Assembly: GCF_014302995.1 (NCBI RefSeq)
Contig: NZ_CP060295.1
Span: 1,798,001-1,862,000 of the forward strand
Origin: Variovorax sp. PAMC26660
GTDB taxonomy: Bacteria; Pseudomonadota; Gammaproteobacteria; Burkholderiales; Burkholderiaceae_C
Direction of reading: 5' to 3'
DNA: 64,000 nt
Of the stretch, positions 1 through 64,000 are shown one piece after another. Below the pieces are notes generated by a model. It searched no databases, was not told the origin of the DNA, and saw only the letters and a list, made by a program, of their open reading frames with translations. Positions within the stretch are counted from its first letter, which is position 1. Every line of letters begins with the position of its first letter. Position numbers and translations under genes: made by a program.

Positions 1-2243
1 TGAAGGAGGCGCTGCGCCTGTATCCGACGGCACCGGCCATCGCGATGCGCGCGAAGGAAGACACGACCATCGGCGGCCAGTACACGATCAAGAAGAAGAA
101 CATGGTCATCATGCATGCACTGGCGCTGCACCGTGACAAGAGCATCTGGGGCGAGGACGCCGACGAGTTCAACCCCGACCACTTCAGCCGCGAAGCCGAG
201 CGCGAGCGGCCGATGAATGCCTTCAAGCCCTTCGGCAACGGGCAGCGCGCGTGCATCGGGCGGCAATTTGCACTGCAAGAGGCCGTGCTCACGCTGGGCA
301 TGATCCTGCAACGCTTCAACCTCGTCGATCACACGGACTACAAGCTCAAGATCAAGGAGGCGCTCACGATCAAGCCCGAGGGCTTCAAGATCAAGGCGCT
401 GCTGCGCGACCCGGCCACGCGCCCGCGTGGCCACATGGCCGATGCTGTGGCCGCGCCCGCTCAGTCCACGCAGCCGGCCGCGCGCAAGCCGCAGGCGGCA
501 CGCCACGGCACCTCGCTGCTGGTGCTGCAGGGCTCCAACCTCGGCACGGCCGAAGACCTCGCGCGCCAACTGGCCGAGGCCGGCGAGTTGCGCGGCTTCT
601 CGACCCAGTTGGCCTCGCTCGACGACTATGCCGAGCGGCTGCCGGCCAACGGCGCGGTGGCGATCGTCTGCGCCTCGTACAACGGCGTGGCGCCCGACAA
701 CGCGGCCGAGTTCCATCGCTGGCTCGACAAGGCCGACGATTCGCTCAACGGCGTGCGCTTCAGCGTCTTCGGCTGCGGCAACACCGACTGGGCCGCGACC
801 TACCAGGCCGTGCCGCGCCGCATCGATGAACGGCTCGAAGCACTGGGCGCCACGCGCGTGCATCCGCGCGGCGAAGGCGATGCGCGCGAGGACATGGACG
901 GCGCTTTTCAAGACTGGAGCGACGCGCTCTGGCCCGAACTGGTGAAGGCCTTCGACATCAAGACCGGTGCGGACACGCCGGCGGAGGCCGAGCCGCTCTA
1001 CACACTCGAAGAGCTGCCGCCGCCGCAGAAGAACGCGCTGGTCGATGCGCTGGGCGCCGTTGCCCTGCGTGTCATCGAAAACCGCGAGCTGCAGAACCCC
1101 GGCAGCGACACCGAGAGCGGACGCTCCACGCGCCACGTCGAGCTGACGCTGCCCGAAGGCGTGATCTACCGCGCCGGCGATCACCTGAGCGTGGTGCCGC
1201 GCAACAGCCCCGCGCAGGTCGAACGCGCGATGGCGCGCTTCGGCTTCGACCGCTCGACGCACGTGCGACTGCATGCGGGTGCGGGACGCAAGGCAGCGCT
1301 GCCGGTCGACGAGGTGATCGCGGTCGACCGCCTGCTGGGCGATTACGTCGAGCTGCAGGACGTGGCCACGCGCAAGCAGATCGCCACGCTCGCGGCGCAC
1401 ACCGAATGCCCTTTCACCAAGCCGAAGCTGGTGGCGCTGTCAGGCAGCGACGAGGCCTCGCAGGCCGCGTACAAGGCCGAGGTACTTCACAAGCGCAAGT
1501 CGCTGCTCGAACTGCTGGAAGAACATCGCGCCTGCCAGGTGCCTTTCGCGGTGTTCCTCGAAATGCTGTCGCCGCTGTCGCCGCGCTACTACTCGATCTC
1601 GTCGTCGCCGACGATGACGCCGGGCCGCTGCAGCGTCACGGTGGGCGTGGTGAGTGCACCGGCGCTGTCGGGCAACGGCACCTTCGAGGGTGTGTGCTCC
1701 AACTACCTGGCGCGCGCCGAGGCGGGCGACACGGTGCACGGCGTGATACGCGAGACCACGGCCGAAGGCTTCCGGCTGCCCGAGGACGCGATGCGCCCGC
1801 TGATCATGGTCGGCCCCGGCACCGGCCTTGCGCCGTTTCGCGGCTTCCTGCAGGAGCGCGCCACGCAGGTCGAACGCGGCGAGGCGCTCGGCGAGGCAAT
1901 GCTGTTCTTCGGCTGCAGGCATCCCGAGCAGGACTTCATCTATGCGGAAGAACTCAAGGCCTGGTCGCACCGCGGCCTGATGAAACTGCACACCGCCTTC
2001 TCGCGTTCGGGCGAACGCAAGGTCTATGTACAGGACCTGATCCGCGAGCAGGCGGCGCATGTCTGGAAGCTGCTGGAAGCGGGCGCCGTGGTTTATGTGT
2101 GCGGCGATGGCTCGCGCATGGAGCCCGATGTGCGGCGCACGCTGAGTGACCTGGCGCGCGAGCACGGGCACGACAGCACGGCGTGGATGGACAAGATGAT
2201 TGCCGACCAGCGCTACGTGCTGGACGTGTGGGCCGGCACCTGA
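1..2243 (+). CDS. Self-sufficient cytochrome P450/NADPH-P450 reductase fusion (CYP102/BM3 type), 5'-truncated by window edge
   Basis: The reading frame is open from base 3, so the start lies outside the window. The first residues (KEALRLYPT) hold the K-helix ExxR pair. The haem loop FGNGQRACIG (coded about 229-258) carries the proximal cysteine. A linker leads to a flavodoxin-like FMN domain (SLLVLQGSNLGTAEDLA), then an FAD domain with RYYSISSSP and an NADPH site (GPGTGLAPFRGF), ending YVLDVWAGT. This order is that of Bacillus P450 BM3, a soluble fatty-acid hydroxylase in which one chain carries electrons from NADPH through FAD and FMN to haem. The substrate cannot be read from this part, because the substrate channel lies mostly in the missing N-terminal half. 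It ends convergently 25 bp from the next gene. Confidence 0.95.
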   Translation, partial: KEALRLYPTAPAIAMRAKEDTTIGGQYTIKKKNMVIMHALALHRDKSIWGEDADEFNPDHFSREAERERPMNAFKPFGNGQRACIGRQFALQEAVLTLGMILQRFNLVDHTDYKLKIKEALTIKPEGFKIKALLRDPATRPRGHMADAVAAPAQSTQPAARKPQAARHGTSLLVLQGSNLGTAEDLARQLAEAGELRGFSTQLASLDDYAERLPANGAVAIVCASYNGVAPDNAAEFHRWLDKADDSLNGVRFSVFGCGNTDWAATYQAVPRRIDERLEALGATRVHPRGEGDAREDMDGAFQDWSDALWPELVKAFDIKTGADTPAEAEPLYTLEELPPPQKNALVDALGAVALRVIENRELQNPGSDTESGRSTRHVELTLPEGVIYRAGDHLSVVPRNSPAQVERAMARFGFDRSTHVRLHAGAGRKAALPVDEVIAVDRLLGDYVELQDVATRKQIATLAAHTECPFTKPKLVALSGSDEASQAAYKAEVLHKRKSLLELLEEHRACQVPFAVFLEMLSPLSPRYYSISSSPTMTPGRCSVTVGVVSAPALSGNGTFEGVCSNYLARAEAGDTVHGVIRETTAEGFRLPEDAMRPLIMVGPGTGLAPFRGFLQERATQVERGEALGEAMLFFGCRHPEQDFIYAEELKAWSHRGLMKLHTAFSRSGERKVYVQDLIREQAAHVWKLLEAGAVVYVCGDGSRMEPDVRRTLSDLAREHGHDSTAWMDKMIADQRYVLDVWAGT

Positions 2244-2268
2244 CGGCCGGCAGAAGCCGGATCGGCCG

Positions 2269-2913
2269 CTAAGCCGGCAGCACGGACGCGTGAGCCTCGA
2301 AGGTGCCGCGCACCTTCCAACCTTCAGGGGTCAGGGCGATCACCTGGTCCGACAGGCCGTGTGCACCGGCTTCGGCCTTGACCCGGGCCGCGGCCGAACA
2401 CATGAGCGCGAGCCGGGTCGTGGTTGAAATGGGCTGGCCGGCGACGGTCAGCGTGGCTTGGCTGTCCATGAAATAGAGCGCGTCCTTGCTTGGCACCACC
2501 GCGATCAGCTCGCCCTTGAAGCCGTTCGAGAGCTTCGCCCAGAGGTCCGGCAGCAACAGCATGCAGGCTTCGAGGCCATCGCCTGTCACGAGGGCCTTGT
2601 ACGCGACGAGATCCTGCGTGGCCGCTTTCGGGGCGGCCTTGTGGTGCAGGTTGTCGACCGCCTGCGCATGCAGCCCTTGCGCATCGAGGCCCAGTTGCTT
2701 CATGTACCCGTGGGTCAGCGTGGTGCGCTGCGTGGGGAAGTCGATGGCGTAGGTCACGCGCAAATCGACGTCTCCGGCGATGGCCCGGGCGACCGGCGCT
2801 TGCGCACTGTGGTGGCCTGTGGGCGTGGGCGCCGTGTCGGGCATGGGTTCGGATTCATGGAGAAAATCGGGACGCGTGATGCGGGGATAGATGCGAGGCG
2901 GATTGCAGTTCAT
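2269..2913 (-). CDS. DUF1444-like conserved protein
   Basis: About 214 residues from the chosen ATG; an ATG 12 bases earlier is equally possible and neither has a clear Shine-Dalgarno sequence. The N-terminal RIYPRITRPDF followed by LRVTYAIDF and an AVDNL segment resembles the C-terminal half of the DUF1444/YtpQ family, whose function is unknown. There is no signal peptide or membrane segment, so it is probably cytoplasmic. It converges on the P450 gene and is separated from the next minus-strand gene by a terminator, so it is probably transcribed alone. The family assignment rests on recalled motif similarity. Confidence 0.6.
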   Translation of the reverse strand: MNCNPPRIYPRITRPDFLHESEPMPDTAPTPTGHHSAQAPVARAIAGDVDLRVTYAIDFPTQRTTLTHGYMKQLGLDAQGLHAQAVDNLHHKAAPKAATQDLVAYKALVTGDGLEACMLLLPDLWAKLSNGFKGELIAVVPSKDALYFMDSQATLTVAGQPISTTTRLALMCSAAARVKAEAGAHGLSDQVIALTPEGWKVRGTFEAHASVLPA

Positions 2914-2978
2914 GGCGCCGGGCATTGTTCTGGCGGGCCTTCTTTCCGACCAGTACCGAAGTCATGAACCCCCATGAA

Positions 2979-3000
2979 AAAGCCGGCGGCTGCCGGCTTT
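2979..3000 (-). terminator. Rho-independent terminator after the alpha/beta hydrolase gene
   Basis: A perfect 9-bp stem (AAAGCCGGC / GCCGGCTTT) with a 4-base loop, followed on the minus strand by a run of five T. It sits 20 bases past the hydrolase stop codon. Confidence 0.85.
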
Positions 3001-3019
3001 GCTGTGGTTCCGTGACTTA

Positions 3020-3793
3020 CTACATCTCGCGGTCGGGGTCCGGGTAGACCAGGGGCCCCAGCAAACCGCGATTGAAGGGCTTCCACTGGCCCTCGGGCTG
3101 CGCCAGCCGGTCGGCTACCGCGTACAGCACGGCAGGGTGCGCACCCAATCCCAGGTGGCTGGCCATGACCTCGATGTTTTCCGATTGCGGGCCGGTCTTC
3201 TCGATGCTGCAACGCCAGGCGACCACGCCATCGGTGCGACTGAAGATCGAAGTGGTCGGCACCGGCGGCGTGGGCTGCACGAACTTCATGCGGCGCGGGT
3301 CATGCGAACTCTGGCCGCTCACGCCTTCGTACACGCGCCAGGCGTTGGTCGCGCGCGGGCTGCCTGAGAACGGGCTGCCCAGTGTGATGACATTTCGGAT
3401 CAGGTCCGATTGCGCCGATGCCAGCAAGCGCGCATAGACACCACCCAGGCTCCAGCCGATCACGCTGACCTTCTGGCCGCTCTTCTCGTGCAGGGTCTTC
3501 AGCAACTGGACCATGCCGTCTTCCACGCCCTCGCGCGGGCCGAGGTTGCGGCCCAGGCCCCAGCCGTGGGCGTCATAGCCACGGCTGCACAAATAACGGC
3601 GCAGCAGCAGGGTCGATCCATCGCCGGCCACCAGGCCTGGCAGCACGAGCACGGGATGCCCGTCACCGCGCGGCGTGAGCTGCAGCAGCGGCCACATGGC
3701 GATGCCGGCGCCGGTTTCCCAGAGGGCACGGGCCTCGGCCAGCAAGAGCAGGCGCGAGGGTGGCGCGATGTGGTCACGGGTGGCGGTGGTCAT
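3020..3793 (-). CDS. Alpha/beta hydrolase
   Basis: 257 residues. The nucleophile elbow GWSLGG fits GxSxG, with an upstream VLVLPGLVAGDGST stretch that may form the oxyanion-hole side and a late HLGLGAHP that may hold the catalytic histidine. No signal peptide is seen. It is the last gene of a minus-strand run holding a PhaD-like regulator, a phasin, a small unknown protein and a wax ester synthase/DGAT, so a lipase, esterase or storage-polymer role is plausible but inferred. The gap to the upstream regulator is about 86 bp. The substrate is unknown. Confidence 0.8.
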   Translation of the reverse strand: MTTATRDHIAPPSRLLLLAEARALWETGAGIAMWPLLQLTPRGDGHPVLVLPGLVAGDGSTLLLRRYLCSRGYDAHGWGLGRNLGPREGVEDGMVQLLKTLHEKSGQKVSVIGWSLGGVYARLLASAQSDLIRNVITLGSPFSGSPRATNAWRVYEGVSGQSSHDPRRMKFVQPTPPVPTTSIFSRTDGVVAWRCSIEKTGPQSENIEVMASHLGLGAHPAVLYAVADRLAQPEGQWKPFNRGLLGPLVYPDPDREM

Positions 3794-3879
3794 GATGGAT
3801 GTTTCCTTTTTTGGTTTTATCTTCTTCAGGACGAAGTTGGGGCTGCTGGAGCCAATGCCCCGTCGGACAACAGCGACAT

Positions 3880-4515
3880 TTATCCGAGGTATTTGCCCCT
3901 CAGGTAATCAAGGTAAGCCCTTGATTCGCTGGAAACATACGGAGAAACCAGCGTGAGCGTGTAGAAAGCCGCCAAACCGGGGTCAGCCTGCGCCAGCGCG
4001 TCGCGCCCCGGCACGAGCCGCTCGAAAGACAGCCAGCAGGTGGTGGTGAAGACCATCTGCAGCGCCAGGATGCGGGCCTGCTCGGCGCTGGTCTCGATCA
4101 CGCCCGAGGCCACCAGCCCTTCGCACAGCGCCTGCGCCGCGAGCAGGTTCTGCGCGGTGAGCGCCTGTGCGCGCTGCCCCAGTGCCGGGTATTCGCTGGC
4201 CAGGAAGGCCATGTCGCGGTAGATGAAACGGTATTCGTCGATGGCCTCGAAGCGCAGGTGCAGCGCGAGCCAGAGGTCGTCGATGGCGGCAATGGTGGCC
4301 GACGAGCCGTTGAGCGCTTCCATGCGCTGCTCGAAGCGGCGGAACAGCCATTCAACGATCAGTTGCTTGGCCTTGAAGTGGTAATGCAGGTTGCCCGGGC
4401 TCATGCCCAGCTCGGCTGCGATCTTGTGCGTCGACACGGCGGCGAGGCCTTCTGCATTGAACAGCGCAAGGCTGGTCTGCAGGATGCGATCGCGCGTGGT
4501 GTTGGAACTGGCCAC
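3880..4515 (-). CDS. TetR-family regulator resembling PhaD
   Basis: 211 residues. The N-terminal helix-turn-helix (TRDRILQTSLALFNAEG, then STHKIAAELGMSPGNLHYHF) is close in pattern to PhaD, the TetR-type regulator of phasin genes in Pseudomonas polyhydroxyalkanoate clusters. The C-terminal domain is the usual variable ligand-binding helical bundle. It lies 23 bp downstream of the phasin gene and is probably co-transcribed with it, which supports a role in storage-granule control. The ligand is unknown; in PhaD systems it is thought to be an acyl-CoA derivative. TetR membership is certain, the PhaD link is inferred. Confidence 0.85.
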   Translation of the reverse strand: MASSNTTRDRILQTSLALFNAEGLAAVSTHKIAAELGMSPGNLHYHFKAKQLIVEWLFRRFEQRMEALNGSSATIAAIDDLWLALHLRFEAIDEYRFIYRDMAFLASEYPALGQRAQALTAQNLLAAQALCEGLVASGVIETSAEQARILALQMVFTTTCWLSFERLVPGRDALAQADPGLAAFYTLTLVSPYVSSESRAYLDYLRGKYLG

Positions 4516-4538
4516 AACCGGGGGGTGCTGTGGGCCGC

Positions 4539-5027
4539 TCAGCGTTTGCCGCCGCTGCTGCCACGCGGGCCGGCGACGGGCCTCTCTAAGTTTGCGAGGC
4601 GTTCGCGCAGTTGCGCGACCTCGTCGCGCAATGCCTGCACTTCCTGTGCACTCGGCATGCCCAGGCGCTGCATGGCGGTGGCAACGCGCTGGTCGAACAC
4701 GTCCTCGAACTTGCGGATGCCGAAGCTGTCGAGGCTGGGAAAGCCGCGCGTGAGCGGCGCCTTGGCACCCGTTGCATCGACCTTGCCGTGCCCGATGCCG
4801 AGCAGACCTTCGATCACGTTGGCCTGGCGCTTGGCGACGTCGTTGCGCACGTTGTCCAGCGCCTTGAGGCCGGCACGCAGCAGGACTTCGGCCTTGCCGG
4901 GTGCGGCGACTTTCTTTGCAGCGGGCGCCGCCTTGCGGGGCGCTGCTTTCTTCCTGGCCGCTGGCGCCTTCTTTGCAGGCACCGCCTTCTTCTTCAACTT
5001 TGCAGTTTCGTCAGGACGGGTCGCCAT
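4539..5027 (-). CDS. Phasin-family (PhaF/PhaI-like) granule-associated protein with Lys/Ala-rich N-terminal tail
   Basis: 162 residues. Residues 1-45 are a lysine/alanine/proline repeat (KKAVPAKKAPAARKKAAP), the kind of histone-H1-like segment that lets PhaF bind DNA. The rest is a polyhydroxyalkanoate-granule phasin domain (VLLRAGLKALDNVRNDVAKR, then FEDVFDQRVATAMQRLGMP) ending in a coiled coil (VQALRDEVAQLRERLANLE) that fits phasin oligomerisation. In Pseudomonas PhaF the basic tail is C-terminal; here it is N-terminal. Known phasins coat storage granules and PhaF links them to the nucleoid. A terminator at 5045-5074 separates it from the upstream gene. Confidence 0.85.
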   Translation of the reverse strand: MATRPDETAKLKKKAVPAKKAPAARKKAAPRKAAPAAKKVAAPGKAEVLLRAGLKALDNVRNDVAKRQANVIEGLLGIGHGKVDATGAKAPLTRGFPSLDSFGIRKFEDVFDQRVATAMQRLGMPSAQEVQALRDEVAQLRERLANLERPVAGPRGSSGGKR

Positions 5028-5044
5028 GCAGTGCTCCAGATGCC

Positions 5045-5074
5045 GGAAAAAAGAAAAGGGGCGCCGGGCGCCCC
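5045..5074 (-). terminator. Rho-independent terminator between the two granule-protein genes
   Basis: A GC-only inverted repeat (GGGGCGCC / GGCGCCCC, one-base centre) at 5058-5074, followed on the minus strand by a T-rich run (TTTTCTTTTTT). It lies just past the stop of the 5080-5640 gene and should reduce read-through into the phasin gene. Confidence 0.75.
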
Positions 5075-5079
5075 GGGGG

Positions 5080-5640
5080 TCAGGCTGCCTTGCGGGCAGC
5101 AGCGCGGCGAACCGGCTTCTTGGCCGCAGCGACCTTGGCCTTCACGGTACGCACCGGCTTGGCAACAACGGCTTCGCCGCCGACGCGTGCTTCGATCTGC
5201 TTGGTGCCGGCGACGATCTTGTCGGCGATCTGCACCGAGACAGTGGCGATCGGCTGGTGGATGGCGCTCAGGGTGTTGATGACCGAAGTGGCCACCGGCG
5301 ATTCGACGCGGGCCACGCGGCCGGCCACGGTTTCAATGCCGCTGGTGGTGCCGGCGGCAACGCGGTCCATCACGTTCACGATGCGGCTGGTGTCGATGTC
5401 CAGGCGGTTGGCCAGGAAACCGTTGATCTTTTCCTGCGCGCCGATCAGGTTGGCCTTGACCTGCGCGCTCATCAGCGGGATCTGGCGGTTGCCCAGGAAG
5501 TTGCTGTAGCGCGAAGCGGCGCCGCCCAGCAGGCGATGCACGCCGGTGCGGTAGGCGCCGACCAGGGTCTTGCCTGCGTCGTTGTACTGGCCGACGACGT
5601 GGATGGCGGCGGAAGCGATGGTGGTTTGCGTGGTGGACAT
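5080..5640 (-). CDS. Unknown protein with Lys/Ala-rich C-terminal tail, storage cluster
   Basis: 186 residues with no family I can name. The body is amphipathic and helix-rich (GFLANRLDIDTSRIVNVMDR, then VINTLSAIHQPIATVSVQIA) with no signal peptide, which would suit a granule-surface protein. The last 30 residues are an H1-like tail (KVAAAKKPVRRAAARKAA), similar in composition to those of the phasin and the wax ester synthase either side. A ribosome site (AAGGAA on the minus strand) precedes the ATG. Its place between a phasin and a neutral-lipid synthase suggests a granule or DNA-tethering role, but this is inference only. Confidence 0.75.
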   Translation of the reverse strand: MSTTQTTIASAAIHVVGQYNDAGKTLVGAYRTGVHRLLGGAASRYSNFLGNRQIPLMSAQVKANLIGAQEKINGFLANRLDIDTSRIVNVMDRVAAGTTSGIETVAGRVARVESPVATSVINTLSAIHQPIATVSVQIADKIVAGTKQIEARVGGEAVVAKPVRTVKAKVAAAKKPVRRAAARKAA

Positions 5641-5722
5641 GGTGATTTCCTTGAAGTTGACGGGCTCGTTCGCGGGGAATCGCGATGGGCCTATCTTCTT
5701 GCGCAGGGCCTAGGCCTGGAAA

Positions 5723-5745
5723 ACTAGAACCGTCGGAAATCTAGT
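5723..5745. promoter_or_regulatory. Possible operator upstream of the 5080-5640 gene
   Basis: An inverted hexamer pair (ACTAGA / TCTAGT) separated by 11 bases, about 83 bp upstream of the start codon. It is a candidate site for the PhaD-like TetR regulator of this cluster. No other copy was matched. Confidence 0.3.
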
Positions 5746-5781
5746 CCAACTGCCCCAATTTTCTGCAGGCTTGGCCGCCGA

Positions 5782-7470
5782 TCATGCCGCAGCGGCCCTG
5801 GAAGAAGCCCTGGCGCGCTTGGCCGGGGCTGCGGCGGCCTTGCGGGCCACGGGCTTGATGGCCGCCTTGGCAGCGGTCTTTGCCGGAGCCTTCTTCGCTG
5901 CCGCCTTCACCGGCGTGGCCGCCGTCTTGCGGCTCGCGCTCACGGGCGCCTTCTTGCGCGCTGCGGGCTTCTTGGCGGCAGGCGCAGGCTCGGCGGCTGG
6001 CGCCGGGCTTGCCGCAGCCTTCGCAGGCGCGGCAGCAGCCCCTGCAGCGGCCGGGTGCTTGTGCGTCAGGTCCATCAGCAGCTTGTGCTCGGCCAGCATG
6101 TAGTCGCCGATCTCGGTGATATCGGGCACGGCGCGGCGGCAAGCGATCAGGCCGTAGTCCATGCGACCGTTGTAGCTCTGCACCGTCACGTTCAGGGCCG
6201 TGCCATGGCTGGCGATCGACACCGGGTAGTAGCAGGTCACGAGCGCGCCCGCAAAGTACATCGGGAACGGCGCGCCTGCCACGTTGGAGATGGCCACATT
6301 GGCCGCCGGCGGCAGCAGGTTCACGAGGCCCGAGCGCCCCACCATCGAGGCGATGCCCGACACCAGCCAGGGCGCCGCGAAGGTCGGGAAGTCGTCCAGG
6401 ATCACGGCCTTGAAGCGGTTCATCGTCGATTTCGAGCTGGTCGACGAGGCGTTGATCGCCTTCAGCCGCTGGATCGGGTCGGTGATGTCGGTCGCCAGGC
6501 TCACCAGGATCATGCTGGCCTGGTTGTTGGCCGTGTCGTCGCCGGCTTCGCGCAGGCTCACGGGCACGCCGGCCACCAGCGGCTTGGCGGGCAGTTCGTT
6601 GTTGTCGGCCAGGTAGTGGCGCAACGCACCGGCCACGGTGGCCATGACCACGTCGTTGAGCGACACGCCGAAGTGCTTGGCGATGTACTTGGTCTCGGCC
6701 AGCGAGATGGTGCGGCCGGCAAAGGTGCGCTGGTTGGTGATCGACACGTTGAGCGAGGTGCGCGGCGCGAAGAGGTTGAACTTCTTCGGCGCGCCGGCTG
6801 CGGCCTTCTCGGCCGCCTTTTCATCGGGCTTGGCAAGGCCGCCGATCGCTCGCGCGATGGCCGGCGCCATCTTGAAGAGCTTGATGTACTGCTGCGCCGT
6901 GTTGCGCAGCGCCGCGGTGGCAAGTTCGGCCATGCCGAGCTGGTAGCCGTTGCCGCGCGGACGCGAGCGCGGCGGCTTCACCACACGGCCGGTGGCCTCG
7001 AGGTCGAAGATCGCCTTGCCCACTTCCACGCCGGCCTGCCCGTCGATGCCCGCATGGTGCACCTTGGTGTAGAGCGCCACCTGGCCGCTCTGCAGGCCGT
7101 CGATGATGAAGAACTCCCACATCGGCCGGCTGCGGTCGATGAGCGTGGAATGCAGCCGCGCCACGTACTGCTGCAACTGCCGGTTGGTGCCGGGCTTGGG
7201 CAGCGTGATGTGGCGCACGTGGTAGTCGATGTCGATGTCCTCGTCGTCCACCCACACCGGGTTGGACATGTCGAAGGGCATGAGCGCGAGCTTGCGCGTG
7301 AACACATCGGCCAGGTGGATGCGGTTGGCCATGAAACTCTTGGCGTCTTCGTAGAAGTCGCCCTTGTAGCCCTTGGGCAGGTCCAGCACGTTGAGCGAGC
7401 CCACGTGCATCGGCATCTCTGGTGTTTCCAGGTGCAGGAAGGTGGCATCAAGTCCGCTCAGGTGTTTCAT
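5782..7470 (-). CDS. Wax ester synthase/diacylglycerol acyltransferase (WS/DGAT) with H1-like C-terminal extension
   Basis: 562 residues from the ATG at 7470, which follows a good ribosome site (AAGGAG); a longer frame upstream has no support. It starts MKHLSGLDATFLHLETPEMP, typical of WS/DGAT. The catalytic HHxxxDG motif is HHAGIDG at residues 138-144, and PLVAGVPVSLR and the NVAGAPFPMYFAG region are also family-like. The enzyme joins acyl-CoA to a long-chain alcohol or to diacylglycerol, making wax esters or triacylglycerol at the inner membrane and lipid droplets. The family core ends near residue 490; about 70 further residues are a Lys/Ala/Pro repeat (AAKKPAARKKAPVSASRK), a histone-like tail not part of the enzyme fold. 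It is first in the cluster. Confidence 0.92.
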   Translation of the reverse strand: MKHLSGLDATFLHLETPEMPMHVGSLNVLDLPKGYKGDFYEDAKSFMANRIHLADVFTRKLALMPFDMSNPVWVDDEDIDIDYHVRHITLPKPGTNRQLQQYVARLHSTLIDRSRPMWEFFIIDGLQSGQVALYTKVHHAGIDGQAGVEVGKAIFDLEATGRVVKPPRSRPRGNGYQLGMAELATAALRNTAQQYIKLFKMAPAIARAIGGLAKPDEKAAEKAAAGAPKKFNLFAPRTSLNVSITNQRTFAGRTISLAETKYIAKHFGVSLNDVVMATVAGALRHYLADNNELPAKPLVAGVPVSLREAGDDTANNQASMILVSLATDITDPIQRLKAINASSTSSKSTMNRFKAVILDDFPTFAAPWLVSGIASMVGRSGLVNLLPPAANVAISNVAGAPFPMYFAGALVTCYYPVSIASHGTALNVTVQSYNGRMDYGLIACRRAVPDITEIGDYMLAEHKLLMDLTHKHPAAAGAAAAPAKAAASPAPAAEPAPAAKKPAARKKAPVSASRKTAATPVKAAAKKAPAKTAAKAAIKPVARKAAAAPAKRARASSRAAAA

Positions 7471-7719
7471 GTGTCGTGTCTCCTTGGTGGGGCATGCGCC
7501 GATTGGCAGGATACCGTGCACATCGCATTTAGGGGCCTCGCCTTCTTCAGTGTTTCCACCGGGGGGAAGGCACCGGCGAGACAGGGGTTTGCCCCAAGTA
7601 ATGCCAAAGTGCCCGTGGTGCGTTGGCACAAACGTAGCGCGCTACCGATCGGGCGCCGGCGCGGGCCCGAACAAAGGCTCACAGACCTTTCTTTCACGGG
7701 GGCTTCGTACACTGGGCCC

Positions 7720-9786
7720 ATGACATCAAGCCTCCCTCCGCAGCAGCAAGCCCCGCAGCAAGACGACGAACACCTCTGGCTCGAAGACATCGACGGCGAT
7801 GCGCAACTGGCCTGGGCCCGGCAGGAGAACGCGAAGACCGTGCAGGCCTATGCGCAGTCGCCCGCGTTCAACGCGCTCGAACAGGGCATCCTCGAAGTGC
7901 TCGACTCCGACGAGCGCATCCCGATGGTCCGCAAGATCGGCCCCGGCTACTACAACTTCTGGCGCGACAAGACGCATCCGAAGGGCCTCTGGCGCCGCAC
8001 CACGCTGGCCGAGTACCGCAAGCCCCAGCCCGCATGGGAGACCGTGCTCGACATCGACGCGCTGGCCGCAGCCGATGGCGAGAACTGGGTATGGCACGGC
8101 GCCGACTGCCTCGACCCCGACTACAAGCGCTGCCTGGTTTCGCTGTCGCGCGGTGGCGCCGATGCCGATGTGGTGCGCGAGTTCGACCTCGAAAGCAAGC
8201 AGTTCGTCGAAGGCGGCTTCACGCTGCCCGAGGCCAAGAACCACGTGGGATGGAAAGACATCGACCACCTCTACGTGGCCACCGACTTCGGCCCCGGCTC
8301 GATGACCAGCTCCAGCTACCCGCGCATCGTCAAGGAATGGCAGCGCGGCACGCCGCTGGCCAGCGCCGTCACGGTGTACGAAGGCGCGCACGAGGACATG
8401 TCGGTCAGCGCCTACCGCGACAACACGCCCGGCTTCGAGCGCGACTTCGTCTCGCGCCAGATCGACTTCTACGACAGCGAAACATGGCTGCGCGGCAGCG
8501 ACGGCCAGCTCGTCAAGATCGACGTGCCCGACGACTCCAACATGGAGGTCACGCGCGAGTGGATGCTGATCGAGCCGCGCGAAGACTGGACCGTGGGCGG
8601 CACCACCTACACCTCGGGCTCGCTGCTGGCCGCGAAGTTCAACGACTTCATGGCGGGCAAGCGCGAGATCACGGTGCTGTTCGAGCCCGACGACACCACC
8701 GCGCTCGACAGCCATTCATGGACGCGCAACCACCTGATCGTCAACGTGATGCACGACGTGGTGAACCGGCTCGAAGTGCTCACGCCGCCGCCCAACGGCA
8801 CGGGCGCGTGGGAGCGCAAGGGCCTGGGCGGCGCACCCGCGCTCTCGACCATCGACGCCGGTGGCATCGACGAAGACGAGAACGACGACTACTTCCTGAC
8901 CGTGAGCGGCTTCCTGCAGCCGACCACGCTCTACATCGGCACCATCGGCCAGGGCGAGCCCCAGGTGCTGAAAGACAGCCCCGGCTTCTTCGACGCCTCG
9001 CGCTACGGCGTGAGCCAGCATTTCACGACCTCGAAGGACGGCACGCGTGTGCCCTACTTCGAGATCGCCGCGAAAGACCTGGTCGCCAACGGCAAGAACC
9101 CGACGCTGCAGTACGCCTACGGCGGTTTCGAGATTTCGCTGCAGCCAAGCTACAGCGGCAGCATCGGCCGCGCGTGGCTCGACCAGGGCGGCGTGTACGT
9201 CATCGCCAACATCCGTGGCGGGGGCGAGTACGGCCCACGCTGGCACCAGGCCGCATTGCAAGAGAACCGGCTGCGCACCTGCGAAGACTTCGCGGCCGTG
9301 TCCGAAGACCTGTTCGCGCGCAACATCACCTCGCCTGCGCACCTGGGCGCGATGGGCGGCAGCAACGGCGGCTTGCTGATGGGCAACATGCTCACGCTCT
9401 ACCCGCAGCTCTACGGCGCCATCGTGAGCGAAGTGGCGCTGCTCGACATGAAGCGCTACACGCACCTGTCGGCCGGCGCCTCGTGGATCGCCGAGTACGG
9501 CGACCCGGACCAGCCCGAAGAGTGGGAATGGCTCAAGACCTTCTCGCCGTACGAGAACGCGAAGCCGGGCCAGACCTATCCGCCAGCCCTCTTCACCACC
9601 TCGACGCGCGACGACCGCGTGGGCCCGGTGCACGCGCGCAAGATGCACGCGAAGATGGTCGCCCTTGGATACGACAGCAGCTTCTACGAGAACATGGAAG
9701 GCGGCCACAGCGCGGCGACGGACAACAAGGAGTCGGCCTTCATGGACGCGCTGGGCTACGCCTACCTGTGGCATCACATTCGATAG
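7720..9786 (+). CDS. Prolyl oligopeptidase family serine peptidase (S9)
   Basis: 688 residues from the ATG at 7720; the frame is open far upstream but there it lies antisense to the WS/DGAT gene. The N-terminal HLWLEDIDGDAQLAWARQEN is typical of S9A enzymes. The central beta-propeller is followed by the alpha/beta hydrolase domain with the nucleophile in GAMGGSNGGLLMGN, the aspartate in TSTRDDRVGPVHARK and the histidine in MEGGHSAATDNK. Such enzymes cleave short peptides after proline or basic residues and are usually cytoplasmic or periplasmic; no signal peptide is seen. The 250 bp upstream hold no gene and no clear promoter. Its last 47 bases overlap the small convergent gene. Confidence 0.93.
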   Translation: MTSSLPPQQQAPQQDDEHLWLEDIDGDAQLAWARQENAKTVQAYAQSPAFNALEQGILEVLDSDERIPMVRKIGPGYYNFWRDKTHPKGLWRRTTLAEYRKPQPAWETVLDIDALAAADGENWVWHGADCLDPDYKRCLVSLSRGGADADVVREFDLESKQFVEGGFTLPEAKNHVGWKDIDHLYVATDFGPGSMTSSSYPRIVKEWQRGTPLASAVTVYEGAHEDMSVSAYRDNTPGFERDFVSRQIDFYDSETWLRGSDGQLVKIDVPDDSNMEVTREWMLIEPREDWTVGGTTYTSGSLLAAKFNDFMAGKREITVLFEPDDTTALDSHSWTRNHLIVNVMHDVVNRLEVLTPPPNGTGAWERKGLGGAPALSTIDAGGIDEDENDDYFLTVSGFLQPTTLYIGTIGQGEPQVLKDSPGFFDASRYGVSQHFTTSKDGTRVPYFEIAAKDLVANGKNPTLQYAYGGFEISLQPSYSGSIGRAWLDQGGVYVIANIRGGGEYGPRWHQAALQENRLRTCEDFAAVSEDLFARNITSPAHLGAMGGSNGGLLMGNMLTLYPQLYGAIVSEVALLDMKRYTHLSAGASWIAEYGDPDQPEEWEWLKTFSPYENAKPGQTYPPALFTTSTRDDRVGPVHARKMHAKMVALGYDSSFYENMEGGHSAATDNKESAFMDALGYAYLWHHIR

Positions 9787-10072
9787 CACGGCCGGTGCTG
9801 TAGCGCCCATCCCGGCAAGGGTCGTAGACGCGTCGGTCGGGAGCGTCGTCACGACGGCGGCGCTCCCGCTCTTCGTCTCGATCCATCTGCCGCAGAAGCT
9901 CGCCGCAGTCCATGGCCCTGCCGTAGCTGTTGCGGCCATCGCGGCAGGGGTCGTAGACAGGCGGCTCCTGGTCGAAGCCCGAGACGACTTCAGCCGCCGC
10001 CACGGAAGCGAGCAGCAGCGCTATCGCCAGCACGACGACCTCGAAAAGCTCGACCGTATAAAAGTTGCGCAT
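9740..10072 (-). CDS. Small exported or membrane-anchored protein with duplicated YDPCRDGR motif
   Basis: 110 residues from the ATG at 10072. An N-terminal hydrophobic stretch (VELFEVVVLAIALLLASVAA) is a signal peptide or anchor. The mature part carries two copies of a cysteine-containing motif, VYDPCRDGRNSYGRAMDC and VYDPCRDGRYSTGRAIEC, joined by a highly charged linker (DRDEERERRRRDD). The four cysteines could form two disulfides outside the cytoplasm. I do not recognise the family. Its 3' end overlaps the prolyl oligopeptidase gene by 47 bp. A longer frame to 10177 exists, but the hydrophobic segment favours the start given. Confidence 0.6.
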   Translation of the reverse strand: MRNFYTVELFEVVVLAIALLLASVAAAEVVSGFDQEPPVYDPCRDGRNSYGRAMDCGELLRQMDRDEERERRRRDDAPDRRVYDPCRDGRYSTGRAIECDATGRRSPARP

Positions 10073-10255
10073 GGCGTCTGTTCCCCACGCCCGTGGGCGT
10101 CGTTCGTTGGCGATGCGGCGGATCTTTTGTCCCGAACATGGCGTGAACATGGCGTCGGCGCCAGCCGGTGCACGCAATACTGATGCAATGCGGCCTGCCT
10201 AAAGTGCAGCACGCCGGTCATCCGGCAATGCAGCTTTTTTGGAAGGACATGCACG

Positions 10256-10930
10256 GTGCGCATCCTGCTGGTGGAAGACGAACCCGAAATGGCGTCGGTG
10301 CTGCGCATTGCGCTGCACAAGCGCGGCATCCTCGTGGACCACGCGCAAACGCTGGCCGAGGGTGCGCGCTACGCTGACGCCACGCCCTACAACGCGCTGG
10401 TGCTCGACCGCCGGCTGCCCGATGGCGATGGCCTGGCGCTGGTGTCGGACCTGCGCGCCGCCGGCAACCCCGTGCCGGTGCTCATGCTCACGGCCCGCGA
10501 TGCGCTGGACGATCGCGTGGCCGGGCTCGACGCAGGCGCCGACGACTACCTCGGCAAGCCCTTCGCGGTCGAAGAACTGTTGGCCCGCATCCGCGCGCTG
10601 CTGCGAAGACCCGCCGAGACACTGGCGGACGCCCTGCACATCGCGGCGTTGTCCTTCGACTTCACGCATTGCGAGGCCAGCGTCGCCGGCCAGCGGATGG
10701 AACTGCCACGCCGCGAGCTGCTGGCGCTCGAAACCCTGGTGCGGCGCGCAGGTCGCACCGTGCTGCGGGGTGCGCTGGAGCGCGCGGTGTTCGGCTTCGA
10801 CGCCGAGATCCAGTCGAACGCCCTCGACACGCATGTGTCGCGCCTGCGCAAGAAGCTCGCGGACACCGGCGCCGGCGTGGAGATCTGCAGCATCCGCGGC
10901 GTCGGCTATCTGCTGCGGCAGCAACCATGA
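10256..10930 (+). CDS. OmpR/PhoB-family response regulator
   Basis: 224 residues with a GTG start preceded by GGAAGG. The receiver domain has the acidic pair in LLVEDEPEM, the phospho-acceptor Asp51 in VLDRRLPDGDG and the conserved Lys in DDYLGKPFAVEELLARI. The C-terminal winged helix ends DTHVSRLRKKLADTG, then SIRGVGYLLR. The pattern is that of the QseB/PmrA subgroup. The stop overlaps the kinase start in an ATGA, so the two are translationally coupled. The signal and targets are not evident; the next gene downstream encodes a membrane hydroxylase. Confidence 0.95.
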   Translation: MRILLVEDEPEMASVLRIALHKRGILVDHAQTLAEGARYADATPYNALVLDRRLPDGDGLALVSDLRAAGNPVPVLMLTARDALDDRVAGLDAGADDYLGKPFAVEELLARIRALLRRPAETLADALHIAALSFDFTHCEASVAGQRMELPRRELLALETLVRRAGRTVLRGALERAVFGFDAEIQSNALDTHVSRLRKKLADTGAGVEICSIRGVGYLLRQQP

Positions 10931-12297
10931 AGCCGCTGGCACCGCCCACGCTCAAGCGCCGGCTGATCCGCCAACTGGTGCTGCTGCAGGTCGCCATCCA
11001 GCTCGTGGTGATCGGTGCGCTGGTGGCGTCGGGGCACCTGGTCGATTTCAGCTCGACGGAGAACACCGTCGAGGTCCTGCAGGAGGCGGTGGCGCGCGAT
11101 GCGGCCGGCAAGCTCCACATGCGGCCGACCCGGCGGCTGGTTGCGCTGCGCAGGACCGTGCCGCATCTCTGGTTCTCGATCCGGGACCACCAGGGCGGGC
11201 AAGTGGTCGAAGGCCAGATACCGCCCGAGTTCGCGCGCATCGGCGACGCGCTCGATACGGTTCGCCAGGCACGGCTGGGCTGGAACATCGGCGATCCGCC
11301 ACGGCAGGCCGCGCGCATGCGCTGGGTGGACTCGGCCGCGGGCGACGTGCAGATCCTCACCGGCCCCGACAGCCCCATCACCTGGCGCTACCTGGGCCTT
11401 GCGTTGTTGCTGCTCCTGGTCCAGCTGGTACTGCCGATCATGGCCATCACCATCGCGGCGACGCTGCTGGCCACGCACTTCGTGGTGAAACGGACCCTGG
11501 CCGGACTGAACGCCGCCGCGGCGCGCGCAGGCCAGATCGACGCCGACCAGCGCGGCGTGCGCCTGCCGCTGTCCGATGTGCCGGGCGAGGTGGCGACGCT
11601 GGTGGGCGCCTTCAACGACGCGCTGCAGCGGCTGGACGACGGCCATGCGCGCCACGAGCGCTTTCTGGCCGATGCCGCGCACGAGCTGCGCACGCCGCTG
11701 GCGATCCTGAACACCCGGTTGGAGAACATGCCGGACAGCCCCGACAAGCACCGCCTGTTGGCTGACGCCGCGCGCCTGTCGGTGCTGGCGGGCCAGTTGC
11801 TGGACCTGCAGCGCATGAAGGGCCGCGCGGACCGGCTGCAACCTGTCGACCTGGTGGAGATGGCGCGCGACGTGGTCGCCGAGATGGCGCCGCTGGCTCT
11901 TGCAGCGGGCTACGAAATTTCGTTCGAGGCGCAGACCCCCTTCGTTGAAACGGAAGGCGACCGCGATGCGCTGGCGCGCGCGCTGACCAACCTCGTGCAG
12001 AACGCGATCGACCACGCGGGCGGACAAGGCAACGTGGTGGTGCGGGTCGATGCGACGGGCCATGTCGACGTGATCGACGACGGGCCCGGCATTCCTGCGG
12101 CGCAGCGCGCGCACGTCTTCAAGCCCTTCTACCGCGTGCACGCCACCGGTCCCGGTGCCGGGCTCGGGCTGAGCCTGGTGCAAGAGATCGTGCGCCTGCA
12201 CGGCGGCGAAGTCTCGGTGCACGACGGCCCCGAGGGCGGCACGCTGTTCCGCATGCGCCTGCCGCTGGCCGGCGTCCCTGCACCTTTCCACCACTGA
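10927..12297 (+). CDS. Two-component sensor histidine kinase
   Basis: 456 residues from the ATG that overlaps the regulator stop. Two membrane segments (about residues 17-37 and 155-182) enclose a periplasmic domain of about 115 residues. A HAMP-like linker precedes the dimerisation helix with the phospho-acceptor His252 in FLADAAHELRTPLAIL. The ATPase domain has the N box (NLVQNAIDHAG), the G1 box DDGPGIP and the G2 box GAGLGLSLVQEIVRLHGG. It should phosphorylate the response regulator encoded just upstream. The periplasmic domain has no recognised fold, so the signal is unknown. Confidence 0.95.
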   Translation: MKPLAPPTLKRRLIRQLVLLQVAIQLVVIGALVASGHLVDFSSTENTVEVLQEAVARDAAGKLHMRPTRRLVALRRTVPHLWFSIRDHQGGQVVEGQIPPEFARIGDALDTVRQARLGWNIGDPPRQAARMRWVDSAAGDVQILTGPDSPITWRYLGLALLLLLVQLVLPIMAITIAATLLATHFVVKRTLAGLNAAAARAGQIDADQRGVRLPLSDVPGEVATLVGAFNDALQRLDDGHARHERFLADAAHELRTPLAILNTRLENMPDSPDKHRLLADAARLSVLAGQLLDLQRMKGRADRLQPVDLVEMARDVVAEMAPLALAAGYEISFEAQTPFVETEGDRDALARALTNLVQNAIDHAGGQGNVVVRVDATGHVDVIDDGPGIPAAQRAHVFKPFYRVHATGPGAGLGLSLVQEIVRLHGGEVSVHDGPEGGTLFRMRLPLAGVPAPFHH

Positions 12298-12304
12298 GCA
12301 CCGA

Positions 12305-13285
12305 ATGAAAACACCGGCTGGCGGCAACCGGCGGCGGCTGCGCGCCGCGCTGTCATGGATGCTGTGGCCCTGTCTTTACGGACTGGGCCTGATTGGCGCG
12401 GGGCTGGCCTTTGCGAGCCACGCACCGCTGCTGTGGTTCAACCTCGCATACCTGTCGCTGGCACTGGTGATTGCCGTGTTCGAGCGCTGGATGCCGCACG
12501 AGCCGCGCTGGCTTGTGGACGACGGCGAGACGCCCTGCAACCTGGCCCACACCCTGCTCACCAAGGGCTCGGCGCAACTCGCGGCGGCGCTGGCCGCAAG
12601 CTTTCCCGTGGCCGTGGCAGCGGTCGTCCAGCCTTCGCTGCGCGTGTCGCTCGGCGTGTGGCCCACGCACTGGCCGCTCGTCGCGCACGTGGTACTCGCG
12701 CTCGTGGTCGTCGAACTCGGGCTCTATGTCGCGCACCGTTCGGCGCATGAATGGCCGCCGCTGTGGCGCTTTCACGCGCTGCACCACAGCGTGCGGCGGC
12801 TGTGGGTGCTGAACACCGGGCGCTTTCACGTGATCGACAGCGCGTTCAAGGCTGCGCTCGGCCAGATCCCGCTGTACCTGCTCGGCGCGCCGCTCGCGGT
12901 GTTCGCGTGGGTCGGCGCCGTGACCGCGGTCACCGGCCTGCTGACCCACTGCAACATCGAACTGCGCACCGGCTGGCTCGACCGGGTCTTCAGCACGCCC
13001 GCGCTGCATCGCTGGCACCACTCCCGGGTGCTGGAGGAAGGCAACCGCAACTACGGCGAGAACATCGTGCTGTGGGACCTGCTGCTCGGCACGTACTTTC
13101 GCCCCGCGCGTCGACCGCCGGCGGACATCGGCATCGACGGGCATGTCGCGACCGGGTTCCTGGCCCAGTTGCTACAGCCGCTGACGGCTGCGGGCGTGCG
13201 GCAGATCATGGGCATGCCGCCGGTTCATCGGCACAATCGGCCATCCAGTGCCCCACAAGCGGGGGACTCCACCGGCAGCACCTGA
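12305..13285 (+). CDS. Sterol desaturase / fatty acid hydroxylase superfamily membrane protein
   Basis: 326 residues with several hydrophobic helices. The di-iron histidine clusters are in place: HRSAH, HALHH and HRWHH, the HxxxH/HxxHH pattern of membrane-bound hydroxylases and desaturases. These enzymes oxidise lipids such as sterols, fatty acids or carotenoids at the cytoplasmic membrane. It begins 7 bp after the kinase stop, so it is probably part of the two-component operon. This placement suggests a membrane-modification output, which is inference. The substrate cannot be told from the sequence. Confidence 0.88.
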   Translation: MKTPAGGNRRRLRAALSWMLWPCLYGLGLIGAGLAFASHAPLLWFNLAYLSLALVIAVFERWMPHEPRWLVDDGETPCNLAHTLLTKGSAQLAAALAASFPVAVAAVVQPSLRVSLGVWPTHWPLVAHVVLALVVVELGLYVAHRSAHEWPPLWRFHALHHSVRRLWVLNTGRFHVIDSAFKAALGQIPLYLLGAPLAVFAWVGAVTAVTGLLTHCNIELRTGWLDRVFSTPALHRWHHSRVLEEGNRNYGENIVLWDLLLGTYFRPARRPPADIGIDGHVATGFLAQLLQPLTAAGVRQIMGMPPVHRHNRPSSAPQAGDSTGST

Positions 13286-13295
13286 GAGCCCGCCC

Positions 13296-14207
13296 ATGAA
13301 CACCACCCTCGAACTGATTGGCGCGCCGACCGACATCGGCGCCAGCGTGCGCGGCGCCGGCATGGGGCCCGACGCGCTGCGCGTGGCGGGCCTGCCGGAA
13401 GCGCTGGCGCGGCAAGGCTTCGAGATCATCGACCGCGGCAACCTCGCGGGCCCGGCCACACCCTGGGCGCCACCGGCGAACGGGCTGCGCCACCTCGACG
13501 AAGTGATCGCATGGAACCGCTCGGTCTATGCGGCCGTCGATGCCGCACTGGGCGCCGGCAACGTGCCGCTGATGATGGGCGGCGACCATTGCCTGGCGAT
13601 CGGCTCCATCAGCGCGATCGCCTGGCATGCACGCAAGCGCGGCAAGAAGCTACGCGTGCTGTGGCTCGATGCGCACTCCGACGTCAACACCGAAACCACC
13701 AGCCCCAGCGGCAATTTGCACGGCATGCCGGTGTCGTGCCTGCTGGGCCACGGGCCCGCGGTGCTCACGGGCTGGAGCGGCGAGCGCGCGGCGCTGGCGC
13801 ACGACGCCATTCGCTTCATCGGCATCCGCAGCGTGGACAACGACGAGAAGGAAGCCATTCGCACGCTGGGCCTGAGCGTGTTCGACATGCGCCACATCGA
13901 CGAACACGGCATGCGCACCACCATGATCGAGGCGCTGCAGGACGTGGACGAAGACACGCACCTGCATGTGAGCTTCGACCTCGATTGCCTCGACCCCGGC
14001 ATCGCGCCCGGCGTGGGCACCGGCGTGCGCGGCGGCCCGACCTACCGCGAGATGCAGTTGTGCATGGAGATGATTTCGGACACTGGGCGGCTCTGCTCGC
14101 TCGACGTGGTCGAACTCAACCCGGCGCTCGACGTGCGCAACCAGACGGCCGAAGTGGCGGTGGAGCTGATCGAGAGCCTGTTCGGCAAATCGACGCTGGT
14201 GCGCTGA
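13296..14207 (+). CDS. rocF: Arginase
   Basis: 303 residues. The binuclear manganese site is intact: His98 in MMGGDHCLAIGS, DAHSD at residues 125-129 in WLDAHSDVNT, and the late aspartates in SFDLDCLDPGIAPG. The start IGAPTDIGASVRGAGMGPDALR is typical of arginase. The enzyme hydrolyses arginine to ornithine and urea, supplying nitrogen or polyamine precursors. It starts 10 bp after the hydroxylase gene and ends 4 bp from the convergent FUSC gene, leaving no room for a classical terminator. An agmatinase or formimidoglutamase is possible but less likely from the N-terminus. Confidence 0.93.
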   Translation: MNTTLELIGAPTDIGASVRGAGMGPDALRVAGLPEALARQGFEIIDRGNLAGPATPWAPPANGLRHLDEVIAWNRSVYAAVDAALGAGNVPLMMGGDHCLAIGSISAIAWHARKRGKKLRVLWLDAHSDVNTETTSPSGNLHGMPVSCLLGHGPAVLTGWSGERAALAHDAIRFIGIRSVDNDEKEAIRTLGLSVFDMRHIDEHGMRTTMIEALQDVDEDTHLHVSFDLDCLDPGIAPGVGTGVRGGPTYREMQLCMEMISDTGRLCSLDVVELNPALDVRNQTAEVAVELIESLFGKSTLVR

Positions 14208-14211
14208 CGGG

Positions 14212-15237
14212 TCAGGTGGCGATGCAGCGCTGCATGCGCTGCAGGTCGTCGTGCAGGAGGCACAGGGGCGCGGCCAGCAGTGCGTTGGAGACGACGGCCT
14301 CTGTTTGATTGCTCTGGTGGTACGTGGCCGCCCGATCGAGGGCTGCGAGGTCCGGCGTGCCTTTGCCCAGCAAGGCACCGGCCATGCCAGCCAGCGCGGC
14401 GCTCGCGGCCTCTGCGGCTTCGCGCCAGACAGGATCGGTGCCCGAGTCCGGCACGCGGCGGAACACGCGGTCCAGCACGATGGCGTCCTGGAAGATTCGC
14501 GCCGCCAGGCGCGCCTTGTTGCGGTACGAGCGCGACGCGCCGGCCGTGGCACCGCGTCGCCACCATCGCGCTTCCAGGTCGGCGCTGCCGGCCAGGATCG
14601 TCAGCCGCACCAATGCCGCACGGGTGGCGGCGTTGATGCGCTCGGTCTCGGCTTCGGCGGGCCGGGCTGCCCCAGCCAGCGCGGCAGTCCGGCGTGCGAT
14701 GCCATGCAGCAACGCGGCGCAGCCTTCATTGAAACGCGGGCCCGCGTGGTACTCGGACGCCACCGTCGAGATCGCCAGCGCCACCCCGACACCAATGCCG
14801 ATCTGCACCATCCGCAGCAACGCCACCTGCAATGCCGAATGGCCCGGGATGCCGCCTGCCGACAGGATGATCAACGCCGCCACGGGCGCACTGCGCAGGC
14901 CCGGCGCGGCCGCACTGGCGAAGGCCAGCAGCATGACGATGCCCAGCGTGGTCGCCAGCGCAGGCGCGCCGTGGTGCTGCAGGTAGACCCCCGCAAGGCC
15001 GCACAAGGCGCCGGCAGCGGTGCCACGCACGCGGTCCCAGCCGGCGTCCAGCGTGGACCCGGCACTGGGCCGCATGACGATCAGCACGCTCATCACCGCC
15101 CAGAAACTCTCGGGCAGATGCAAGGCGACGGACACCAGCCATGCAACGGCCACGGCGGCGGCCAACTGCACGCCGGGGCGCCAGCGACCGTGGCGCCAAA
15201 GGCCGGTCATGCGTTGCAGGGCGGGTGCGGTGCTCAT
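14212..15237 (-). CDS. FUSC-family (fusaric-acid-resistance-like) membrane transporter
   Basis: 341 residues. The first half has about six hydrophobic helices, with VALHLPESFWAVMSVLIVMR and the RVRGTAAGALCGL motif typical of FUSC/AaeB-type aromatic-acid exporters. The second half is a cytoplasmic helical region. It is shorter than two-repeat AaeB proteins, so it probably works as an oligomer or with other subunits. Its ATG shares one base with the MarR stop (TGATG), so translation is coupled and the MarR protein is the likely regulator. The substrate is unknown; weak organic acids are usual for the family. Confidence 0.85.
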   Translation of the reverse strand: MSTAPALQRMTGLWRHGRWRPGVQLAAAVAVAWLVSVALHLPESFWAVMSVLIVMRPSAGSTLDAGWDRVRGTAAGALCGLAGVYLQHHGAPALATTLGIVMLLAFASAAAPGLRSAPVAALIILSAGGIPGHSALQVALLRMVQIGIGVGVALAISTVASEYHAGPRFNEGCAALLHGIARRTAALAGAARPAEAETERINAATRAALVRLTILAGSADLEARWWRRGATAGASRSYRNKARLAARIFQDAIVLDRVFRRVPDSGTDPVWREAAEAASAALAGMAGALLGKGTPDLAALDRAATYHQSNQTEAVVSNALLAAPLCLLHDDLQRMQRCIAT

Positions 15238-15713
15238 CAGGACGAAGCGGTGGGCGTCTGGCTGCCGAGAGCGGCGGTGAGGCCGTCGAGCAGTTCGCAA
15301 GCCTGCAGCAGCAAGGCGCGCTGGTCGGCGTCCAGCGTGGCGCCGATCGCATCGGCCAACGCCGCCTCGCGCGAACGCATGAGCGCCTTGAGCCGCCGCG
15401 TGCCATCGGTCGTGAGCGACAGCATCCATTGGCGTCCGTCGGTGGGATGCGGCGCGCGTCCGATCCAGCCTTCGGCCTCCAGCTCGGCCAGCAGCCGCGT
15501 CAGCGACTGGAGCTTGACCCGCTCATGCGCTGCGAGCGCGGTGGGTGAACAAGGCCCGTGCCGGTGCAACTGGCCGAGCACACTGAGCTTGGCAATGCTG
15601 GGGCCGTCGGGCGTGGCGCTGCCACTGCGCAACTGGCGCGCCAGTTGCGCGACCGAGTTGCGAAGGCGCGAGGCGCATTGCGCCGGATTGGGGGAAGTTG
15701 AAGCCACGCCCAT
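15237..15713 (-). CDS. MarR-family transcriptional regulator
   Basis: 158 residues. The winged helix is seen in SIAKLSVLGQLHRHG, ALAAHERVKLQSLTRLLAEL, then the wing GWIGRAPHPTDGRQWMLSLT. It is directly coupled to the FUSC exporter gene, a common pairing in which the regulator is released by the exported aromatic compound. An inverted repeat six bases before the start codon is a candidate autoregulatory site. A perfect 24-bp palindrome lies inside the coding region at 15627-15650. Confidence 0.93.
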   Translation of the reverse strand: MGVASTSPNPAQCASRLRNSVAQLARQLRSGSATPDGPSIAKLSVLGQLHRHGPCSPTALAAHERVKLQSLTRLLAELEAEGWIGRAPHPTDGRQWMLSLTTDGTRRLKALMRSREAALADAIGATLDADQRALLLQACELLDGLTAALGSQTPTASS

Positions 15714-15718
15714 ATCAT

Positions 15719-15730
15719 AAGACGTGTCTT
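15719..15730. promoter_or_regulatory. Candidate MarR operator
   Basis: Inverted repeat AAGAC-GT-GTCTT, six bases upstream of the marR start codon. It would block its own transcription or translation start when bound. It is short and has not been matched to any known site. Confidence 0.4.
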
Positions 15731-15750
15731 GGTATCTGGCGACCGGGCTT

Positions 15751-16434
15751 TCAGCCGCGGTTCGGCGATGAATTCACGGGAAAGGTGGTGGCGGGTGCCG
15801 CAGCGGGCGCGGCGGTCGGCGACGAAGCGGCCGGCGTTTCGGTTTCGATGGGCGCTTCGGCTTCGCCCTCCGGGCCTTCGAGGAACCGGTCCAGCAGCGC
15901 GAAGAAGCGGTCGTAGAAGCGCTCGTCGGTCAGCGTCTCGCTGGCCACCTTCACCATCGCGTCGTCGCTGCCCGAGAACGGCAGCGAGAGCGATCCGATG
16001 GCGCCCACGCCCAGGCTCGCCGAGTTGTTGACCTTCTTGATGCCGTAGCGGTCCTGCAGCGCGGTCGCGAAGGCCACGGTGCTTTGCTGCTTGCTGGACT
16101 TGCCGCCTTCGCGCGCGCAGACGATGCGGAACTCGACCTCGACATGCACCTCGGCCGCCGGCTGGAAGCTCTTGCGTCCGGTCACGAGGTCGGCGTTGGC
16201 CGCGGTGATCATGTAGCCCTGGCTCAGCAGGGCACGGCGCGCGGCCTCGCAGGTCTGGGCCTCGGTCGCTTCGTAGTTGCGCGTGTGGGTGGTGGTGGAG
16301 CCGAACTCCTCCGGCTCGTAGTTCACGCGGCGCGAGGTGCTGCCGCAACCGGCGAGCACGAGGGCGGACACCAGCCCCAGCAGGAGTGCCGGAGCGCGAA
16401 AAGAAGAGAAAGTATTGGGGTGCATGGTCGGCAT
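15751..16434 (-). CDS. DUF2242 family lipoprotein
   Basis: About 227 residues. The N-terminus has a hydrophobic segment and lipobox (LVSALVLAGC) for lipidation. The body (SRRVNYEPEEFGSTTTHTRN, TCEAARRALLSQGYMITAAN, FRIVCAREGG) matches what I recall of DUF2242, a family of outer-membrane lipoproteins of unknown role in Burkholderiales. The C-terminus is Pro/Ala-rich. Two ATGs (16434 and 16425) are possible and neither has a strong ribosome site; the longer frame up to 16728 lacks any membrane signal and is rejected. It stands alone. Confidence 0.8.
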   Translation of the reverse strand: MPTMHPNTFSSFRAPALLLGLVSALVLAGCGSTSRRVNYEPEEFGSTTTHTRNYEATEAQTCEAARRALLSQGYMITAANADLVTGRKSFQPAAEVHVEVEFRIVCAREGGKSSKQQSTVAFATALQDRYGIKKVNNSASLGVGAIGSLSLPFSGSDDAMVKVASETLTDERFYDRFFALLDRFLEGPEGEAEAPIETETPAASSPTAAPAAAPATTFPVNSSPNRG

Positions 16435-16520
16435 GGAGCGGCGGCGAATGCTAACCGGCGCCTGTGCCGGCAAAGCTTCGAGCGCGGCCGCGCGCCGTCG
16501 TTCCCTGCCGCCCGAAATTC

Positions 16521-17147
16521 TCAGGACCAGAGCAGCACGTGATGCGCCCGCGCCCGCGTCGCCGCAATCAGGCGCGCATTGGGCGCGTCGGTGCTGGCGA
16601 CCCAGTCGCGCGCGGCCTCGGCGCTGCGGCCGAACTGCTGGTGGCGCTGCACCAGGCGCTGTTCGCGCACGGCGTCGTCGATGTCGACGTACCAGACCTC
16701 GTCGAGCATCGCCGCCGCACCGGCCCACGGACCGACCTCGTGCAGCAGGTAGTTGCCTTCGGTGATGACGAGCTGGGTCGACGGCAGCACGGCGATGGCG
16801 CCGGCAATCGGCTCCTCGATCTCGCGGCGGAATTCGGGGGCATAGACGATGTCGCCATCTGGGCGCTGTTCACGCAGGCGCTGCAGCAGCGCCACGTAGC
16901 CGGCGCCGTCGAAGGTATCGGGCGCGCCCTTGCGGTCGGCACGGCCGAGCCGTTGCAGCTCGACGTTGGCGAGGTGGAAGCCGTCCATGGGGACGACCTG
17001 CGCGCGGTCTCCCAGTGATCGCCGGATTGCTTCGGCCACCGTGGATTTACCAGCGCCTGGCGCGCCCACCAGCCCCAGAAGCTTGCGTCGCCCATCTGCG
17101 AGCAAGTTTTGAATACGGGCGTTTTCCGCCACGCCGACAGTGTTCAT
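16521..17147 (-). CDS. Nucleoside/nucleotide kinase family P-loop protein (uridine kinase/YggC-like)
   Basis: 208 residues. Walker A is GLVGAPGAGKST, followed by VVPMDGFHLANVELQRLG, a typical panK/uridine-kinase-type substrate loop, and LVITEGNYLL. Such enzymes phosphorylate small sugars or nucleosides, or act in fructose or pantothenate metabolism; the substrate here is open. The ATG at 17147 overlaps the stop of the upstream gene (ATGA), which decides the start over an earlier ATG at 17174. It is the last gene of the run that starts with the AlkB-like dioxygenase. Confidence 0.82.
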   Translation of the reverse strand: MNTVGVAENARIQNLLADGRRKLLGLVGAPGAGKSTVAEAIRRSLGDRAQVVPMDGFHLANVELQRLGRADRKGAPDTFDGAGYVALLQRLREQRPDGDIVYAPEFRREIEEPIAGAIAVLPSTQLVITEGNYLLHEVGPWAGAAAMLDEVWYVDIDDAVREQRLVQRHQQFGRSAEAARDWVASTDAPNARLIAATRARAHHVLLWS

Positions 17148-17650
17148 GAAGACGACCTCGATGGAAGATGCCATTCAGGCAGGATTTCGCGGTGGATTCG
17201 CCAGTCCGAAGGAATCTCTTCGGCCCCGACGAAAGATGCAACCACCCCGCCGACGATAGCGCACAAGGTGTCGCGATCGCCTCCGGCGCCAACCGTCAGC
17301 CACAAGGCTTCCTGGTAGCTCTCCAGCGCCTGCCCGCAGCACCACAGCGCGAATGGAACGGTGTCTTGTGCAGACATGTTCATGCCGTTTCCCAGCACGG
17401 AAATGGGGAAGTCGAGTGAGCTGACATGGGCCATCGATTGGGCGCGAATCAGCTTGGAGCGAACCTCGCTGGGCGGGAGCCCTTCGACAACGCGACCGAG
17501 GAAATCCCCGTGCGACGGACGGTGCCCTGCCGCACCGCTGCGGCAAGCCTCAGCGGCAGCCAATGCGACGGCCACTGCACCGGCGATGCCTTCGGGGTGT
17601 GCATGCGTGACCTGCGCCGACAACGCCGCCTGTGCCGCGACGACCGACAT
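17144..17650 (-). CDS. ADP-ribosylglycohydrolase family protein, only the C-terminal half present
   Basis: 168 residues. THAHPEGIAGAVAVALAAA and, near the end, GGDRDTLCAIVGGVVASFVG are signature segments of the ADP-ribosylglycohydrolase (DraG/ARH) fold, the second normally reading GGDTDT and binding one magnesium. Family members are about 260-330 residues and start with GxxxGDALG and further metal ligands; that half is absent. The frame is closed by a stop at 17681-17683, inside the end of the AlkB gene. It may be a decayed remnant or a small protein with another role. An ATGA overlap couples it to the kinase gene downstream. Confidence 0.7.
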   Translation of the reverse strand: MSVVAAQAALSAQVTHAHPEGIAGAVAVALAAAEACRSGAAGHRPSHGDFLGRVVEGLPPSEVRSKLIRAQSMAHVSSLDFPISVLGNGMNMSAQDTVPFALWCCGQALESYQEALWLTVGAGGDRDTLCAIVGGVVASFVGAEEIPSDWRIHREILPEWHLPSRSSS

Positions 17651-17675
17651 GTCGTCCGCTGAAGCCGCTCGGATT

Positions 17676-18197
17676 TCATTTCAGGATTGCACGAAACGTC
17701 AGGCTGATGCGTTCGCCCACGCCTTCGGCCTTGGGTATTGCATGCAGCCAGTCCTGCTGGACGGCCTCAGACATGTACAGCAACGATCCGTGAACCAACG
17801 GACAGTCGAACCGGAGGGTGCTGTCGGTCTTGCTGCGGTACGCAATCGACCGGGTGCTGCCAACCGACACGATGGCAACGCCGGTGCCGGGAGCCAGTGC
17901 TTCGCTGGAGTCCGAATGAAATCCCATCGACGATGCGCCGTCGGCGTAGTAATTCAACAGGCAGTTATTGGGGCGAAATCCGAGCTCGACTTCAATCCCG
18001 GCGCACAGGGCTTCCAGCTCGACAGGCATAGGCACTGACTCGTACGCGATCTGCGAATAGTTGTACGGCACGCCAAAGCTGGCTGTCTTGCGCGCCTTCA
18101 TGCGCTCGTCCCACGTCACCGCGACCTTCAGCCATTCGAGAAGGGCATCGGGCGAGGCGACGAACGCGGGATTGAGGTGAATCGGCGGGCTGTTCAT
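17676..18197 (-). CDS. AlkB-like 2-oxoglutarate/Fe(II) dioxygenase
   Basis: 173 residues from the ATG at 18197. NNCLLNYYADGASSMGFHSD contains the AlkB-type NxYxdG segment and the HxD iron ligands. The distal histidine lies in QQDWLHAIPKA, and GERISLTFR holds the arginines that bind 2-oxoglutarate. The family removes alkyl groups from nucleic acid bases, some from tRNA or protein, by oxidation. It is shorter than E. coli AlkB (216 residues) and more like the short AlkB homologues often found in pairs with other genes. The stop lies 25 bp before the truncated ADP-ribosylglycohydrolase, suggesting one transcript. Confidence 0.88.
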   Translation of the reverse strand: MNSPPIHLNPAFVASPDALLEWLKVAVTWDERMKARKTASFGVPYNYSQIAYESVPMPVELEALCAGIEVELGFRPNNCLLNYYADGASSMGFHSDSSEALAPGTGVAIVSVGSTRSIAYRSKTDSTLRFDCPLVHGSLLYMSEAVQQDWLHAIPKAEGVGERISLTFRAILK

Positions 18198-18249
18198 TGG
18201 CCCGCAGGATACTAGGACCGAGGTGTCCCCCGGCCGCAACGCGCCCCTT

Positions 18250-19521
18250 TCAGGGGTACAGGCCGCGTTCCTGACGCGCCATCAGAATCCGCTCGCAAGC
18301 CACCGCATAGGTGGCCGTGCGCAGCGTGATCTTGTGCTTGTCCGCCGTGTCCCAGATCTGGTTGAGCGCGTTCATCATGATGCGGTCCAGGCGCACGTTG
18401 ATCTCGTCCTCGTCCCAGAAGAAGGACGAGAAGTCCTGCACCCATTCGAAGTAGCTCACCGTCACGCCGCCGGCGTTGCAGATCACGTCGGGCACCACCA
18501 GCACGCCGCGCTCTGCAAGGATGTCGTCGGCGATCGGCACCGTGGGGCCGTTGGCGCCTTCGAGCACCAGCTTGGCGGTGGTCTTCTGTGCGCGTTCGGC
18601 GGTGATCTGGCCTTCGAGGGCGGCCGGGATCAGGATGTCGCAGGCCGTGTCCCAGAAGGCTTCGTTGGGCACCACGTCGCCGCCCTTGAAGGCGATCACG
18701 CCGTCCTTGTTGGCGATGGGAATGAGCGTCGCAAGGTCCAGGCCGTTGGTGTTGACGATGGTGCCGGTGTGGTCCTGCACCGCGACGATCTTGGCGCCCG
18801 CCTCGGCGAACAGTTCGGCCGCGACCGAGCCCACGTTGCCGAAGCCCTGCACCGCGATGCGTGCACCGCGCAGGTCCAGCCCCAAGCGCCGTGCGGCTTC
18901 GCGGCCGGTGACGAACACGCCGCGGCCGGTGGCCTTGACGCGGCCGAGCGATCCGCCCAGGTGCAGCGGCTTGCCGGTGACGACGCCGGTGGCAGTGCCG
19001 CCGACGTTCATCGAATACGTGTCCATCATCCACGCCATGATCTGGCCGTTGGTGTTGACGTCGGGCGCGGGGATGTCGGTGTGCGGGCCGATGATGATGC
19101 CGATCTCGCTGGTGTAGCGGCGCGTGACCTTCTCGAGTTCCTTCAGCGAGAGCTTTTTCGGGTCGACGCGGATGCCGCCCTTGGCACCGCCGTACGGCAG
19201 GTTGACGGCCGCGGTCTTGATGGTCATCCAGGCCGACAGCGCCATCACTTCTTCGAGCGTGACATCGGGGTGGAAGCGCACGCCGCCCTTGCCCGGGCCG
19301 CGGCTCATGTTGTGCTGCACGCGGTAGCCCTCGTAGTGGGCAATGCGGCCGTCGTCCATTTCGATGGGCACGTCGACGATCAGCGCGCGCTTGGGGCGCT
19401 TCAAGGTTTCGACCCAGCGGGCCAGCGGGCCGAGGTACGGCACGACGCGATCGACCTGCGACAGATAGGTGCCCCACGGGCTGTTCGCGGTCGGATTGAC
19501 GAAGGAGAGTTTTTCGCTCAT
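18250..19521 (-). CDS. gdhA: Glutamate dehydrogenase
   Basis: 423 residues, the usual hexameric length. The glutamate-binding region [15 protein letters not shown] and the catalytic-lysine segment [17 protein letters not shown] are intact, and [15 protein letters not shown] [16 protein letters not shown] marks the NAD(P)-binding domain. It interconverts glutamate with 2-oxoglutarate and ammonia. The start at 19521 follows AAGGGA at ribosome-site distance. The 240 bp upstream hold no gene; an Lrp/AsnC regulator is encoded about 1.3 kb away and may or may not be related. Cofactor use (NAD or NADP) cannot be told by eye. Confidence 0.95.
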
Positions 19522-19761
19522 GAGAGATCCCTTGGTTGAACGGGTGGCCGCAACGATAGACCTCTCGCGCCCGTCGCGCCATGGCTTATGCGCGTCGCGC
19601 TGACGGTTATGCAAGAGACGTTAGGCGGGCGCATTGCGCCGATGTAATCGCAGCGTTCGCCTGCTGACGCCCTGGGTTCCTAGATTGATCCGGCATGCCG
19701 GCCCGAACCGGCATGGCCGGCGCCATGTGGTGCCGGCGAACAACCCAAGGAGATTTTCGAC

Positions 19762-20094
19762 ATGCTGCACCGCAAACTTTTCGCGCCGCTCGTCGCCGCA
19801 GCGGCCTTCGCCGCCGCGCTGGCACCCCTGGCCGCTTCGGCCGCCGGTGAATACCACTTCGCCCCGACCGAAGCCGGCGTGACGCGCTACCCCGACCATC
19901 TTCGCCAGGATCCGTCGCGCGACAAGGTGGTCGCCGAGCTGGAGACGGCACAGAAGCAACCTGCGTGGAACTCGGTGAGCCGCGGCGCGCCATGGCCCGC
20001 CTCCCGCGCCGGCCAACCGGCCACACGCGAAGCCGTGGAAGCGGAGGCCATCAAGGCGATGCGCGAGGGAACGATCCCGTCGGGCGAACGATAG
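19762..20094 (+). CDS. Small exported protein, DUF4148-like
   Basis: 110 residues. A clear signal peptide (KLFAPLVAAAAFAAALAP, cleavage after AASA) precedes a short mature part with KVVAELETAQKQ and a C-terminal TREAVEAEAIKAMREGTIPS, a pattern of DUF4148 proteins, which are abundant in Burkholderiales and of unknown function. AAGGAG precedes the ATG at good spacing. A second small exported protein follows 153 bp downstream. Periplasmic location is likely. Confidence 0.75.
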   Translation: MLHRKLFAPLVAAAAFAAALAPLAASAAGEYHFAPTEAGVTRYPDHLRQDPSRDKVVAELETAQKQPAWNSVSRGAPWPASRAGQPATREAVEAEAIKAMREGTIPSGER

Positions 20095-20146
20095 GCAAGA
20101 CATGTCCGGCGAGCCCCGTTCGCCGGGCATGTACCGGACGTGCGCA

Positions 20147-20164
20147 GATGACAAAACTGTCATC
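20147..20164. promoter_or_regulatory. Inverted repeat in the promoter region of the 20248 gene
   Basis: GATGACA / TGTCATC with a four-base centre, about 84 bp before the start codon. It could be a regulator site. A separate GC-rich hairpin lies at 20106-20126 just after the previous gene. Confidence 0.35.
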
Positions 20165-20247
20165 AACGGGTTATCGATCGGGTGGATCCGTTTTTTAAAG
20201 TGAGCACACCAACCGATCGACAACCACTCACTACCAAGGATTTACGA

Positions 20248-20706
20248 ATGAAGCAGTCGTCCACCACCACCCGCCTCCTGACCACCGCCACCGTTGCCGC
20301 CCTGCTGGGCGTGTTCGCGGCACCGAGCTTTGCGGGCAACTACGCCGAAGGCGATCCGCGCCCCGTGCCGATGACTTCGTCGACGACGCGCGCCGCCGTC
20401 ACATCCGATGCCCAACAGTGGCTGAAGACCGCCCCCACGCAGGGCTACACCGACGGCATCTCGCAGCAGACCGCCGTGGTGTCGACGAACACCCGTGCCG
20501 CCGTCGCAGCCGACACGCGCCTGTGGATGCAGTCGGGCCTTGCGGCCAAGCAGAACGGAGAAGCCGGTGCCGATGTGTCGCAGCCGGGCTACCGCCAGGC
20601 CGCCGCCGAATACTCGCGCCTGCGTGCCAGCCCCGCATACGGCGCGCTGGTCGACCAGCTGAAGAACCAGCAGGCAGCGGCAGCATCGCAGACCACGGTT
20701 CGCTGA
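20248..20706 (+). CDS. Small exported protein with internal TRAAV repeat, DUF4148-like
   Basis: 152 residues from the ATG at 20248, which follows AAGGA. A signal peptide (TTATVAALLGVFAAPSFA) is followed by two similar blocks, SSTTRAAVTSDAQQWLKTAP and VSTNTRAAVAADTRLWMQSG, that look like an internal duplication. The C-terminus (YSRLRASPAYGALVDQLKNQ) is helical. Role unknown; periplasmic. It is the second of two small exported proteins in tandem, and the inverted repeat at 20147-20164 may control it. Confidence 0.72.
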   Translation: MKQSSTTTRLLTTATVAALLGVFAAPSFAGNYAEGDPRPVPMTSSTTRAAVTSDAQQWLKTAPTQGYTDGISQQTAVVSTNTRAAVAADTRLWMQSGLAAKQNGEAGADVSQPGYRQAAAEYSRLRASPAYGALVDQLKNQQAAAASQTTVR

Positions 20707-20841
20707 TGAAGATGAAAGGAACGCGCCGGCCGGCCTGCAAAGGGTAGGCCGCCGACACTTCCTTGGTTCTATTTCCTATGGCCGGGGTCCGTAGGCCGCA
20801 TCTTCTGCAAGGAATTGGTTCGCGGGCCGGATAATCCTCCG

Positions 20842-21309
20842 ATGCTCGATCTGGACCGCATTGACCTTCGCCTGCTGAAAATTCTTCAGGAGGACGGTCG
20901 CATCACCAACCTCAAGCTGGCCGAAGCGGTGGCGCTGTCGCCCACCGCCGTGCTGGCGCGCGTGCAGCGACTGACCCGCGACGGCTTCATCCTGGGTTAC
21001 GAGGCGCGGCTCGATCCGCACAAGCTGGGCCGTGGCTTCACCGTGTTCGTCGAGGTGCTGCTGGACCGCACCACTCCCAATGTGTTCGACCAGTTCAAGG
21101 CCGCAGTGCACGTGCGCGACGAGATCATGGAATGCCACATGGTCGCCGGTGGCTTCGACTACCTGCTCAAGACCCGCATGGCCGACATGGCCGCTTACCG
21201 CGAGTTCGCCGGCACCGTGCTGTGGCAGTTGCCCGGCGTGCGCGAGACGCGGACCTATGCGGTGATGGAAGAAGTGAAGAACAGCGCGCGCCTGCCACTG
21301 GGCGTGTGA
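20842..21309 (+). CDS. Lrp/AsnC-family transcriptional regulator
   Basis: 155 residues. The start LDLDRIDLRLLKILQEDGRI and the helix-turn-helix NLKLAEAVALSPTAVLARVQ are standard. The C-terminal RAM domain is seen in FTVFVEVLLDRT and ECHMVAGGFDYLLKTRMADM, the ligand-binding and octamer-forming part. Close relatives regulate amino-acid catabolic genes such as proline dehydrogenase or branched-chain keto-acid dehydrogenase. The neighbours are two exported proteins and, convergently, the YggS gene, so the target is not clear from context. Confidence 0.93.
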   Translation: MLDLDRIDLRLLKILQEDGRITNLKLAEAVALSPTAVLARVQRLTRDGFILGYEARLDPHKLGRGFTVFVEVLLDRTTPNVFDQFKAAVHVRDEIMECHMVAGGFDYLLKTRMADMAAYREFAGTVLWQLPGVRETRTYAVMEEVKNSARLPLGV

Positions 21310-21328
21310 GCACGTCCGCGCGCAAAAC

Positions 21329-22030
21329 CTAGGCGGGCTTGCGCGCCCGGCCGCCGAAGATCGCCGTGCCGACCCGCACCATGGTGCTGCCCGCGCTGAT
21401 CGCCGCCTCGAGGTCGGCGCTCATGCCGAGCGAAAGCGTGTCGAGTTCGATGCCCGCATTGCGGATCGATTCGAAGAGCGCATGCGCGCGCAGGAACAAT
21501 TCGCGCTGCGCCGCGAAGTCGGGCACCGGTTCGGGGATCGCCATGAGCCCGCGCAGCCGCAGTTGTGGCAAAGCAGCCACAGCCCGTGCAAGCGCCAGCG
21601 CCTCGTCGGGCGTCACGCCGGACTTGTTGGCGCCGCCGTCCACATTAACCTGAAGGCATACATTCAGCGGCGGCAGGTGCGCCGGCCGTTGCGCCGACAG
21701 ACGCTCGGCAATCTTCAGCCGATCGACGCTGTGGACCCAGTCGAAGTGCTCCGCCACGGGCCGCGTCTTGTTGCTTTGCAGGGGGCCAATGCAGTGCCAT
21801 TCGAGGGGGGCGCGCAGATCGGCAAGGGCCTCGATCTTGTCGAGCCCTTCCTGCACATAGTTCTCGCCGAAGGCCGACTGGCCCGCCGCGTGGGCTTCGC
21901 GCACCGCGTCCGGCCCGAAGGTCTTGGACACCGCCAGCAGCCGCACTCCGGCCGGGTCGCGGCCAGCCGTGTTGCACGCCTGTGCGATCCGGTTCTTTAC
22001 TTGCTGGAGGTCGTCGCCAATCATCGTCAT
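21329..22030 (-). CDS. YggS/PROSC-family pyridoxal-phosphate homeostasis protein
   Basis: 233 residues. Lys36 in LLAVSKTFGPDAVREA is the PLP-binding lysine; GENYVQEGLDKIEAL, EWHCIGPLQSNK and LSLGMSADLEAAI are conserved in the family. It is a TIM-barrel PLP protein without known catalytic activity that keeps vitamin B6 and amino acid pools balanced. It is divergent from pilT with only 51 bp between the starts, the usual arrangement in beta- and gammaproteobacteria. Two ATGs six bases apart are possible. Confidence 0.95.
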   Translation of the reverse strand: MTMIGDDLQQVKNRIAQACNTAGRDPAGVRLLAVSKTFGPDAVREAHAAGQSAFGENYVQEGLDKIEALADLRAPLEWHCIGPLQSNKTRPVAEHFDWVHSVDRLKIAERLSAQRPAHLPPLNVCLQVNVDGGANKSGVTPDEALALARAVAALPQLRLRGLMAIPEPVPDFAAQRELFLRAHALFESIRNAGIELDTLSLGMSADLEAAISAGSTMVRVGTAIFGGRARKPA

Positions 22031-22081
22031 AATCGTCCAAAATCGTATCAAAACGTCACCAGATCCGAGCCAAGGAACCCC

Positions 22082-23125
22082 GTGGACATTACCCAATTGC
22101 TGGCGTTCAGCGTCAAGAACAAAGCGTCCGACTTGCACTTGTCGGCCGGCCTTCCGCCCATGATCCGCGTCAACGGCGACGTGCGCCGTATCAACGTCGA
22201 TGCGCTCGATCACAAGGGCGTGCACGCGATGGTGTACGACATCATGAGCGACACGCACCGCAAGCACTACGAAGAGTTCCTGGAGGTCGACTTCTCGTTC
22301 GAGATCGACGGCCTCGCGCGCTTTCGCGTGAACGCCTTCAACCAGGCGCGTGGCGCGGCCGCGGTGTTCCGGACCATTCCCTCGAAGATCCTGACGCTGG
22401 AGCAACTGAATGCGCCGAAGATTTTCGGCGAACTGGCGCTCAAGCCGCGCGGGCTGGTGCTGGTGACGGGCCCCACGGGTTCGGGCAAGTCGACCACGCT
22501 GGCCGCGATGGTGAACTACCTCAACGAAAACGAATACGGCCACATCCTCACGGTGGAAGACCCGATCGAGTTCGTGCACGAGTCGAAGAAGTGCCTGATC
22601 AACCAGCGCGAAGTCGGCCCGATGACGCTGTCGTTCTCGAACGCGCTGCGCTCCGCCCTGCGCGAAGACCCGGACGCCATTCTTGTGGGCGAGTTGCGCG
22701 ACCTGGAAACCATTCGCCTGGCGATGACCGCGGCCGAAACGGGCCATTTGGTGTTCGGCACACTGCACACCTCGTCGGCCGCCAAGACCATCGACCGGAT
22801 CATCGACGTGTTCCCGGGCGAAGAAAAGGAAATGATCCGCGCGATGCTGTCCGAGTCGTTGCAGGCGGTGATCTCGCAAACGCTGTGCAAGACCAAGGAC
22901 GGCCAGGGCCGCGTGGCGGCGCACGAGATCATGCTGGGCACGCCGGCCATCCGCAATTTGATCCGCGAAGCCAAGGTGGCACAGATGTATTCCACCATCC
23001 AGACCGGCCAGGGCTCGGGCATGCAGACGCTCGACCAGAACCTGACGGACCTGGTGCGTCGCAATACGATCTCTGCTGCAGAAGCCCGCGGCAAAGCCAA
23101 GATCCCAGAGAATTTCCCCGGCTGA
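22082..23125 (+). CDS. pilT: Type IV pilus retraction ATPase PilT
   Basis: 347 residues with a GTG start behind AAGGAA. The start MDITQLLAFSVKNKASDLHL is characteristic. Walker A is GPTGSGKST at residues 130-138; the Asp box and Walker B (EDPDAILVGELRDLETI) and the His box (TGHLVFGTLHTSSA) follow, then the AIRNLIRE C-terminal signature. PilT powers pilus depolymerisation for twitching motility and DNA uptake. pilU follows 24 bp later and is probably co-transcribed. No other pilus genes are in the window. Confidence 0.97.
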   Translation: MDITQLLAFSVKNKASDLHLSAGLPPMIRVNGDVRRINVDALDHKGVHAMVYDIMSDTHRKHYEEFLEVDFSFEIDGLARFRVNAFNQARGAAAVFRTIPSKILTLEQLNAPKIFGELALKPRGLVLVTGPTGSGKSTTLAAMVNYLNENEYGHILTVEDPIEFVHESKKCLINQREVGPMTLSFSNALRSALREDPDAILVGELRDLETIRLAMTAAETGHLVFGTLHTSSAAKTIDRIIDVFPGEEKEMIRAMLSESLQAVISQTLCKTKDGQGRVAAHEIMLGTPAIRNLIREAKVAQMYSTIQTGQGSGMQTLDQNLTDLVRRNTISAAEARGKAKIPENFPG

Positions 23126-23149
23126 TCCAGCCACCCGGAGCACGACATC

Positions 23150-24286
23150 ATGGAACGCGATCAAGCCAGCCAGTTCATCAACGACCTGCTCAAGCTCATG
23201 GTGAGCCGCAACGGCAGCGACCTGTTCATCACCGCCGACTTTCCGCCGGCCATCAAGGTTGACGGCAAGGTCACCAAGGTGTCGCAGCAGGCGCTGGGCG
23301 CGCAGCACACGCTGGCGCTGACGCGTTCGGTCATGAACGATCGCCAGGTGGCGGAGTTCGAGCGCACCAAGGAATGCAACTTCGCGATCTCGCCGACCGG
23401 CGTGGGGCGCTTTCGGGTCAATGCCTTCGTGCAGCAGGGCAAGGTCGGCATGGTGCTGCGGACCATTCCCGCCAAGCTGCCGACCATCGATGGCCTGGGC
23501 ATGCCGCAGGTGCTGAAAGACGTGGCGATGACCAAGCGCGGCCTGTGCATCCTGGTGGGCGCCACGGGCTCGGGCAAGTCGACCACGCTGGCGGCCATGG
23601 TCGACTGGCGCAACGAGAACTCCTTCGGCCACATCGTGACGGTAGAAGACCCGGTCGAGTTCGTGCACCCGCACAAGAACTGCGTGGTGACGCAGCGCGA
23701 AGTGGGCATCGACACCGACAGCTGGGAAGCCGCGCTGAAGAACACGCTGCGCCAGGCACCCGACGTGATTTTGATGGGCGAAATCCGCGACCGCGAAACC
23801 ATGGAGCACGCGGTGGCCTTCGCCGAAACCGGCCACCTGTGCATGGCCACGCTGCACGCCAACAGCGCCAACCAGGCGCTCGACCGCATCATCAATTTCT
23901 TCCCCGAAGAGCGCCGCACGCAACTGCTGATGGACCTGTCGCTGAACCTGCGCTCGCTGGTCTCGCAGCGGCTGGTACCCACCGAAGACGGCCAGGGCCG
24001 CGTGGCCGCGGTCGAAGTGCTGCTGAACACGCCGCTGATTGCCGACCTGATCTTCAAGGGCGAAGTGGGCGAGATCAAGGAGATCATGCGCAAGAGCCGC
24101 AACCTGGGCATGCAGACCTTCGACCAGGCGCTGTTCGACCTGTTCGAGAGCCACTCGATCACCTTCGACGACGCGATCCGCAACGCCGACTCGGCCAACG
24201 ACCTGCGGCTGCAGATCAAGCTCAACAGCCAGCGTGCGCGCAGCACCGACCTGGCTGCCGGCACCGAGCACTTCGCGATCGTCTAG
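23150..24286 (+). CDS. pilU: PilT-dependent retraction ATPase PilU
   Basis: 378 residues. Walker A is GATGSGKST, with Walker B in DVILMGEIRDRETMEHA and the His box in TGHLCMATLHANSANQALDR. The N-terminal SQFINDLLKLMVSRNGSDLF and the extended C-terminus mark it as PilU. It works together with PilT in pilus retraction. It ends 9 bp from the convergent MFS gene, leaving no visible terminator between them. Confidence 0.96.
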   Translation: MERDQASQFINDLLKLMVSRNGSDLFITADFPPAIKVDGKVTKVSQQALGAQHTLALTRSVMNDRQVAEFERTKECNFAISPTGVGRFRVNAFVQQGKVGMVLRTIPAKLPTIDGLGMPQVLKDVAMTKRGLCILVGATGSGKSTTLAAMVDWRNENSFGHIVTVEDPVEFVHPHKNCVVTQREVGIDTDSWEAALKNTLRQAPDVILMGEIRDRETMEHAVAFAETGHLCMATLHANSANQALDRIINFFPEERRTQLLMDLSLNLRSLVSQRLVPTEDGQGRVAAVEVLLNTPLIADLIFKGEVGEIKEIMRKSRNLGMQTFDQALFDLFESHSITFDDAIRNADSANDLRLQIKLNSQRARSTDLAAGTEHFAIV

Positions 24287-24295
24287 AGACGGGGC

Positions 24296-25846
24296 TCAGT
24301 CGATCTTCCGCTGCCACGCAGCAAAGACGCCGGCCACCAAGGCAATCACCGCCATCGCGGTGAACCCGTCGAGCGAGGCCATGAAGGTGGCCTGCTGCTC
24401 CAGCGTGCGCCACAGCGTGCCCAGCGCCATCGCATGCGCCTCGCCCGCCGAATGCCCCGCCGCCGCAAAGCCGTGGGTGAGCGACTCCAGCGCCTGCATG
24501 AAGCTGGCATTTGCGGGATTGGCCGATTCGCTCAGCCGCACCTCGTGCAGCGCCAGCCGGTGCTGCTGCAACGCGATCACGCTCGATGTCGCGAATGAAA
24601 TCGCCAACTGCCGCACCAGATTCTTGAGCCGGTAGCCGTGCGCAAACTCTTCGGCCGCGAAGGGCTTGAAAGTCAAGTTGGCCACCGGCAGCACGACGAA
24701 CAGCATCAGCAGTCCGCGCAGCAGCAGCGGCCCCAGCAGCGCTTCGCGCCCCACCTGCGGCGTGACGCGCGACAGCCACCACGCCGCCAGCGCCGCAATG
24801 CCGAAGCCCGTGACGATGAGCCACTTCTTGCGCGTGAGCAGCGCCGAATAGCGCAGGTAGACGAACACCAGCAGCCCGGTCGCCAGCGATGCCGCGCCCG
24901 TGAAATAGCCAGCGTTGCCGACGGTGAAGCCCAGGCCGCCTTCCATCAGCCGGGGCAGCAGGTAGCTGAAGCCCGTCGACAGGTAGTAATAGACGACGTA
25001 CAGCGCCAGCCCGACCCGGAAGGACGCGTTGCGCAACGCATGCAGCCGCACCAGCGGCGCCGGGTGCTGCCATTGCTGCCAGCCGAACCATGCGAGCCCC
25101 GCCACGCCTGCGAGCGTCAGGCCGATCAGTGCCGGCGAGCCGGCGAACAGCTCGAAGTGCGAGCGCGTCAGCACCACTTGCAGCGCCGCCTGCGCGAGCG
25201 CGAACACGAGGTAGGCGACGTAGTGCGGTTCTGTGCGCTCGTGCGGCTCGACGTCGCCGATGTCGGGCAGCGTCCAGAGCACCAGCAGGCCGATCAGCAC
25301 CGCGGCCGGCGCGGTGCTCGCGAACAGCCAGCGCCAGTCGAAGTTGGTGACGAGAAAGGCGCCCACGATCGGCGCCAGTGCGCCGCCGAAGACGATCAGC
25401 ACCATGAAGGCCTTCAGCGCCTTGGCGCGGCGCGCCGGCGGAATGCCGATCTGGATCAGGATGCGGCAGGCGCCCAGCATCGGCCCGACGAAGTAGCCCT
25501 GTACCGCACGCGCAAAAGTCAGTTGCGTCGAGCTGTCGCACAACGCCGCACCCACACCACCGGCGGCGAAGGCGAACATGCAGATCGCCAGGTAGCGCCG
25601 GTAACCCAGCCGCTCCACCCACGCGTGCTGGTGCAGGATGCCCAGCACGGCGCCCAATGCGTACGCGCTCGAAGCCCACACCAGTTCGTCGGGCGAGGCG
25701 TTGACGCCGCCGGCGATGTAGCTCGCGAAGAAGGCGAACAGCGCGTTGTCGAAATAGTCGATGGCCGTGACGAGGCCGATGGCCCAGGGCAGCAGTGCCG
25801 CCGCGGCGATGCCGCGCGGACGCCAGCCCAGGGCCGGCGAGGTCAT
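24296..25846 (-). CDS. MFS transporter, DHA2 (EmrB/QacA-like) type
   Basis: 516 residues and about 14 hydrophobic helices. The start at 25846 follows GGAGG; a longer frame upstream has no support. AIDYFDNALFAFFASYIAGG, SSAYALGAVLGILHQHAWVE and RAVQGYFVGPMLGACRILIQ resemble motifs of the DHA2 drug/proton antiporter family, although the usual GxLaDrxGrk loop is altered (VERLGYRRYL). It lies 58 bp after a MerR-family gene on the same strand, so that regulator probably controls it. The substrate is unknown. Confidence 0.85.
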   Translation of the reverse strand: MTSPALGWRPRGIAAAALLPWAIGLVTAIDYFDNALFAFFASYIAGGVNASPDELVWASSAYALGAVLGILHQHAWVERLGYRRYLAICMFAFAAGGVGAALCDSSTQLTFARAVQGYFVGPMLGACRILIQIGIPPARRAKALKAFMVLIVFGGALAPIVGAFLVTNFDWRWLFASTAPAAVLIGLLVLWTLPDIGDVEPHERTEPHYVAYLVFALAQAALQVVLTRSHFELFAGSPALIGLTLAGVAGLAWFGWQQWQHPAPLVRLHALRNASFRVGLALYVVYYYLSTGFSYLLPRLMEGGLGFTVGNAGYFTGAASLATGLLVFVYLRYSALLTRKKWLIVTGFGIAALAAWWLSRVTPQVGREALLGPLLLRGLLMLFVVLPVANLTFKPFAAEEFAHGYRLKNLVRQLAISFATSSVIALQQHRLALHEVRLSESANPANASFMQALESLTHGFAAAGHSAGEAHAMALGTLWRTLEQQATFMASLDGFTAMAVIALVAGVFAAWQRKID

Positions 25847-25904
25847 TCGGCGGCCTCCGTGCTGCGCACTGCGGCGCGAGCGTCCTCGACTGGCCGTGCG
25901 GCGC

Positions 25905-26387
25905 TCATGGCACCGGCCGCTCGCGGCGGCGTTGTTCGAGCGCTTCTTCCACCGGCTCGCCGGCCAGGCGGCGCTCGACATAGTCCAGGTCGCGCCGCAA
26001 TTGCGCCTGCAGCGCGGCCGCCTCCTTCAGCTCGCGGCGGACCTGGGCCACGCGCGCATCGAGGGTGCCCAGTTGCCCGGTCAGCGTTTCGCGCAGCGTC
26101 TTGAGCGAGGCATTGGACAGCCGCGGCCGCCCGCCCTCGGCCGGCGCCTCCATCGGCTGCTGCAGCATCGTGGTGATGGCGGTGAGCGAAAAGCCCAGCG
26201 AGCGCATGCGCAGCACGCGCGCCAGCTTGTCGAGGTCGGCCTGCTCGTACAGGCGGTAGCCGCCTTCGCTGCGCACCGGCACCACGATGCCCAGTTCCTC
26301 GTAGTACTTGAGCGTGCGCGGCGTGACGTCGAGCCGTGCGGCGGCATCGCGCACGGTGATGGTCTTGGCGGGGTTCGGCTCAGTCAT
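25905..26387 (-). CDS. MerR-family transcriptional regulator
   Basis: 160 residues. The N-terminal winged helix has TVRDAAARLDVTPRTLKYYE and GYRLYEQADLDKLARVLRMR; the C-terminal part is a long coiled coil (QVRRELKEAAALQAQLRRDL) for dimerisation. There are no conserved metal-binding cysteines, so it belongs to the drug/stress-sensing part of the family. It is first in an operon with the MFS gene. The 24-bp palindrome between it and the divergent dehydrogenase is its probable operator. Confidence 0.93.
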   Translation of the reverse strand: MTEPNPAKTITVRDAAARLDVTPRTLKYYEELGIVVPVRSEGGYRLYEQADLDKLARVLRMRSLGFSLTAITTMLQQPMEAPAEGGRPRLSNASLKTLRETLTGQLGTLDARVAQVRRELKEAAALQAQLRRDLDYVERRLAGEPVEEALEQRRRERPVP

Positions 26388-26406
26388 GGCGGGATCATTT
26401 TAGCCA

Positions 26407-26430
26407 AACCTGTACGTTCACGTACAGGTT
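26407..26430. promoter_or_regulatory. MerR operator, perfect palindrome
   Basis: AACCTGTACGT-TC-ACGTACAGGTT: 11-bp perfect arms around two bases, 19 bp upstream of the merR start and 44 bp upstream of the divergent dehydrogenase start. Size and symmetry fit MerR-type operators, which lie between the -35 and -10 of the promoter they activate. Confidence 0.8.
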
Positions 26431-26474
26431 GGCGCCATTCCACCGCTCGTGGAATGGCTTTAAGCTCCTGCCCC

Positions 26475-27383
26475 ATGAGCAGCATCAACACCCGAACCTA
26501 CGAATCCATCCCCGCGCAGACGGTGGCCTTTCTCGGCCTCGGCGTCATGGGCGGGCCCATGGCCGGCCATCTGGCCAAGGCCGGCCACACCGTCACGGTC
26601 TACAACCGCACGCCCGCCAAGGCGCAGGCCTGGGCTGCCGAATTCGGCGCGCCCGGCCGCCATGCCCCGACGCCGCGCGAAGCGGCGGCCGGCGCCTCCA
26701 TCGTGTTCTGCTGCGTCGGCAACGACGACGACCTGCGTTCAGTGGTGCTGGGCGACGACGGCGCTTTCGCAGGCATGGCGAAGGGCGCAGTGTTCGTCGA
26801 CCACACGACCGCATCGGCCGACGTGGCGCGCGAACTGTCGAAGGCGGCACAGGCGCTGGGCCTGCACTTCATCGACGCGCCGGTGTCCGGCGGGCAGGCC
26901 GGTGCGCAGAACGGCGCACTGACCGTGATGTGTGGTGGCGAAGCCGCCGTGTTCGAGCGCATCCAGCCGGTCGCTGCGGCCTTTGCACGGGCCGTCACGC
27001 TGCTGGGCGAGAGCGGCGCCGGCCAGCTCGCGAAGATGGTGAACCAGATCGCCATCGCAGGGCTGGTGCAGGGCCTGTCGGAAGCGATTGCCTTCGGCCA
27101 GCGCGCCGGGCTCGACATGAACGCGGTGCTGGGCGTCATCAGCAAGGGCGCCGCACAGAGCTGGCAGATGGAAAACCGCGGCAAGACGATGATCGAAGGC
27201 AAGTTCGACTATGGCTTCGCGGTCGACTGGATGCGCAAGGACCTGGGCCTGGTGCTGGACGAAGCCAAGCGCAACGGCGCGCGCGTGCCGGTGACGGCGC
27301 TGGTCGATCAGTTCTATGCCGACGTGCAGCAGGCCGGCGGCCGGCGCTGGGACACCTCCAGCCTCATCACCCGAATCAAGTAG
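26475..27383 (+). CDS. NAD(P)-dependent oxidoreductase, 3-hydroxyisobutyrate dehydrogenase family
   Basis: 302 residues. The Rossmann motif is FLGLGVMGGPMAGHLAKAGH; the substrate-binding segment is FIDAPVSGGQAGAQNGALTV and the catalytic lysine lies in GAGQLAKMVNQIAIAG. The family oxidises beta-hydroxyacids (3-hydroxyisobutyrate, tartronate semialdehyde, 6-phosphogluconate) or reduces the matching semialdehydes. The start was set at the ATG preceding the Rossmann motif by 14 residues. It is divergent from the MerR gene and shares its operator region, so it may be a MerR target. Confidence 0.92.
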   Translation: MSSINTRTYESIPAQTVAFLGLGVMGGPMAGHLAKAGHTVTVYNRTPAKAQAWAAEFGAPGRHAPTPREAAAGASIVFCCVGNDDDLRSVVLGDDGAFAGMAKGAVFVDHTTASADVARELSKAAQALGLHFIDAPVSGGQAGAQNGALTVMCGGEAAVFERIQPVAAAFARAVTLLGESGAGQLAKMVNQIAIAGLVQGLSEAIAFGQRAGLDMNAVLGVISKGAAQSWQMENRGKTMIEGKFDYGFAVDWMRKDLGLVLDEAKRNGARVPVTALVDQFYADVQQAGGRRWDTSSLITRIK

Positions 27384-27395
27384 CTCGCCCGGAAT

Positions 27396-27490
27396 AGGCT
27401 CGCCCCCAGGCTTCGCGCACTTCGTGTCGCTGCTCCTTCCCCCTACGGGGGGCAACACCTGAGGCCCGGCGAAGCCGGTTCCTCGGTGTT
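27396..27490 (+). repeat. Dispersed intergenic element, copy 1
   Basis: About 95 bp beginning AGGCTCGCCCCCAGGCT and containing a hairpin around CTTCCCCCTACGGGGGGCAA and a second GGCCCGGCGAAGCCGG stem. The reverse complement recurs at 59790-59883 with about 90 percent identity by eye. Both copies lie directly after a gene. It has no coding potential and is probably a REP-like element that may also act as a terminator. Confidence 0.8.
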
Positions 27491-27534
27491 TCACGAAGGG
27501 GCCGGGTTTCGCCGGCCGCTACTTCATTGCTTGC

Positions 27535-28329
27535 TCAGCGGACGGGGGTGGTTGTCGCGCTGCCTGCGGGCTGCGCGGGTGCTGTGCCTGACGAAGGCAG
27601 CGGGGCCATCGGTGGCAGCGGCACGCGCGACGACGAAGCCGGAATGGTTTGCGGCGGCGCTGGGGTGGCCGGGGCCGCCGAGGTCACCGGGGCACCGGTG
27701 CCGCCGGTCTGCGACTGGTTGGCGAGATCGGCTTCGCTGACGATTTCCACCACGCGCACCACCTTCACGACACCACCCACGCCGCGCGTGATCTCGGTGG
27801 CGCGGTCGGTCTCGCGGCGGGTGGCAATGCCCATCAGGTAGACCACGCCGCGTTCCGACACGACCTTGAACGAGTTGGCGAAGATGTCCTTGGCATCGAG
27901 CAGCGAGGCTTTGACCTTGCCGGTGATGTAGAGATCGTTCGAGCGATCCTGGAAGGTGCTGGGGGTGCCGATGGTGAGTTCGTTGACCACCGAGCGCACG
28001 TTGTCCACGCGCAGCACGGTTTCTTCGACCTTGCGGCGGTCGGCGTCGTTGCCCACCGCGCCGGTCAGCAGCACCTGGCGGTTGAAGCTGGTGACGCTCA
28101 CGTACATCTGGTCGTTGGCGATGTCGCGCACGCGGGCGGCAGCGCGCAGTTCAATGCCCTGGTCGTCGAGCTGGGCGCCCGAGCTGCGGCGGTCGGTCGC
28201 CAGCATGCCCACGCCCACCGCGGCGCCGCCCACCACGAGTGGCACGCAGGCGGAAAGACCGGCAACCAGCGCGGCACCCATCGTGAGTGCAATGGCGAAA
28301 CGTTGGGTCGGTGTCGTCGTGATGGTCAT
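27535..28329 (-). CDS. dolP: Dual BON-domain outer-membrane lipoprotein, DolP/YraP-like
   Basis: 264 residues from the ATG at 28329, which overlaps the diaA stop (ATGA). A hydrophobic segment with lipobox (MGAALVAGLSAC) is followed by two BON domains (VRDIANDQMYVSVTSFNRQV, then VKASLLDAKDIFANSFKVVS with VYLMGIATRRETDRATEITR). The last 60 residues are a Pro/Ser/Ala-rich tail that E. coli DolP lacks. DolP supports outer-membrane integrity and the BAM complex. The cluster order dolP-diaA-yraN-rsmI matches E. coli yraP-diaA-yraN-rsmI. Confidence 0.88.
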   Translation of the reverse strand: MTITTTPTQRFAIALTMGAALVAGLSACVPLVVGGAAVGVGMLATDRRSSGAQLDDQGIELRAAARVRDIANDQMYVSVTSFNRQVLLTGAVGNDADRRKVEETVLRVDNVRSVVNELTIGTPSTFQDRSNDLYITGKVKASLLDAKDIFANSFKVVSERGVVYLMGIATRRETDRATEITRGVGGVVKVVRVVEIVSEADLANQSQTGGTGAPVTSAAPATPAPPQTIPASSSRVPLPPMAPLPSSGTAPAQPAGSATTTPVR

Positions 28330-28970
28330 GGGGAAGCTTCCTGTTCTCCGAGTAGTTGGGCATCCACACCGTCGCACAGGCAATGCAGCGCGAGCAGGTG
28401 GACTTCGTGGATGCGCGCCGCGCGTTCATGCGGGACGCTGATCTGCACATCGGTTTCGCGCAACGCGCGGCCGATGACACCGCCGGTGCCGCTGCTGCCC
28501 GCGCCCGGCGCCGAAGGCGGCCCCGAGACAGCGTTGCCCAGCAGGGCGACCACGGTCATGTCGCGCTCGTGCGCGGCCATCACGGCAGCCAGCACCGCTG
28601 CGGACTGGCCGCTGGCGCTCAGTGCCAGCAGCACGTCACCGGCCTGCCCCAGCGCGCGCACCTGGCGGGCGAAGCGGTCGGCATCGATGGCACTGGCGCT
28701 GTCGGCGTTCGGGTCGGTGGTGTCGCCGGGCAGCGCGATGGCGCCCAGCTCGGGGCGCTCGCGCTCGAAGCGGCCGACGAACTGCGCCGCGAACTGCGCC
28801 GCCAGCAGACCCGACACGCCAGCGCCACAGGCCAGCACCTTGCCGCCGCTGGTCACGCAGGCCAGGATGGCCTGCATCGCTTGAGAGATGGGTTTGCTGA
28901 GGACCGGACCGGTCTGGTATTTGAGGTCGGCACTGTCAATGAAGTGCTGCTGAATACGTTGCTCGAGCAT
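28326..28970 (-). CDS. diaA: SIS-domain protein, DiaA/GmhA-like
   Basis: 214 residues from the ATG at 28970. MLEQRIQQHFIDSADLKYQT and GGKVLACGAGVSGLLAAQFA are typical of the DiaA/phosphoheptose isomerase group, with DVLLALSASGQSAAVLAAVM as the sugar-phosphate-type loop. In the usual GmhA motif the first loop reads GNGGSA; here it is GAGVSG. The genomic neighbourhood favours DiaA, which binds DnaA and helps timing of replication initiation. The isomerase residues are not clearly kept. Confidence 0.85.
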   Translation of the reverse strand: MLEQRIQQHFIDSADLKYQTGPVLSKPISQAMQAILACVTSGGKVLACGAGVSGLLAAQFAAQFVGRFERERPELGAIALPGDTTDPNADSASAIDADRFARQVRALGQAGDVLLALSASGQSAAVLAAVMAAHERDMTVVALLGNAVSGPPSAPGAGSSGTGGVIGRALRETDVQISVPHERAARIHEVHLLALHCLCDGVDAQLLGEQEASP

Positions 28971-29056
28971 GTGGCGGGATGATAACTGGGGGTTGTGAAA
29001 CAAGACGTGTGAGTTGTGGAGCCTTCAGCAAGGCTTCAGTTCCCGCACAAGGCGGG

Positions 29057-29473
29057 TCAGCCGGCGTCGAACGCGGCTTGCAGCCAGGTGATTTTCTCCT
29101 CGACCAGCACCACGTCGAAACGACAGGGCGGCACCGTGCGCAACTGGTTCAGGTAGTGCCTCGCGGCGAACACGATGCGCCGCTGCTTCAGCCCGGTGAT
29201 GCTGCCGCCCGCGCCGCCATGCGTGCCCGTGCTGCGCTGGCGGACCTCGACGAACACCAGCGTGCCACCACCAGGGCCACGCGGATCGCGCATGATCAGG
29301 TCGATCTCGCCGCCGCCTCGGCCCGGCGTTCGATAATTGCGCGCGACCAGCACCAGGCCGGCGTTGTGCAGATGGTCGAGCGCGGCGTCTTCCGCCGCAT
29401 CGCCGCGATGCTTCGTTGTGGTGGTCTTCATGCTCCCTGCCGTCTTCTTGTTTGTTTTTCCGGAGAAACCCAT
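29057..29473 (-). CDS. yraN: YraN family (UPF0102) endonuclease-like protein
   Basis: 138 residues from the ATG at 29473; an ATG at 29431 would give 124 residues. The core is GDAAEDAALDHLHNAGLVLV, NYRTPGRGGGEIDLIMRD and FVEVRQRS, the E...D...ExK-like nuclease pattern in which the last lysine is replaced by R/Q in this family. Function is not firmly known. The preferred start shares its bases with the divergent rsmI start, so the two genes would begin back to back. Confidence 0.88.
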   Translation of the reverse strand: MGFSGKTNKKTAGSMKTTTTKHRGDAAEDAALDHLHNAGLVLVARNYRTPGRGGGEIDLIMRDPRGPGGGTLVFVEVRQRSTGTHGGAGGSITGLKQRRIVFAARHYLNQLRTVPPCRFDVVLVEEKITWLQAAFDAG

Positions 29474-30429
29474 TGGCTTCACTCGCACCCGCTTCCTTCG
29501 GCGCCGCCCTCGCGGCCGCGCATGACGCCGCGGGTGCGCAGCATTATCCGCAGGCCACGCTGTACGTGGTCGCCACGCCCATCGGCAACCTGGCCGACAT
29601 CACGCTGCGCGCGCTGCATGTGCTGCAACTGGTGGACGTGATCGCCTGCGAGGACACGCGCCACACGCAGAGCCTGCTGCGCGCCTACGGCATCGACCGG
29701 CCGGGCGCCCGGCTGCTGGCCGTGCACCAGCACAACGAGGCCGAGGCGGCGCAAACCGTGGTCGCGCGGCTCGCGCAGGGCGAACGCATCGCCTACGTCA
29801 GCGACGCCGGCACGCCCGGCGTGAGCGACCCCGGTGCCCGGCTGGCAGCCGCCGTGCGCGCAGCGGGGCAACGCGTGCTGCCACTGCCGGGCGCGAGCAG
29901 TGTCACCACACTGATCGGTGCCGCCGGGCTCGTGGCCGATGGCGGCGACGGCAACGCCAGCAGCGCTTTCGTCTTCGCGGGCTTCTTGCCGAGCAAGGCC
30001 GGCGAGCGCGACACCGCCGTGCAAGCGCTGTCGCAGGAGCCGCGCGCCGTGGTGCTGCTGGAGGCGCCGCACCGCATCGAAAGCCTGGCGCGTGCGCTCG
30101 CGACGCTGGGCGAGCGCCGCATCACCGTGGGCCGCGAGCTCACCAAGCAGTTCGAGGAAATCGCGACCGTGGCGGCCAACGCCCTGCCCGACTGGTTCAC
30201 GGCCGACCGCGACCGCACGCGCGGCGAATTCGCACTGGTGCTGCATCCGGTGACGGTGGCCAGCGACGGCGGCGCGGAGGGCGAACGCGTGCTGCGCCTG
30301 CTGCTGGCCGAACTGCCCGTGAAAACTGCAGTGCGGCTTGCTGCGGAGATCAGCGGGTCGCCACGCAATGCCCTTTACGAAACGGCATTGCGCATTCGCA
30401 ATGACGCGCAGGATGCGGACGGCGAGTAA
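29473..30429 (+). CDS. rsmI: 16S rRNA (cytidine1402-2'-O)-methyltransferase RsmI
   Basis: 318 residues with a probable TTG start at 29473 behind GGAG; no ATG or GTG lies close enough in frame. The SAM-binding tetrapyrrole-methylase fold shows LYVVATPIGNLADITLRAL, IACEDTRHTQSLLRAYGI, RIAYVSDAGTPGVSDPG and LPLPGASSVTTLI, then FAGFLPSK. RsmI methylates the ribose of C1402 in the decoding centre. It is divergent from yraN-diaA-dolP, as in many proteobacteria. Confidence 0.94.
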   Translation: MASLAPASFGAALAAAHDAAGAQHYPQATLYVVATPIGNLADITLRALHVLQLVDVIACEDTRHTQSLLRAYGIDRPGARLLAVHQHNEAEAAQTVVARLAQGERIAYVSDAGTPGVSDPGARLAAAVRAAGQRVLPLPGASSVTTLIGAAGLVADGGDGNASSAFVFAGFLPSKAGERDTAVQALSQEPRAVVLLEAPHRIESLARALATLGERRITVGRELTKQFEEIATVAANALPDWFTADRDRTRGEFALVLHPVTVASDGGAEGERVLRLLLAELPVKTAVRLAAEISGSPRNALYETALRIRNDAQDADGE

Positions 30430-30437
30430 TCCCGGCG

Positions 30438-30989
30438 CTACACCGCCCCGTCGGGCTCCGACAGAAACCCGGGCGGCACGGCCTCTGTCAGCCAGACCCC
30501 GTTCTCCGCCCGATGAAAGACATGACCCAGCGCATGCATGCGGCCCGCGTCGACCCGCAGCACATGTGCCCTGCCGTGGCGCTGCCCCACCTGCACGGCA
30601 GTGGCCTCATCGGCGGACAGGTGAACATGCTGCCGCGTGCCCGGCAACAAGCCTTGCGCACGGATGGCGTCGAGAAAACGCGTCGCCGTGCCATGAAAGA
30701 GCCGATCGGGAGGCACCCCCGCCTCGAAGCTGCGGCTGACCTGCGGCGTGGAATGGCCTTGCAGTGCGCGAATGCGCTGCCCATCACCCGAAAGTTCATA
30801 GCGCTTCTTTGCGCCTGAGGTTGACGCAAGCACGACATCCGGCCGCGTCAGGCGCCGGCCACCGGCGACGGCCCCGGCAACCAGCGCATCGATGTCGGCC
30901 CATCCCTCCGCGTCGAGCCTCAAGCCGACGGATTCGGGCGCATGCCGCAGTACATAGGCAATGAACTTGCTGACGTCCTCGGGAGTCAT
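30438..30989 (-). CDS. kptA: RNA 2'-phosphotransferase, KptA/Tpt1 family
   Basis: 183 residues from the ATG at 30989, which follows GGAAGG-type bases and overlaps the LysR stop (ATGA). Conserved catalytic segments are present: RH at residues 15-16 in VLRHAPESVGL, QGHS at 77-80, HGT at 99-101 and HLS at 123-125, which form the RNA- and NAD-binding site of the family. Tpt1 transfers an internal RNA 2'-phosphate to NAD. In fungi this finishes tRNA splicing; in bacteria the natural substrate is unknown. Pairing with a LysR regulator and a divergent HAD-like gene is unusual. Confidence 0.93.
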   Translation of the reverse strand: MTPEDVSKFIAYVLRHAPESVGLRLDAEGWADIDALVAGAVAGGRRLTRPDVVLASTSGAKKRYELSGDGQRIRALQGHSTPQVSRSFEAGVPPDRLFHGTATRFLDAIRAQGLLPGTRQHVHLSADEATAVQVGQRHGRAHVLRVDAGRMHALGHVFHRAENGVWLTEAVPPGFLSEPDGAV

Positions 30990-31906
30990 GGTGCTTTCCT
31001 TCCTGCCGGCCGAAGGGCCATCTGCCAGTGATCGCCCTCTGCGAGCAAGGCGTCCATCAGTCGCTGCACGTGCTGTGTCGGCGGCCTGTCGGCCGAGTGG
31101 AACACGTGGTATTCGAGCGGCGGGTAGCCGTGCAGCGGAATCGCCACCAGCCCCTTGGGCATGCGGCAACACGCGTTGACCACTGCCAGGCCGAAACCCA
31201 ACTGGGCAAAGCGCAGCATCAGCTCCCAGCCGTTGGCTTCGAGCGAAGGCTGCCAGGGCACCGACTCCGCCTGCAGCAGCCGACTGAGCAATTCGCGATG
31301 CGGCTTGCCGGCCGGAGGCACGATCAGCTGCGCCCCCTTCAGGTCCCGCAGACGCACCGACTTGCGCGAGGCCAGCCCGTGTGCGCGGGGCACGACCAAT
31401 ACCTGCCCCACGACCGTCAACCGGACAGCATGCAGGTCCGAGGGCACCGTGCCGAGCGGCGCGATGCCCAGTTGCGCCTGACCGGCCCGCACCGCCTGGA
31501 TCGATTCATCGCGGTTGCGCGTGAGCAATTGCAGGTGCGGCGATACACCGGGGCCGGAGAACTGCGACAGCGCCTTTCCCAGCAGGTAGAGGTAAGCCCC
31601 CTCGCCTGCCGCCAGCGTCACGGCCGGCTCGTCGCTGCCCGCCTCCATCCCCTTGACGAAGCTGCGGTTCAGCGTGAGCAGCTCCCGCGCGTGTCGAGCG
31701 ACCTGCTCACCCGTGCGCGTGAGTTCGAGCGCGCTGCCCACCCGCAGGTACAGCTTGGCATCGAGTTGCTCGGAGAGTTTGCGCACCTTCGCGTGCAGCG
31801 CCGGCTGGCTGATGTGCAGCAGGCGTGCTGCCTCGCTGAAGTTCAGCGTGTCGGCAAACACGGCGAACGACTGCAGCGCATCGAGGTTGGTGCGGGGGAT
31901 GTTCAT
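30986..31906 (-). CDS. LysR-family transcriptional regulator
   Basis: 306 residues. The N-terminal helix-turn-helix is ALQSFAVFADTLNFSEAARL then LHISQPALHAKVRKL; the rest is the periplasmic-binding-like effector domain (LAAGEGAYLYLLGKALSQFS, LGIAPLGTVPSDLHAVRLTV). It is translationally coupled to kptA and divergent from the HAD-like gene across an operator, so it probably controls both. The effector is unknown. Confidence 0.93.
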   Translation of the reverse strand: MNIPRTNLDALQSFAVFADTLNFSEAARLLHISQPALHAKVRKLSEQLDAKLYLRVGSALELTRTGEQVARHARELLTLNRSFVKGMEAGSDEPAVTLAAGEGAYLYLLGKALSQFSGPGVSPHLQLLTRNRDESIQAVRAGQAQLGIAPLGTVPSDLHAVRLTVVGQVLVVPRAHGLASRKSVRLRDLKGAQLIVPPAGKPHRELLSRLLQAESVPWQPSLEANGWELMLRFAQLGFGLAVVNACCRMPKGLVAIPLHGYPPLEYHVFHSADRPPTQHVQRLMDALLAEGDHWQMALRPAGRKAP

Positions 31907-31925
31907 CTATCCATTTTATGGATAG
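31907..31925. promoter_or_regulatory. Candidate LysR operator
   Basis: CTATCCAT-TTT-ATGGATAG, 8-bp perfect arms, directly abutting the lysR start codon and 78 bp from the divergent HAD-like start. It includes the T-N11-A pattern usual for LysR boxes. Confidence 0.75.
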
Positions 31926-32002
31926 CACATTCAATATCAGTAGTTCCTGATGATTGGCTTCGTTTCTACGATCCGGCTGCTCAAACACACAAGGAACAAG
32001 AA

Positions 32003-32500
32003 ATGAAGAACACCCCATACATCCCCCGGCTCGGCATCGACATCGGCCGCGTGCTGATCGCGGCCCAGGGCGCCAATGGCGCAGACACCGCGTTCATCGG
32101 CGGCTCGCTGAACGACGCGCTGAACACGCCGCCTTATGAAGGCATGTTCGAGGCCGTCGCCCCGCCGGTCGAAAAGTTCGAAGGCCGTGTCTGGCTGGTC
32201 TCGAAATGCGGGCCGAGCGTGCAGGCCAAGAGCCGGGCGTGGCTGCTGCACCACCGCTTCTTCGAGCGGACGGGCATGGCGCCTGCCAACCTGCGCTTCT
32301 GCCTCGAACGGCCGCAGAAAGCCGACCACTGCCGCGAGTTGGGCATCACGCATTTCATCGACGATCGCACCGACGTGCTGCATCACCTCAAAGGCATCGT
32401 GCCGAACCGCTACCTGTTCGGCCCGCAACGCAAGCCGGTGACGGTCGCGGGACTGGTGCTGCTGCCGGCCTGGAAGGACGCCGCAGCGCTCGTCAACTGA
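32003..32500 (+). CDS. HAD-like (5'(3')-nucleotidase-type) hydrolase, unusual
   Basis: 165 residues, AAGGAA ribosome site. Motif I is LGIDIGRVLI, with Asp13 as nucleophile but the usual second aspartate two positions on replaced by glycine. Motif II is WLVSKCG (Ser67), a lysine in RPQKADHC could be motif III, and motif IV is THFIDDRTDVL (Asp120-121). It resembles small HAD nucleotidases, which cleave phosphate from nucleotides. Loss of the acid/base aspartate would lower or alter phosphatase activity. It is divergent from lysR-kptA and probably co-regulated, so a role in RNA-end or nucleotide processing is inferred. Confidence 0.72.
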   Translation: MKNTPYIPRLGIDIGRVLIAAQGANGADTAFIGGSLNDALNTPPYEGMFEAVAPPVEKFEGRVWLVSKCGPSVQAKSRAWLLHHRFFERTGMAPANLRFCLERPQKADHCRELGITHFIDDRTDVLHHLKGIVPNRYLFGPQRKPVTVAGLVLLPAWKDAAALVN

Positions 32501-32511
32501 CGGCCAGAGCG

Positions 32512-33240
32512 TCAGCCGTCCAGTTCTGCATAGCGCCTGAAGATCCCGTCTTCGTTGAATGCGATGCGGCGCGGACTTTGCAGATAGTCGTGCACACGCT
32601 GGCGCCGCTTGATGTTGGCGTGCAGCTTCTCGACCGTCGGTGTCGCAGCCAGCGCCCTCGCGGTGGCCTTGGGAAACGCGTAGTGCAGCCCGTCCACCAG
32701 TTGGAACAGCGAGAGATCGGCATACGTCAGCATGCCGCCGACCAGGTGCAAATCACCCGCGGGGTTGCGCTTGAGTACCTGCTCGAACCAGTTCAGAAAC
32801 TTCGGAATGCGCTCGTCGCGAAAGGCCCGCGCGCGCTGCACGGCGGCGTCGCGCTGGTCTTCGTAGTAGGTGCCGGTCGAGATCGGATGGTGCGAGTCGT
32901 GCGCCTCGGCCACCGCATCGGCAATGGTGAGCTGCAACTGGTGGGTCCACAGCCCGTCTGATTCGCCGACGCCCGACAGGCCGAGCCGTGGCCCGAGGTA
33001 CAGCAGGATCGCGGCGGTCTGCCCTACGACGATGTCGCCGTCGACAAGAAAGGGCGGCGCGAAGGCGGGCCGGGCGTTGTTGGGATCGTCGAGGCGACGG
33101 CCCAGTGCCGACTCGCCGCCGCCGCTGGAGGCAGGCAGGCGCGCGACGTCGACATAGTCGGCGCCGGCGGCCTCGAGCGCGAGCCGCACGAATTCACCGC
33201 GGCCCTGGATGCTGGGCCAGTAATGGAGTTGGTATGCCAT
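32512..33240 (-). CDS. Glutathione S-transferase family protein
   Basis: 242 residues. The thioredoxin-like N-terminal domain (YQLHYWPSIQGRGEFVRLAL) has the sigma/alpha-like Tyr7 position, and PPFLVDGDIVVGQTAAILLY contains the cis-Pro and the Gln-Thr/Ser glutathione-binding pair. The helical C-terminal domain includes LHLVGGMLTYADLSLFQLVD with the N-capping box. It probably conjugates glutathione to electrophiles; the substrate is unknown. It converges on the HAD-like gene at 11 bp and stands alone. Confidence 0.9.
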   Translation of the reverse strand: MAYQLHYWPSIQGRGEFVRLALEAAGADYVDVARLPASSGGGESALGRRLDDPNNARPAFAPPFLVDGDIVVGQTAAILLYLGPRLGLSGVGESDGLWTHQLQLTIADAVAEAHDSHHPISTGTYYEDQRDAAVQRARAFRDERIPKFLNWFEQVLKRNPAGDLHLVGGMLTYADLSLFQLVDGLHYAFPKATARALAATPTVEKLHANIKRRQRVHDYLQSPRRIAFNEDGIFRRYAELDG

Positions 33241-33303
33241 GCGGCCATGGTGTCAGGGACGGCAGGCCCCTGCAACCGATCTGGCCGAAGCATCGACTTT
33301 CGA

Positions 33304-33657
33304 CTACGCAGCGAGATCGGCGGGCGTCTTGCCGCTTTCGAGCGCTGCCTTGAACCACGCGGGGCGCGGGCCACGGCCACCCCAGACATTGCCCTGGTCG
33401 TCCTTGAAGCGGGGAGCGGAGGCCGATTTCGCGGACTTCACAGCCCCCTTCTTCGCACCTTTGCGCTTGGCCACGGGCGCAGCCGGGGCCTTGGCCTTGC
33501 GCGTACCCACGCCCAGTTCTTCGGCCGTGAAGCCATACACCGAAATCGCTTCCTTGATACGGGCCAGCACGCCAGCCGCTTCCTTCTTTCTCAGCGTGTC
33601 GGCTTCCTTCTGGAGTTGCGCGATCTGCTTTTGCACCTGGAGGTAGGTCTTGGTCAT
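33304..33657 (-). CDS. H-NS family nucleoid protein
   Basis: 117 residues. The N-terminal coiled coil (YLQVQKQIAQLQKEADTLRK) is for dimerisation, a Lys/Ala linker follows, and the DNA-binding loop is GNVWGGRGPRPAWF, the betaproteobacterial form of the H-NS motif. Such proteins silence AT-rich, horizontally acquired DNA. It lies directly beside a decayed locus (33799-35105), with about 140 bp of non-coding sequence between. It is one of probably several paralogues in the genome. Confidence 0.93.
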   Translation of the reverse strand: MTKTYLQVQKQIAQLQKEADTLRKKEAAGVLARIKEAISVYGFTAEELGVGTRKAKAPAAPVAKRKGAKKGAVKSAKSASAPRFKDDQGNVWGGRGPRPAWFKAALESGKTPADLAA

Positions 33658-33798
33658 TGCTTAAGTCGTTGTTGTGAGAGTCAAGCGGTGCTTATACACA
33701 GGTCAAGCCGGTCACCTGGCGCCAATAACGATTGTGTGCACATTGTTACCAACCTGACTTTTTCCACCGAACGACCGCAAGCGACCGTCGCCTTCCCA

Positions 33799-34489
33799 TC
33801 AATAGCGCGTCGCGTACTGAACTCCCAGGCTCTGCTGGCGCGTGGCCAGGCTCTCGACGCCGGAGGTGCCGGGCATGCCCAGTTGCGCCCCTGCGGCCGA
33901 GGCCAGCGCCGAGGACCCGCTCGTGCGGCGCGCGGGCGAGAGCGAATAGAACACCGACCATTCGGTGCGGCTCGTGGGCGCGTAGCCCACGCCCAGCGTG
34001 AAATGCCGGCGAAAGGTCGATGGCGAATTGAGGTTGTCGCCCGTCGCGGCATCGGCGTACGCCGCGCTGTTCGCCGACACGCCGGCCGAGAGGCGCAGGG
34101 CCGGCGTCGCCTGGTAGCGCACGGACATGCATGTCCTTCCAGCCATTGCCGGGCCCGTTCGCCCCGCCGCGCAATCGGATGCCGTCGAAGGACCCGTTGC
34201 CCAATGCGGAAACGCCCGAGTAGTCGATGCGCTGGTAATCCAGCAGCAGCGACAGGTCTTTCGTCGGCGACCACTGCATGCCGACCAGCAAGTTCATCGG
34301 CACGTCGAGCCGGCCATGGTCCGCCAGCAGGCCTTCGTAGGGGTCGATTCGCCCCATCCTGGTGCGGGGCGACCATGCGGCACCGAAGCTCAAGGCGTCG
34401 CTGGCCTGCCAGTACGCACCGATGCGAATGCCGGCGCCGAAGGACGCACGCGGCAGCGACGGCGCAACAGGAAGCTCCAATCGATGCAT
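33799..34489 (-). pseudogene. FadL/OmpP1-type outer-membrane porin, 5'-truncated and frameshifted
   Basis: Two frames together give the C-terminal two thirds of a FadL-like beta-barrel. The first (to about 34130) reads RIGAYWQASDALSFGAAWSP, LLLDYQRIDYSG, GPGNGWKDM; the second (33799 to about 34134) continues SVRYQATPALRLSAGVS and ends LATRQQSLGVQYATRY with the terminal aromatic expected for an outer-membrane barrel. The break is a CATG duplication at 34125-34134 (ACATGCATGT where ACATGT would keep frame). The signal peptide and N-terminal hatch are missing. It abuts the broken TetR gene head to head. FadL proteins import hydrophobic compounds. Confidence 0.82.
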
Positions 34490-34506
34490 CCGGCCGTCAA
34501 CGGCTG

Positions 34507-35105
34507 ATGGATGCGGCGGTCATCGAGTTTTCCGAGAAGGGTTTCGAGGGCACCTCGGTGCTGGCCATTGCAAGCCGCGCCGGCGTGAAGCGCCGCTGCT
34601 CAACTACCACTTCGGCGGCAAGGAAGGCCTGTGGCGCGCCGTGGTGGAAAGCACCTACGCGGAAGCGACGGCATCGCTGCACGCCATCCAGGTAGGCGAG
34701 GAAGCCGTCGATCCACTCTCTCGATTGCGCGGCGCGCTGCGGTCCTTCGCCATCATCAACGTGCTGCACCCCGCGGCGCACTCGCTGGTTCTGCGGGAAG
34801 TGGCGCAAGCGGGGCCGCGGCTGGACTGGCTGGTCGAGCACTACATGCGGCCGTTCCATGAGCTGCTCGATGCGTTGATCGCGGAGTGCCAGGAGGCCGG
34901 CCTGCTCAAGCCCTACCCGCGCGAGCACGCAAGCGTCATGATGACGGGCGTGCTGACCTCGGTGCAGTCGTCCATCCACCTGGTGAAGAAGCTCTACGGT
35001 GTCGACCCCATGACGACCGATGAGGCCGAGCTGCATGCCGAACAGGTGATCGATGTGCTGCTCAACGGGATGCTGGCGCGCGGCAAGGAACGCACGAGGC
35101 GCTGA
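34507..35105 (+). pseudogene. TetR-family regulator, frameshifted, N-terminus uncertain
   Basis: The first frame reads RLMDAAVIEFSEKGFEGTSV then LAIASRAGVKR; the second continues PLLNYHFGGKEGLWRAVVES to the end at 35105. A single missing base near 34591-34595 (CGCCGCTG where CGCCCGCTG would restore frame) breaks the DNA-binding helices. The frame is open upstream of the ATG at 34507 with TetR-like residues (ASGRQRL), so the original start lay in DNA now replaced by the porin remnant. The C-terminal ligand domain (RLRGALRSFAIINVLHPAAH) is intact. Confidence 0.82.
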
Positions 35106-35123
35106 CGCCTGCCGGCCGACAGA

Positions 35124-35942
35124 TCAGCGCAGGGCCATGCCGGCCAGTACGGCGAGCAGCAACGCCAGATAGACCCACGTGTGCACACGGTCCGGAATGC
35201 GGCCGATCAGCGGCGCGGCAACGCGAATGCCCACCAGCGAGCCCACGACCAGCGCGCCGAATGCGGGCACGTCCACATAGCCGACGTGCCACCCTTCCAG
35301 CGATGAGGTCGAACGCCACGCCAGCGCCATGTAGGTCGCGGTGCCGGCCAGCGCGATGGGCAGCGACAGCGGGTTCGCCATGGCGGTCGCGCGCGTCATG
35401 TCGATGCCCCGGCGGCGCATCAGCGGCACGGTCATGACGCTGCCGCCCACGCCCAGGAATGAGGCGACCAGGCCGATGACAACGCTGCCGAACGCAGTGG
35501 CAGTGCGCGACGGCGGGCGCACCGCAGCCGGTGCGACGCGCGTCAGGAAACCGGGGCGGATCAGGCAATCGAGGATCGTCGCGGCAAGGTAGGCAACGAA
35601 AGCCCATCGCACGAACTCGCCATCGGCCGAGACGGCAGCCGCAGCCCCCACGACAGCACCGATGCCGATGAACCCGAGCAGCGGGCGAACCTGCGCCCAG
35701 TCCAGCGTGCCCGCACGCTGGTGTCGCCGCGTGGCGAGCAATGCGCCGACGATCATCACGCAGGTCGACGTGGCGACGGCGATGTGCATGGCGGACCGCC
35801 CCACGGCGCTGTCGGCGCCGTGGGCAGCGATCAAGGCCCGATAGAGCAGCGGAACCACCACGAATCCGCCGCCAAAGCCGAACAACACGGTGGTGACGCC
35901 CGCCAGGCAACCAAAACCGGCGAGCACGAAGTAAAGCGACAC
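35124..35942 (-). CDS. Sulfite exporter TauE/SafE family membrane protein
   Basis: 272 residues from a GTG at 35942 behind an excellent ribosome site (AGGAG, 8-base spacing); longer frames upstream lack one. About eight hydrophobic helices are present, with the paired family motifs GVTTVLFGFGGGFVVVPLLY and LVASFLGVGGSVMTVPLMRR. The family moves sulfite, sulfoacetate and related organic sulfur anions across the inner membrane. It is divergent from an AraC-type regulator with 116 bp between starts, which probably controls it. Confidence 0.9.
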   Translation of the reverse strand: MSLYFVLAGFGCLAGVTTVLFGFGGGFVVVPLLYRALIAAHGADSAVGRSAMHIAVATSTCVMIVGALLATRRHQRAGTLDWAQVRPLLGFIGIGAVVGAAAAVSADGEFVRWAFVAYLAATILDCLIRPGFLTRVAPAAVRPPSRTATAFGSVVIGLVASFLGVGGSVMTVPLMRRRGIDMTRATAMANPLSLPIALAGTATYMALAWRSTSSLEGWHVGYVDVPAFGALVVGSLVGIRVAAPLIGRIPDRVHTWVYLALLLAVLAGMALR

Positions 35943-36058
35943 GAAGCGTCTCCTGAAGGCATTGAAGAATGCTGCAACGATAGATTCGCGTCGCCTGGCT
36001 CGCTTGCGCATGCAGGCCAATAATGTTTTCATTTCGGCCAATCCGAGGTCAGCTCGCC

Positions 36059-36823
36059 ATGCGCAACATTTCGCTCGATTCCGTGGACACCATCGACCGT
36101 CCGGTGCTGGCCATCGGCACAGACTACCCGCCCGACACGCTGCTCCACACGCACAGCCACCGGCGCGCGCAATTCCTGTACGGCGCGACGGGCGTGATGG
36201 AAGTCGGCACCGACGACGGCGCCTGGGTGGTGCCGCCGCAGCGGGGCGTCTGGATTCCGGCCGGCAAGCCGCATCGGGTGCGCATGCTGGGCGTGAGCAC
36301 GCGCAGCCTCTACATCGAACCACGCGCGGTGCCGCGCAAGGGCGATCAATGCGAGGTGCTGAGCGTGTCGCCCCTGTTGCGCCAGTTGCTGATAGAGGCG
36401 ATCGAACTGCCTGCCGCCTACGAGCGGCAGGGGCGCGATGGCGCCTTGATGCGGCTCGCGCTGCACGAGTTGACGCGCGCGCAGGCGTTGCCGCTGCATG
36501 TGCCTCTGCCCCGCGACCCAGCCCTGGCCGGGCTTTGCGTGGAATTTCTTCGCCAACCCGACATCCACGTGACACCCGCGATGTGGGCCAGCCGGCTGAG
36601 CGTCAGCGAGCGCACCTTCAGCCGCCGCTTCAGCCTTGAAACGGGCATGGCTTTCGGCAAGTGGCGTCAGCGCGCCTGCGTGCTGGTCGCCCTGTCGCGG
36701 CTCGCGGAGGGACAGGCCGTGACCGTGGTCGCGCTGGACCTGGGCTACGACAGTCCGGGCGCGTTCTCGACGATGTTTCGCAAGACGCTCGGGCGCTCAC
36801 CCTCGCATTTCGTGATGTCGTGA
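36059..36823 (+). CDS. AraC-family transcriptional regulator
   Basis: 254 residues from the ATG at 36059 behind GAGG; an ATG at 36023 has no ribosome site. The N-terminal cupin sensor (HTHSHRRAQFLYGATGVMEV, VVPPQRGVWIPAGKPHRVRM) precedes two helix-turn-helix units (MWASRLSVSERTFSRRFSLE and VVALDLGYDSPGAFSTMFRK). It is divergent from the TauE/SafE gene and the likely regulator of it. Its cupin domain may bind a small effector. Confidence 0.93.
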   Translation: MRNISLDSVDTIDRPVLAIGTDYPPDTLLHTHSHRRAQFLYGATGVMEVGTDDGAWVVPPQRGVWIPAGKPHRVRMLGVSTRSLYIEPRAVPRKGDQCEVLSVSPLLRQLLIEAIELPAAYERQGRDGALMRLALHELTRAQALPLHVPLPRDPALAGLCVEFLRQPDIHVTPAMWASRLSVSERTFSRRFSLETGMAFGKWRQRACVLVALSRLAEGQAVTVVALDLGYDSPGAFSTMFRKTLGRSPSHFVMS

Positions 36824-36852
36824 AAACAGACGCGGCAGCCCGGCGGGCTCGC

Positions 36853-37080
36853 TCACCAGAACTTCCACCAGGGACGCGTCACCTGGCGCAACGCCAGGGG
36901 GCGGGTGTCCAGGTCGGCGCCCTGTGTGGGGATGATCGAGTCCCCGGTTCGCCGCCGCATTTCGGCTTCAAGGGCATGCGCAATGCCGCGCGCCTGCTTC
37001 TCGCCGCGCAAGGCACGACGACGCCATTCGGCGGCATGCGCTGCGAGGCTGGCCTCGTCCAGATCAGTCAACTCCGTCAT
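36853..37080 (-). CDS. Small conserved hypothetical protein
   Basis: 75 residues: an amphipathic helix (EASLAAHAAEWRRRALRGEK) and a C-terminal WWKFW. No signal peptide or known domain. Codon use is like its neighbours and the C-terminus looks specific, so I take it as real. Function unknown. Confidence 0.6.
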   Translation of the reverse strand: MTELTDLDEASLAAHAAEWRRRALRGEKQARGIAHALEAEMRRRTGDSIIPTQGADLDTRPLALRQVTRPWWKFW

Positions 37081-37091
37081 GGGTGGGGAAA

Positions 37092-37126
37092 GAAAAAAAC
37101 CGGAAGCCTTTGAGTGCTTCCGGTTT
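37092..37126 (-). terminator. Rho-independent terminator after tRNA-Arg
   Basis: An 11-bp perfect stem (AAACCGGAAGC / GCTTCCGGTTT) with an 8-base loop, followed on the minus strand by TTTTTT. It lies 7 bp past the CCA end of the tRNA. Confidence 0.9.
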
Positions 37127-37132
37127 GAAATG

Positions 37133-37207
37133 TGGTCCCGCCGCCAGGAATCGAACCTGGATCTCAGCCTTCGGAGGGCCGAATTCTATCCGTTGAAATA
37201 CAGCGAG
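37133..37207 (-). tRNA. tRNA-Arg (CCG anticodon), atypical
   Basis: 75 bases with encoded CCA. The T arm (CCAGG-TTCGATT-CCTGG) and anticodon arm with CTCCGAA loop (anticodon at 37172-37174) are clear. The acceptor stem pairs CTCGCTG with CGGCGGG, including a C1-G72 pair and two G-U pairs, and the D stem has a T-T mismatch at 10-25. These are unusual for a bacterial elongator tRNA, so it may be a divergent or decaying gene. A strong terminator follows. The start could be off by a base or two. Confidence 0.7.
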
Positions 37208-37249
37208 AGAGGGGGTCCGGCAAGCACCGGAGCCACGCATTATCGCCTA

Positions 37250-37930
37250 TCAGGCGACCGCGGTTTCTGCGTCGTCCGCAACCGTGACATCGAGCCGCGT
37301 CCGAACGAAGCCCAGCCCCGCAAGATAGACGCGAAGCGTGTGTTTTCCCATCGGCACGAGGTCGAAGGCTTCAGGGTCGAGCAGCCAGTTCTGGATGAGC
37401 CCGCTGATGAGCGCGTGCAGACCCTGCGCCGCCGCATAGCCGGGCACAGGCAGCCGGATGTGGTTGCGGCGTGCGGCCAGTCGCAGGGCTTTTTCAAAGT
37501 CGACCACGCAGGCATTGCGCGCATCGAGGTGGCGCTGCTGCACCGAAGCCATGTCGTGCGTGTACTCGACCTTGTGGGTCGCCACGTCGAACACGCGGCG
37601 CACCTGCGGGTCGGTGGTCATGAGTGTCAGCGCGTGGATCATGCCCTCTTCGATTTCCGCCAGCGGGTCGTCGGCGCTGGCGGCCGCAGCGGACGAGCAG
37701 ACGGCCTTCGGCCCGGCTTCGAGCGGCAGGATGACGCGTTCCATCATCGCGTTGAACAGGTCGGCCTTGTCCTTGAAGTGCCAGTAGATGGCACCGCGCG
37801 TCGCGCCCGCCTGTTGCGCAATCTGCTGCAACGAGGTCTGCGAAACGCCTTGTGCCTGAAACAGCAACTCCGCAGCATCGAGCAATCGATGCCGCGTAGC
37901 CAATGCTTCTTCCTTCGTACGACGTGCCAC
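37250..37930 (-). CDS. TetR-family repressor, AcrR/TtgR-like, of the adjacent RND pump
   Basis: 226 residues from a GTG at 37930 behind AGGAG. The helix-turn-helix ALATRHRLLDAAELLFQAQG, SLQQIAQQAGATRGAIYWHF is the AcrR/TtgR/MtrR pattern. It is divergent from an RND efflux operon, and an AcrR-type operator lies between, so it should repress the pump genes and itself until it binds a drug. The C-terminal ligand domain is of normal length. Confidence 0.92.
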   Translation of the reverse strand: MARRTKEEALATRHRLLDAAELLFQAQGVSQTSLQQIAQQAGATRGAIYWHFKDKADLFNAMMERVILPLEAGPKAVCSSAAAASADDPLAEIEEGMIHALTLMTTDPQVRRVFDVATHKVEYTHDMASVQQRHLDARNACVVDFEKALRLAARRNHIRLPVPGYAAAQGLHALISGLIQNWLLDPEAFDLVPMGKHTLRVYLAGLGFVRTRLDVTVADDAETAVA

Positions 37931-37994
37931 CAAGTCTCCTGTTTTGTAAAGGCAACGCCCCTTCCGCATCGTGGGGCCATTGATTGCAGTCACT

Positions 37995-38012
37995 ATACAT
38001 CCATGAATGTAT
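37995..38012. promoter_or_regulatory. AcrR-type operator
   Basis: ATACAT-C-CATG-A-ATGTAT, 18-bp inverted repeat with one mismatched pair, in the gap between the repressor and the pump operon. It resembles the known E. coli AcrR box, including the flanking GTA. Confidence 0.8.
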
Positions 38013-38110
38013 GTAGACTAGCGGGCTTCCCCGATGGCCCGGCTGTTTATGCTGGCTTCCCGTTCGCACCGCGAACGCGCCATCTCCCGTCTTCGCTTCA
38101 AAGGAATCGC

Positions 38111-39412
38111 ATGCCTCTCCTGCATGTTTCGCGTCAATCGTCCTTTTCGCCGCGTCTCGCGACCGTGGCCGCCGTCGTTCTGCTGGTCCTCGCGGGCTGC
38201 GGCAAGAGCGACGCGCCCGCCGGCCCCGGCGGTGGTGCTGGTGGCGGCGCCCATCCAGCGCCCGAAGTGGGTGTGGTGGTGGCCGCGCCAACCGACGTCG
38301 GTCTCGTGACCGAGTTGCCGGGCCGTCTCGAAGCCTCGCGCGTCGCCCAGGTTCGCGCCCGCGCCTCAGGCATCCTGCTCAAGCGCGAGTTCCGCGAAGG
38401 CAGCGATGTGAAGGCCGGCCAGTTGCTGTTCCGCATCGACCCGGCACCGCTGGTGGCCGCTTCGCAGAACGCGCAAGCCACGCTGGCACGCGCCGAAGCC
38501 AACGCCGTCCAGGCCAAGGCCCTGGCCGACCGCTACAAGCCCCTGGTCGAAGCCAACGCGGTGAGCAAGCAGGAATACGCCACTGCCGTCGCTTCACAGA
38601 AGACCGCCGAAGCCGACGTGGCCGCCGGCCGCGCCGCCGTGACCACCGCCAAGATCAACCTCGGCTACGCCGACGTGACCTCGCCCATCGCGGGCCGCAT
38701 CGGTCGCGCCCTCGTGACCGAAGGCGCACTGGTGGGCCAGGGCGATGCCACCGAGCTGGCCGTGGTGCAGCAGATCAACCCCGTGTACGTCAACTTCACG
38801 CAATCGGCCACCGACGTGCTGAAGCTGCGCCGCGCGCTGGCCGACGGCCAGTACAAGCGCGCGAACGGCGAAGAAGCCGCAAGCGTTCGCGTGGTGCTGG
38901 AAGACGGCAGCGAATACGCCCTCGAAGGCAAGCTGCTGTTCTCCGACCTCACGGTCGACTCGACCACCGGCCAGATCACGCTGCGCGCCGAAGTGCCCAA
39001 CCCCAAGGGCGAACTGCTGCCCGGCCTGTACGTGCGCGTGCGTCTCGAACAGGCCCAGGCCACCAACGCGATCACGCTGCCGCAGCAGGCCGTCACGCGC
39101 ACCCAGCAGGGCGACACCGTGTCGGTGGTCGACAAGGACGGCAAGATCAGCAAGCGCACCGTGAAGATCAGCGCCGCCAAGGACAACCAGTGGGTGGTGC
39201 TCGATGGCCTGAAGGCCGGCGAGCAGGTGATGGTCGACGGCTTCCAGAAGCTGCAGATGATGCCGCCCGGAACGCCCGTGAAGGCCGTGCCGTGGACCAA
39301 GCCGAACCCGGCTGCCGCGGCGGCCCAACCGGCTGCACCTGCAGCTCCGGCGGCAGCTGCCGCTGCGAAGCCGGCTGGTGAGCCGGCACCGGCCACGGCC
39401 GAAAAGAAGTAA
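38111..39412 (+). CDS. RND efflux periplasmic adaptor (AcrA/MexA type)
   Basis: 433 residues behind AAGGAA. A lipobox (VVLLVLAGC) anchors it to the inner membrane. The adaptor fold shows ELPGRLEASRVAQVRARASG (lipoyl/barrel), a long alpha-hairpin (TLARAEANAVQAKALADRYK, then KTAEADVAAGRAAVTTAKIN) and GYADVTSPIAGRIGRALVTE. A Pro/Ala tail ends it. It bridges the pump and outer-membrane channel encoded next, 16 bp downstream. Confidence 0.95.
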   Translation: MPLLHVSRQSSFSPRLATVAAVVLLVLAGCGKSDAPAGPGGGAGGGAHPAPEVGVVVAAPTDVGLVTELPGRLEASRVAQVRARASGILLKREFREGSDVKAGQLLFRIDPAPLVAASQNAQATLARAEANAVQAKALADRYKPLVEANAVSKQEYATAVASQKTAEADVAAGRAAVTTAKINLGYADVTSPIAGRIGRALVTEGALVGQGDATELAVVQQINPVYVNFTQSATDVLKLRRALADGQYKRANGEEAASVRVVLEDGSEYALEGKLLFSDLTVDSTTGQITLRAEVPNPKGELLPGLYVRVRLEQAQATNAITLPQQAVTRTQQGDTVSVVDKDGKISKRTVKISAAKDNQWVVLDGLKAGEQVMVDGFQKLQMMPPGTPVKAVPWTKPNPAAAAAQPAAPAAPAAAAAAKPAGEPAPATAEKK

Positions 39413-39428
39413 TCAGGAGCGCGCCCGC

Positions 39429-42400
39429 ATGGCCAAATTTTTTATCGACCGCCCGATCTTCGCGTGGGTGATCGCACTGTTCGTCCTGGTGATGGGCGGC
39501 GTGGCAATCACCCAGCTGCCGATCTCGCAGTACCCGCCGGTGGCACCGCCCGCCATCGTCATCAACGTCGCCTACCCCGGCGCCTCGGCCCAGACGCTCG
39601 AGGACAGCGTGCTGTCCGTCATCGAACGTGAAATGAACGGCTCGCCAGGGCTGATCTACATGGAATCGGTGGCCCAGGCCGACGGCACCGGCACCATCAC
39701 GATCAGCTTCGAAGCCGGCACCAACGACGACCTCGCACAGGTGGACGTGCAGAACCGGCTGTCGCGCGCAACGCCGCGCCTGCCGGCCGCCGTGACCCAG
39801 CAGGGTGTGCGCGTGGACAAGTCGCGCAACAACTTCCTGATGTTCGTCATGCTGTCTTCGGACGATCCGAGCTTCGACCCGGTGGCGCTCGGCGACTACG
39901 CCGCACGCAACGTCGTGCCCGAACTGCAGCGCGTGGTCGGCGTGGGCCAGGCCCAATTGTTCGGCTCCGAAAACGCGATGCGCATCTGGATCGATCCGGC
40001 CAAGCTGCAGGGCTTCAACCTGTCGCCGACCGACGTCAACAACGCGATCCGCGCACAGAATGCCCAGGTGTCCTCCGGCACCATCGGCGACCTGCCGAAC
40101 ATTCCCGGCCAGGCCATCGCGGCCACCGTGGTCGTGAACGGCCAGCTCGCCAACGTCGACCAGTTCAAGAACATCGTGCTGCGCGCCAACACCGACGGCT
40201 CGGCCGTGCGGCTGAAGGACGTGGCCCGTGTCGAACTCGGCGGCCAGTCGTACGCCACCTCGGCGCGCCTGAATGGTGTGCCGGCAGTCGGCGTCGGCGT
40301 CCAGCCGACCCCGAACGGCAACGCGCTGCAGTCGGCCAAGGCGATCCGCGCCAAGATGGCCGAGCTCGAACGCTTCTTCCCCAAGGGCGTGAAGTGGGCC
40401 ATTCCGTACGACAGCTCGCGCTTCGTGCAGATCTCGATCACCGAAGTGGTCAAGACGCTGCTGGAAGCCGTGGCGCTGGTGTTCGTCGTGATGTTCCTGT
40501 TCCTGCAGAACTGGCGCTACACGATCATTCCAACCATCGTGGTGCCGATCGCGCTGCTTGGCACCTTTGCCACGCTGCTTGCGCTGGGCTTCTCGATCAA
40601 CGTGCTGACCATGTTCGGCATGGTGCTGGTGATCGGTATCGTGGTGGACGATGCCATCGTGGTGGTCGAGAACGTCGAGCGCATCATGAGCGAGGAGGGG
40701 CTGTCGCCGCTCGAAGCCACGCGCAAGGCCATGAAGCAGATCTCCGGCGCCATCATCGGCGTGACGGTGGTGCTGATCTCGGTGTTCGTGCCGCTCGCGT
40801 TCTTCGCGGGTTCGACCGGCAACATCTACCGCCAGTTCTCGGCGGTGATGGTGGCGTCGATCAGCTTCTCGGCCTTCATGGCGCTGTCGCTCACGCCGGC
40901 CCTGTGCGCCACGCTGCTCAAGCCCGTCGAAGCCGGCCACCACCATGAGAAGCGCGGCTTCTTCGGCTGGTTCAACCGTGGCTTCGCGCGCACGGCCAAG
41001 GGCTATGAAAGCGTCGTCGCGCGCGTCCTGCGCCGCGCCGCACGCTACCTGATCATCTACGTCGCGATCATCGGCGCGGTGGTATTCACCTACTCGCGCC
41101 TGCCGAGCTCGTTCCTGCCGGAAGAAGACCAGGGCAACATCATCGTCAATGTGCAACTGCCGCCGGGTGCGACGCAAGAGCGCGCACTGTCGGTCATGCA
41201 ACAGGTCGAAGGCTTCATGCTGAAGCAGCCCGAAGTGCAGAGCATGGTGGGTGTGATGGGCTTCAGCTTCTCGGGCCAGGGCCAGAACGCCGGCCTTGCC
41301 TTCGTGACGCTGAAGGACTGGTCGGAACGCAAGGACCCGGCCCACTCGGCCAGCGCGCTGGCCGGCCGTGCCTTCGGTGCGCTCTCGGGCATCCGCGACG
41401 CCTTCATCTACCCGCTGAGCCCGCCGCCCATTCCTGAACTGGGCAATGCCAGCGGCTTCAGCTTCCGCCTGCAGGATCGCGCTGGCGCGGGCCACGAGGC
41501 GCTGATCAACGCGCGCAACCAGTTGCTGGGCATGGCTTCGCAGAGCAAGGTGCTCAAGCAGGTTCGCCCCGACGGCCTGGAAGACGCGCCGCAGCTGCAG
41601 ATCGACATCGACCGCGACAAGGCCAACGCCCTGGGCGTGAGCTTCGACGCGATCAATGCCACGTTGTCGACCGGTCTGGGTTCGAGCTACATCAACGACT
41701 TCCCGAACCGCGGCCGCCTGCAGCGCGTGGTGGTGCAGGCCGATGCGCCGGCCCGCATGCAGCCGGACGACCTGCTCAAGCTGAACGCCAGCAACACGCA
41801 GGGCCAGCCGGTGCCGCTGTCGGCCTTCGCCACCACCAAGTGGGTGACGGGTGCGACGCAGACGGTGCGCTACAACGGCTATCCCGCCATCCGCATCAGC
41901 GGCGACGCAGCCCCAGGCTTCAGCACGGGTGCCGCGATGGCCGAGATGGAAAAGCTCGCCACGCAGTTGCCTGCAGGCTTCGGCTTCGAATGGACCGGGC
42001 AGTCGCGTGAAGAAAAGCTCGCGGGTTCGCAGGCCATCATCCTGTACGGCTTCGCGATCCTGGCGGTGTTCCTCTGCCTGGCCGCGCTGTACGAGAGCTG
42101 GTCGATCCCGCTGTCGGTGATCCTGGTGGTGCCGCTCGGCGTGCTGGGGGTGCTCCTGGCCACCATGCTGCGGGCCTATTCGAACGACGTGTACTTCCAG
42201 GTGGGGCTGATCACCATCATCGGCCTCTCGGCGAAGAACGCGATTCTGATCATCGAGTTCGCGAAGGACCTGCAGGCGCAGGGCAAGGGCGTCATCGAAT
42301 CGGCGCTGGCCGCCGCCCACCTGCGGTTCCGCCCGATCATCATGACTTCGCTGGCCTTCGGCCTGGGCGTAGTGCCGCTGGTGATCGCCTCGGGTGCCGG

Positions 42401-42593
42401 TTCGGCCAGCCAGCGTGCCATCGGCACCGGCGTGCTGGGCGGCATGGTGACGGGCACGGCGCTCGCGGTGATCTTTGTGCCGGTGTTCTTCGTGGTCGTG
42501 CGCACCCTGTTCAAGGGCAGCGCGCGCCAGCACGAAGCCGACAAGCGGCATGCGGAAGCCGCCGGCATCACGGAAGAGAAAGCACATGACTAA
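39429..42593 (+). CDS. RND multidrug efflux pump (AcrB/MexB, HAE1 family)
   Basis: 1054 residues, full length. MAKFFIDRPIFAWVIALFVL is the typical start. Twelve transmembrane helices and two large periplasmic loops are present; the proton-relay aspartates lie in VLVIGIVVDDAIVVVENVER and the family motifs GLSAKNAILIIEFAKDLQ and PGATQERALSVM are kept. The pump exchanges protons for hydrophobic drugs and detergents. Its last 8 bases overlap the channel gene. Confidence 0.97.
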   Translation: MAKFFIDRPIFAWVIALFVLVMGGVAITQLPISQYPPVAPPAIVINVAYPGASAQTLEDSVLSVIEREMNGSPGLIYMESVAQADGTGTITISFEAGTNDDLAQVDVQNRLSRATPRLPAAVTQQGVRVDKSRNNFLMFVMLSSDDPSFDPVALGDYAARNVVPELQRVVGVGQAQLFGSENAMRIWIDPAKLQGFNLSPTDVNNAIRAQNAQVSSGTIGDLPNIPGQAIAATVVVNGQLANVDQFKNIVLRANTDGSAVRLKDVARVELGGQSYATSARLNGVPAVGVGVQPTPNGNALQSAKAIRAKMAELERFFPKGVKWAIPYDSSRFVQISITEVVKTLLEAVALVFVVMFLFLQNWRYTIIPTIVVPIALLGTFATLLALGFSINVLTMFGMVLVIGIVVDDAIVVVENVERIMSEEGLSPLEATRKAMKQISGAIIGVTVVLISVFVPLAFFAGSTGNIYRQFSAVMVASISFSAFMALSLTPALCATLLKPVEAGHHHEKRGFFGWFNRGFARTAKGYESVVARVLRRAARYLIIYVAIIGAVVFTYSRLPSSFLPEEDQGNIIVNVQLPPGATQERALSVMQQVEGFMLKQPEVQSMVGVMGFSFSGQGQNAGLAFVTLKDWSERKDPAHSASALAGRAFGALSGIRDAFIYPLSPPPIPELGNASGFSFRLQDRAGAGHEALINARNQLLGMASQSKVLKQVRPDGLEDAPQLQIDIDRDKANALGVSFDAINATLSTGLGSSYINDFPNRGRLQRVVVQADAPARMQPDDLLKLNASNTQGQPVPLSAFATTKWVTGATQTVRYNGYPAIRISGDAAPGFSTGAAMAEMEKLATQLPAGFGFEWTGQSREEKLAGSQAIILYGFAILAVFLCLAALYESWSIPLSVILVVPLGVLGVLLATMLRAYSNDVYFQVGLITIIGLSAKNAILIIEFAKDLQAQGKGVIESALAAAHLRFRPIIMTSLAFGLGVVPLVIASGAGSASQRAIGTGVLGGMVTGTALAVIFVPVFFVVVRTLFKGSARQHEADKRHAEAAGITEEKAHD

Positions 42594-44004
42594 GAAACTG
42601 ATTCCCACAGCCCTGGCAGCCGCAATGCTGCTAGCCGGCTGCTCGCTGATCCCGACCTACGAGCGCCCCGCCGCGCCGGTGCCGACCACCTACCCGGGTG
42701 ACCCGGCGCAACCGGGCGGCCAGGCTTCGGCCGCCCTGCCCTGGCAGGACTTCTTTGCCGACCCGCGGCTGGCGGGCCTGATCCAGACCGCGCTGGCGAA
42801 CAACCGCGACCTGCGTGTGTCGGTGCTCAACATCGAGCAGGCGCGCGCACAGTTCCAGATCGAGCGCTCCAGCCTGTTCCCGGCGCTGGGCCTGACGGGC
42901 AGCGGTTCGCGTTCGAGCCCCAACTCGCTGCAGGGCGTCGAGGGCATGGGCAGCGTGGCATCGCAGTACAGCGTCAACTTCGGCTTCACGGCCTGGGAGC
43001 TGGACTTCTTCGGTCGCATCCGCGCACTGAAGGACCAGGCGCTGTCGCAGTACCTTGCCACCGAAGAAACGCGCAAGGCCGTGCAGATCAGCCTGATCGC
43101 GTCGGTCGCCAACGGCTGGCTCACGCTGCTGGCGGACGACGAGCTGCTCGAACTCACGCGCCAGACGATGGTCACGCGCGACGAGTCGGTGCGCCTGACC
43201 AAGATGCGCTTCGACAACGGCGTGTCGTCGGAACTGGACTTCCAGGCCGCGAACTCGCTCGCCGAAACGGCGCGTGCCGCCTATGCGCAGCAACAGCGCG
43301 CCCGCATGCAGGACGAGAACGCACTGGCGCTGCTGCTGGGCGCTCCGGTGCCGGCCGAAGCCACCGCAGGCGGCGCCAATGGCCTGGAAGGCATCAAGCC
43401 CATGCCCGACGTGCCGGCCGGCCTGCCCTCGGACCTGCTGGCCGAGCGGCCGGACATCCGCGCGGCCGAGCAGCAGCTGATTGCGGCCAATGCCAACATC
43501 GGCGCGGCGCGGGCGAACTTCTTCCCGCGCGTGTCGCTGACGAGCGGCATCGGCACTGCCAGCACCGAGTTTTCGGGCCTGTTCGATCGCGGCTCCAAGG
43601 CGTGGTCTTTCGCGCCCACGGTCACGCTGCCGATCTTCGATGCGGGTCGCAACTTCGCGACGCTCAACTCGGCGAAGGCCGGACGCGAGATCGCCGTGGC
43701 GCAGTACGAGAAGTCGGTTCAGACCGCATTCCGCGAGGTGGCGGATGCACTGGCAGGCCGCGCCACGCTGGGCGAAGAGGTGCGGGCACAGCGCGCACAG
43801 GCCACCGCGGAAGGGGTGCGCTTCAAGCTGTCGGACCTGCGCTATCGCAACGGCATTGCGAGCGCGCTCGACCTGCTGGACGCGCAGCGTTCGCTGTTCA
43901 CGGCGCAGCAACTGGCGATCAATGCGCGCCTGCTGCAACTGCAGAACCAGGTCACGCTGTACAAGACGCTGGGTGGCGGCTGGGCCACACGCGACAAGGG
44001 CTGA
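42586..44004 (+). CDS. Outer-membrane efflux channel lipoprotein (OprM/NodT family)
   Basis: 472 residues. Signal with lipobox (ALAAAMLLAGC), then the paired OEP repeats: DLRVSVLNIEQARAQFQIER, TAWELDFFGRIRALKDQALS, LVTRDESVRL-type helices and, in the second half, PSDLLAERPDIRAAEQQLIA and FKLSDLRYRNGIASALDLLD. It forms the trimeric exit duct for the pump encoded just before it. The operon ends here; a separate promoter serves the next gene. Confidence 0.95.
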   Translation: MTKKLIPTALAAAMLLAGCSLIPTYERPAAPVPTTYPGDPAQPGGQASAALPWQDFFADPRLAGLIQTALANNRDLRVSVLNIEQARAQFQIERSSLFPALGLTGSGSRSSPNSLQGVEGMGSVASQYSVNFGFTAWELDFFGRIRALKDQALSQYLATEETRKAVQISLIASVANGWLTLLADDELLELTRQTMVTRDESVRLTKMRFDNGVSSELDFQAANSLAETARAAYAQQQRARMQDENALALLLGAPVPAEATAGGANGLEGIKPMPDVPAGLPSDLLAERPDIRAAEQQLIAANANIGAARANFFPRVSLTSGIGTASTEFSGLFDRGSKAWSFAPTVTLPIFDAGRNFATLNSAKAGREIAVAQYEKSVQTAFREVADALAGRATLGEEVRAQRAQATAEGVRFKLSDLRYRNGIASALDLLDAQRSLFTAQQLAINARLLQLQNQVTLYKTLGGGWATRDKG

Positions 44005-44061
44005 GACGCCTCGGCGTCCGATATAGGGAAGCCGATTGCCCGTTAAGGCAAGGGGCCTCTC

Positions 44062-44067
44062 TATAAT
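44062..44067 (+). promoter_or_regulatory. -10 element of the cytochrome gene promoter
   Basis: A perfect TATAAT 53 bp before the start of the cytochrome c gene. The best -35 candidate (TTGCCC at 44036-44041) is 20 bases away, longer than ideal. Confidence 0.5.
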
Positions 44068-44119
44068 CGCCGGTTGGTTAGAAAAAGCCCCCCGACGAGC
44101 CCCCGATTTTGAGGACGCC

Positions 44120-44758
44120 ATGAGCGCAGACCCGCATAACCAGGCCACAGAAGAAGCCCACACCGGGCCGATCAAGAACCCGAAGCAACTGCTGCTGGCG
44201 GTATTTTTCTCCTTCATTGCCCCGATCCTGATCATCGTGGGTCTTGTGGCCTATGTGGTCTCGGGCACCAAGCCCGCGGGCACTGCGGAGGGCGACAACA
44301 TGGCGCTCTACGGGGTGTCCAAGGAGGCACGCGACCGCGAAGTGGCCGACCGCCTCAAGAAGGTCGGCACCATCGAGATCCGCGACGCCAACCGTCCGCT
44401 TGCTGCAGGCGAGGCCGTCTTCAAGGCCCAGTGCATCGCCTGCCACGGCGCGCCCGGCATTCCCGGCGCACCTCACTTCAGCGATGCCGCGGCCTGGGGC
44501 CCTCGCATCGGCCAAGGCTACGCCACCCTCCTCGAACACGCCTTGAAGGGCAAGGGCGCCATGCCTGCTCAGGGCGGCGGCGACTTCGAAGACCTCGAAG
44601 TGGGCCGTGCCGTGGTCTACATGGCCAACGCCGGTGGCGCCAAGTTCCCGGTGCCGGACCGTCCGGCTGCCGCGGCACCCGCCGAAGGCGCTTCTGCTGC
44701 GGCCTCGGCCCCGGCCGCCGCTGCGGCACCTGCGGCCAGTGCACCTGCAGCCAACTGA
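44120..44758 (+). CDS. Membrane-anchored cytochrome c5-like protein
   Basis: 212 residues from the ATG at 44120 behind GAGG. A single N-terminal membrane helix (LLLAVFFSFIAPILIIVGLV) holds a periplasmic mono-haem domain with the CxxCH motif in FKAQCIACHGAPGIPGAP and a later Met ligand, probably in KGAMPAQGGGDFEDLEVGRA. The tail is Ala/Pro-rich. Such proteins pass electrons to terminal oxidases. It has its own promoter and a strong terminator. Confidence 0.92.
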   Translation: MSADPHNQATEEAHTGPIKNPKQLLLAVFFSFIAPILIIVGLVAYVVSGTKPAGTAEGDNMALYGVSKEARDREVADRLKKVGTIEIRDANRPLAAGEAVFKAQCIACHGAPGIPGAPHFSDAAAWGPRIGQGYATLLEHALKGKGAMPAQGGGDFEDLEVGRAVVYMANAGGAKFPVPDRPAAAAPAEGASAAASAPAAAAAPAASAPAAN

Positions 44759-44777
44759 GATACCCCGCTCCATCGAC

Positions 44778-44803
44778 AAAGCCGGCCCAGCGCCGGCTTT
44801 TTT
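44778..44803 (+). terminator. Rho-independent terminator after the cytochrome gene
   Basis: Stem AAAGCCGGC / GCCGGCTTT, 5-base loop, followed by TTTTTT. The arms are the same 9-mers as in the terminator at 2979-3000. Confidence 0.9.
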
Positions 44804-44825
44804 CATGCTCGATGCGTGCGCGAGG

Positions 44826-45389
44826 CTATTGTTTTGATAGCGACGATGCAGCGACGTCGGAATGATGTTCCGCCGGACTCAGCACATGCCCGAAGCGGCC
44901 CGGCAACTCGCTGGCCTGCACTGCCTCAGGCGTCCAAAGCCCCCGTTCGATGGCCTCGGCCGCAATGCCCACGTCCTGTGTGTGAACCAGCCCGAGACCG
45001 ATCGGCGCGACCAGATAGAGCCGGCCTTCCTCGTCGAGCAGGCAAGCAGACACCTCGGCCACCTGGCCCGAATGGGCCGTGACCGTGAAGCCATCGCCCT
45101 CCTCGGCCACGCGCCATACCAGTGGCGCGGCCTCCAGCTCCACATAGACGCGCTGCGGCCCGTTCTGGAAGAACCACTGCCCTTCGTCGTCGTGCTCGTA
45201 GTTGCGGTGGATGAAGTCGATCAGCTTGTCGTGCCGCAGCATCGAGCCCTTGGCCACGCGGAACGGGCCCTGGGCCTGGGTGCGGTCGTCGCGCATGTAC
45301 CAGTTGCCGCGCGCGTCGAGGCCGAGCCAGCCGTAGCAGTCGGGCACGTTGGGCCATTTGGCAAGCGCTTGTTTGACGATGTCATCCAT
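44826..45389 (-). CDS. DUF2946-like conserved protein
   Basis: 187 residues. MDDIVKQALAKWPNVPDCYG and GWLGLDARGNWYMRDD, then FIHRNYEHDDEGQWFFQNGP and RVYVELEAAPLVWRV, match what I recall of a Burkholderiales family annotated as DUF2946. There is no signal peptide. Function unknown. It is last in a three-gene minus-strand run after the YheT-like hydrolase (6-bp gap). Confidence 0.7.
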   Translation of the reverse strand: MDDIVKQALAKWPNVPDCYGWLGLDARGNWYMRDDRTQAQGPFRVAKGSMLRHDKLIDFIHRNYEHDDEGQWFFQNGPQRVYVELEAAPLVWRVAEEGDGFTVTAHSGQVAEVSACLLDEEGRLYLVAPIGLGLVHTQDVGIAAEAIERGLWTPEAVQASELPGRFGHVLSPAEHHSDVAASSLSKQ

Positions 45390-45395
45390 AACGCA

Positions 45396-46484
45396 TCATT
45401 CTCGCGCCGGCTGCACGCCCGCGTCGTCAGCCAATGCGCCGCCATGCACCTGCAGCCAGGCGCCGACCCGTTCCGGCATTCCCTGCACGTGCCCCGGCGG
45501 CATCCCCATCGGAAAGCCCACATGACCGCCCTGCACGGGCTGCCACAGCGTGACATGCGCGCCGACCTCGCCGGGGCGCGGCAGGCTGCTTGCGGGAATG
45601 AACGGGTCGTTGCGGGCATTCACCACCAGCGCGGGCACGCGGATGCGGTTCAGGTGCGGCTTGGCCGAGCCCCGGGCCCAGTAGTCCTCGGTGTCGCGAA
45701 AGCCGTGCAGCGGCGCGGTGAACACGTCGTCGAAGGTGTAGAGGTCGCGCGCCGCCAGCAGCCGGTCACGGTCGAACAGCCCCGGGAACTGCGCCAGCTT
45801 GGCCAGCGCCTTGGGCTTCATGGTCGCGAGAAACATCCGCGTGTAGACCAGCCGGTTGAAGCCCCTGCCGATGGCGTCGCCGCCCGCCGCAAGATCGAGC
45901 GGCGCGCACACCGAGGCCACCGCGCTCACCACGCGGGCCGCGGTGTCGCCGGCTTCGCTGGCCCAGCGCATCAGCGCATTGCCGCCGAGCGACACGCCTG
46001 CCGCCAGCACCGACCCGCCACCGGCCAGCGCGTGCTGCTCGCGCATGCGCACCAGGATCCAGCCGATTTCCTCGAAGTCGCCCGAGTGGTAAGCACGCGG
46101 CGCCAGGTTCATCTCGCCGCTGCAACCACGGAAATGCGGCACCGCGAATGCCATGCCACGCGACGCAGCGAAAGCCGCGAAGGCTTCGGCGTAGTGGCTG
46201 CGCGAAGAGCCTTCGAGCCCATGGAACAGCACCAGCAGCGGCGGCTTGGCCACCGAAGCGGGCGCGTCGACGAAATCCACATCGACGAAATCACCATCGG
46301 GCGCGGTCCAGCGCTCACGGCGGTAGACCGGCGCCGGCCCGTCGAAACGCCGCGCATAGAGCGCAGCCCAGATCGTCTGCAGGTTGCCACCGGGCAGCCA
46401 GCGCGGCGCCGCGTAATCCATCGCCGACTGGAGCGAGGCGGATGAAGAGGAGGAAGAAGGAGGAGAAATAACGGCGAAGGACAT
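45396..46484 (-). CDS. YheT-family alpha/beta hydrolase
   Basis: 362 residues. WLPGGNLQTIWAALYARRF is the YheT hallmark start; LLVLFHGLEGSSRSHYAEAF carries the oxyanion region, GVSLGGNALMRW the nucleophile, NARNDPFIP the acid and VQGGHVGFP the histidine. Bacterial YheT is a cytoplasmic esterase of unknown substrate. The ATG shares a base with the upstream stop (TGATG), which sets the start over a TTG three bases earlier. Confidence 0.92.
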   Translation of the reverse strand: MSFAVISPPSSSSSSASLQSAMDYAAPRWLPGGNLQTIWAALYARRFDGPAPVYRRERWTAPDGDFVDVDFVDAPASVAKPPLLVLFHGLEGSSRSHYAEAFAAFAASRGMAFAVPHFRGCSGEMNLAPRAYHSGDFEEIGWILVRMREQHALAGGGSVLAAGVSLGGNALMRWASEAGDTAARVVSAVASVCAPLDLAAGGDAIGRGFNRLVYTRMFLATMKPKALAKLAQFPGLFDRDRLLAARDLYTFDDVFTAPLHGFRDTEDYWARGSAKPHLNRIRVPALVVNARNDPFIPASSLPRPGEVGAHVTLWQPVQGGHVGFPMGMPPGHVQGMPERVGAWLQVHGGALADDAGVQPARE

Positions 46485-46936
46485 CAATGCAGTGTCTGGG
46501 GCGGATCGTTCACGTCGTCGGGCTCGCGCGCGCTGCCGGGGCTTGCGTGATGCGCCACCAGGCGCCAGCCCTGCGCAGTCTTGTGATAGACGTTGGTGGC
46601 CAGCACGAAGGCATGGCGCGGGCCTTCGGCCGTGAGCACTTCGATGCGCTCCAGCACGTTGTGCACCGCGCTGGCGAGCGACTCGATCTTGCGCACCCGC
46701 GCCGGCTGGGCGTGGATCGCGCCGTTGCCGAACATCTGCTCGAAGGCCGCGCGGATCGCCACGGCCCCCACCAGCCTTGGGCCGCCGGGGTGCACGCAGA
46801 ACACTTCGTCCTCGTCGGCCCAGCAGGCCATCAACGCATCGATGTCGCCGCGTTGCAGCGCTTCGTAGAAGGCGGCTTCAATGTCATCGGCAGTGCCGCC
46901 AATGGCCGCGGCGGCGCGCAGGGGTGTCTTGGGCAT
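46484..46936 (-). CDS. SnoaL-like / NTF2-fold protein
   Basis: 150 residues. DDIEAAFYEALQRGDIDALM and CWADEDEVFCVHPGGPRLVG followed by AIRAAFEQMFGNG are typical of the DUF4440/SnoaL-like stress-related group, with VYHKTAQGWRLVAHHAS at the end. It is a small cone-shaped fold that may bind a ligand; the function is unknown. It is first in the operon with the YheT-like gene and is divergent from rutA. Confidence 0.85.
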   Translation of the reverse strand: MPKTPLRAAAAIGGTADDIEAAFYEALQRGDIDALMACWADEDEVFCVHPGGPRLVGAVAIRAAFEQMFGNGAIHAQPARVRKIESLASAVHNVLERIEVLTAEGPRHAFVLATNVYHKTAQGWRLVAHHASPGSAREPDDVNDPPQTLH

Positions 46937-47035
46937 GGCGTGATTCTGCCGCGCCGTTCGTGACGCCGGCGCTGCACCGCTTTGGTCCGGCCCGCACCGT
47001 GCCGCTGCAATCCTTTCGATTCGCCCGCTCCGTTT

Positions 47036-47051
47036 TGGACCATTTGGTCAA
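47036..47051. promoter_or_regulatory. RutR operator upstream of rutA
   Basis: TGGACCATTTGGTCAA matches 13 of 14 defined positions of the E. coli RutR box TTGACCANNTGGTCAA. It lies 102 bp before rutA and 53 bp before the sigma-54 promoter. Confidence 0.85.
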
Positions 47052-47103
47052 AACAAAACAGCTCACTCGATCTAACTCGTTGATTCAAAAAGACTTATCC
47101 AAC

Positions 47104-47118
47104 TGGCACGGCGCATGC
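47104..47118 (+). promoter_or_regulatory. rutA: Sigma-54 promoter of the rut operon
   Basis: TGGCAC-N5-ATGC with the essential GG and GC spaced by 10 bases, about 35 bp before the rutA start. In E. coli the rut operon is NtrC- and sigma-54-dependent. The -12 element is ATGC instead of TTGC. Confidence 0.8.
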
Positions 47119-47152
47119 AAGGAGCTTCGCAACCCGCAACAGGAGCCCTTTC

Positions 47153-48265
<1,113 letters not shown>

Positions 48266-48279
48266 AGAAGGAGACGCAC

Positions 48280-49071
<792 letters not shown>

Positions 49072-49092
49072 TTCACTTCAAGGAGTTCCCGA

Positions 49093-49485
49093 ATGCCCAA
49101 GCAAGCCATCATCCCGCCCGGCACCGGCGTGCCGCTCGCCCCTTACGTCCCCGGCACGCTCGCCGACGGCGTGCTCTACGTCTCGGGCACGCTGCCCTTC
49201 GACAAGGACAACAACGTGGTCCATGTCGGCGACGCCGCCGCGCAAGCGCGGCACGTGCTCACCACCATCCAGGGCGTGGTCGAAGCCGCCGGCGGCACCA
49301 TGGACGACGTGACCTTCAACCAGATCATGCTCAAGGACTGGGCCGACTACGCGAAGATCAACGCGGTGTATGCCGACTTCTTTCCCGGCACCAAGCCCGC
49401 GCGCTATTGCATCCAGTGCGGCCTCGTGAAGCCCGATGCGCTGATCGAGATTGCCTCGATCGCCCACATCGGCAACAAGGCCTGA
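49093..49485 (+). CDS. rutC: 3-aminoacrylate deaminase RutC (RidA family)
   Basis: 130 residues. [40 protein letters not shown] and the C-terminal [20 protein letters not shown] are those of RutC. The RidA fold deaminates the toxic enamine aminoacrylate to malonic semialdehyde. An 82-bp gap with a small repeat follows before rutD. Confidence 0.95.
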
Positions 49486-49497
49486 ACGCCATGAGCG

Positions 49498-49560
49498 CCG
49501 CGCCGGGCCGCCCCAAGCAAGCTCGCTCCCGCCTGGCGGGAAGGCGCGTAGCGCCAAAGG
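49498..49560. repeat. Small GC-rich intergenic element inside the rut operon
   Basis: A run of short inverted units (GGGCCGCCCC, CTCCCGCCTGGCGGGA, GGCGCGTAGCGCC) between rutC and rutD. It resembles the REP-like elements that I associate with Variovorax intergenic regions. It could form RNA hairpins that lower expression of the distal genes. Confidence 0.5.
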
Positions 49561-49567
49561 TGCACCA

Positions 49568-50383
49568 ATGACCGCGCTGCACTACGAGGTGCACGGGCCG
49601 TCCGATGCAGCGGCCACCGTGCTGCTGTCATCCGGCCTCGGCGGCTCGGCCGGTTTCTGGCAGCCGCAACTCGGCACGCTGGTCGACGCGGGCTACCGCG
49701 TCGTCGCGTACGACCAGCGCGGCACGGGCCGCAGCCCCGCCGCATTGCCCGAGGCCTATGCGATTGCCGACATGGCGCGCGATGTGATTGAAATACTCGA
49801 CGCCACGAACACCGCGCAGTGCCACTTCATCGGTCATGCGCTCGGTGGACTGGTCGGCCTGCAGCTCGCACTCGATGCGCTCCAACGCATTGCCAGTCTG
49901 GTGCTCATCAACGCATGGTCGAAGCCCAACCCGCATTCGACGCGCTGCTTCGATGCGCGGCTCACGCTGCTGAGCGCCAGCGGCCCGCGTGCTTACGTGG
50001 AAGCGCAGCCGATCTTTCTGTACCCCGCCGCGTGGTGTGCCGAACACGCGCAACGCGTGGCCGATGAAGTCGACCACGCCTTCGCGCATTTCCCCGGCGA
50101 GACCAACATGCGCGCGCGCATCGCCGCGCTGCGCGCCTTCGATATCGACGCGCGCCTGGCCGACATCGCCGCCCCCACGCTGGTCGCCGCCGCCAAGGAC
50201 GACGTGCTCGTGCCCTGGACCTGCTCGCAGCGCCTGGCCGATGGCCTGCGCGACGTGACGCTCGACTTCATGCCGCACGGCGGCCATGCGCACAGCGTGA
50301 CCGAGGCCAACGCCTTCAACCGCAGCCTGCTCGACTTTCTCTCGCGGGTCAGCGCACCCGCCCAATCCACAGTCCCCGCATGA
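49568..50383 (+). CDS. rutD: RutD, alpha/beta-hydrolase-fold protein
   Basis: 271 residues. [40 protein letters not shown] and [20 protein letters not shown] align with E. coli RutD, in which the nucleophile serine is likewise replaced by alanine (GHALG). [11 protein letters not shown] and [10 protein letters not shown] complete the fold. It speeds aminoacrylate handling in vivo by a mechanism not fully settled. Its stop overlaps rutE in an ATGA. Confidence 0.94.
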
Positions 50384-50976
50384 CCACCACATCCACGCTC
50401 GACGACGCAGCCCTGTCGCTTCTTTTCACCGGCGCGCGCAGCCACAACGGCTGGACCGACGAACCGGTGTCCGACGCGCAACTGCAGCAGATCTACGCGC
50501 TGGCCAGCCTCGGCCCGACCTCGGCCAACTGCTCGCCCGCGCGCTTCGTGTTCGTGCGAACGCCCGAAGGCAAGCAACGCCTTGCGCCCGCACTGTCGAA
50601 GGGCAACCTCGACAAGACCATGACGGCGCCGGTCACCGTGATCGCCGCATGGGACCGCAAGTTCTACGACAAGCTGCCCACGCTGTTTCCGCATGCCGAT
50701 GCGCGCAGCTGGTTCACCGGCAGTCCCGAGGCCGCACACGAGACCGCCTTTCGCAATGCCAGCCTGCAGGCCGGCTACCTGCTGCTCGCGGCGCGCGCCG
50801 TGGGCCTGGACGCCGGCCCGATGTCGGGCTTCGACAAGTCGAAGGTCGATGCCGCCTTCTTCGAGGGCACCGACTGGAGCGTCAACTTCCTCATCAACCT
50901 CGGCCACGGCGATGCGTCGAAGGTGTTCAGCCGCCTGCCGCGGTTGCCCTTCGACGAAGCCTGCCTGCTGGCCTGA
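50380..50976 (+). CDS. rutE: Malonic semialdehyde reductase RutE
   Basis: 198 residues, nitroreductase fold. [40 protein letters not shown] and [20 protein letters not shown] match RutE. It reduces malonic semialdehyde to 3-hydroxypropionate with NAD(P)H, removing a toxic product. It is translationally coupled to rutD. Confidence 0.95.
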
Positions 50977-50989
50977 AAGCGTCACCGAC

Positions 50990-51538
50990 ATGCTGAACGC
51001 GATGGCCTCTCATCCCCTTGCACCGAACCCGACAGGACTGCCGCCCGGCTTGCCCAAGGCCGACTACCGCAATGCGATGGCGCGGCTGGGCGCGGCGGTC
51101 AACATCATCACCACCGACGGCCCCGCGGGACGCGCCGGCTTCACAGCCTCGGCGGTATGCAGCGTGACCGACGAACCACCGATGCTGCTGGTGTGCCTGA
51201 ACCGCTCGGCCTCGGTGTACCCGGCTTTCAAGGCCAACGGCGTGCTGTGCGTGAACGTGCTGGCCGCGGGGCACCAGACGCTCTCCGCGCTGTTCGGCGG
51301 CAAGACGCCGATGGACGAACGCTTCGCGGCCGGCAACTGGAGCCGCAAGACCACCGGCTCGCCGATGCTCGACGACGCGGCCGTGTCATTCGACTGCCGC
51401 GTGCTGCACGCCACGCATGCGGGCACGCACGATGTGCTGTTCTGCGAAGCGGTGGCCATTGCCATCGGCGGTGCGGCGCAGGGGTTGATCTACTTCGATC
51501 GCCGCTATCACGAGATCGCGGTGCCGCCGCAGCACTGA
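50990..51538 (+). CDS. rutF: Flavin reductase RutF
   Basis: 182 residues from the ATG at 50990; a second ATG at 51002 is possible. [40 protein letters not shown] and [19 protein letters not shown] are the flavin-reductase-like domain. It supplies reduced FMN to RutA. No RutG-type uracil permease follows; the nearest transporter is the BMP-type ABC system downstream. Confidence 0.95.
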
Positions 51539-51557
51539 CTCTCTTGGGGCGTTTGCA

Positions 51558-51588
51558 TTGCTCCTTCCCCCTCTGGGGGAAGGAGCAA
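51558..51588. terminator. Bidirectional hairpin between rutF and rutR
   Basis: TTGCTCCTTCCCCC / GGGGGAAGGAGCAA, 14-bp perfect arms around three bases, in the 53-bp gap of two convergent genes. It lacks a T run, so it may be a weak terminator or a REP-like unit. Confidence 0.6.
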
Positions 51589-51591
51589 GAC

Positions 51592-52344
51592 CTAGCGTGG
51601 CGTGATGCCTTGAAGCACGATGCGCTGAACGTTCTCCACCGTCTGCTCGAAGAACGCCGCATCGTCCAGCGTGTGCCCCGTCAGCGCCTGCACCTGCACA
51701 CCGAAATCCGCGTAGTGCTGCGTGACCGCCCACAACGCAAAGATCAGGTGATGCGGATCGACCGGCGCGAGCTTGCCGGCCTCGACCCAGGCACGAATCA
51801 CCTCCGATTTTTTCTCCACCAGCGTGCGCAGCTCTCGGTCGAGTTCGTCGCGCAACAGCGGCGCACCCTGGATCATTTCAAGACAGAACAAACGCGATGC
51901 ATCCGGCCGATCGCGCGAGACCAGCAGCTTGCGACGGATGTAATCGCCAATGGCCTCGCCCGGGTCCTGCTCGGCGCTGAAGCCGCGCAGCGGTTCGAGC
52001 CACAGCGCGAGCAGGTCGCGCAGCACGTTGACGTACAGCTCTTCCTTGTTCGCGAAGTAATAGAGCAGGTTGCTCTTCGACACATCGGCGCGCGCAGCCA
52101 CCTGGTCGATCGACGTGCCGTGCAGCCCGAACCGGGAGAACAGCCCCAGCGCGGCACCGAGGATCGCGCTGCGCTTGTCTTCGATCTGGCGCAGTCGCCG
52201 GCTCACGGCGGACGCGCTGCGCACCGCGGGCTTCGCTCGTTTGCGCGCCGGCTTGTCGGTGGTGATGTTGCTGCTGCTGGCTGCGGCCAGCGCCTTGGTC
52301 TTCGGCATCTTCCCTCGTTTCTTCTGGATTCCGGATTCACTCAT
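51592..52344 (-). CDS. rutR: Pyrimidine-responsive TetR regulator RutR
   Basis: 250 residues. After a variable Lys/Ala-rich N-terminus, KRSAILGAALGLFSRFGLHG, SIDQVAARADVSKSNLLYYF, RLFCLEMIQGAPLLRDELDR and DPHHLIFALWAVTQHYADFG follow E. coli RutR closely to the end (VENVQRIVLQGITPR). Uracil and thymine are the known ligands that release it from DNA. Three overlapping ATGA units sit at the start, so the exact initiation codon is uncertain; an ATG at 52308 is also possible. Confidence 0.95.
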   Translation of the reverse strand: MSESGIQKKRGKMPKTKALAAASSSNITTDKPARKRAKPAVRSASAVSRRLRQIEDKRSAILGAALGLFSRFGLHGTSIDQVAARADVSKSNLLYYFANKEELYVNVLRDLLALWLEPLRGFSAEQDPGEAIGDYIRRKLLVSRDRPDASRLFCLEMIQGAPLLRDELDRELRTLVEKKSEVIRAWVEAGKLAPVDPHHLIFALWAVTQHYADFGVQVQALTGHTLDDAAFFEQTVENVQRIVLQGITPR

Positions 52345-52498
52345 TCATTCATTCGACTGCGAACAACACGCTTGCACGAGCCGTACCTGCAAGCCCTTGC
52401 CATCGCGGCGCACCACTGTAAGGCCGCGGTGCATCGACTTGCGCCACGACGGCCTGCAGGCCCCGCGCCGCGCACCATGCTGACGCGGCAAAAGCGAT

Positions 52499-52514
52499 TT
52501 GTCCATTTGGTCCA
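52499..52514. promoter_or_regulatory. RutR-like operator upstream of the IPNS-like gene
   Basis: TTGTCCATTTGGTCCA matches 12 of 14 defined positions of the RutR box and ends 2 bp before the sigma-54 -24 element. It lies between rutR and the divergent dioxygenase gene. Confidence 0.7.
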
Positions 52515-52516
52515 AC

Positions 52517-52531
52517 TGGCACAGACGTTGC
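52517..52531 (+). promoter_or_regulatory. Sigma-54 promoter of the second pyrimidine-linked operon
   Basis: TGGCAC-N5-TTGC with GG-N10-GC spacing, a full consensus match, 39 bp before the dioxygenase start. The preceding TCCAA is shared with the rut promoter. Confidence 0.85.
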
Positions 52532-52570
52532 ATGGAGAAGTACACACACGCCACGCATGAGAAACGCCCC

Positions 52571-53572
52571 ATGACTCTCTTGTCCGTTCCCATCATCGAT
52601 CTCGCGCCCTATTTCGACGGAAGCCCCGAAAGCCGATCGGAGGTCGCGAAGAAAGTCGACGAAGCCTGCCGCAGCATCGGCTTCCTGGTCATCACCAACC
52701 ACGGCATTCCTGCGGAGCTGATCTCGCGCGTGGCCACGCTGTCGCGCAAGTTCTTCGACATGCCGCTCGGCGAGAAGCGCAAGGTCGACCGTCCGCGCGA
52801 GGACGCGGTGCGCGGCTACAGCGCGGTCGGCGAAGAGGGCCTGTCGTACAGCCTCGAAGAGGCGGCGCCGGGCGACCTGAAGGAATCGTTCTCCATCGGC
52901 CCATCGAACGTGCCCGACGACGACTACCACCGCGGCCCCGCAGCCGGCCCGCACTTCGAGCCCAACAGCTGGCCGCCCATCGACGGTTTCCGTGAAGCAT
53001 ACGAAGGCTACTTCGAGGCCATGAGCGATCTCTCGCGCTCGCTGATGCGCATCTTTGCGCTCGGCCTGGCGCTGCCCGAAAAGTTCTTCGACGACAAGAT
53101 CGACCGGCACATCAGCATGTTCCGCGTGCTGAGCTACCCGCCGCAACGCGAGGCACCGTTGCCCGGCCAACTGCGTGCGGGCGCGCACAGCGACTACGGC
53201 AGCCTCACCATCGTGTTGCCCGACGACAAGGGCCTTCAGGTGTTCAACAAGGCCGGCCAGTGGGTCGATGTGCCGCAGGTCGAAGGTGGTCTGGTCGTCA
53301 ACATTGCCGATCTGATGATGCAGTGGACCAACGACCAGTGGGTGTCGACGCTGCATCGCGTGGTCAATCCGCCCTTCGAGATGGCGAGCACCAACCGCCG
53401 GCAGTCGCTGGTGTTCTTCCACCAGCCCAACTACGACGCGATGGTCGAGTGTCTGCCGAGTTGTCTGGCACCGGGAGAGGCGCCGAAGTACGCACCGATC
53501 TCGTCGGGGAATCACCTGATCTCGAAGTTCGTCAAGCAGACGACCTTCGGGGGCACCAAGGCGACGGCCTGA
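52571..53572 (+). CDS. IPNS-like 2-oxoglutarate/Fe(II) dioxygenase
   Basis: 333 residues from the ATG at 52571; an earlier in-frame start would overlap the promoter. The DIOX_N region (VPIIDLAPYFDGS, GFLVITNHGIP) and the jelly-roll core with HxD (His206, Asp208 in GAHSDYGSLTIV), distal His262 (LHRVVNP) and the 2OG-binding RxS (Arg277, Ser279) are intact. The family includes plant-type oxygenases and fungal thymine 7-hydroxylase. A RutR/sigma-54 promoter and the downstream nucleoside-type transporter suggest it oxidises a pyrimidine or related ring. This is inference. Confidence 0.9.
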   Translation: MTLLSVPIIDLAPYFDGSPESRSEVAKKVDEACRSIGFLVITNHGIPAELISRVATLSRKFFDMPLGEKRKVDRPREDAVRGYSAVGEEGLSYSLEEAAPGDLKESFSIGPSNVPDDDYHRGPAAGPHFEPNSWPPIDGFREAYEGYFEAMSDLSRSLMRIFALGLALPEKFFDDKIDRHISMFRVLSYPPQREAPLPGQLRAGAHSDYGSLTIVLPDDKGLQVFNKAGQWVDVPQVEGGLVVNIADLMMQWTNDQWVSTLHRVVNPPFEMASTNRRQSLVFFHQPNYDAMVECLPSCLAPGEAPKYAPISSGNHLISKFVKQTTFGGTKATA

Positions 53573-53647
53573 ATGATGGTTTTCTTCTCGATTCGTCGCG
53601 TCGTGTTTGAAGTGCGTCGTTCAGGGCGGTGCTCACGCCGACACGGT

Positions 53648-53703
53648 GCTCTTTTTCGCGAATGTCCCCCGCTTCGCTCCTCCTTTATTTCGCGAAAAAG
53701 AGC
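53648..53703. repeat. Hairpin element 1 (15-bp stem around a shared core)
   Basis: GCTCTTTTTCGCGAA and its exact complement enclose a 26-base loop. The 36-bp core at 53658-53693 recurs as an exact inverted copy at 53797-53832. Confidence 0.9.
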
Positions 53704-53768
53704 CCCGTATCGACGTGAGCGTTATTCGGAGCAGTCGTTGATCGCTGGATCAATAGCAGCGTGTCCAG

Positions 53769-53860
53769 GTGCGAATGACACCGGGTGCTCCCCGCAGCGA
53801 AATAAAGGAGGAGCGAAGCGGGGGACATTCGCGGAGGGGAGCACCCGGTGTCATTCGCAC
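53769..53860. repeat. Hairpin element 2 (25-bp stem around the inverted core)
   Basis: A perfect 25-bp inverted repeat (starts GTGCGAATGACACCGGGTGC) encloses a 42-base loop that holds the inverted 36-bp core. The whole 53573-53906 gap (334 bp) is otherwise empty; frames through it are only by-products of the repeats. Confidence 0.9.
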
Positions 53861-53906
53861 GTACCCCGAACAGCAGCGCCAAGAACACCAGCAATGATCA
53901 ACTGAC

Positions 53907-54293
53907 ATGCCCCACCTCTCCTACGTCAACGTCTTCGCCAAAGACGTGGTCGCACTCAGCGGCTTCTACCAACGCGTGTTCGGCTTCCCCGAAATCGAGG
54001 CCATCCGCTCGCCGATCTTTCGTGGACTCGACACCGGCAAGTCGAGCCTGGGCTTCAACGCACTCGACGCCTACGAGCTGCTGCACCTTGCCGAGTTCTC
54101 CGACACGCGCGGCGTGAAGTTCCTGCTGAACATCGACGTCGACAGCCAGGCCGACGTCGACCGCATGGTGCCCGTCGCACTCGAAGCGGGCGCCACGCTC
54201 ATCAAGCCGCCCTACGTCACTTACTACAACTGGTACCAGTCGGTGCTGCTCGATCCCGAGGGCAATGTGTTCCGCATCAACTTCATGATGTGA
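53907..54293 (+). CDS. VOC family (glyoxalase/dioxygenase-fold) protein
   Basis: 128 residues, two beta-alpha-beta-beta-beta units: LSYVNVFAKDVVALSGFYQR and, in the second, VKFLLNIDVDSQADVDRMVP, ending YNWYQSVLLDPEGNVFRINF, where the Glu of PEGN is a usual metal ligand. VOC proteins catalyse isomerisation, epimerisation or ring cleavage on small metabolites. Its place between the dioxygenase and the transporter suggests it acts on the same substrate or product. The specific reaction is unknown. Confidence 0.88.
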   Translation: MPHLSYVNVFAKDVVALSGFYQRVFGFPEIEAIRSPIFRGLDTGKSSLGFNALDAYELLHLAEFSDTRGVKFLLNIDVDSQADVDRMVPVALEAGATLIKPPYVTYYNWYQSVLLDPEGNVFRINFMM

Positions 54294-54363
54294 CGCGCAC
54301 ACGGCACCGCCCTTCTCTTTCCTCCTGCATTTCCTTGTCATGCCTCTCACGAAAGGTTGCTCC

Positions 54364-55467
54364 ATGCTGCTGCGCACTCTCACTCCCGGCTTCGGCCTTG
54401 CCTTGACGCTCGCAGCAGGCGGCGCGTCCATCGCGCTGCCGGCCACGGCGGCCGACGGCTTCACGCTGAAAGACAAGCCCAAGATCGCCATGCTCTACTT
54501 CGGCCCGAAGAACGACGGCGGCTGGACACAGGCCTTCGACGAAGCCCGCGTGAAGATCGAGAAAGAAATCGGCCAGAAGATCCAGTTCGTCGAGAACGTG
54601 CCCGAAGACGCCTCGGCCATCAAGCCCGCGGCCGAGAAGTTCATCCAGCGCGGCGCCAACATCGTGATCGGCACCGCCTTCGGTTATTCCGACAGCTTCA
54701 AGGACCTGGCCGCCAAGTACCCCGACGTGGCCTTCCTCAACGGCTCGGGCACCACCAACGGCAGTAACCTCGAATCGTTCTACGGCCGCACCTACGAAAG
54801 CCAGTACCTGTGCGGCATGGCCGCTGGCGCGGCCTCGAAGACCGGCAAGCTCGGCTTCGTCGCGGCCAACCCCTTCGGCGTCGTGAACTGGACCATCAAC
54901 GCCTTCGCACTCGGTGCGCAGAAGATGAACCCCAACGCCACGGTCAACGTGATCTACACCGGCGCCTGGAACGACCCCATCAAGGAACGCGCTGCCGCCG
55001 CCGCGCTGATCGACCAGGGCGCCGACGTGATCGGCCAGCACGTCGACAGCCCGACGCCGCAGATCGTGGCGCAGGAGCGCGGCGTGTACGGCACCGGCCA
55101 CCACCGCGACCTGCGCCAGTTCGCGCCGAAGGCCACGCTGTGCTCGTCGGTGTGGGTGTGGGACCGCTTCCTGACGCCCGAGCTGAAGAAGGTCATGGCC
55201 GGCAACTGGAAGCCCTCGCCATACGGCGCCTTCATCGAGATGAAGGACGGCGGCACGGACATCGCCGGCTTCGGCCCCGCCGTGCCCAAGGACAAGGCCG
55301 CGCTGATCACGGCGGAACGTGAAGCGATCCTCAAGGGCAAGCAGATCTACGCCGGCCCCCTGGCCGACCGCGATGGCAAGGAGCGCGTGGCCAAGGGCGC
55401 GGTGCTGTCGGATGCGGACCTCTGGAAGATGGACTGGTTCGTCAAGGGCGTGGTCACGCAGAAGTAA
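54364..55467 (+). CDS. BMP-family ABC transporter substrate-binding protein
   Basis: 367 residues from the ATG at 54364. A signal peptide (TPGFGLALTLAAGGASIALP) precedes the BMP/PnrA fold: KIAMLYFGPKNDGGWTQAFD, ANIVIGTAFGYSDSFKDLAA, YESQYLCGMAAGAASKTGKL and GADVIGQHVDSPTPQIVAQE. Proteins of this family bind purine or pyrimidine nucleosides and related compounds in the periplasm. It is the first of four linked transport genes. Confidence 0.93.
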   Translation: MLLRTLTPGFGLALTLAAGGASIALPATAADGFTLKDKPKIAMLYFGPKNDGGWTQAFDEARVKIEKEIGQKIQFVENVPEDASAIKPAAEKFIQRGANIVIGTAFGYSDSFKDLAAKYPDVAFLNGSGTTNGSNLESFYGRTYESQYLCGMAAGAASKTGKLGFVAANPFGVVNWTINAFALGAQKMNPNATVNVIYTGAWNDPIKERAAAAALIDQGADVIGQHVDSPTPQIVAQERGVYGTGHHRDLRQFAPKATLCSSVWVWDRFLTPELKKVMAGNWKPSPYGAFIEMKDGGTDIAGFGPAVPKDKAALITAEREAILKGKQIYAGPLADRDGKERVAKGAVLSDADLWKMDWFVKGVVTQK

Positions 55468-55486
55468 GCCAGCAGCCAAGGACCTC

Positions 55487-57013
55487 ATGCCCAACGCGCT
55501 CGAACTCACCGGCATCCGCAAGTCCTTCGACGGCTTCGCGGCATTGACCGACGCCCACTTCGCCGCGCGCTGGGGCGAGGTGCACGCCCTGCTCGGCGAA
55601 AACGGCGCCGGCAAGTCGTCGCTGATGAACATCGCGGCCGGGCTCTATGCGCCGGAGGCGGGGCAACTGCTGGTCGATGACAACCTGGTGCGCTTCACCG
55701 GGCCACGCGATGCGGCGCGGCACCGCATCGGCATGGTCCACCAGCATTTCAAGCTGGTGCGGCCGTTCACGGTGGCGCAGAACATCCTGCTCACAGCACC
55801 GCCGCCGGCCGAGTTCCAGAGCCACGGCGAGCGGCTGCGCGAGATCGAACGCGACATCCGCAACAAGGCCTCGGAGCTGGGCTTCGAGATCGATCCGTCC
55901 AGGCGCATCGATGCCCTCTCGATCGCTGAACAGCAGCGCGTGGAAATTCTCAAGGTGCTGCTGGCGGGTGCGCGCATCCTCATCCTCGACGAGCCCACGG
56001 CCGTGCTGACCGACCAGGAGGCCGCACGCCTGCTGCAGACCGTGCAGGGGCTGGCGCGTGCCGGTGCCGCCGTGGTGCTGGTCACGCACAAGATGGCCGA
56101 CGTGAAGACCTATGCCGATCGCGTGACGGTGATGCGTGGCGGCCGCACGGTGGCCACGCTGGAGCCGGGCGCCACGTCGGTGACCGAACTCGTGAAGCTG
56201 ACGGTGGGCGAGTCCGTCGCGGCATCCGGCTTCCAGCCCGCGAAGGCGGCGCGCGGCCCGGTGCGCCTGACGGTGCGCGGGCTGCGCTCGCCCGCTTCGC
56301 CGCAAGGGCGGCGCGTGCTCGACGGTGTCGACCTCAAACTGCACGCGGGCGAAATCTACGGCCTTGCCGGCGTGGGCGGCAACGGTCAGGGCGAATTGGC
56401 CGGCGCCATCATGGGCTTGCCGGGCGAAGCGACCGAAGGCGAGATCCGGCTCGAAGGGCATGGCGATCTCAAGACGATGCCTGCACCGGCGCGGCGCGGC
56501 CTCGGCATTGCCGCGATTCCGGCCGACCGCTACGGCCTCGCGCTCGCGGGCGGCCTCTCGGTGGCGGAGAACTACGCCATCGGCCGCGTGCACAGCGGGC
56601 GCTATGGCCCGGTGTGGCATCTGCGCCGTGGTCGCATCCAGAGCGACACGCAAGAGGCCGTGCGCGCCTTCGACGTGCTGGGCGTGCGCTCGGTTGCACA
56701 GAAAGCCGCGCTGCTGTCGGGCGGCAACGCGCAGAAGCTGGTGCTGGCGCGCGAGTTCGGCAAGTCGCCGACGCTGGTGCTGGCGCACAGCCCCAGCCGT
56801 GGGCTCGACGTGCGCGCCAGTGCCGAGGTGCATGCGCGGCTGCGCGCCGCGCGCGACAGCGGCGCTGCGGTGCTGCTCATCAGCGAAGACCTCGACGAAG
56901 TGCTGCAACTGGCCGACCGCGTGGGCGTGATGACGCGCGGGCGCATCGCCGGCGAGTTCGCGCAACCGGCCGACCGGCAGGCCATCGGACAGGCGATGGT
57001 GGACCATGGCTGA
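55487..57013 (+). CDS. ABC transporter ATPase, two-domain (nucleoside/sugar type)
   Basis: 508 residues with two fused ATPase domains. The first has Walker A GENGAGKSS, signature SIAEQQRVEILK and Walker B ILILDEPTAVLT. The second has an altered Walker A (GVGGNGQGE), signature LSGGNAQKLVLARE and a degenerate Walker B (LVLAHSPSRGLD), the usual asymmetric pattern of this family. It powers the permeases encoded next and overlaps the first by 8 bp. Confidence 0.94.
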   Translation: MPNALELTGIRKSFDGFAALTDAHFAARWGEVHALLGENGAGKSSLMNIAAGLYAPEAGQLLVDDNLVRFTGPRDAARHRIGMVHQHFKLVRPFTVAQNILLTAPPPAEFQSHGERLREIERDIRNKASELGFEIDPSRRIDALSIAEQQRVEILKVLLAGARILILDEPTAVLTDQEAARLLQTVQGLARAGAAVVLVTHKMADVKTYADRVTVMRGGRTVATLEPGATSVTELVKLTVGESVAASGFQPAKAARGPVRLTVRGLRSPASPQGRRVLDGVDLKLHAGEIYGLAGVGGNGQGELAGAIMGLPGEATEGEIRLEGHGDLKTMPAPARRGLGIAAIPADRYGLALAGGLSVAENYAIGRVHSGRYGPVWHLRRGRIQSDTQEAVRAFDVLGVRSVAQKAALLSGGNAQKLVLAREFGKSPTLVLAHSPSRGLDVRASAEVHARLRAARDSGAAVLLISEDLDEVLQLADRVGVMTRGRIAGEFAQPADRQAIGQAMVDHG

Positions 57014-58163
57014 CGCATCGCTGGCCGCCGACATGGCACATCCTTCCCAAGCAAAACCCGCGGCGCCTGCAGTCGCGCGAACAGCACAACCGCTCGCCGG
57101 CCGTCGCTATGCGCTGGAAATCCGCCAGCACATGGCATGGCGCTGGCAGGCGCTGATCCTTGCGGCCGCACTGGCGGTCGGTTTCGCCATCTCCGCCGCG
57201 ATCCTCGTGGCGGCGGGCGTGCCTGCCGACGAACTCGCCAACGAGTTCGTGGTGCAGACCTTCCTCGATGGGCAGAACTTTCGCGCCGTGCTGTTCCAGG
57301 CCGCGCCGATGATCTTGGTGGGCCTCGCGGGCTCGATGGCCTTTCGCGCGCGCTTCTGGAACCTCGGGCTCGAAGGCCAGATGATCTGGGGCGCCATCGG
57401 CGCCACCGCCGTCTCGATGTGGCAGATCGGCCCCGAGAACCTGCGCCTGCCGCTGATGTTCGTGGCGGCCGTGGGCTGCGGCCTGCTCTGGGTGCTGGGG
57501 CCGGCGTGGCTCAAGCTGAAGCTGGGCGTGAACGAGATCATCTCGACGCTGATGCTCAACTACATGGCGGCCAACTTCCTCCTGCACCTGGTCTATGGCA
57601 GCTGGAAAGACCCGAAGGACAACTTTCCGTACTCACCGCAATTCCGCGCCTTCGAGCGACTGCCCGAGCTGGGCGCCGGCGTGGGCAGCGCGATCCTGCT
57701 CGCGGGCATCGTGGCGCTGCTGGCGTGGTGGCTGGTGGGCGTGAGCCGCGCGGGGCTGTACCTGCGCTTCGTCGATGCCAACCCGCGCGTGGCGCATGCC
57801 AACGGGGTGCCGGTGCGTCGCACCATCTATGGCGCGGTGCTGCTGTCGGGCGCAATGGCCGGGCTCGCGGGCTTCGCGGTGGCGGCAGGACAAGAGGGGC
57901 GGCTCACGCAGGCCTTCTATCAGGGCTACGGCTTCTCGGGCATCCTCATTGCCTTCCTCGCGCGCAACAACCCGTTGGCAGCCACTGTGGTGGCACTGCT
58001 GGTGGCGGCGCTGTTCGTCACCGGGCGCAGCCTGCAGGTTTTCTACCAGGTGCCGTTCTCGATGGTGCAGTTGATCCAGGCCATCATCGTGGTGTGCGTG
58101 GCGTCGAGCGACTTCTTCATTCGCCACCGGCTGCGCCGCGTCGGCGGGGAGGCCGTGGCATGA
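57006..58163 (+). CDS. ABC transporter permease 1 (BMP/nucleoside type)
   Basis: 385 residues. After a 55-residue cytoplasmic start come about nine membrane helices; LGVNEIISTLMLNYMAANFL and GYGFSGILIAFLARNNPLAA are conserved in nucleoside-type permeases (YufP/NupP-like). It pairs with permease 2, coupled through an ATGA. Confidence 0.93.
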   Translation: MADASLAADMAHPSQAKPAAPAVARTAQPLAGRRYALEIRQHMAWRWQALILAAALAVGFAISAAILVAAGVPADELANEFVVQTFLDGQNFRAVLFQAAPMILVGLAGSMAFRARFWNLGLEGQMIWGAIGATAVSMWQIGPENLRLPLMFVAAVGCGLLWVLGPAWLKLKLGVNEIISTLMLNYMAANFLLHLVYGSWKDPKDNFPYSPQFRAFERLPELGAGVGSAILLAGIVALLAWWLVGVSRAGLYLRFVDANPRVAHANGVPVRRTIYGAVLLSGAMAGLAGFAVAAGQEGRLTQAFYQGYGFSGILIAFLARNNPLAATVVALLVAALFVTGRSLQVFYQVPFSMVQLIQAIIVVCVASSDFFIRHRLRRVGGEAVA

Positions 58164-59092
58164 GCGGAGGTGTCATCCTCAACTGGCTTGCGAGCACACC
58201 CGACTTCGCGGTGCCTTATGCGCTGGCGGCGCTCGGGCTCATCATCTGCGAGCGCGCGGGCGTGCTCTCGCTCGGCGCCGAAGGGCTGATGCTGGTCGGC
58301 GCGCTGGCCGGCATCGGCGCGCAACTGGCGCTCGGCCAGCCGGCGGTGTCGCTGGTGCTGGCGATGCTCGCGGCCAGCCTCGTCTCGGTGCTGTTCGCGG
58401 TCATGGTGATCTGGCTGCGTGTGAACCAGGTGATCGCCGGGCTCGCGCTGGTGTTCTTCTGCCAGGGGCTGACCGCGCTGGTCGGCTCGATGGCCGACTG
58501 GACCAACCACGCCACCGAGGGCATCGGCGCCATGGGCCTGTGGCCGCTGTCGCTGCTGCCTGGCGTAGGCAAGTTGTTCATGCAGAACGCGATGGTGTGG
58601 CTCACGCTGCCGATCTTCGGCGCGGTGGCGTGGTTCTTCACGCGCACCTCCACCGGCCTGCGGCTGCGCGCCGTGGGCGAGAACCCGCAGGCCGCCGACG
58701 CGGCCGGCATCCGCGTGACGGCATGGCGCTTTGCGGCGGTGCTCGCGGGCTCGGCGCTGGTGGGGCTGGCGGGTGCGTACATCTCGGTGGTCAGCACCAA
58801 GCTGTGGATCGCGGGCATGACGGGCGGACGCGGCTGGATCGCGGTGGGTCTGGTGATCTTCGCGCGCTGGTCGCCGTGGAAGGCGCTGGTGGGTGCGCTG
58901 CTGTTCGGCTGCATCGAGGCGCTGATCCCGCAACTGGCCGCAGCGGGCGTGCAACTGCCGCAGTACTTCGTGATGATGACGCCCTACGCGGTGACGCTGG
59001 GCGTGATGGTCTGGGTCGCGCTCTCGCGGCGCGGCGCCGATGAAGAGCCCGGCGCGCTGGGCCAACCCTATGTGCGGGAGGAGCGGCGATGA
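58160..59092 (+). CDS. ABC transporter permease 2 (BMP/nucleoside type)
   Basis: 310 residues. About nine helices; GLIICERAGVLSLGAEGLML, VNQVIAGLALVFFCQGLTAL and GGRGWIAVGLVIFARWSPWK are typical of YufQ/NupQ-like permeases. It forms the channel with permease 1. Its stop overlaps the following hydrolase gene (ATGA), tying that enzyme to uptake. Confidence 0.93.
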   Translation: MSGGVILNWLASTPDFAVPYALAALGLIICERAGVLSLGAEGLMLVGALAGIGAQLALGQPAVSLVLAMLAASLVSVLFAVMVIWLRVNQVIAGLALVFFCQGLTALVGSMADWTNHATEGIGAMGLWPLSLLPGVGKLFMQNAMVWLTLPIFGAVAWFFTRTSTGLRLRAVGENPQAADAAGIRVTAWRFAAVLAGSALVGLAGAYISVVSTKLWIAGMTGGRGWIAVGLVIFARWSPWKALVGALLFGCIEALIPQLAAAGVQLPQYFVMMTPYAVTLGVMVWVALSRRGADEEPGALGQPYVREERR

Positions 59093-59763
59093 AGGCCTGG
59101 GTCTATGGCGAAGAGCGCACGCTCGACAACGCGCAGTTTGCCGACTACCTCGATCCGGCCACCACCGCGGTGCTGTCGATCGACATGCATCGCGGCCACC
59201 TGGACGACGACCCCGACTGCCCCTGCCCCGCGCCGCGTGCGCGGGACGTGGTGGCGCCCATCGACAGCTTCCATGACGAGGCGCGTGCGCTGGGCGTGCG
59301 CATCGTGCACATCAAGTCGGTGCTGCGGCCCGATGGCGTGGACGACATCCACGGCATTCCGGCCGCGTGGCGCCGTACCTTCCCATTGCACGTGGGCGCA
59401 ATTCCGAATGCCGACGCGCATGCCATCGAAGGCTCGCGCTGGACCGAATGGGTCACCCGTGTCGAGCCCGGCGACATGCGCGTGGAAAACAAGCGCCGGC
59501 TGTCGGCCTTCTATCCGACCGACCTCGACTTCCTGCTGCGCAACCAGCGCATCCAGACCGTGGTGCTCGACGGCGGCTTCACCGATTGCTGCGTGCTCAA
59601 CACCGCCTTCGACGCCAACAACCACAACTACCGCGTGATCGTGCTGCGCGACCTGGTGCGCGGCACCGACGCGCATCTGGAAAACGCGGCGCTCGCGATG
59701 GTGTCGCTGCACCTCGGGCTGGTGGTCGACTCGGCGGAATTGCTGCGCCAATGGCGCGGTTAG
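59089..59763 (+). CDS. Cysteine hydrolase, isochorismatase-like (RutB/biuret-hydrolase group)
   Basis: 224 residues. The catalytic triad is Asp32 (LSIDMHRGHL), Lys135 (VENKRRLSAFYPTDLD) and Cys168 (GGFTDCCVLNTAFDA). The group cleaves amide or ureido bonds in ureidoacrylate, N-carbamoyl compounds, biuret and similar products of nucleobase breakdown. It has the metal-like cysteine/aspartate loop DDDPDCPCPAP near the N-terminus, which is uncommon. Its ATGA link to a nucleoside-type permease and the RutR-type promoter suggest it acts on a ring-opened product. Confidence 0.9.
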   Translation: MKAWVYGEERTLDNAQFADYLDPATTAVLSIDMHRGHLDDDPDCPCPAPRARDVVAPIDSFHDEARALGVRIVHIKSVLRPDGVDDIHGIPAAWRRTFPLHVGAIPNADAHAIEGSRWTEWVTRVEPGDMRVENKRRLSAFYPTDLDFLLRNQRIQTVVLDGGFTDCCVLNTAFDANNHNYRVIVLRDLVRGTDAHLENAALAMVSLHLGLVVDSAELLRQWRG

Positions 59764-59789
59764 GAAGCAGCGTCCTCCTTCTCTCGCGA

Positions 59790-59883
59790 ACACCGCGGAA
59801 CCGGCTTTGCCGGGCCGCTGGTGTTGCCCCCGGCAGGGGGAAGGAGAAGCGACACGAAGTGCGCGCAGCCTGGGGGCGAGCCT
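59790..59883 (-). repeat. Dispersed intergenic element, copy 2
   Basis: Reverse complement of the element at 27396-27490, with about 90 percent identity by eye. It fills most of the gap after the cysteine hydrolase gene and touches the stop of the convergent gene. Confidence 0.8.
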
Positions 59884-60640
59884 AAGTCTTGCCCAGCCAA
59901 CGCTGCGCCACCGCTTGCATTTCACCGCCCTGCGAGGCCTGCCACACCAGTTCGGGCGCGGCCACGTGCACGCCCTCCGGCGCGATGCGCAGGGCCAGGT
60001 CAAGCAGTTCCGCCACCTTCGATGCGCGCACCGGCTGCTCGCTGCTCGGCACCATGAAGCGCACGACGGACAGCATCCACGCGGCCAGCCGCTCGGCCGG
60101 GTTCGCGAACTTCGCATTCAGCGGCTTGCGCGCCGAGCGCACGAGGATCACGCGCTCGAAGCCGTTCGCCACCACCGCCTGTTCGTCCAGGCTCGCGAGC
60201 CCGCGCTTGAGCGCTTCGGGCAGCCGGCCCTGGTCGTGCGGCTGCACGATGGCCAGCGTGCGAACGCCACAGGCGCGCAACCAGCGCGCGAGTTCCGGCA
60301 GGTCGGACGGCTCGGGCACCCACAGCGCGCGCTCGCGGTCGTGGTACATGCGCGGCGGGTCGAAGGCGATGACCGCCGTGTCGGCCGAGGTCAGCGGCCA
60401 TTGCGCGATCGGCAGGCCGGGGCTCAGGTAAGTCTCGACGCCGCGCAGCCCGTCGCGGATCGGCTCTCGCGCCAGCACGCGGGCATGGGCGAAGCGGTGG
60501 CTGCCCGCCAGCCGGCGCAGCAGTTCCTGCCCCAGGGCACCGGTCGCACCTGCGATCAGCAGCGTGCCGTCGGTGGTTGCAGCGACGGGCGGCACCGTGC
60601 GGTTCGCGGCCTGCAGGGCTTGTAGGGGATCGAGGGGCAT
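59882..60640 (-). CDS. NAD(P)-binding Rossmann-fold protein, epimerase-like
   Basis: 252 residues. TLLIAGATGALGQELLRRLA is a GxxGxxG dinucleotide-binding loop; the later VILVRSARKPLNAKF fits the atypical SDR group related to YwnB/HSCARG. No catalytic Tyr-x-x-x-Lys is seen, so it may be a redox sensor instead of an enzyme. It is divergent from the LemA gene by 46 bp. Confidence 0.78.
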   Translation of the reverse strand: MPLDPLQALQAANRTVPPVAATTDGTLLIAGATGALGQELLRRLAGSHRFAHARVLAREPIRDGLRGVETYLSPGLPIAQWPLTSADTAVIAFDPPRMYHDRERALWVPEPSDLPELARWLRACGVRTLAIVQPHDQGRLPEALKRGLASLDEQAVVANGFERVILVRSARKPLNAKFANPAERLAAWMLSVVRFMVPSSEQPVRASKVAELLDLALRIAPEGVHVAAPELVWQASQGGEMQAVAQRWLGKT

Positions 60641-60686
60641 GGAGCCACCTATGCTACCTTCCGCATCTTCTGCGGAGGTAATGCAA

Positions 60687-61286
60687 ATGATGATGAAGCG
60701 CTGGCTATTGATTCTTGTGGCGGTCGTGTCCCTGAGCGGCTGCGGCTACAACCAGTTCCAGGCACTCGACGAGGCCAGCAAATCGGCCTGGAGCGAGGTG
60801 CTCAACCAGTACCAGCGGCGTGCCGACCTCGTGCCCAACATCGTCGCCACCGTGAAAGGTGAGGCCAGCTTCGAGCAGGACACGCTCACCAAGGTGATCG
60901 AGGCGCGCGCCAAGGCCACCTCGATCCAGGTGACGCCGGAGACGCTCAACAACCCCGAAGCCTTCCAGAAGTTCCAGCAGGCGCAGGGCGAACTCTCGTC
61001 GGCGCTGTCGCGGCTGATGGCGGTGTCGGAACGCTACCCCGACCTCAAGGCCAACCAGGCTTTCCGCGACCTGCGCGTGACGCTCGAAGGCACCGAGAAC
61101 CGCATCACCGTGGCGCGCAACCGCTACATCGAAAGTGTGCAGGAGTACAACGTGCTCGCGCGCAGCTTCCCGACCAACATCACGGCCAAGATCTTCAGCT
61201 ACGCGCCCAAGCCCAACTTCTCGGTGCAGAACGAGGCGCAGATTTCCACGCCGCCGACGGTCGATTTCAGCGCACCGAAGAAGTAA
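60687..61286 (+). CDS. LemA family protein
   Basis: 199 residues from the ATG at 60687 behind GGAGG with 8-base spacing. A lipobox-like start (ILVAVVSLSGC) and the helical core (SEVLNQYQRRADLVPNIVAT, VTLEGTENRITVARNRYIES) are typical of LemA. It is usually encoded with TPM-domain proteins, as here. The role is in the cell envelope and not well defined. Confidence 0.93.
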   Translation: MMMKRWLLILVAVVSLSGCGYNQFQALDEASKSAWSEVLNQYQRRADLVPNIVATVKGEASFEQDTLTKVIEARAKATSIQVTPETLNNPEAFQKFQQAQGELSSALSRLMAVSERYPDLKANQAFRDLRVTLEGTENRITVARNRYIESVQEYNVLARSFPTNITAKIFSYAPKPNFSVQNEAQISTPPTVDFSAPKK

Positions 61287-61296
61287 GCCGCGCCCG

Positions 61297-62199
61297 ATGG
61301 TCACTGCCGCACTGCTGATCCGTCGCGCGCTGGCCGCGGTCTTCCTGACAGCCATCGCCTGGGCAGGCCTGCCAGCCATGGCGCAACAAGGCCTGGTGCC
61401 GGTGCCTGCGCTCACTGCGCGGGTGATCGACCAGACCGGCACGCTCGACAGCGCGCAGCGCAACGGCCTCGAAACCAAGCTCGCCGCGTTCGAGCAGCGC
61501 AAGGGCTCGCAGATCGTGGTGCTGATGGTGCCGACGACACAGCCCGAGGACATCGCCAGCTTCACCCAGCGCGTGGGCGATGCATGGAAGATCGGCCGCA
61601 AGGGCGTCGGCGACGGCCTTCTGGTGGTGGTGGCCAAGAACGACCGCCAGATGCGCATCGCGACCGCCAAGACGCTCGAAGGCGTGGTGCCCGACCTGGC
61701 GGCCGTGCGCATCATCGATGAAGAAATGAAGCCGCGCTTTCGCAACAACGACTTTGCGGGCGGCCTGAATGCGGCGGTGGACCGGCTCATCGGCCTGGTC
61801 GATGGCGAGCCGCTGCCGGAGCCTTCGCGCGACACGGGCAACGCCGGTGGCGGCAACGGCGGCTTCGATTGGGAAAACCTCGCGATCTTCCTGTTCGTCG
61901 GGGTCTTCGTCGGCGCGCCCATCGTTCGCGCGGTGCTGGGCCAGAAGCTGGGCGCGATCGTCATGGGCGGCGGCATCGGTGTCGTGGCCTTCTTTCTCAC
62001 GACCAGCGTGGTCATCGCGGCGATTGCCGGGCTGGTCGCGCTGGTGGCCTCTTTCGTCGTCGGCACCGGCAGATCGGGTGGCGGCTGGACCGGCGGTGGT
62101 GGCGGAGGCTGGGGCGGCGGCCGAGGTGGTGGCGGGGGTGGTTTCAGCTCCGGCGGCGGTGGCAATTTCGGCGGCGGCGGTGCCTCCGGGGGTTGGTGA
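61297..62199 (+). CDS. TPM-domain (YgcG-like) membrane protein with glycine-rich tail
   Basis: 300 residues. A signal peptide, then a TPM domain (ARVIDQTGTLDSAQRNGLET, IASFTQRVGDAWKIGRKGVG, DGLLVVVAKNDRQMRIATAK), two membrane helices and a Gly/Ser-rich C-terminus (GGGGGGWGGGRGGGGGGFSS). TPM proteins are linked to photosystem repair in plants and to envelope or stress functions in bacteria. Confidence 0.92.
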   Translation: MVTAALLIRRALAAVFLTAIAWAGLPAMAQQGLVPVPALTARVIDQTGTLDSAQRNGLETKLAAFEQRKGSQIVVLMVPTTQPEDIASFTQRVGDAWKIGRKGVGDGLLVVVAKNDRQMRIATAKTLEGVVPDLAAVRIIDEEMKPRFRNNDFAGGLNAAVDRLIGLVDGEPLPEPSRDTGNAGGGNGGFDWENLAIFLFVGVFVGAPIVRAVLGQKLGAIVMGGGIGVVAFFLTTSVVIAAIAGLVALVASFVVGTGRSGGGWTGGGGGGWGGGRGGGGGGFSSGGGGNFGGGGASGGW

Positions 62200-62201
62200 A
62201 C

Positions 62202-62729
62202 ATGGCAAGCGACGCCACGCTGTTTTCAAAGCTCGGCCGCATCTGGCGCCATCGCTGGATCGACGAGGCCGCTGTTCGCCATGCGCTGCCGGCCGATGCG
62301 CTGGAGCGCCTGGGGGGCCGTGTGGCTGCGAGTGAACGCCGGCACAGCGGCGAGATCCGCCTGTGCATAGAAGCCGGCCTGCCGATGTCCTACCTGTGGC
62401 GCCATGCGCCCGCGCGGGAACGTGCGGTCATGCTGTTCGGCAAGCTGCGCGTGTGGGACACGGCGAACAACAACGGCGTGCTGATCTACCTGCTGCTGGC
62501 CGAACACGCGATCGAGATCGTGGCCGACCGCGGCATCCACGCGCGCGTGGGCGAAGCCGAATGGGCCGCGATGACGCAGCGCATGGGCGCGGCCTTTCGC
62601 GAAGGGCGCTTCGAGGATGGGCTGACGCAGGCGCTGGGAGAGATTTCAGCGCTGCTGGTCGAGCACTTTCCGCTGGGCGAGAACGACTTCGACGTCAACG
62701 AGTTGCCCGACGAGCCTGTGGTGCTCTGA
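62202..62729 (+). CDS. TPM-domain protein without membrane anchor
   Basis: 175 residues. GEIRLCIEAGLPMSYLWRHA, WDTANNNGVLIYLLLAEHAI and GIHARVGEAEWAAMTQRMG form a second TPM domain (YgcG/YhcG-like). It starts 2 bp after the preceding gene and completes the LemA-TPM-TPM operon. No signal peptide. Confidence 0.9.
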   Translation: MASDATLFSKLGRIWRHRWIDEAAVRHALPADALERLGGRVAASERRHSGEIRLCIEAGLPMSYLWRHAPARERAVMLFGKLRVWDTANNNGVLIYLLLAEHAIEIVADRGIHARVGEAEWAAMTQRMGAAFREGRFEDGLTQALGEISALLVEHFPLGENDFDVNELPDEPVVL

Positions 62730-62749
62730 GCGTTGTCTTGTGTCTTTCT

Positions 62750-62846
62750 CCCTCCCCTTCCGGGGGAGGGTCGGGGTGGGGGCATGCGGCGTCTCTACTG
62801 GGCGCTCTGCCTGCCCCCATCCCAGCCTTCCCCCAGAGGGGGAAGG
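62750..62846. repeat. Cluster of three nested hairpins between convergent genes
   Basis: Hairpins CCCTCCCC/GGGGAGGG (62750-62770) and CCTTCCCCC/GGGGGAAGG (62826-62846) flank a longer pairing of 62773-62784 with 62812-62823. Together they could fold as a cloverleaf. Likely a REP-like element and bidirectional transcription barrier. Confidence 0.75.
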
Positions 62847-62854
62847 GGCAAGTC

Positions 62855-63532
62855 CTAGTCCAGCGTCGGCACGGCCCACACCGACTCGCCACCCACTGCA
62901 TAGAAACGCCGCCCCGGCGCCTGCGCCATCACCAATCCGCCCGTGAACTCGCCAAAGGCAGGCAGCACGGCCTGCTGCGCATCGCTCACGAAGCAGGGCA
63001 GCCGCATGCTGTCATGCCCACGCCCGTAGAGCCTGCAGGCGGGATGCAGATGCCCCGCGAGCACGAAGTGCGTCGCATGCGATTGCGGATGGTGGCAGCA
63101 GGCAAAGGGCCCGAGCAGAAAGGGCTCATCAACCACCTCGATGTCCAGCGTGTCTGGCGGATCGCCCGCATGGCTGTCGTGGTTGCCGCGCACCAGCGTC
63201 ATCGCGATGCCCCCATGCCGCGCGCGCCAGCCTTCCACGGTGGCGAGCACGGTGCGCGCCTGCGCGGCGTGCAGGAAGTCTCCCAGGAACACGAGGCGCT
63301 GCGGCACATGCCGTTCGATCAACGCATCGAGCCGCGACAGGTTCTCCAGCGTGGTGCCGCCCGGCACCGGCTGGCCCAGCGCGCGGTAGGTTGCGGCCTT
63401 GCCCAGATGCAGGTCGGCCACGAACAGCACGCGCGCCTCGGGCCACCAGAGCGCGCGCTCGGGCAGCAGTTGCAGCAGTTCGCCCGCCCAATGGACCGGG
63501 AACAGCGACGGGGAGGAAGGCAGGGAAGTCAC
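62855..63532 (-). CDS. pdeM: PdeM-like metallophosphoesterase (ligase-associated DNA repair type)
   Basis: 225 residues with a probable GTG start at 63532; no strong ribosome site is seen. The binuclear metal motifs are VLFVADLHLGK, FLGDFLH, VRGNHDSH and LAGHLHP. The family usually sits with lhr, a ligase and an exonuclease gene in a bacterial DNA-damage cluster. None of those is seen in this window, although they could lie elsewhere. It is divergent from trxC. Confidence 0.88.
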   Translation of the reverse strand: MTSLPSSPSLFPVHWAGELLQLLPERALWWPEARVLFVADLHLGKAATYRALGQPVPGGTTLENLSRLDALIERHVPQRLVFLGDFLHAAQARTVLATVEGWRARHGGIAMTLVRGNHDSHAGDPPDTLDIEVVDEPFLLGPFACCHHPQSHATHFVLAGHLHPACRLYGRGHDSMRLPCFVSDAQQAVLPAFGEFTGGLVMAQAPGRRFYAVGGESVWAVPTLD

Positions 63533-63609
63533 GGGCTGGCAGTGTCGCAAAAGACGCGCGGGCCGGCGGCCGACTTGCAATTGGCCCCGGCGGCCCCCAG
63601 TTCTTGCGC

Positions 63610-64000
63610 ATGACCGAATCGCCCCCGCTGCATATCGTCTGCCCGCGCTGCCACACGACCAACCGCGTGCGCGCGGCGCAACTGGGCAGCGCGCCCGACT
63701 GCGGCAGTTGCCACCGCCCGCTGTTCGTCGGCCACTCGACCGCGCTGCCGGACGAAGCCACCTTCGACCGCCACATCGCGCGCAACGAGATCCCGGTGCT
63801 GGTCGATTTCTGGGCGCCCTGGTGCGGCCCTTGCCGTCAGATGGCGCCGGCCTACGAACAGGCCGCGGCCCAGCTCGAACCGCAGGTGCGGCTGGCCAAG
63901 GTCGACACGGAGGCCGTGCCGACGCTCGGCGCGCGCTTCAACATCCGCAGCATCCCGGCGCTGGCGCTGTTCCGGGGCGGCCGCGAGGTGGCACGGCAGG
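63610..64000 (+). CDS. trxC: Thioredoxin 2 (TrxC), 3' end beyond window
   Basis: At least 130 residues visible. The N-terminal zinc ribbon has two CxxC pairs (HIVCPRCHTT and DCGSCHRP), followed by a thioredoxin domain with the active site FWAPWCGPCRQMAP and the cis-Pro loop NIRSIPALALF. TrxC is a cytoplasmic disulfide reductase, often induced by oxidative stress. The frame is open at the window edge. Confidence 0.95.
   Translation, partial: MTESPPLHIVCPRCHTTNRVRAAQLGSAPDCGSCHRPLFVGHSTALPDEATFDRHIARNEIPVLVDFWAPWCGPCRQMAPAYEQAAAQLEPQVRLAKVDTEAVPTLGARFNIRSIPALALFRGGREVARQ

Follow-up and report, generated by a model that had tools for sequence, protein, structure and literature searches.

What is the function of the operon that stands beside the uracil-degrading rut genes of the soil-type bacterium Variovorax sp. 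PAMC26660, and on which compound does it act? To our knowledge, bacterial recycling of modified pyrimidines is poorly described. Within the window (the whole 64,000-nucleotide stretch analysed, to which all coordinates refer), an earlier note had recognised a second operon next to rut, with genes for a dioxygenase (DIOX), a VOC protein, four transport components and a hydrolase (HYD); all are present as open frames between 52571 and 59763. Our preferred reading, given a probability of about 45%, is that a methylated pyrimidine is taken in by the importer, demethylated by a 2-oxoglutarate (2OG) hydroxylase and a metal-free lyase, and passed on to the Rut pathway. The features of the locus are listed below; the ORF caller works only roughly where GC content is high and also reported frames on the antisense strand.

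47036..47051, plus strand: RutR-like box TGGACCATTTGGTCAA upstream of rutA (motif match)
47103..47119, plus strand: sigma-54-like promoter of the rut operon, CTGGCACGGCGCATGCA (2 mismatches)
47153..51538, plus strand: rutABCDEF, from open frames, NCBIfam scores and co-conservation
47153..48265, plus strand: rutA (TIGR03612, 716 bits, cut-off 498)
48280..49071, plus strand: rutB (TIGR03614, 407 bits, cut-off 378)
49093..49485, plus strand: rutC, named from position and co-conservation only
49568..50383, plus strand: rutD, likewise named from position and co-conservation only
50380..50976, plus strand: gene in the RutE role; reaches the malonic semialdehyde reductase model
51002..51538, plus strand: rutF (TIGR03615, 264 bits, cut-off 255)
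51592..52344, minus strand: rutR regulator gene, divergent from the module (PRK15008 RutR, 296 bits, above the cut-off of 230; TIGR03613 RutR, 314.5 bits, below the cut-off of 368)
52499..52514, plus strand: RutR-like box TTGTCCATTTGGTCCA of the module, directly 5' of the -24 element (motif match)
52516..52532, plus strand: sigma-54-like promoter of the module, CTGGCACAGACGTTGCA, CTGGCAC-N5-TTGCA (motif match)
52571..53572, plus strand: DIOX, IPNS-like 2OG/Fe(II) dioxygenase of 333 aa (DIOX_N and 2OG-FeII_Oxy domains)
53573..53906, strand not applicable: spacer with REPIN-like inverted repeats (arms 53645-53693 and 53797-53845)
53907..54293, plus strand: VOC, vicinal-oxygen-chelate-fold protein of 128 aa (Pfam PF00903)
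54340..55467, plus strand: BMP-family substrate-binding protein (Bmp domain; AtzT-like site)
55487..57013, plus strand: ABC transporter ATPase (two ABC_tran stretches)
57006..58163, plus strand: ABC permease 1 (domain match)
58160..59092, plus strand: ABC permease 2 (domain match)
59089..59763, plus strand: HYD, isochorismatase-like cysteine hydrolase (Asp32-Lys135-Cys168), an optional module member

The ATGA overlaps of the earlier note are real (at 58160 and 59089). Position 52499, where its stretch begins, does not hold as the start of DIOX, being an upstream TTG; the ATG at 52571 lies at or near the start of the aligned orthologues. The REPIN-like spacer between DIOX and VOC measures 334 bp here, against a median gap of 8 bp over 78 loci, only six of which exceed 150 bp.

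The operon is a real unit. Among 80 loci with a DIOX relative (35 of them Variovorax by record title, which makes the counts non-independent), VOC follows DIOX in 78 of 78 testable cases, and genes for the BMP binding protein (77/78), the ATPase (75/77), permease 1 (71/73) and permease 2 (70/72) accompany them, each count excluding loci in which the contig stops short of the gene. Linked genes travel together, a caveat on such counts. The earlier note had proposed this co-occurrence check and named absence beforehand as refuting; co-conservation of dioxygenase, VOC and BMP transporter is very strong. Gene order is kept in several Comamonadaceae genera, Paraburkholderia, Pararobbsia, Pseudomonas, Stutzerimonas, Halopseudomonas, Alkalilimnicola and Tistrella, the last with a binding protein only 45% identical. 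Chance or shared descent, without joint action, could also have put these genes side by side, as the large share of Variovorax loci might suggest, but order maintained from Comamonadaceae to Alkalilimnicola and Tistrella speaks against it; already strongly disfavoured, this explanation is scarcely credible. Among the 60 largest conserved-neighbour clusters of the loci, none was judged to be a further partner recurring across genera (a second downstream dioxygenase was masked in this clustering and counted separately). An AllA-like ureidoglycolate lyase and a flavoprotein lie between VOC and BMP genes in one genome only (L036; L089 is the same record type). A ureido route built on this pair was dropped, as it was seen in that single genome; the AllA-like protein had no match in the plasmid collection. 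An anti-phage role was likewise dropped, PADLOC giving no match for DIOX or VOC, and VOC had no match in phages. The open-licence literature searched yielded no account of the module, nor any reported activity for a member of its clade.

The module is closely tied to rut. In a sample of 200 genomes of the same family, rutA occurs in 12 and the module (DIOX of at least 60% identity) in 11, both together in 11 and the module never without rutA, assuming that the DIOX and rutA searches took the same 200 genomes; G109 (56% identity, 7-kb contig, no VOC match) and G129 (49%) were not counted. One genome, G022, has rutABCD and rutR and lacks the module. A separate search found rutA in 14 of 17 module genomes, and in each of the three with no rutA match a dihydropyrimidinase scored above cut-off (10 of 11 chosen genomes were covered, L049 being left out). 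The 17 comprise 14 of the 16 loci without rutA in view plus L039, L089 and L113, the last showing rutA within its own locus; L104 and L128 were left out; their genomes show rutA in the family-sample search and in this one. It seems conceivable that the transporter is simply the uracil importer of Rut, and that DIOX, VOC and HYD process toxic or stalled by-products (peroxyureidoacrylate, methylureidoacrylate, malonic semialdehyde). The module's presence in 11 of 12 rutA genomes fits this, as do second isochorismatases of two kinds and the rut cluster of the window, in which no rutG was seen and the three genes read upstream of rutA are non-transporters. However, the module persists in the three genomes with no rutA match, DIOX-VOC pairs stand in xanthine operons without adjoining Rut genes, and G022, like E. 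coli presumably, carries rutABCD and rutR without it; we regard this explanation as unlikely.

Shared regulatory sites also connect the two operons. The module's own sigma-54 promoter next to a RutR-like box, proposed in the earlier note, is present and conserved: with at most one mismatch, a sigma-54 site lies upstream of DIOX in 58 of 80 loci (6 of 400 control windows taken from these loci) and a RutR-like box in 57 of 80 (12 of 400). Within the window by itself, the one sigma-54 match found is no more than chance would give (0.70 expected), and the RutR-like box occurs, at up to two mismatches, in 8 places against 1.78 expected; genome-wide, at one mismatch, its 26 places are barely above the 18 of a reversed control. 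rutA and DIOX alike have a RutR-like box and a sigma-54-type site in front of them, and a RutR-like box also precedes the likely reductive pyrimidine operon of this genome. The rutR gene is in view in 67 of 80 loci; nine of the other 13 are from Stutzerimonas or Pseudomonas MAGs, and the upstream motif scan of the DIOX loci found no clear RutR box at Stutzerimonas module promoters. Judging by these sites, the module is probably switched on together with rut under the same control, in which RutR and NtrC would take part.

The enzymes of the module indicate what chemistry might be performed. In DIOX, the HxD...H...RxS motif noted earlier is intact, H206, D208, H262, R277 and S279 being invariant in a 12-row alignment and the HxD..H triad and S279 kept in 24 of 24 rows. 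NCBIfam has no match for DIOX or VOC. The best PDB match of DIOX is fungal T7H (thymine dioxygenase; phmmer, 173 bits), with an EFE-like enzyme nearly equal at 166 bits; the likeness to T7H is distant, on a long tree branch. Conversely, when 33 bacterial family members are ranked by their match to T7H, module DIOX proteins take all of the first 11 places, and the earlier thymine-hydroxylase lead thereby gains sequence support. The T7H metal triad and 2OG-binding residues are present (HxD..H, Tyr194, Arg286 and Ser288 equivalents). From the substrate-contact set (Asn87, Glu122, Arg190, Tyr217, Phe292, Asn294), Arg190, Tyr217 and Phe292 are kept, and the window's DIOX has Val, Ser and Gln for Asn87, Glu122 and Asn294. 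Asn87 makes the sole direct side-chain hydrogen bond of T7H to the base; Asn87 and Glu122 are required for the second and third oxidations, and their mutation spares the first.

These residues bear on a fungal-type thymine route, in which DIOX would oxidise the 5-methyl group in steps, giving 5-carboxyuracil; this would be decarboxylated by VOC or by an unlinked enzyme, and uracil would enter Rut, bypassing methylated Rut intermediates. T7H is the nearest solved relative, its Tyr/Phe base sandwich and 2OG residues are retained, and the link of the module to RutR and rut agrees with a pyrimidine. Against this route, the two residues needed for the later oxidations are replaced, no isoorotate-decarboxylase-like gene was seen in the module, and the purine settings of related DIOX-VOC pairs (see below) give no C-methyl substrate. 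An excerpt of PMC7662398 reports, moreover, that RutA accepts and cleaves thymine; together with the likely reductive pyrimidine operon, this weakens the earlier suggestion of thymine as a compound that RutA handles poorly. We consider the route rather unlikely.

VOC fits its superfamily (PF00903, 33.9 bits, cut-off 20.6); its closest PDB relative, 2rbb (235 bits), bears a generic name only, and an AF2 model (pLDDT 85) has the strand and helix order expected for a beta-alpha-beta-beta-beta fold. Residues 6, 57, 73 and 123, which we take to be the four usual metal-ligand positions, are Tyr, Glu, Leu and Arg in the window, and not the four His/Glu-type ligands of metal-dependent VOC enzymes (glyoxalase I, extradiol dioxygenase, FosA). 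In a 21-row alignment, position 6 is never His or Glu (20 visible rows), nor is position 73 (21 rows), and Arg123 is invariant (21/21), as are Lys100, Tyr106, Tyr107 and Gln111. Loss of the metal is likely rather than proved, because position 57 is still Glu in 11 of 21 rows, the window's among them. The earlier note had not mentioned this loss at three of the four positions. Genomic context and the residues together suggest that VOC may act as a lyase.

The importer narrows the choice of substrate. Nearest to the module's binding protein is AtzT, a guanine/nucleobase binder (E 2e-67), with TmpC far weaker (E 4e-7); the vitamin B6 transporter model ABC_BMP_B6 (NCBIfam) gives 54.2 bits against 400. 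BMP-family proteins include nucleoside binders, and the earlier note had assumed nucleoside transport; as the closest solved relative binds a base, this default was dropped. At the AtzT site, the window's binding protein has W/A/F/W/H/D, and so do five further binding proteins from modules elsewhere, among them one of just 45% identity. Compared with the AtzT contacts (Tyr45/Trp194 sandwich; Ser97/Glu165/Asn220), the sandwich is Trp/Trp and the others are Ala, Val and Asp. All six module binding proteins compared lack the purine-contacting Glu165, and none of 12 aligned rows has Glu there; Ser97 and Glu165 are kept in AtzT, 3s99 and the binding proteins of L171 and L146, and purine-linked relatives mostly keep Glu165, the Shinella protein L150a being also without it.

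Two further explanations meet these data. Fungal deoxyuridine/uridine 1'-hydroxylases hydroxylate the nucleoside sugar, and DIOX could do so on an imported pyrimidine nucleoside, the base falling out for Rut. The nucleoside binders in the BMP family, the T7H-like scaffold of DIOX and an AMP nucleosidase gene after the Tistrella module are in line with this; the proximity to AtzT, the xanthine permease partners of related pairs, which carry bases, and the lack of any visible lactone- or ribose-handling gene make it quite improbable. Alternatively, the nearness to rut might be incidental and the substrate a purine, a methylxanthine or an s-triazine. This would account for the AtzT relationship, for the more distant DIOX relatives that lie alongside Rieske proteins, urate hydroxylase and NCS2 in clusters of methylxanthine type, and for the weak likeness of HYD to biuret hydrolase, but not for the missing Glu165, the RutR-like boxes common to rutA and the module, or the almost complete overlap of module and rutA among the 200 family genomes; it appears very improbable, and with it the purine analogue of the earlier note.

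HYD has the intact Asp-Lys-Cys triad attributed to it, D32, K135 and C168 being invariant in 55 of 55 rows (54 tblastn segments of more than 200 residues plus the window). It scores far below the models of RutB (TIGR03614, 47.6 bits, cut-off 377.95) and biuret hydrolase (NCBIfam BiuH, 66 bits, cut-off 370), and 15 of 70 testable loci showed no HYD downstream. Its earlier casting as a RutB-like core enzyme was dropped on the latter count; HYD is optional and not RutB. L117 and L094 have a different isochorismatase in the vicinity. A simple demethylation scheme leaves HYD unexplained.

In the demethylation scheme that we prefer, nitrogen limitation (through sigma-54) and a pyrimidine signal (through release of RutR) would switch on the module with rut. 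The BMP-ABC importer would take up a modified pyrimidine base, and DIOX, using 2-oxoglutarate, O2 and Fe(II), would hydroxylate its methyl group, most likely once, to give a hydroxymethyl base. Metal-free VOC would bind this and, as a lyase, release formaldehyde and the plain base, uracil or thymine, for RutA. HYD, dispensable, might cleave the ureido product of a side substrate. The likeliest substrate is N-methylated uracil or thymine, since xanthine-type operons, where the methyl groups sit on nitrogen, are also served by related DIOX-VOC pairs; the C5-methyl of thymine is the next candidate. Of the nitrogen-controlled route of the earlier note, importing and oxidising a pyrimidine or related ring, a sigma-54/RutR-linked pyrimidine-type route beside rut is supported, the purine analogue is not, and thymine is weakened. 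Against demethylation, RutA is reported to accept thymine, this genome also has its likely reductive pyrimidine operon, which includes an NCS1 transporter of its own, three module genomes show no rutA match, and DIOX has lost the Asn87 contact of T7H; no formaldehyde-oxidising gene was found in the module. If the reading is right, the Rut pathway gains an upstream branch and a dedicated importer, and the VOC family of 2rbb a function.

The purine settings of these more distant pairs include xanthine permease-DIOX-DIOX-VOC-XdhAB (L173, which looks like one contig with L151 and was counted once), xanthine permease-DIOX-DIOX-VOC in Rhodococcus (L143), and DIOX-VOC-8-oxoguanine deaminase with adenosine deaminase and BMP-ABC genes upstream (L171). 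DIOX and metal-free VOC might form a portable nucleobase-demethylation cassette, DIOX yielding a stable hydroxymethyl base and VOC being a hydroxymethyl-nucleobase lyase, with one version for pyrimidines, coupled to Rut by RutR and by a BMP importer without the purine Glu, and another for purines, with xanthine permease and xanthine dehydrogenase. This generalisation is tentative and, on balance, doubtful; the literature searched held no description of such a lyase activity. If true, the cassette would be one way for soil bacteria to regain nitrogen from methylated nucleic-acid bases and purine alkaloids without Rieske demethylases.

Comparison with known systems places the module among several partial relatives. 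It shares its location and type of control sites with the adjacent Rut pathway (rutABCDEF/rutR), whereas no module protein is a Rut component. HYD belongs with BiuH and RutB to the isochorismatase-like Asp-Lys-Cys hydrolases but, besides its low scores, has invariant DxHRGHL and CPCP segments of its own. With the BMP-type importer of the atrazine plasmid the module shares the binding-protein family and the aromatic sandwich, and, in an excerpt of PMC6834077, sigma-54 control of the AtzT operon; the guanine/triazine-contacting Glu165 and Ser97 (Val and Ala here) and the neighbouring genes differ. DIOX resembles fungal thymine 7-hydroxylase (NcT7H, PDB 5c3p) in its IPNS-like 2OG fold, metal triad, 2OG-binding Arg/Ser/Tyr, Arg190 and Tyr217/Phe292 sandwich, and departs from it at Asn87, Glu122 and Asn294, in helix alpha10 (Tyr324/Arg328 to His/Lys) and in its bacterial operon with importer and VOC. 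Plasmid clusters that we read from their gene content as methylxanthine (caffeine-type) clusters hold DIOX relatives (36-39% identity) near NCS2, OmpK, BMP and N-demethylase-type Rieske proteins; their setting is purine, with Rieske enzymes, and no rut or RutR is annotated in the stretches read. The closest analogy, in logic and not in sequence, is the methylguanidine demethylation of Vreelandella, for which an excerpt of PMC12508155 describes MgdH as a 2OG hydroxylase and MgdL as a lyase, with Asp/Arg acid-base catalysis proposed, in a guanidine operon. There too a 2OG/Fe(II) dioxygenase, a dedicated partner and an ABC importer share an operon and its regulation with a pathway that assimilates nitrogen from the demethylated compound. 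According to the same excerpt, MgdL has its conserved residues inside a beta-barrel model, with Asp49 and Arg51 catalytic, and control is by guanidine riboswitches, whereas the partner here has a VOC fold, the sites are of RutR and sigma-54 type, and the substrates differ. If our reading is right, the dioxygenase-plus-lyase logic of demethylation, shown for methylguanidine, reaches nucleobases.

The operon beside the rut genes that an earlier note had described is real, and it now stands on firmer ground than sequence alone could give. Its gene content and order were borne out with minor corrections, the start of the dioxygenase gene being placed at 52571:

52571-53572, DIOX, IPNS-like 2OG/Fe(II) dioxygenase
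53907-54293, VOC protein
54340-55467, BMP binding protein
55487-57013, ABC ATPase
57006-58163, permease
58160-59092, second permease
59089-59763, HYD, isochorismatase-like hydrolase

ATGA overlaps contain the starts of the second permease (58160) and HYD (59089). Among the rut neighbours, RutA, RutB and RutF score at or above their NCBIfam cut-offs, as does the gene at 50380-50976 for malonic semialdehyde reductase; the divergent regulator beside the module does so for one of two RutR models. The genome is a single contig of 7.39 Mb. DIOX and VOC are separated by REPIN-like inverted repeats (53573-53906) whose 29-nt core recurs across the genome 169 times in forward and 168 times in reverse orientation at up to 2 mismatches (reversed control, 0); the DIOX-VOC gap exceeds 150 bp in 6 of 78 loci.

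A DIOX scan of an 84,980-species collection confirmed 313 relatives. Only the 80 best were retained for analysis; 35 of these are Variovorax by record title, and that genus supplies the nearest named relatives. The co-conservation check suggested in the earlier note was run on these loci, and the genes do co-occur. Among testable loci of the best 80, DIOX is followed downstream by VOC in 78/78, BMP in 77/78, the ABC gene in 75/77, the permeases in 71/73 and 70/72, and HYD in 55/70; rutR is in view in 67/80 and rutA in 61/77. Besides Variovorax, the taxa include Pseudacidovorax, Xenophilus, Paraburkholderia, Pararobbsia, Paracidovorax, Pseudomonas, Stutzerimonas, Halopseudomonas and Alkalilimnicola. 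Of 200 genomes of the same family, 11 have a DIOX orthologue with 60% identity or more, and 12 have rutA. All 11 module-bearing genomes have rutA, so that 11 of the 12 rutA genomes carry the module; the sole rutA-only genome (G022) has rutABCD and rutR with no module within 20 kb around them. The Fisher's p of 3e-17 for this co-occurrence measures association, not independent events, the genes being linked and inherited together. Elsewhere the module is rare: with the window's own genome counted, VOC relatives turned up in 5 of 398 genomes sampled across the phylum and in 8 of 300 across the order, and DIOX (E<=1e-85) in 2 of 369 across the class, the window's genome being one of the two.

The sites reported before DIOX, a RutR-like box abutting a predicted sigma-54 promoter, are likewise conserved. 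With at most one mismatch to what we take to be the RutR and sigma-54 consensus sequences, the box lies upstream of DIOX in 57/80 loci and the promoter in 58/80, versus 12/400 and 6/400 control windows. In Stutzerimonas the promoters retain a sigma-54-like site but show no clear RutR-like box. In its loose form the box is unspecific genome-wide (26 places vs 18 for the reversed control). The region upstream of rutA has a RutR-like box too, and a second operon in the same genome has a weaker one, some 70 bp ahead of its first gene:

L188 3343-10545 (G000:C1:1135342-1142544), likely reductive pyrimidine operon, RutR-like box upstream

Besides a PreT-type protein carrying the Fer4_20 and Pyr_redox domains of dihydropyrimidine dehydrogenase, it encodes an NCS1 transporter, a dihydropyrimidinase and an amidase of the hydantoinase/carbamoylase family. 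The window's genome thus carries both Rut and (likely) reductive pyrimidine genes. A search of 17 module genomes found rutA in 14, those of loci L111 and L113 giving only partial matches. Since the three genomes without rutA all have a dihydropyrimidinase over its cut-off, each of the 17 possesses a gene of either the Rut or the reductive uracil route. In one of the three, Paracidovorax wautersii, a rutR relative (72%) adjoins the module.

The best PDB match of DIOX is fungal thymine 7-hydroxylase (T7H; 173 bits with the single sequence, 213 with a profile), followed by an EFE-like enzyme (166 and 203 bits). In the reverse comparison, with 33 bacterial family members, the 11 top matches of T7H are all module DIOX proteins. 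In a tree the sister of T7H is a group of 19 rows, holding module DIOX along with six other relatives; support is moderate (84/83) and the branch is long. DIOX (structure model fair, pLDDT 82) keeps the T7H residues for catalysis, 2OG binding and stacking, whereas Asn87, Glu122 and Asn294 are replaced by Val, Ser and Gln. T7H needs Asn87 and Glu122 for its second and third oxidations, and we therefore predict a single hydroxylation by DIOX. T7H is also able to N-demethylate.

VOC is the best conserved member, with 78-97% identity to the window's protein in 10 other rows. Of the four positions that usually hold metal ligands in VOC enzymes, three are lost: in 21 rows reaching down to 36% identity, position 6 is Tyr, Phe, Met or Trp (visible in 20), position 73 Leu, Tyr, Phe or Met, and position 123 an invariant Arg, while the fourth, position 57, is Glu in 11, including the window's protein. 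Lys100, Tyr106, Tyr107 and Gln111 are invariant in the 21 rows. With a pLDDT of 85 the AF2 model is of good quality, and the solved relative 2rbb bears a generic name only.

The best solved relative of the binding protein is AtzT, which was found with guanine bound and has an affinity for guanine of about 110 nM (PMC6834077). The two share an aromatic sandwich (Trp, Trp in the window's protein), but Ser97, Glu165 and Asn220 of AtzT are changed. Position 97 is Ala in all six module proteins compared, including Tistrella's (45% identity), and position 165 is never Glu (Val, Leu, Gln, Val, Pro, Gln); a 12-row alignment has Val in 11 and Ser in one. Ser97 and Glu165 are kept in proteins from purine settings, namely AtzT, Brucella 3s99, L171 (beside adenosine and 8-oxoguanine deaminases) and L146 (beside urate hydroxylase); of two Shinella proteins, one keeps Glu165 and the other lacks it. 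Because the module proteins lack Glu165 while purine-setting ones mostly keep it, the comparison favours a base other than a purine as the module's ligand.

More distant DIOX-VOC pairs turn up in several settings. In L173 the pair is flanked by xanthine permease and xanthine dehydrogenase, and in Rhodococcus (L143) it follows a xanthine permease. In L171 it precedes an 8-oxoguanine deaminase, and adenosine deaminase and a BMP importer lie upstream. Three further loci (L170, L174 and L175, the last also with a creatininase) have Rieske oxygenases nearby. Removing a methyl group from the nitrogen of a cyclic amide is one shared chemistry that would fit these settings and the plasmid clusters described next. 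The methyl groups of natural purines are on nitrogen, and a thymine reading therefore does not extend to the purine settings. DIOX relatives at 36-39% identity occur in plasmid clusters that we read as methylxanthine-type. Four (L145-L148), on plasmids of Moraxella, Pseudomonas, Acinetobacter and Klebsiella, are clustered with Rieske, NCS2, OmpK or HpxO genes; to our knowledge, no role has been assigned to these dioxygenases.

HYD has DxHRGHL and CPCP segments, invariant in 55/55 rows, that are a possible extra metal or specificity site. Two loci where HYD was not found have a second isochorismatase type nearby (L117 8373-9017; L094 17521-18177); against the RutB model, whose cut-off is 378 bits, it scores about 109. 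Eighteen loci (L058 16864-18966 among them) carry another IPNS-like dioxygenase, with 30-32% identity to DIOX. In 17 of them it comes after HYD and is followed further along by a transporter ATPase match; in L058, where this was checked, an SBP_bac_6-type binding protein stands in between. L095 differs in having it placed between two BMP genes. In a Xylophilus locus (L036 3333-5365), VOC and BMP are separated by two inserted genes, one for a flavoprotein and one for an AllA-like ureidoglycolate lyase (PF04115, 54 bits).

We infer a scheme in which the BMP-ABC importer would bring in the substrate, DIOX would hydroxylate it once, VOC would help to release formaldehyde from the product, and the freed base would pass to Rut. 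As a whole this demethylation reading falls a little short of even odds (about 0.45). Several points weigh against it: RutA reportedly accepts thymine (PMC7662398), a simple demethylation leaves HYD without a role, the module includes no formaldehyde gene, and three of the 17 genomes lack rutA. That the module is a RutR-linked, pyrimidine-directed import-and-oxidation unit, its reaction left unnamed, is clearly more probable.

A search of open-licence papers found no description of the module. There is a precedent in methylguanidine degradation, where MgdH hydroxylates its substrate to an unexpectedly stable hydroxymethyl product that MgdL splits, acid-base catalysis being proposed, with an ABC importer in the same operon (PMC12508155). 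The module likewise unites a dioxygenase, a partner protein and an ABC importer in one operon, and would be a further case of a known dioxygenase-plus-partner front end to a nitrogen pathway.
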